DNA from: Acidobacteriota bacterium
GTDB taxonomy: Bacteria; Acidobacteriota; Terriglobia; UBA7540
Assembly: GCA_021780055.1 (NCBI GenBank)
Contig: JAJXZM010000397.1
Location: 1 to 6,271 of the forward strand
Length of the DNA stretch: 6,271 bases
Direction: 5' to 3'
Shown here: positions 1 to 6,271 of the stretch, one piece after another
Numbering within the stretch: position 1 is the stretch's first letter
Layout of the letters: each line of letters begins with the position of its first letter
Notes under the pieces: generated by a model
The model's database searches: none
What the model was told of the DNA's origin: nothing
Seen by the model: the letters and a program-made list of their open reading frames with translations, nothing else
Made by a program: the position numbers and the translations under genes

Positions 1-1
1 A

Positions 2-1087
2 AACTGGTACGCTCTCTACGGCGCGCAGGACAAGGTCGGTCTTATGGTGGGGCCAGGGTCGCACGGCATGCCTCTGGCGGCGCGCGAAGCCGTGTATCTG
101 TGGATGATTCGCTACCTGAAAAACGGGCAAGGCGATTACCACGAACAGCCGGTCGAGATGTACACAAACCACCAGTTGCAGGTAACGGCCAGCGGCAATG
201 TTGCGGATGAGCCCGGTAGCAGAAAACTCTATCAGGTGCTTCGCGCTGACTTTAACGCACGAAGAAGGCCCGGGACGCTCCCTGAATTGTTGGCGAAGCT
301 GCGGCAACTCAAGATTCCCACCGACCGGTCTGCGCCGAAGGTCAAAATTCTGGATCAATCGAGCGATGCCGCCGGACGAAAAGAGCACATCAAATTTGAG
401 AGTTCACCAGGGATATGGCTCAACGCCGCATTGCATATTCCGTCTGCTCCGGGAAAGAAACCCGCCGTGCTGGTGGTGAAGGGCGGCAACATGTTTGGGC
501 TGATGTCCACAGCCACCATCGCGGAACACATGGCAAAGTCTGGCTGCGTGGTGCTGGAGATGGAGCCTCAACGGTCTCAGATGGAAGTCCACGAGGGGCC
601 GTTTGCCGGCGACTACGTCACTGACGTGCAGGCCAACCTGATCGGCCTTAACCTGCCTGCCATGCGGGCGCACGACATCCTGCGCGGGGTTGATCTGCTG
701 GCGGCCCGTTCTGACGTCGACCCGAATTCGATTCGGGCTGCCGCCCGGGGTGTAAGCGGCATCTGGCTGTTGCTCGCGGCCGCGGCTGACCCGCGGATTG
801 GCAAGGTCTGGATTGACAGGACACCTTACAGCCTGCGCTCGGCGTTGGACAACTCCATGGCGGCCGACCTGTGGGATGCGGCCATCCCCGGTTTTGCCCT
901 CCATTGGGACCTGAATGACCTGGTAAAAGCCATGGGCAATCGGCCCGTGATGTGGACCGACCCGACAAACTGGTTGCGCCGCGTTGTCACACTGGGGCCT
1001 TCTTATCAGTACCGATATGTTCTCGGCGACACGACGGATTTGGCCCAGGCGCAGGATGACACGTACATCAAGGAACTGCTCAAGTAG
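2..1087 (+). CDS. Tandem alpha/beta hydrolase (acetyl-xylan-esterase-like), C-terminal part; 5' end outside window
   Basis: The reading frame is open from base 2 and the first visible ATG (44) lies inside a conserved motif, so the gene starts upstream of the window; 361 residues are visible. Numbering from the first visible codon, residues 1-22 end the first hydrolase domain with GPGSHG, the usual setting of the catalytic His (H21). A linker follows, carrying the YLKNG, HEQPV and RRPGT segments that I associate with two-domain acetyl-xylan-esterase-like proteins. Residues about 115-361 form a second alpha/beta hydrolase fold (VLVVKGG strand at about 156-162, DVDPNSIRA before the nucleophile elbow). 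The elbow reads ARGVSGIWLL (S252), not a clean GxSxG, and the C-terminal part has WTDPTNW with no obvious catalytic His, so this half looks catalytically degenerate. The family acts on esters, often acetylated sugars; the exact substrate is unknown. It converges with the minus-strand operon. The fold is confident, the substrate is not. Confidence 0.82.
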   Translation, partial: NWYALYGAQDKVGLMVGPGSHGMPLAAREAVYLWMIRYLKNGQGDYHEQPVEMYTNHQLQVTASGNVADEPGSRKLYQVLRADFNARRRPGTLPELLAKLRQLKIPTDRSAPKVKILDQSSDAAGRKEHIKFESSPGIWLNAALHIPSAPGKKPAVLVVKGGNMFGLMSTATIAEHMAKSGCVVLEMEPQRSQMEVHEGPFAGDYVTDVQANLIGLNLPAMRAHDILRGVDLLAARSDVDPNSIRAAARGVSGIWLLLAAAADPRIGKVWIDRTPYSLRSALDNSMAADLWDAAIPGFALHWDLNDLVKAMGNRPVMWTDPTNWLRRVVTLGPSYQYRYVLGDTTDLAQAQDDTYIKELLK

Positions 1088-1105
1088 ATCAGACTCGCTG
1101 GGGCA

Positions 1106-1122
1106 GGCGTTAGGCAAACGCC
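1106..1122. other. Small perfect hairpin in the convergent intergenic gap
   Basis: In the 72-bp gap between the two convergent genes, GGCGTT (1106-1111) and AACGCC (1117-1122) form a perfect 6-bp stem around a 5-nt loop. Being symmetric, it would fold in transcripts from either strand and could help end transcription of both genes. There is no T-run after it in either direction, so it is not a canonical intrinsic terminator. A second short inverted pair, GTAG/CTAC (1152-1155 and 1160-1163), runs into the stop codon of the minus-strand gene. Confidence 0.35.
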
Positions 1123-1159
1123 ACTTGTAGCTACCCGCAAACATCACTCCTGTAGATCG

Positions 1160-1939
1160 CTACGATAGACCGTCGAGAAGTTTTCTGGCGTTCACTTCGG
1201 TAATCGCCAATTCCCGATCATGCGGAAGGCCTGCAGACCTGACTTTCAGCAGCGCAGACTCAAAATAGAAAAACGGATAATGCGAACCAAAGACAACACG
1301 TGAGGATGACGTTTCGGCGATCAGACGTTCAAGCCCGCCTACCCGTTCGTTCATGGCAATATCGAAGCAGACGTTGCCGGCTTCCTTGATCTTTTGGATA
1401 TGGGGCGTAACTGCTCCGCCCCAATAGCCCGCGTTAAGAAGGACCAGCCGTAATTTCTTAAGCTGCGACAGCAGATCGGACAGTGGAGTGGGGTCAACCG
1501 GCGGCACCTGCATCAGCGGGAATTGTGTGCGCGGGTCTTCCATGGAAAGCGCAATCTGAACCAGCAAGCCGCGGCTTCCCGCCACTTGAATGAGCCTGGC
1601 AAACGCGAGATCTGCGAGAGTGTAGCCGTGGTAATTCGGGTGTAAGCGAATTCCCGGCATGTGATGAACTTCGTGGCATCGGCGCAGATCTTCCTCCCAA
1701 TCCGGCAGCTTGGGATTGACGCAACCGAATGGAACCAGAAAATTCCGCCCGTGCTCGCGGCAGGCGGCAGCGAGCCTCGCATTCACGCCGGCAACATCGC
1801 GGCAGAACAAGCCCTCAAAGCTGGCAGCCCAGGCCTGCGTCACTCCCTTCTTGCGGAGGCGCGCGACAAGTTCCGCCGGGTCGTCCCCAATAAGGCGCCG
1901 GAATGGCCAGCGAAACACGCTGACGTTGGTGTCAATCAT
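1160..1939 (-). CDS. Amidohydrolase-2-like TIM-barrel protein lacking the metal ligands
   Basis: This 259-residue protein resembles the PF04909-type amidohydrolase fold. It has a first strand MIDTNVS, a GIRLHPNYHGY segment (96-106), LLVQIALSMEDPR (125-137), a VVFGSHYPFFYFESALLK end motif (215-232) and a C-terminal NARKLL helix. Every place where the superfamily keeps a metal ligand is changed. The HxH of strand 1 is N5/S7, the strand-5 His is Q128, the usual HxGG reads NAGYWGG (169-175), and the GSD aspartate is H220. It therefore probably does not bind metal in the usual way; I recall the N-x-S and FGS-x-PFFYFES signatures as features of a bacterial subfamily, so this is not decay. There is no signal peptide, and no ATG, GTG or TTG lies in frame between this ATG and the preceding stop at 2027-2029. 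It overlaps the upstream amidohydrolase by ATGA. It may be a pseudoenzyme subunit or regulator; the function is unknown. Confidence 0.85.
   Translation of the reverse strand: MIDTNVSVFRWPFRRLIGDDPAELVARLRKKGVTQAWAASFEGLFCRDVAGVNARLAAACREHGRNFLVPFGCVNPKLPDWEEDLRRCHEVHHMPGIRLHPNYHGYTLADLAFARLIQVAGSRGLLVQIALSMEDPRTQFPLMQVPPVDPTPLSDLLSQLKKLRLVLLNAGYWGGAVTPHIQKIKEAGNVCFDIAMNERVGGLERLIAETSSSRVVFGSHYPFFYFESALLKVRSAGLPHDRELAITEVNARKLLDGLS
1936..1939 (-). promoter_or_regulatory. ATGA stop/start overlap (translational coupling)
   Basis: On the minus strand the TGA that ends the Tat amidohydrolase and the ATG that starts the next amidohydrolase share bases as ATGA. Only a weak purine stretch (AAAGG, about 9 nt before the ATG) could serve as a ribosome binding site, so the downstream gene is probably translated by re-initiating ribosomes. 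This would tie the amounts of the two paralogues together. Confidence 0.7.
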
Positions 1940-2838
1940 GACTTCAGGCCTTTCGCCTCGAGGCTGGGCCGCAGCAGGCGGCGGAGGTTTCCACCCAGAA
2001 TCAGTTCCTTCGCCGAGCCGGGAATTTCAGCGCCGACGACCTTGGCGACCTGAGACGCGAAGCTGCGCCCTCCGGCGTCGCTCCCGTAAACAATGCGCTC
2101 TGCCCCCAACTCGCGGACTGCCATTTCGACGAAGCCGGAAGTCGGGTCTGAGCCCGCAATTCCGGCACAGACGTTTTTCGCATCGCGAATGGCGCGAATG
2201 CCGAGCTCCCAGTTGCCGCCCGTGTGCCCGCAAACGAACTGGGCCTCGGGGTGGCGCTTTGCGAGTTCGACCAGGTCGTAGGGAGTGGATTCACCCGGCT
2301 CATTGCCGTTAGTTTTGATCCAGGTGTGCTGGAGGATCGGAACTTTTAAAGAGATTGCCCGCTCAACAATCGGGTCGAGCGCCGGTGAATTGCAACGAAC
2401 GTCGGCCTCCAGCTCTCCGACGCTGACCATCGGCCCTTCCCTGACGCAGCGGTCGAATTCCTGAAGGCAGAAGTCAACATTGTCCGGGCACAGATAAACA
2501 GACCCGTACGCCCGATCAGGGAAATGCTGCACAGCGCGCATCACCCGGTCGTTTTCCTCGCGCACCTGCTCCGGGGTCGGGTGCCGGATATATTGATCGT
2601 ATCCCTGCGAGAGAATAATTCGTTCGATCCCAAGCCGGTCCATGTGCCGGACAAGCACCTCCATTCGCGCTTCCGGTGTGTCTCCCGGCACGCCGTCAAG
2701 ATGCGTGTGCATATCCCATATTCTTATGCGACCGGCGGATTCAGGGGCCCCGCCAGGATTCGCAGTGCCAGACAGGCCGCCGGCAGTGGCGACCCCTGCA
2801 ACAAGACTTTTCAGAACTGTACGCCGATCGAGCGTCAT
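1936..2838 (-). CDS. Tat-exported amidohydrolase (PF04909-like TIM-barrel metal-dependent hydrolase)
   Basis: A 300-residue protein with a twin-arginine signal: DRRTVLK at residues 4-10, then a mildly hydrophobic Ala/Gly/Val stretch to about residue 24, so it should be exported folded across the cytoplasmic membrane. The mature part begins with the WDMHTHLDG strand (41-49). Candidate metal and catalytic residues are all present: H44 and H46 (HxH), H171 (ILQHTW), H205 (CGHTGGNWE) and D254 (YGSDAGG). GELEADVR at 141-148 occupies the region of the strand-4 acidic residue. The family includes sugar lactonases and nonoxidative decarboxylases; the substrate cannot be read from the sequence. The gene starts 3 bp after the stop of the PQQ dehydrogenase with only a weak GGA upstream, and overlaps the next amidohydrolase by 4 bp, so all three are probably co-translated. 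Given the context, a periplasmic lactonase acting on the PQQ enzyme's product is a reasonable guess. The fold and export are well supported. Confidence 0.9.
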   Translation of the reverse strand: MTLDRRTVLKSLVAGVATAGGLSGTANPGGAPESAGRIRIWDMHTHLDGVPGDTPEARMEVLVRHMDRLGIERIILSQGYDQYIRHPTPEQVREENDRVMRAVQHFPDRAYGSVYLCPDNVDFCLQEFDRCVREGPMVSVGELEADVRCNSPALDPIVERAISLKVPILQHTWIKTNGNEPGESTPYDLVELAKRHPEAQFVCGHTGGNWELGIRAIRDAKNVCAGIAGSDPTSGFVEMAVRELGAERIVYGSDAGGRSFASQVAKVVGAEIPGSAKELILGGNLRRLLRPSLEAKGLKS

Positions 2839-2841
2839 TTT

Positions 2842-5313
2842 TTAGTATCCGATGTTATGACATTGGCCGCAGGAAACAGTGGCCTTGCGGAGATTGTGGC
2901 AATTGACGCAGCTCATCATAGAAATGTCTTTCACCTGCCGCATCGAATCCATGTTCCGGACCATGCCGTGGCACACCGCGCAGTCCACCTTGGCGGCAAG
3001 GTGCTTCTGATGGCTGAAGAAAACGAAGTCCGGCAGATGATAAACCCGGACCCAGGGAATTCTGCCTCCTGCTTTCTGCAGTCGGGCCAACTTCTGGATG
3101 GCAGGACGGTCCTTCGCTATCGACTGATGGCAGGCCATGCACTGGGTGGCATCGGGAATGCGCATCTGCTTGCCGTCATTCGTCGTCTGATGACAACTGT
3201 CGCAGTTGAGCCCGGCAGTGGCGTGAACCCTGTGACTGAAAGGAAGAGGCTGGGCCGGCGCCGGAGGCTGTGGCGTGATTTCCATGGGTTCGATTCCCTT
3301 GCCTCCCGGGATGACCCCCAGCTCAACGGGCAGCCGTGTCTCGGCTTGCAACTTCGCCTGTGCCGGGTTGGTGTGCCCTTCTGGAAAAAGTGTATAGGCT
3401 GCGATAACCGTGGGAGCGGAAGCACCTGTACTGAAACGCGAACTCGGCCCAACCGCGATCACCACAAATTGCTTCCCGCTTCTTTTTCCCAGATACGTCA
3501 GTGGCGTTGCGTAGCCATTGGCTTCGAGTTTGCTGACCCAAAGCTCCTTCCCCGTCTGGGAGTCAAACGCCCTGAATCGGCGGTCGGCGGTGGCGGCAAT
3601 AAAAACCAGGCCCCCGGCGGTTACAATGGAGCCTCCAAGATTGTAAATGCCGGTCTTGGGAACGCCCTTGGCAGTAAGAGCATCCACGACCCCCAGCGTT
3701 ACGGACCACGCGATCTTTCCCGTATTTAAATCGACAGCATTCATGGTGCCCCAGGGCGGCTGTTGACAGGGATAATGGTTGTCGTCCTCAAAGCGCGCGT
3801 AGGAGCCCCACTTGCTGGTTTTCTCATACGCCTCGGGAGAGCCTTCCGGCTGCTTTTTCATCTGCCCCACTGCTCCGAGGTTGGTGATGTTCGCAAACAT
3901 GGTGCCGGAAGATGGGTCAAAGGAAACGCCGCCCCAGTCGGTTCCTCCCATGGTTCCCGGAATGATCACCGTGGTTTCCAGACCCCAGGGATTGAAAATC
4001 TTCGCCGGCAGAGCCGAGCCGAAATTGTCCAGGCAGTATTTGCGCGACTCGGGCGTGACGGTGGTGATGACATCGCGCGTCACCAGGATTTTGGCCAGCG
4101 GCGGGATGGCAGTGGGGAACGGCTGTGTGGGCGAAGTAGCTTCACCGGGTACCTGGCTTTGTGGGACGGGACGCTCTTCAATCGGGTAGAGCGGCTTGCC
4201 TGTCAGCCGGTTGAACACGAAAACGAGGCCCTCCTTGCCAACCAAAACGACGGCGGGAATCTCCTTCCCGTCGCGATGGATGGTCACCAGCGACGGCTGC
4301 GATCCCACGTCCATGTCCCAGATATCGTGGTGAACCAGCTGATAGGACCAGACCAGTTTGCCGGTATCCGCCTTGACAGCCACCAGCGAGTTGGCAAAGA
4401 GAGTGTTTCCCTTCCGGTCGGCCCCGTAAAAATCGTAGGAAGGCGAGCAAACGGGAAGGAAGACCAGCCCGTTCTGAACGTCAACACTGAGTGGCGGCCA
4501 CGCGTTGACGCCCGAGCGGTCCTGCCAACTGTCGCCCTCCCAGGTGTCGTGTCCGAATTCACCGGGCTGCGGAATGGTGTTGAAAGTCCACACCAGCTTC
4601 CCGGTGCGCACGTTGAAGGCCCGGACGACTCCGCTGTTTCCCTTTGAGGGATACTCCTGCACTTCAGATCCAACAATGATCAGGTCCTTGTAGATGGCCG
4701 GGGGCGACGTCAGGTCATATTGGCGCTTCGGAAATTTCACGATGCCTTCGCGGAGATCAATAGCGCCGTCCTTGCCGAAACCAGCACAGGGCTTGCCGGT
4801 AGATGGGTCCAGCGCGAAAAGACGGGCGTCGGGAGTCGTGTAGAAAACGCGGCTGTCCTCACCATCGCGGCGGCCGTCGCAGGTTTCGGGCGACTTTCCT
4901 TTCCAGTACGTCATGCCACGATTCGGCAGCGGGGTAATCTTGCCGCTTTCTGCTCCGTAAGGGTCGAAGGTCCAGAGCTGCTTGCCCGTCTCGGCATCCA
5001 GAGCGATGGCAAGTCCCGTCTGGGTGGCGAAGTAGAGGGAATCGTCCACCATCAGCGGCGTGCTTTCAAAAGCCTGCAGCCAACTGTTCGGCGTTGTGGG
5101 AACCTCATAGGTCCAGGCTCTCTGCAGCCGCTGCACGTTGGTACGATTGATCTGCGTAAGCGGCGAATACCGCATGGCCCCCGGGTCATGCCCGGTCACC
5201 GGCCAGTCTTGGCCCGCGTCGCCCGTGCCCGCCTGGCCGATTGCGAGGCCACACGCCGCAAGCACCACGATGGGGAGATAAATTCTCAGGACGCGTCTTT
5301 TGAATACCTTCAC
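2842..5313 (-). CDS. PQQ-dependent dehydrogenase fused to a C-terminal pentaheme cytochrome c domain
   Basis: An 823-residue exported quinohaemoprotein. Residues 1-26 are a basic start plus a hydrophobic segment; LAAC (18-21) fits a lipobox, though cleavage near AIGQA is also possible. Residues about 35-645 form a PQQ beta-propeller: the entry motif WPVTGHDPGAMRYSPL (37-52) and at least seven A-x-D/N-x-x-TGK-type blade motifs near 104, 167, 232, 312, 366, 526 and 582. EFGHDTWEGDSWQDRSG (252-268) and VHHDIWDMD (327-335) match membrane glucose dehydrogenase and related enzymes. By spacing, D333 and K360 would correspond to the catalytic Asp and PQQ-contacting Lys of E. coli Gcd (my alignment from memory). 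The adjacent Cys-Cys pair of methanol/ethanol dehydrogenases is absent. Residues about 690-823 carry five CxxCH heme sites. It should oxidise a sugar or alcohol outside the cytoplasm and pass electrons to these hemes. No PQQ synthesis genes are in view. The start is GTG, chosen because a good ribosome binding site and the signal peptide follow from it. Confidence 0.92.
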   Translation of the reverse strand: MKVFKRRVLRIYLPIVVLAACGLAIGQAGTGDAGQDWPVTGHDPGAMRYSPLTQINRTNVQRLQRAWTYEVPTTPNSWLQAFESTPLMVDDSLYFATQTGLAIALDAETGKQLWTFDPYGAESGKITPLPNRGMTYWKGKSPETCDGRRDGEDSRVFYTTPDARLFALDPSTGKPCAGFGKDGAIDLREGIVKFPKRQYDLTSPPAIYKDLIIVGSEVQEYPSKGNSGVVRAFNVRTGKLVWTFNTIPQPGEFGHDTWEGDSWQDRSGVNAWPPLSVDVQNGLVFLPVCSPSYDFYGADRKGNTLFANSLVAVKADTGKLVWSYQLVHHDIWDMDVGSQPSLVTIHRDGKEIPAVVLVGKEGLVFVFNRLTGKPLYPIEERPVPQSQVPGEATSPTQPFPTAIPPLAKILVTRDVITTVTPESRKYCLDNFGSALPAKIFNPWGLETTVIIPGTMGGTDWGGVSFDPSSGTMFANITNLGAVGQMKKQPEGSPEAYEKTSKWGSYARFEDDNHYPCQQPPWGTMNAVDLNTGKIAWSVTLGVVDALTAKGVPKTGIYNLGGSIVTAGGLVFIAATADRRFRAFDSQTGKELWVSKLEANGYATPLTYLGKRSGKQFVVIAVGPSSRFSTGASAPTVIAAYTLFPEGHTNPAQAKLQAETRLPVELGVIPGGKGIEPMEITPQPPAPAQPLPFSHRVHATAGLNCDSCHQTTNDGKQMRIPDATQCMACHQSIAKDRPAIQKLARLQKAGGRIPWVRVYHLPDFVFFSHQKHLAAKVDCAVCHGMVRNMDSMRQVKDISMMSCVNCHNLRKATVSCGQCHNIGY
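2845..3243 (-). other. Pentaheme c-type (cytochrome c3/c7-like) domain at the C-terminus of the PQQ dehydrogenase
   Basis: Residues 691-823 of the preceding protein hold CxxCH at 704-708, 725-729, 778-782, 802-806 and 815-819. Apart from the five motif histidines there are exactly five more His in the domain: H694, H697, H759, H768 and H771. That is enough to give each heme two His ligands, as in class III cytochromes. The block from IPWVRVYH through FFSHQKH to VDCAVCHG looks like the multiheme part of c7-type proteins and of the ActA subunit of alternative complex III (recalled, not searched). It is joined to the propeller by a Pro-rich linker (about 676-691). It is an internal part of the dehydrogenase reading frame, not a separate gene. 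Confidence 0.88.
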
Positions 5314-5319
5314 TGTGTT

Positions 5320-5323
5320 CTCC
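5320..5323 (-). promoter_or_regulatory. Ribosome binding site of the GTG-started PQQ dehydrogenase
   Basis: Read on the minus strand, the upstream sequence is CGGGAGAACACA followed by GTG. GGAG lies 6 nt before the start codon, which supports the GTG at 5311-5313. It is the clearest Shine-Dalgarno in the window; the two genes behind it have only weak ones, consistent with coupled translation from this point. Confidence 0.65.
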
Positions 5324-5372
5324 CGAAAGTCGAGTTCACTGCACGCGGCAACGAGGGGAAAGATCGTCGTAT

Positions 5373-5382
5373 CTCGCGCGAG
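5373..5382. other. 10-bp palindrome in the gap before the PQQ dehydrogenase
   Basis: The 137-bp gap 5314-5450 is the only real intergenic space in the minus-strand cluster and the natural place for a promoter or operator of the PQQ/amidohydrolase operon. It contains the perfect palindrome CTCGCGCGAG, about 60 bp before the GTG start. A TTGCTG lies just upstream of it on the minus strand (about 5386-5391), but I see no convincing -10 at the right distance. A regulator site is possible; a chance GC-rich palindrome is equally possible. No intrinsic terminator for the upstream deacetylase gene is visible. Confidence 0.25.
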
Positions 5383-5450
5383 TTCAGCAATCCATGTGCG
5401 GAGAAGTGAGTGACCCTTGACCGCATGCCATTCGCCGCCGCGCAGCGAGT

Positions 5451-6248
5451 CTATCGGTTACAGAATTCCCGATAGCTCATCAGCTTTATACCACGGATTG
5501 CCACTAATCTTTTGATACGAGGACTGGTGTAGGCAAGCGTTTCGGCCGCACGGAGATTCCCCACACCGAGCGGTTTCACGTCCTTGGGATCAAAGTGAAC
5601 AAGCGCATCGTTCTCAAGCGAAGGATACCCCGGGTGAGCGATGAGCAGGTGCACGCCCGGTTCCAGGCGCTCGAGGATTCCCGCCAATACATTTCCCTTG
5701 TCTTCCGGCGCGGGAGAATAGATTCCGAAGTCCGGAAGTTCGTGTTCGCCCAGGAGACATGAAACCGGAATGCCATAGTCTTTGCCGATGCGTTCGACGA
5801 TCGGCCGGACCCGCGTGTCGTAGGGCATCATGTAATGCGTATCGATGTAGTCGACCCTTACGCCCCTTTTCCTTGCAAGATCAATCTGGGCGCGAAATTC
5901 TTTCTCCAGTTCCGGCATTTGTGGACTGTGTCCCCAGAAATCCGCCGGAGACTGCCAGAGAAATCCATCTTCATCCACAAGGCTCTTGACTCCCGAATAG
6001 GGCAGCACCGGCCTCCAGCGGTATCCTCTCCATTCTCCGATGATCCCCAGGTGGACTCCAAAGCAAAACTCGGGATGTGCGCGGGCCATCTGCGCCGCTT
6101 CCTCAAACCACGGCGCAACCACCAGAATGGCTGCGGATTTAACGAATCCGTCACGAAGGCAGTCGAGGATGGCAAGGTTTCCGGTGTGCGTGTACCCCAT
6201 GTCATCGGCCCGTGTGATAAGAATTATTTCCCTGCCGTCACTTGCCAT
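5451..6248 (-). CDS. ChbG/HpnK-family (YdjC-like) carbohydrate deacetylase
   Basis: A 265-residue cytoplasmic protein (no signal peptide) of the YdjC-like family, whose known members ChbG and HpnK remove acetyl groups from chitooligosaccharides or N-acetylglucosaminyl hopanoids using a divalent metal. The N-terminal strand IILITRADDMGY (8-19) supplies the DD motif. D16, H66 (FGVHLGIIGEW) and H138 (DYIDTHYMMP) fit the metal-binding Asp and two His of the family, and H205 in LLIAHPG is the likely late catalytic His. The EWRGYRWRP stretch (72-80) is also typical. The length is normal and the gene looks intact. The ATG at 6246-6248 has only a weak GAGA about 9 nt upstream. It lies upstream of and co-oriented with the PQQ operon but is separated by 137 bp, so it may be a separate transcript. 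The fold and general reaction are well supported; the substrate is not known. Confidence 0.9.
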   Translation of the reverse strand: MASDGREIILITRADDMGYTHTGNLAILDCLRDGFVKSAAILVVAPWFEEAAQMARAHPEFCFGVHLGIIGEWRGYRWRPVLPYSGVKSLVDEDGFLWQSPADFWGHSPQMPELEKEFRAQIDLARKRGVRVDYIDTHYMMPYDTRVRPIVERIGKDYGIPVSCLLGEHELPDFGIYSPAPEDKGNVLAGILERLEPGVHLLIAHPGYPSLENDALVHFDPKDVKPLGVGNLRAAETLAYTSPRIKRLVAIRGIKLMSYREFCNR

Positions 6249-6271
6249 GGTTGATTTCTCGCGAACCGATT

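Follow-up and report, generated by a model that had tools for sequence, protein, structure and literature searches.

A PQQ dehydrogenase fused to an ActA/QrcA-family pentaheme domain in Acidobacteria and its proposed cytochrome-linked electron output

Introduction

The membrane PQQ glucose/quinate dehydrogenases are described by the model TIGR03074, a group of the E. coli Gcd type. Quinohemoprotein dehydrogenases with built-in hemes are also known already. The type III alcohol dehydrogenases of acetic acid bacteria use a quinone as electron acceptor. The enzyme of this type in PDB entry 8gy2 works via a multiheme chain, which is located on a separate subunit. Bacterial FAD glucose dehydrogenase complexes likewise combine a dehydrogenase with a dedicated multiheme carrier, namely a GMC-type catalytic flavin subunit, a small subunit and a multiheme cytochrome c. 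In type II quinohemoprotein alcohol dehydrogenases (1kv9, 1yiq and 1kb0), propeller, linker and a C-terminal domain with one class I heme are found in one chain. Pentaheme wires of a different family occur as ActA in alternative complex III (ACIII; 8k9e, 6f0k, 6lod and 6btm), where they have their own N-terminal membrane helix, and as QrcA in the menaquinone reductase complex (NF041781).

The protein described here shares the single-chain arrangement with the type II enzymes and the multiheme chain with the type III enzyme and the FAD complexes, but it carries five hemes of another family in one polypeptide together with a PQQ domain instead of a flavin. In the open-licence literature searched, a scope outside which subscription papers mostly fall, none of the papers listed deals with a fusion of PQQ and pentaheme domains, the words “pqq” and “pentaheme” co-occur in no paper, and an ActA/QrcA-family wire in a quinohemoprotein dehydrogenase was not found described.

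Results

The fused frame

The window, by which we mean the whole analysed stretch of 6,271 nucleotides of acidobacterial DNA, had been predicted from its letters to contain one uninterrupted frame with a PQQ propeller followed by five CxxCH sites (residues 704-819), without a strand being given. This arrangement was confirmed by a PF01011 match over residues 37-617 with 677.2 bits (cut-off 26.7) and by heme motifs beginning at residues 704, 725, 778, 802 and 815. The frame is located on the minus strand; the plus-strand reading of 2842-5313 was rejected, its translation holding two stops. The features are:

2842..5313, minus strand: fused gene for a PQQ dehydrogenase with an ActA/QrcA-family pentaheme domain, 823 amino acids, GTG start
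5227..5313, minus strand: predicted signal peptide, residues about 1-29, with helix 4-26 in the structure model
3463..5205, minus strand: PQQ beta-propeller, residues 37-617, by Pfam PF01011, with site residues by homology
3253..3387, minus strand: linker, residues 643-687, weakly conserved, with low model confidence at 661-670
2857..3252, minus strand: pentaheme domain of the ActA/QrcA family, residues 688-819, by sequence and fold
3223..3234, minus strand: candidate distal heme ligands H694 and H697 (HRVH), invariant in 89/89 rows
3190..3204, minus strand: heme motif 1, CDSCH, residues 704-708, by sequence
3127..3141, minus strand: heme motif 2, CMACH, residues 725-729, by sequence
3001..3012, minus strand: candidate distal heme ligands H768 and H771 (HQKH), invariant in 89/89 rows
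2968..2982, minus strand: heme motif 3, CAVCH, residues 778-782, by sequence
2917..2919, minus strand: candidate Met ligand M799 of a His/Met heme, invariant in 89/89 rows
2896..2910, minus strand: heme motif 4, CVNCH, residues 802-806, by sequence
2857..2871, minus strand: heme motif 5, CGQCH, residues 815-819, by sequence, the last His being 819

Attachment of c-type hemes requires export, and the modelled hydrophobic helix at residues 4-26 fits export of the fused protein. Lipid anchoring is uncertain because a strict lipobox pattern is present in just 3 of 65 full N-termini, the window included, and a loose pattern in 30 of 65.

Propeller lineage and PQQ site

The best NCBIfam model for the propeller is TIGR03074 (glucose/quinate/shikimate group), which matched with 530.1 bits over profile positions 152-781 of 783 and thus below its cut-off of 832.65 bits. 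Because the match starts at profile position 152, the N-terminal membrane part of this group is missing; the structure model shows a single N-terminal helix. The type II alcohol dehydrogenase model TIGR03075 also remained below its cut-off (258.7 of 480.05 bits). The structures 1kv9, 1yiq and 1kb0 are among the best whole-protein PDB matches, and in the alignments the adjacent Cys-Cys of 1kv9 and 1yiq is absent from the fused protein.

The residues assigned to the PQQ site are R132, E220, D333, K360 and W460, with D333 as the catalytic Asp by homology. Scored over 89 fused rows with gaps excluded, R132 and an E or D at position 220 are each kept in 84/84 rows, D333 in 87/87, and K360 and W460 in 89/89. 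Two membrane enzymes have identical letters at the positions of R132, D333, K360 and W460, and the catalytic Asp and Lys together with the conserved Cys pair C427/C516 link the protein to the TIGR03074 lineage, from which it differs in the absent membrane domain, the sub-threshold score and the five C-terminal c-type hemes.

The propeller could in principle be without PQQ and serve another role, as in the “Acido-empty” quinoprotein group A of Acidobacteria (TIGR04528). A match to this model (212.9 bits) and the finding of PqqE above cut-off in just 4 of 13 fused genomes would agree with such a role. However, the score is far under the curated cut-off of 650, and the R, E/D, D, K and W of the PQQ site are kept in all non-gapped rows, which makes an empty propeller very unlikely. 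Incomplete drafts or uptake of PQQ may account for the cofactor supply in the remaining fused genomes, though one survey detected the importer PqqU, within Acidobacteria, in the class Vicinamibacteria only (PMC12124388).

Family, fold and ligands of the pentaheme tail

The tail matches the Pfam heme families PF14522 and PF14537, and the original prediction had called it c3/c7-like. In the full-length structure model the confidence of the tail was moderate only, and the whole-protein fold search was uninformative because the propeller fills the match list; hence the tail was modelled separately. The tail-alone model has the ActA fold, after which the c3/c7 assignment from the Pfam matches was dropped. 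We place the tail in the ActA/QrcA family by sequence and with ActA by fold search. The best curated model is QrcA (NF041781) with 76.8 bits against an equivalog cut-off of 180, and since no QrcA structure was among the fold matches, the fold cannot separate ActA from QrcA. Matches to the class I cytochrome c families PF00034 and PF13442 are absent in the fused protein. The interpretation given with the original prediction is supported in part; the module is of the ActA/QrcA family and not c3/c7. In contrast to ActA, it is fused to a PQQ enzyme and has no membrane helix of its own, and the fusion together with the low score also distinguishes it from QrcA.

The matching set of heme ligands is invariant in the 89 fused rows and in all 36 rows of alignment A2, and M799 is aligned to a Met of the ActA chains. 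Four bis-His hemes and one His/Met heme are probable from these alignments.

Outside the fused group, the best blastp matches of the tail were pentahemes of split PQQ pairs (145 bits), followed by GMC-linked (133), molybdopterin-linked (122) and host ActA proteins (99). The tail is thus nearer to pentahemes beside QrcB-like proteins than to the ActA of its hosts, and for this reason the known direction of electron flow in ACIII is not a given for the tail. Twelve ActA-like genes were read from fused genomes (L213-L224), eleven with five CxxCH and one with four. In these eleven the CxxCH motifs are spaced 21-53-24 and then 47-63 residues, whereas the last spacing of the tail is 13. A pentaheme tree of 85 rows, built on 134 columns and with many weak forks, puts the eleven host ActA proteins into a clade of their own (100/99), with the tail and the compact 13-residue pentahemes outside. 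The dehydrogenase-linked pentahemes (fused, split PQQ, GMC and cytochrome-fused; 62 rows) group together (93/99), apart from the pentahemes of molybdopterin-type neighbours. Because the host ActA genes form a separate clade, we withdrew the idea that the tail is the ACIII wire itself; on the sequence evidence it belongs to a sister branch and is not derived from the present-day ACIII of the host.

Distribution of the fused family

With residues 655-823 as the query, a protein search found 80 tail relatives out of 239 candidates, and 76 of the 80 have a PQQ domain with five CxxCH. The tail of one of them (P0001) is 100% identical to that of the window, with CxxCH at the same places, and 71 of 77 sequences, counting that of the window, share the spacing 21-53-24-13. 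Since the fused proteins come from several sources, some on contigs of 240-305 kb, they are very unlikely to result from faulty assembly. All three fused proteins with an organism name belong to Acidobacteria or Terriglobia. Four proteins of 637-639 amino acids (P0073, P0075-P0077) have class I cytochrome domains joined to the same pentaheme tail, with eight CxxCH in total.

Among 399 genomes sampled from one bacterial class, 22 matched residues 557-823 at 1e-46, 13 of them with an uninterrupted frame and nine with a stop-interrupted match only; three of the 13 frames are cut by contig or frame ends, and G447 has both kinds. Together with the 76 tail relatives and their shared spacing, the 13 open frames show that the arrangement is more than a chance event. 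Three relatives from outside Acidobacteria served to choose further phyla, in which no PQQ-pentaheme match was obtained at E 1e-40 (0/249, 0/387 and 0/392 genomes); these scans lacked a positive control and scored a small number of candidates in each genome, and parts encoded as separate genes would escape the threshold. Among the matches listed for 396 genomes sampled across the phylum around L001, none spans the propeller end and the tail.

Fused and split pairs

In a genome scan, the match reached the tail at eight acidobacterial loci (L001-L004, L008, L009, L012 and L027), which we expected to be fused. In all eight, propeller and pentaheme are separate genes instead, adjacent or overlapping, and in several the small pentaheme gene has its own hydrophobic start. 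In a propeller tree of 42 rows the fused forms stand at three places among split ones, and they form one group in 0% of 200 bootstrap trees. A single fusion event was rejected for the propellers (AU test, p 4.6e-5 against one fused clade), as was a single clade of all pentaheme-partnered propellers (p 0.007). By their tails, P0070/L173 and the window's clade fall together in one clade (100/96 and 100/97 in trees of 135 and 134 columns), in conflict with the propeller tree, so that an exchange of tails is possible. That joining or splitting has occurred repeatedly suggests a propeller-pentaheme pair which works as a unit.

Some related propellers differ in their hemes. Four acidobacterial ones (L089 1480-3600, L091 1061-3248, L092 1183-3312 and L102 1234-3396) end in a small domain with CX3CH (CGTGCH, CGKQCH, CGVGCH and CGQQCH, respectively). 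We regard CX3CH in place of CxxCH as an unusual heme-attachment variant in a cytochrome-like domain. Near fused genes, frames with two CxxCH that resemble PQQ proteins were seen at L167 251-2587, L168 1130-2806, L172 4597-7146 and L173 2-2245; the frame at L172, the only one scanned, matches both class I cytochrome and PQQ families of Pfam. The relatives at L022, L023, L025, L026, L028, L087 and L105 have a single CxxCH and are longer in their C-terminal half, with the CxxCH of L087 inside the propeller sequence. We interpret these one-CxxCH relatives as other ways of adding heme to the same enzyme lineage.

Other partners of the pentaheme branch

Some stand-alone pentahemes of the phylum are adjoined by GMC oxidoreductases, which Pfam confirmed in four of four loci tested (L180, L114, L138 and L130); L180 also encodes subunit 3 of gluconate 2-dehydrogenase (Gluconate_2-dh3). 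At L180 (2984-5651) and at the other three loci, the GMC protein and the pentaheme of the same branch look as if the latter stood in for the multiheme subunit that FAD dehydrogenases usually have. Molybdopterin-type proteins beside pentahemes were QrcB-like in four of four loci tested (L125, L133, L136 and L137), with QrcB as the best model and scores below its cut-off. The whole ligand pattern is present in 12/12 GMC-linked, 10/10 molybdopterin-linked and 27/28 PQQ-linked pentahemes, in a set that includes near copies and whose partner labels rest on simple motifs found by script. Eight of the ten molybdopterin-linked pentahemes with the full pattern have the compact last spacing of 13 residues.

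That the same tail type is combined with unrelated partners, and in four proteins with class I cytochrome domains, would be expected if it shuttled or stored electrons from another donor, with the propeller as a docking platform only. We consider this hardly probable, given the conserved catalytic Asp and Lys and the repeated pairing of propeller and pentaheme in fused or adjacent genes.

Gene neighbourhood

The fused gene is followed by genes for putative hydrolytic enzymes:

1936..2838, minus strand: amidohydrolase (PF04909) with a Tat-like N-terminus, starting 3 bases past the stop codon of the fused gene
1160..1939, minus strand: second amidohydrolase (PF04909), sharing 4 bases with the first
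2..1087, plus strand: partial hydrolase, cut by the window edge, a fragment without Pfam match

Both amidohydrolases and the hydrolase recur beside other fused genes at L164, L167 (in different order), L170 and L171, four of the 12 genome loci compared, some of which have short flanks; L165 has the hydrolase without amidohydrolases. Longer relatives of the hydrolase near other fused genes match AXE1 (acetyl xylan esterase, PF05448), which hints at substrates derived from plant polymers for the fused enzyme. A role of the amidohydrolases as lactonases for an aldose dehydrogenase was unsupported: the first has weak PDB matches (predicted amidohydrolase, 0.011; ACMSD, 0.022-0.028; gamma-resorcylate decarboxylase, 0.092) and the second has none. 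Upstream of the fused gene, positions 5451-6248 encode a YdjC-like deacetylase-type protein (PF04794), for which no blastp match was found among the frames of 20 other loci compared. Unlike in ACIII, profiles detected no ActB-F genes among the five window proteins scanned.

Respiratory setting of the hosts

The fused protein of G435, the nearest genome in the comparison, is 87% identical to that of the window. This genome encodes, in a row, an ActA with five CxxCH, ActB, NrfD, ActD (PF11821), a cytochrome c, a frame of 383 amino acids that stands where ActF would be and matches no Pfam family, SCO1, COX2 and COX1. Its ActB matches solved ActB chains at E 0, and its COX2 carries a cytochrome domain. 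Of 12 fused genomes compared, five have an ActA-like gene on the contig of COX1, at a distance of 9.9-10.7 kb. The heme-copper oxidase subunit COX1 exceeds its cut-off in 11 of the 13 fused genomes and an MtrB_PioB porin in three, strongly in G720.

These counts bear on where the electrons go. The exit through a multiheme chain, as originally predicted, would fit the five conserved heme sites and the ActA fold. The extracellular acceptor offered with it as an alternative, in which the pentaheme would pass electrons to an outer-membrane conduit and on to a mineral or a partner cell, would suit an exported protein with a multiheme tail and the three genomes with a porin. In the other ten, drafts that can miss genes, no porin is above cut-off, and none was detected among the five window proteins scanned; the tail folds like the wire of ACIII, and that wire serves an oxidase. 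We therefore regard extracellular transfer as quite improbable, and aerobic, cytochrome-linked use is likelier in view of the ACIII-oxidase cluster of G435, the frequent COX1 and the rare porin.

Free PQQ has a potential of about +90 mV, and menaquinone is presumably the quinone of Acidobacteria. For menaquinol, one paper gives -70 mV (PMC5928083). If these values and the use of menaquinone hold, menaquinol is below PQQ, so that reduction of the quinone would be uphill and an output through heme a sensible replacement. This also argues against a tail that acts as QrcA and feeds electrons into menaquinone. Such a function is suggested by the best curated tail model and by the QrcB-adjacent pentahemes of the phylum, which are close kin with the same last spacing of 13 residues. 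However, the QrcB-like partners were below the model cut-off in the four loci tested, and G435 has the ACIII-oxidase cluster; we judge electron entry into menaquinone to be improbable.

Discussion

We propose that the fused protein is an exported quinohemoprotein dehydrogenase with a cytochrome-linked output that bypasses the menaquinone pool and ACIII, and we assign a probability of roughly 0.7 to this explanation as a whole. In this proposal it belongs to the membrane glucose/quinate dehydrogenase lineage, lacks the membrane part and carries a pentaheme of the ActA/QrcA family at its C-terminus. We infer that PQQ and hemes are loaded, that the periplasmic PQQ site oxidises a substrate which is probably a sugar, a polyol or a related alcohol, and that the two electrons pass from PQQ to heme and exit singly via the linker-tethered pentaheme domain. 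The acceptor would be a periplasmic cytochrome c or the cytochrome domain of a caa3-type oxidase. With menaquinone as the presumed host quinone, both its pool and ACIII would be bypassed.

More tentatively, Acidobacteria might keep a dedicated branch of the ActA/QrcA family as a transferable output for periplasmic dehydrogenases, joined repeatedly to PQQ enzymes and encoded as separate genes with FAD/GMC enzymes. Through it these enzymes would dock to the acceptors of ACIII itself, ActE or the cytochrome domain of caa3, and a dehydrogenase-oxidase chain without quinone would result. If true, such a module would explain how a glucose dehydrogenase lineage that in other hosts needs ubiquinone can work in a host with low-potential menaquinone. 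In the explanation proposed for the fused protein, a heme wire from a family of respiratory complexes serves as portable output on an oxidative enzyme, and PQQ combined with five output hemes in a single chain would be of interest for wiring enzymes to electrodes. If the bypass exists, the fusion makes sense energetically: Acidobacteria would oxidise substrates outside the cytoplasm and deliver the electrons to oxygen past the quinone pool and ACIII.
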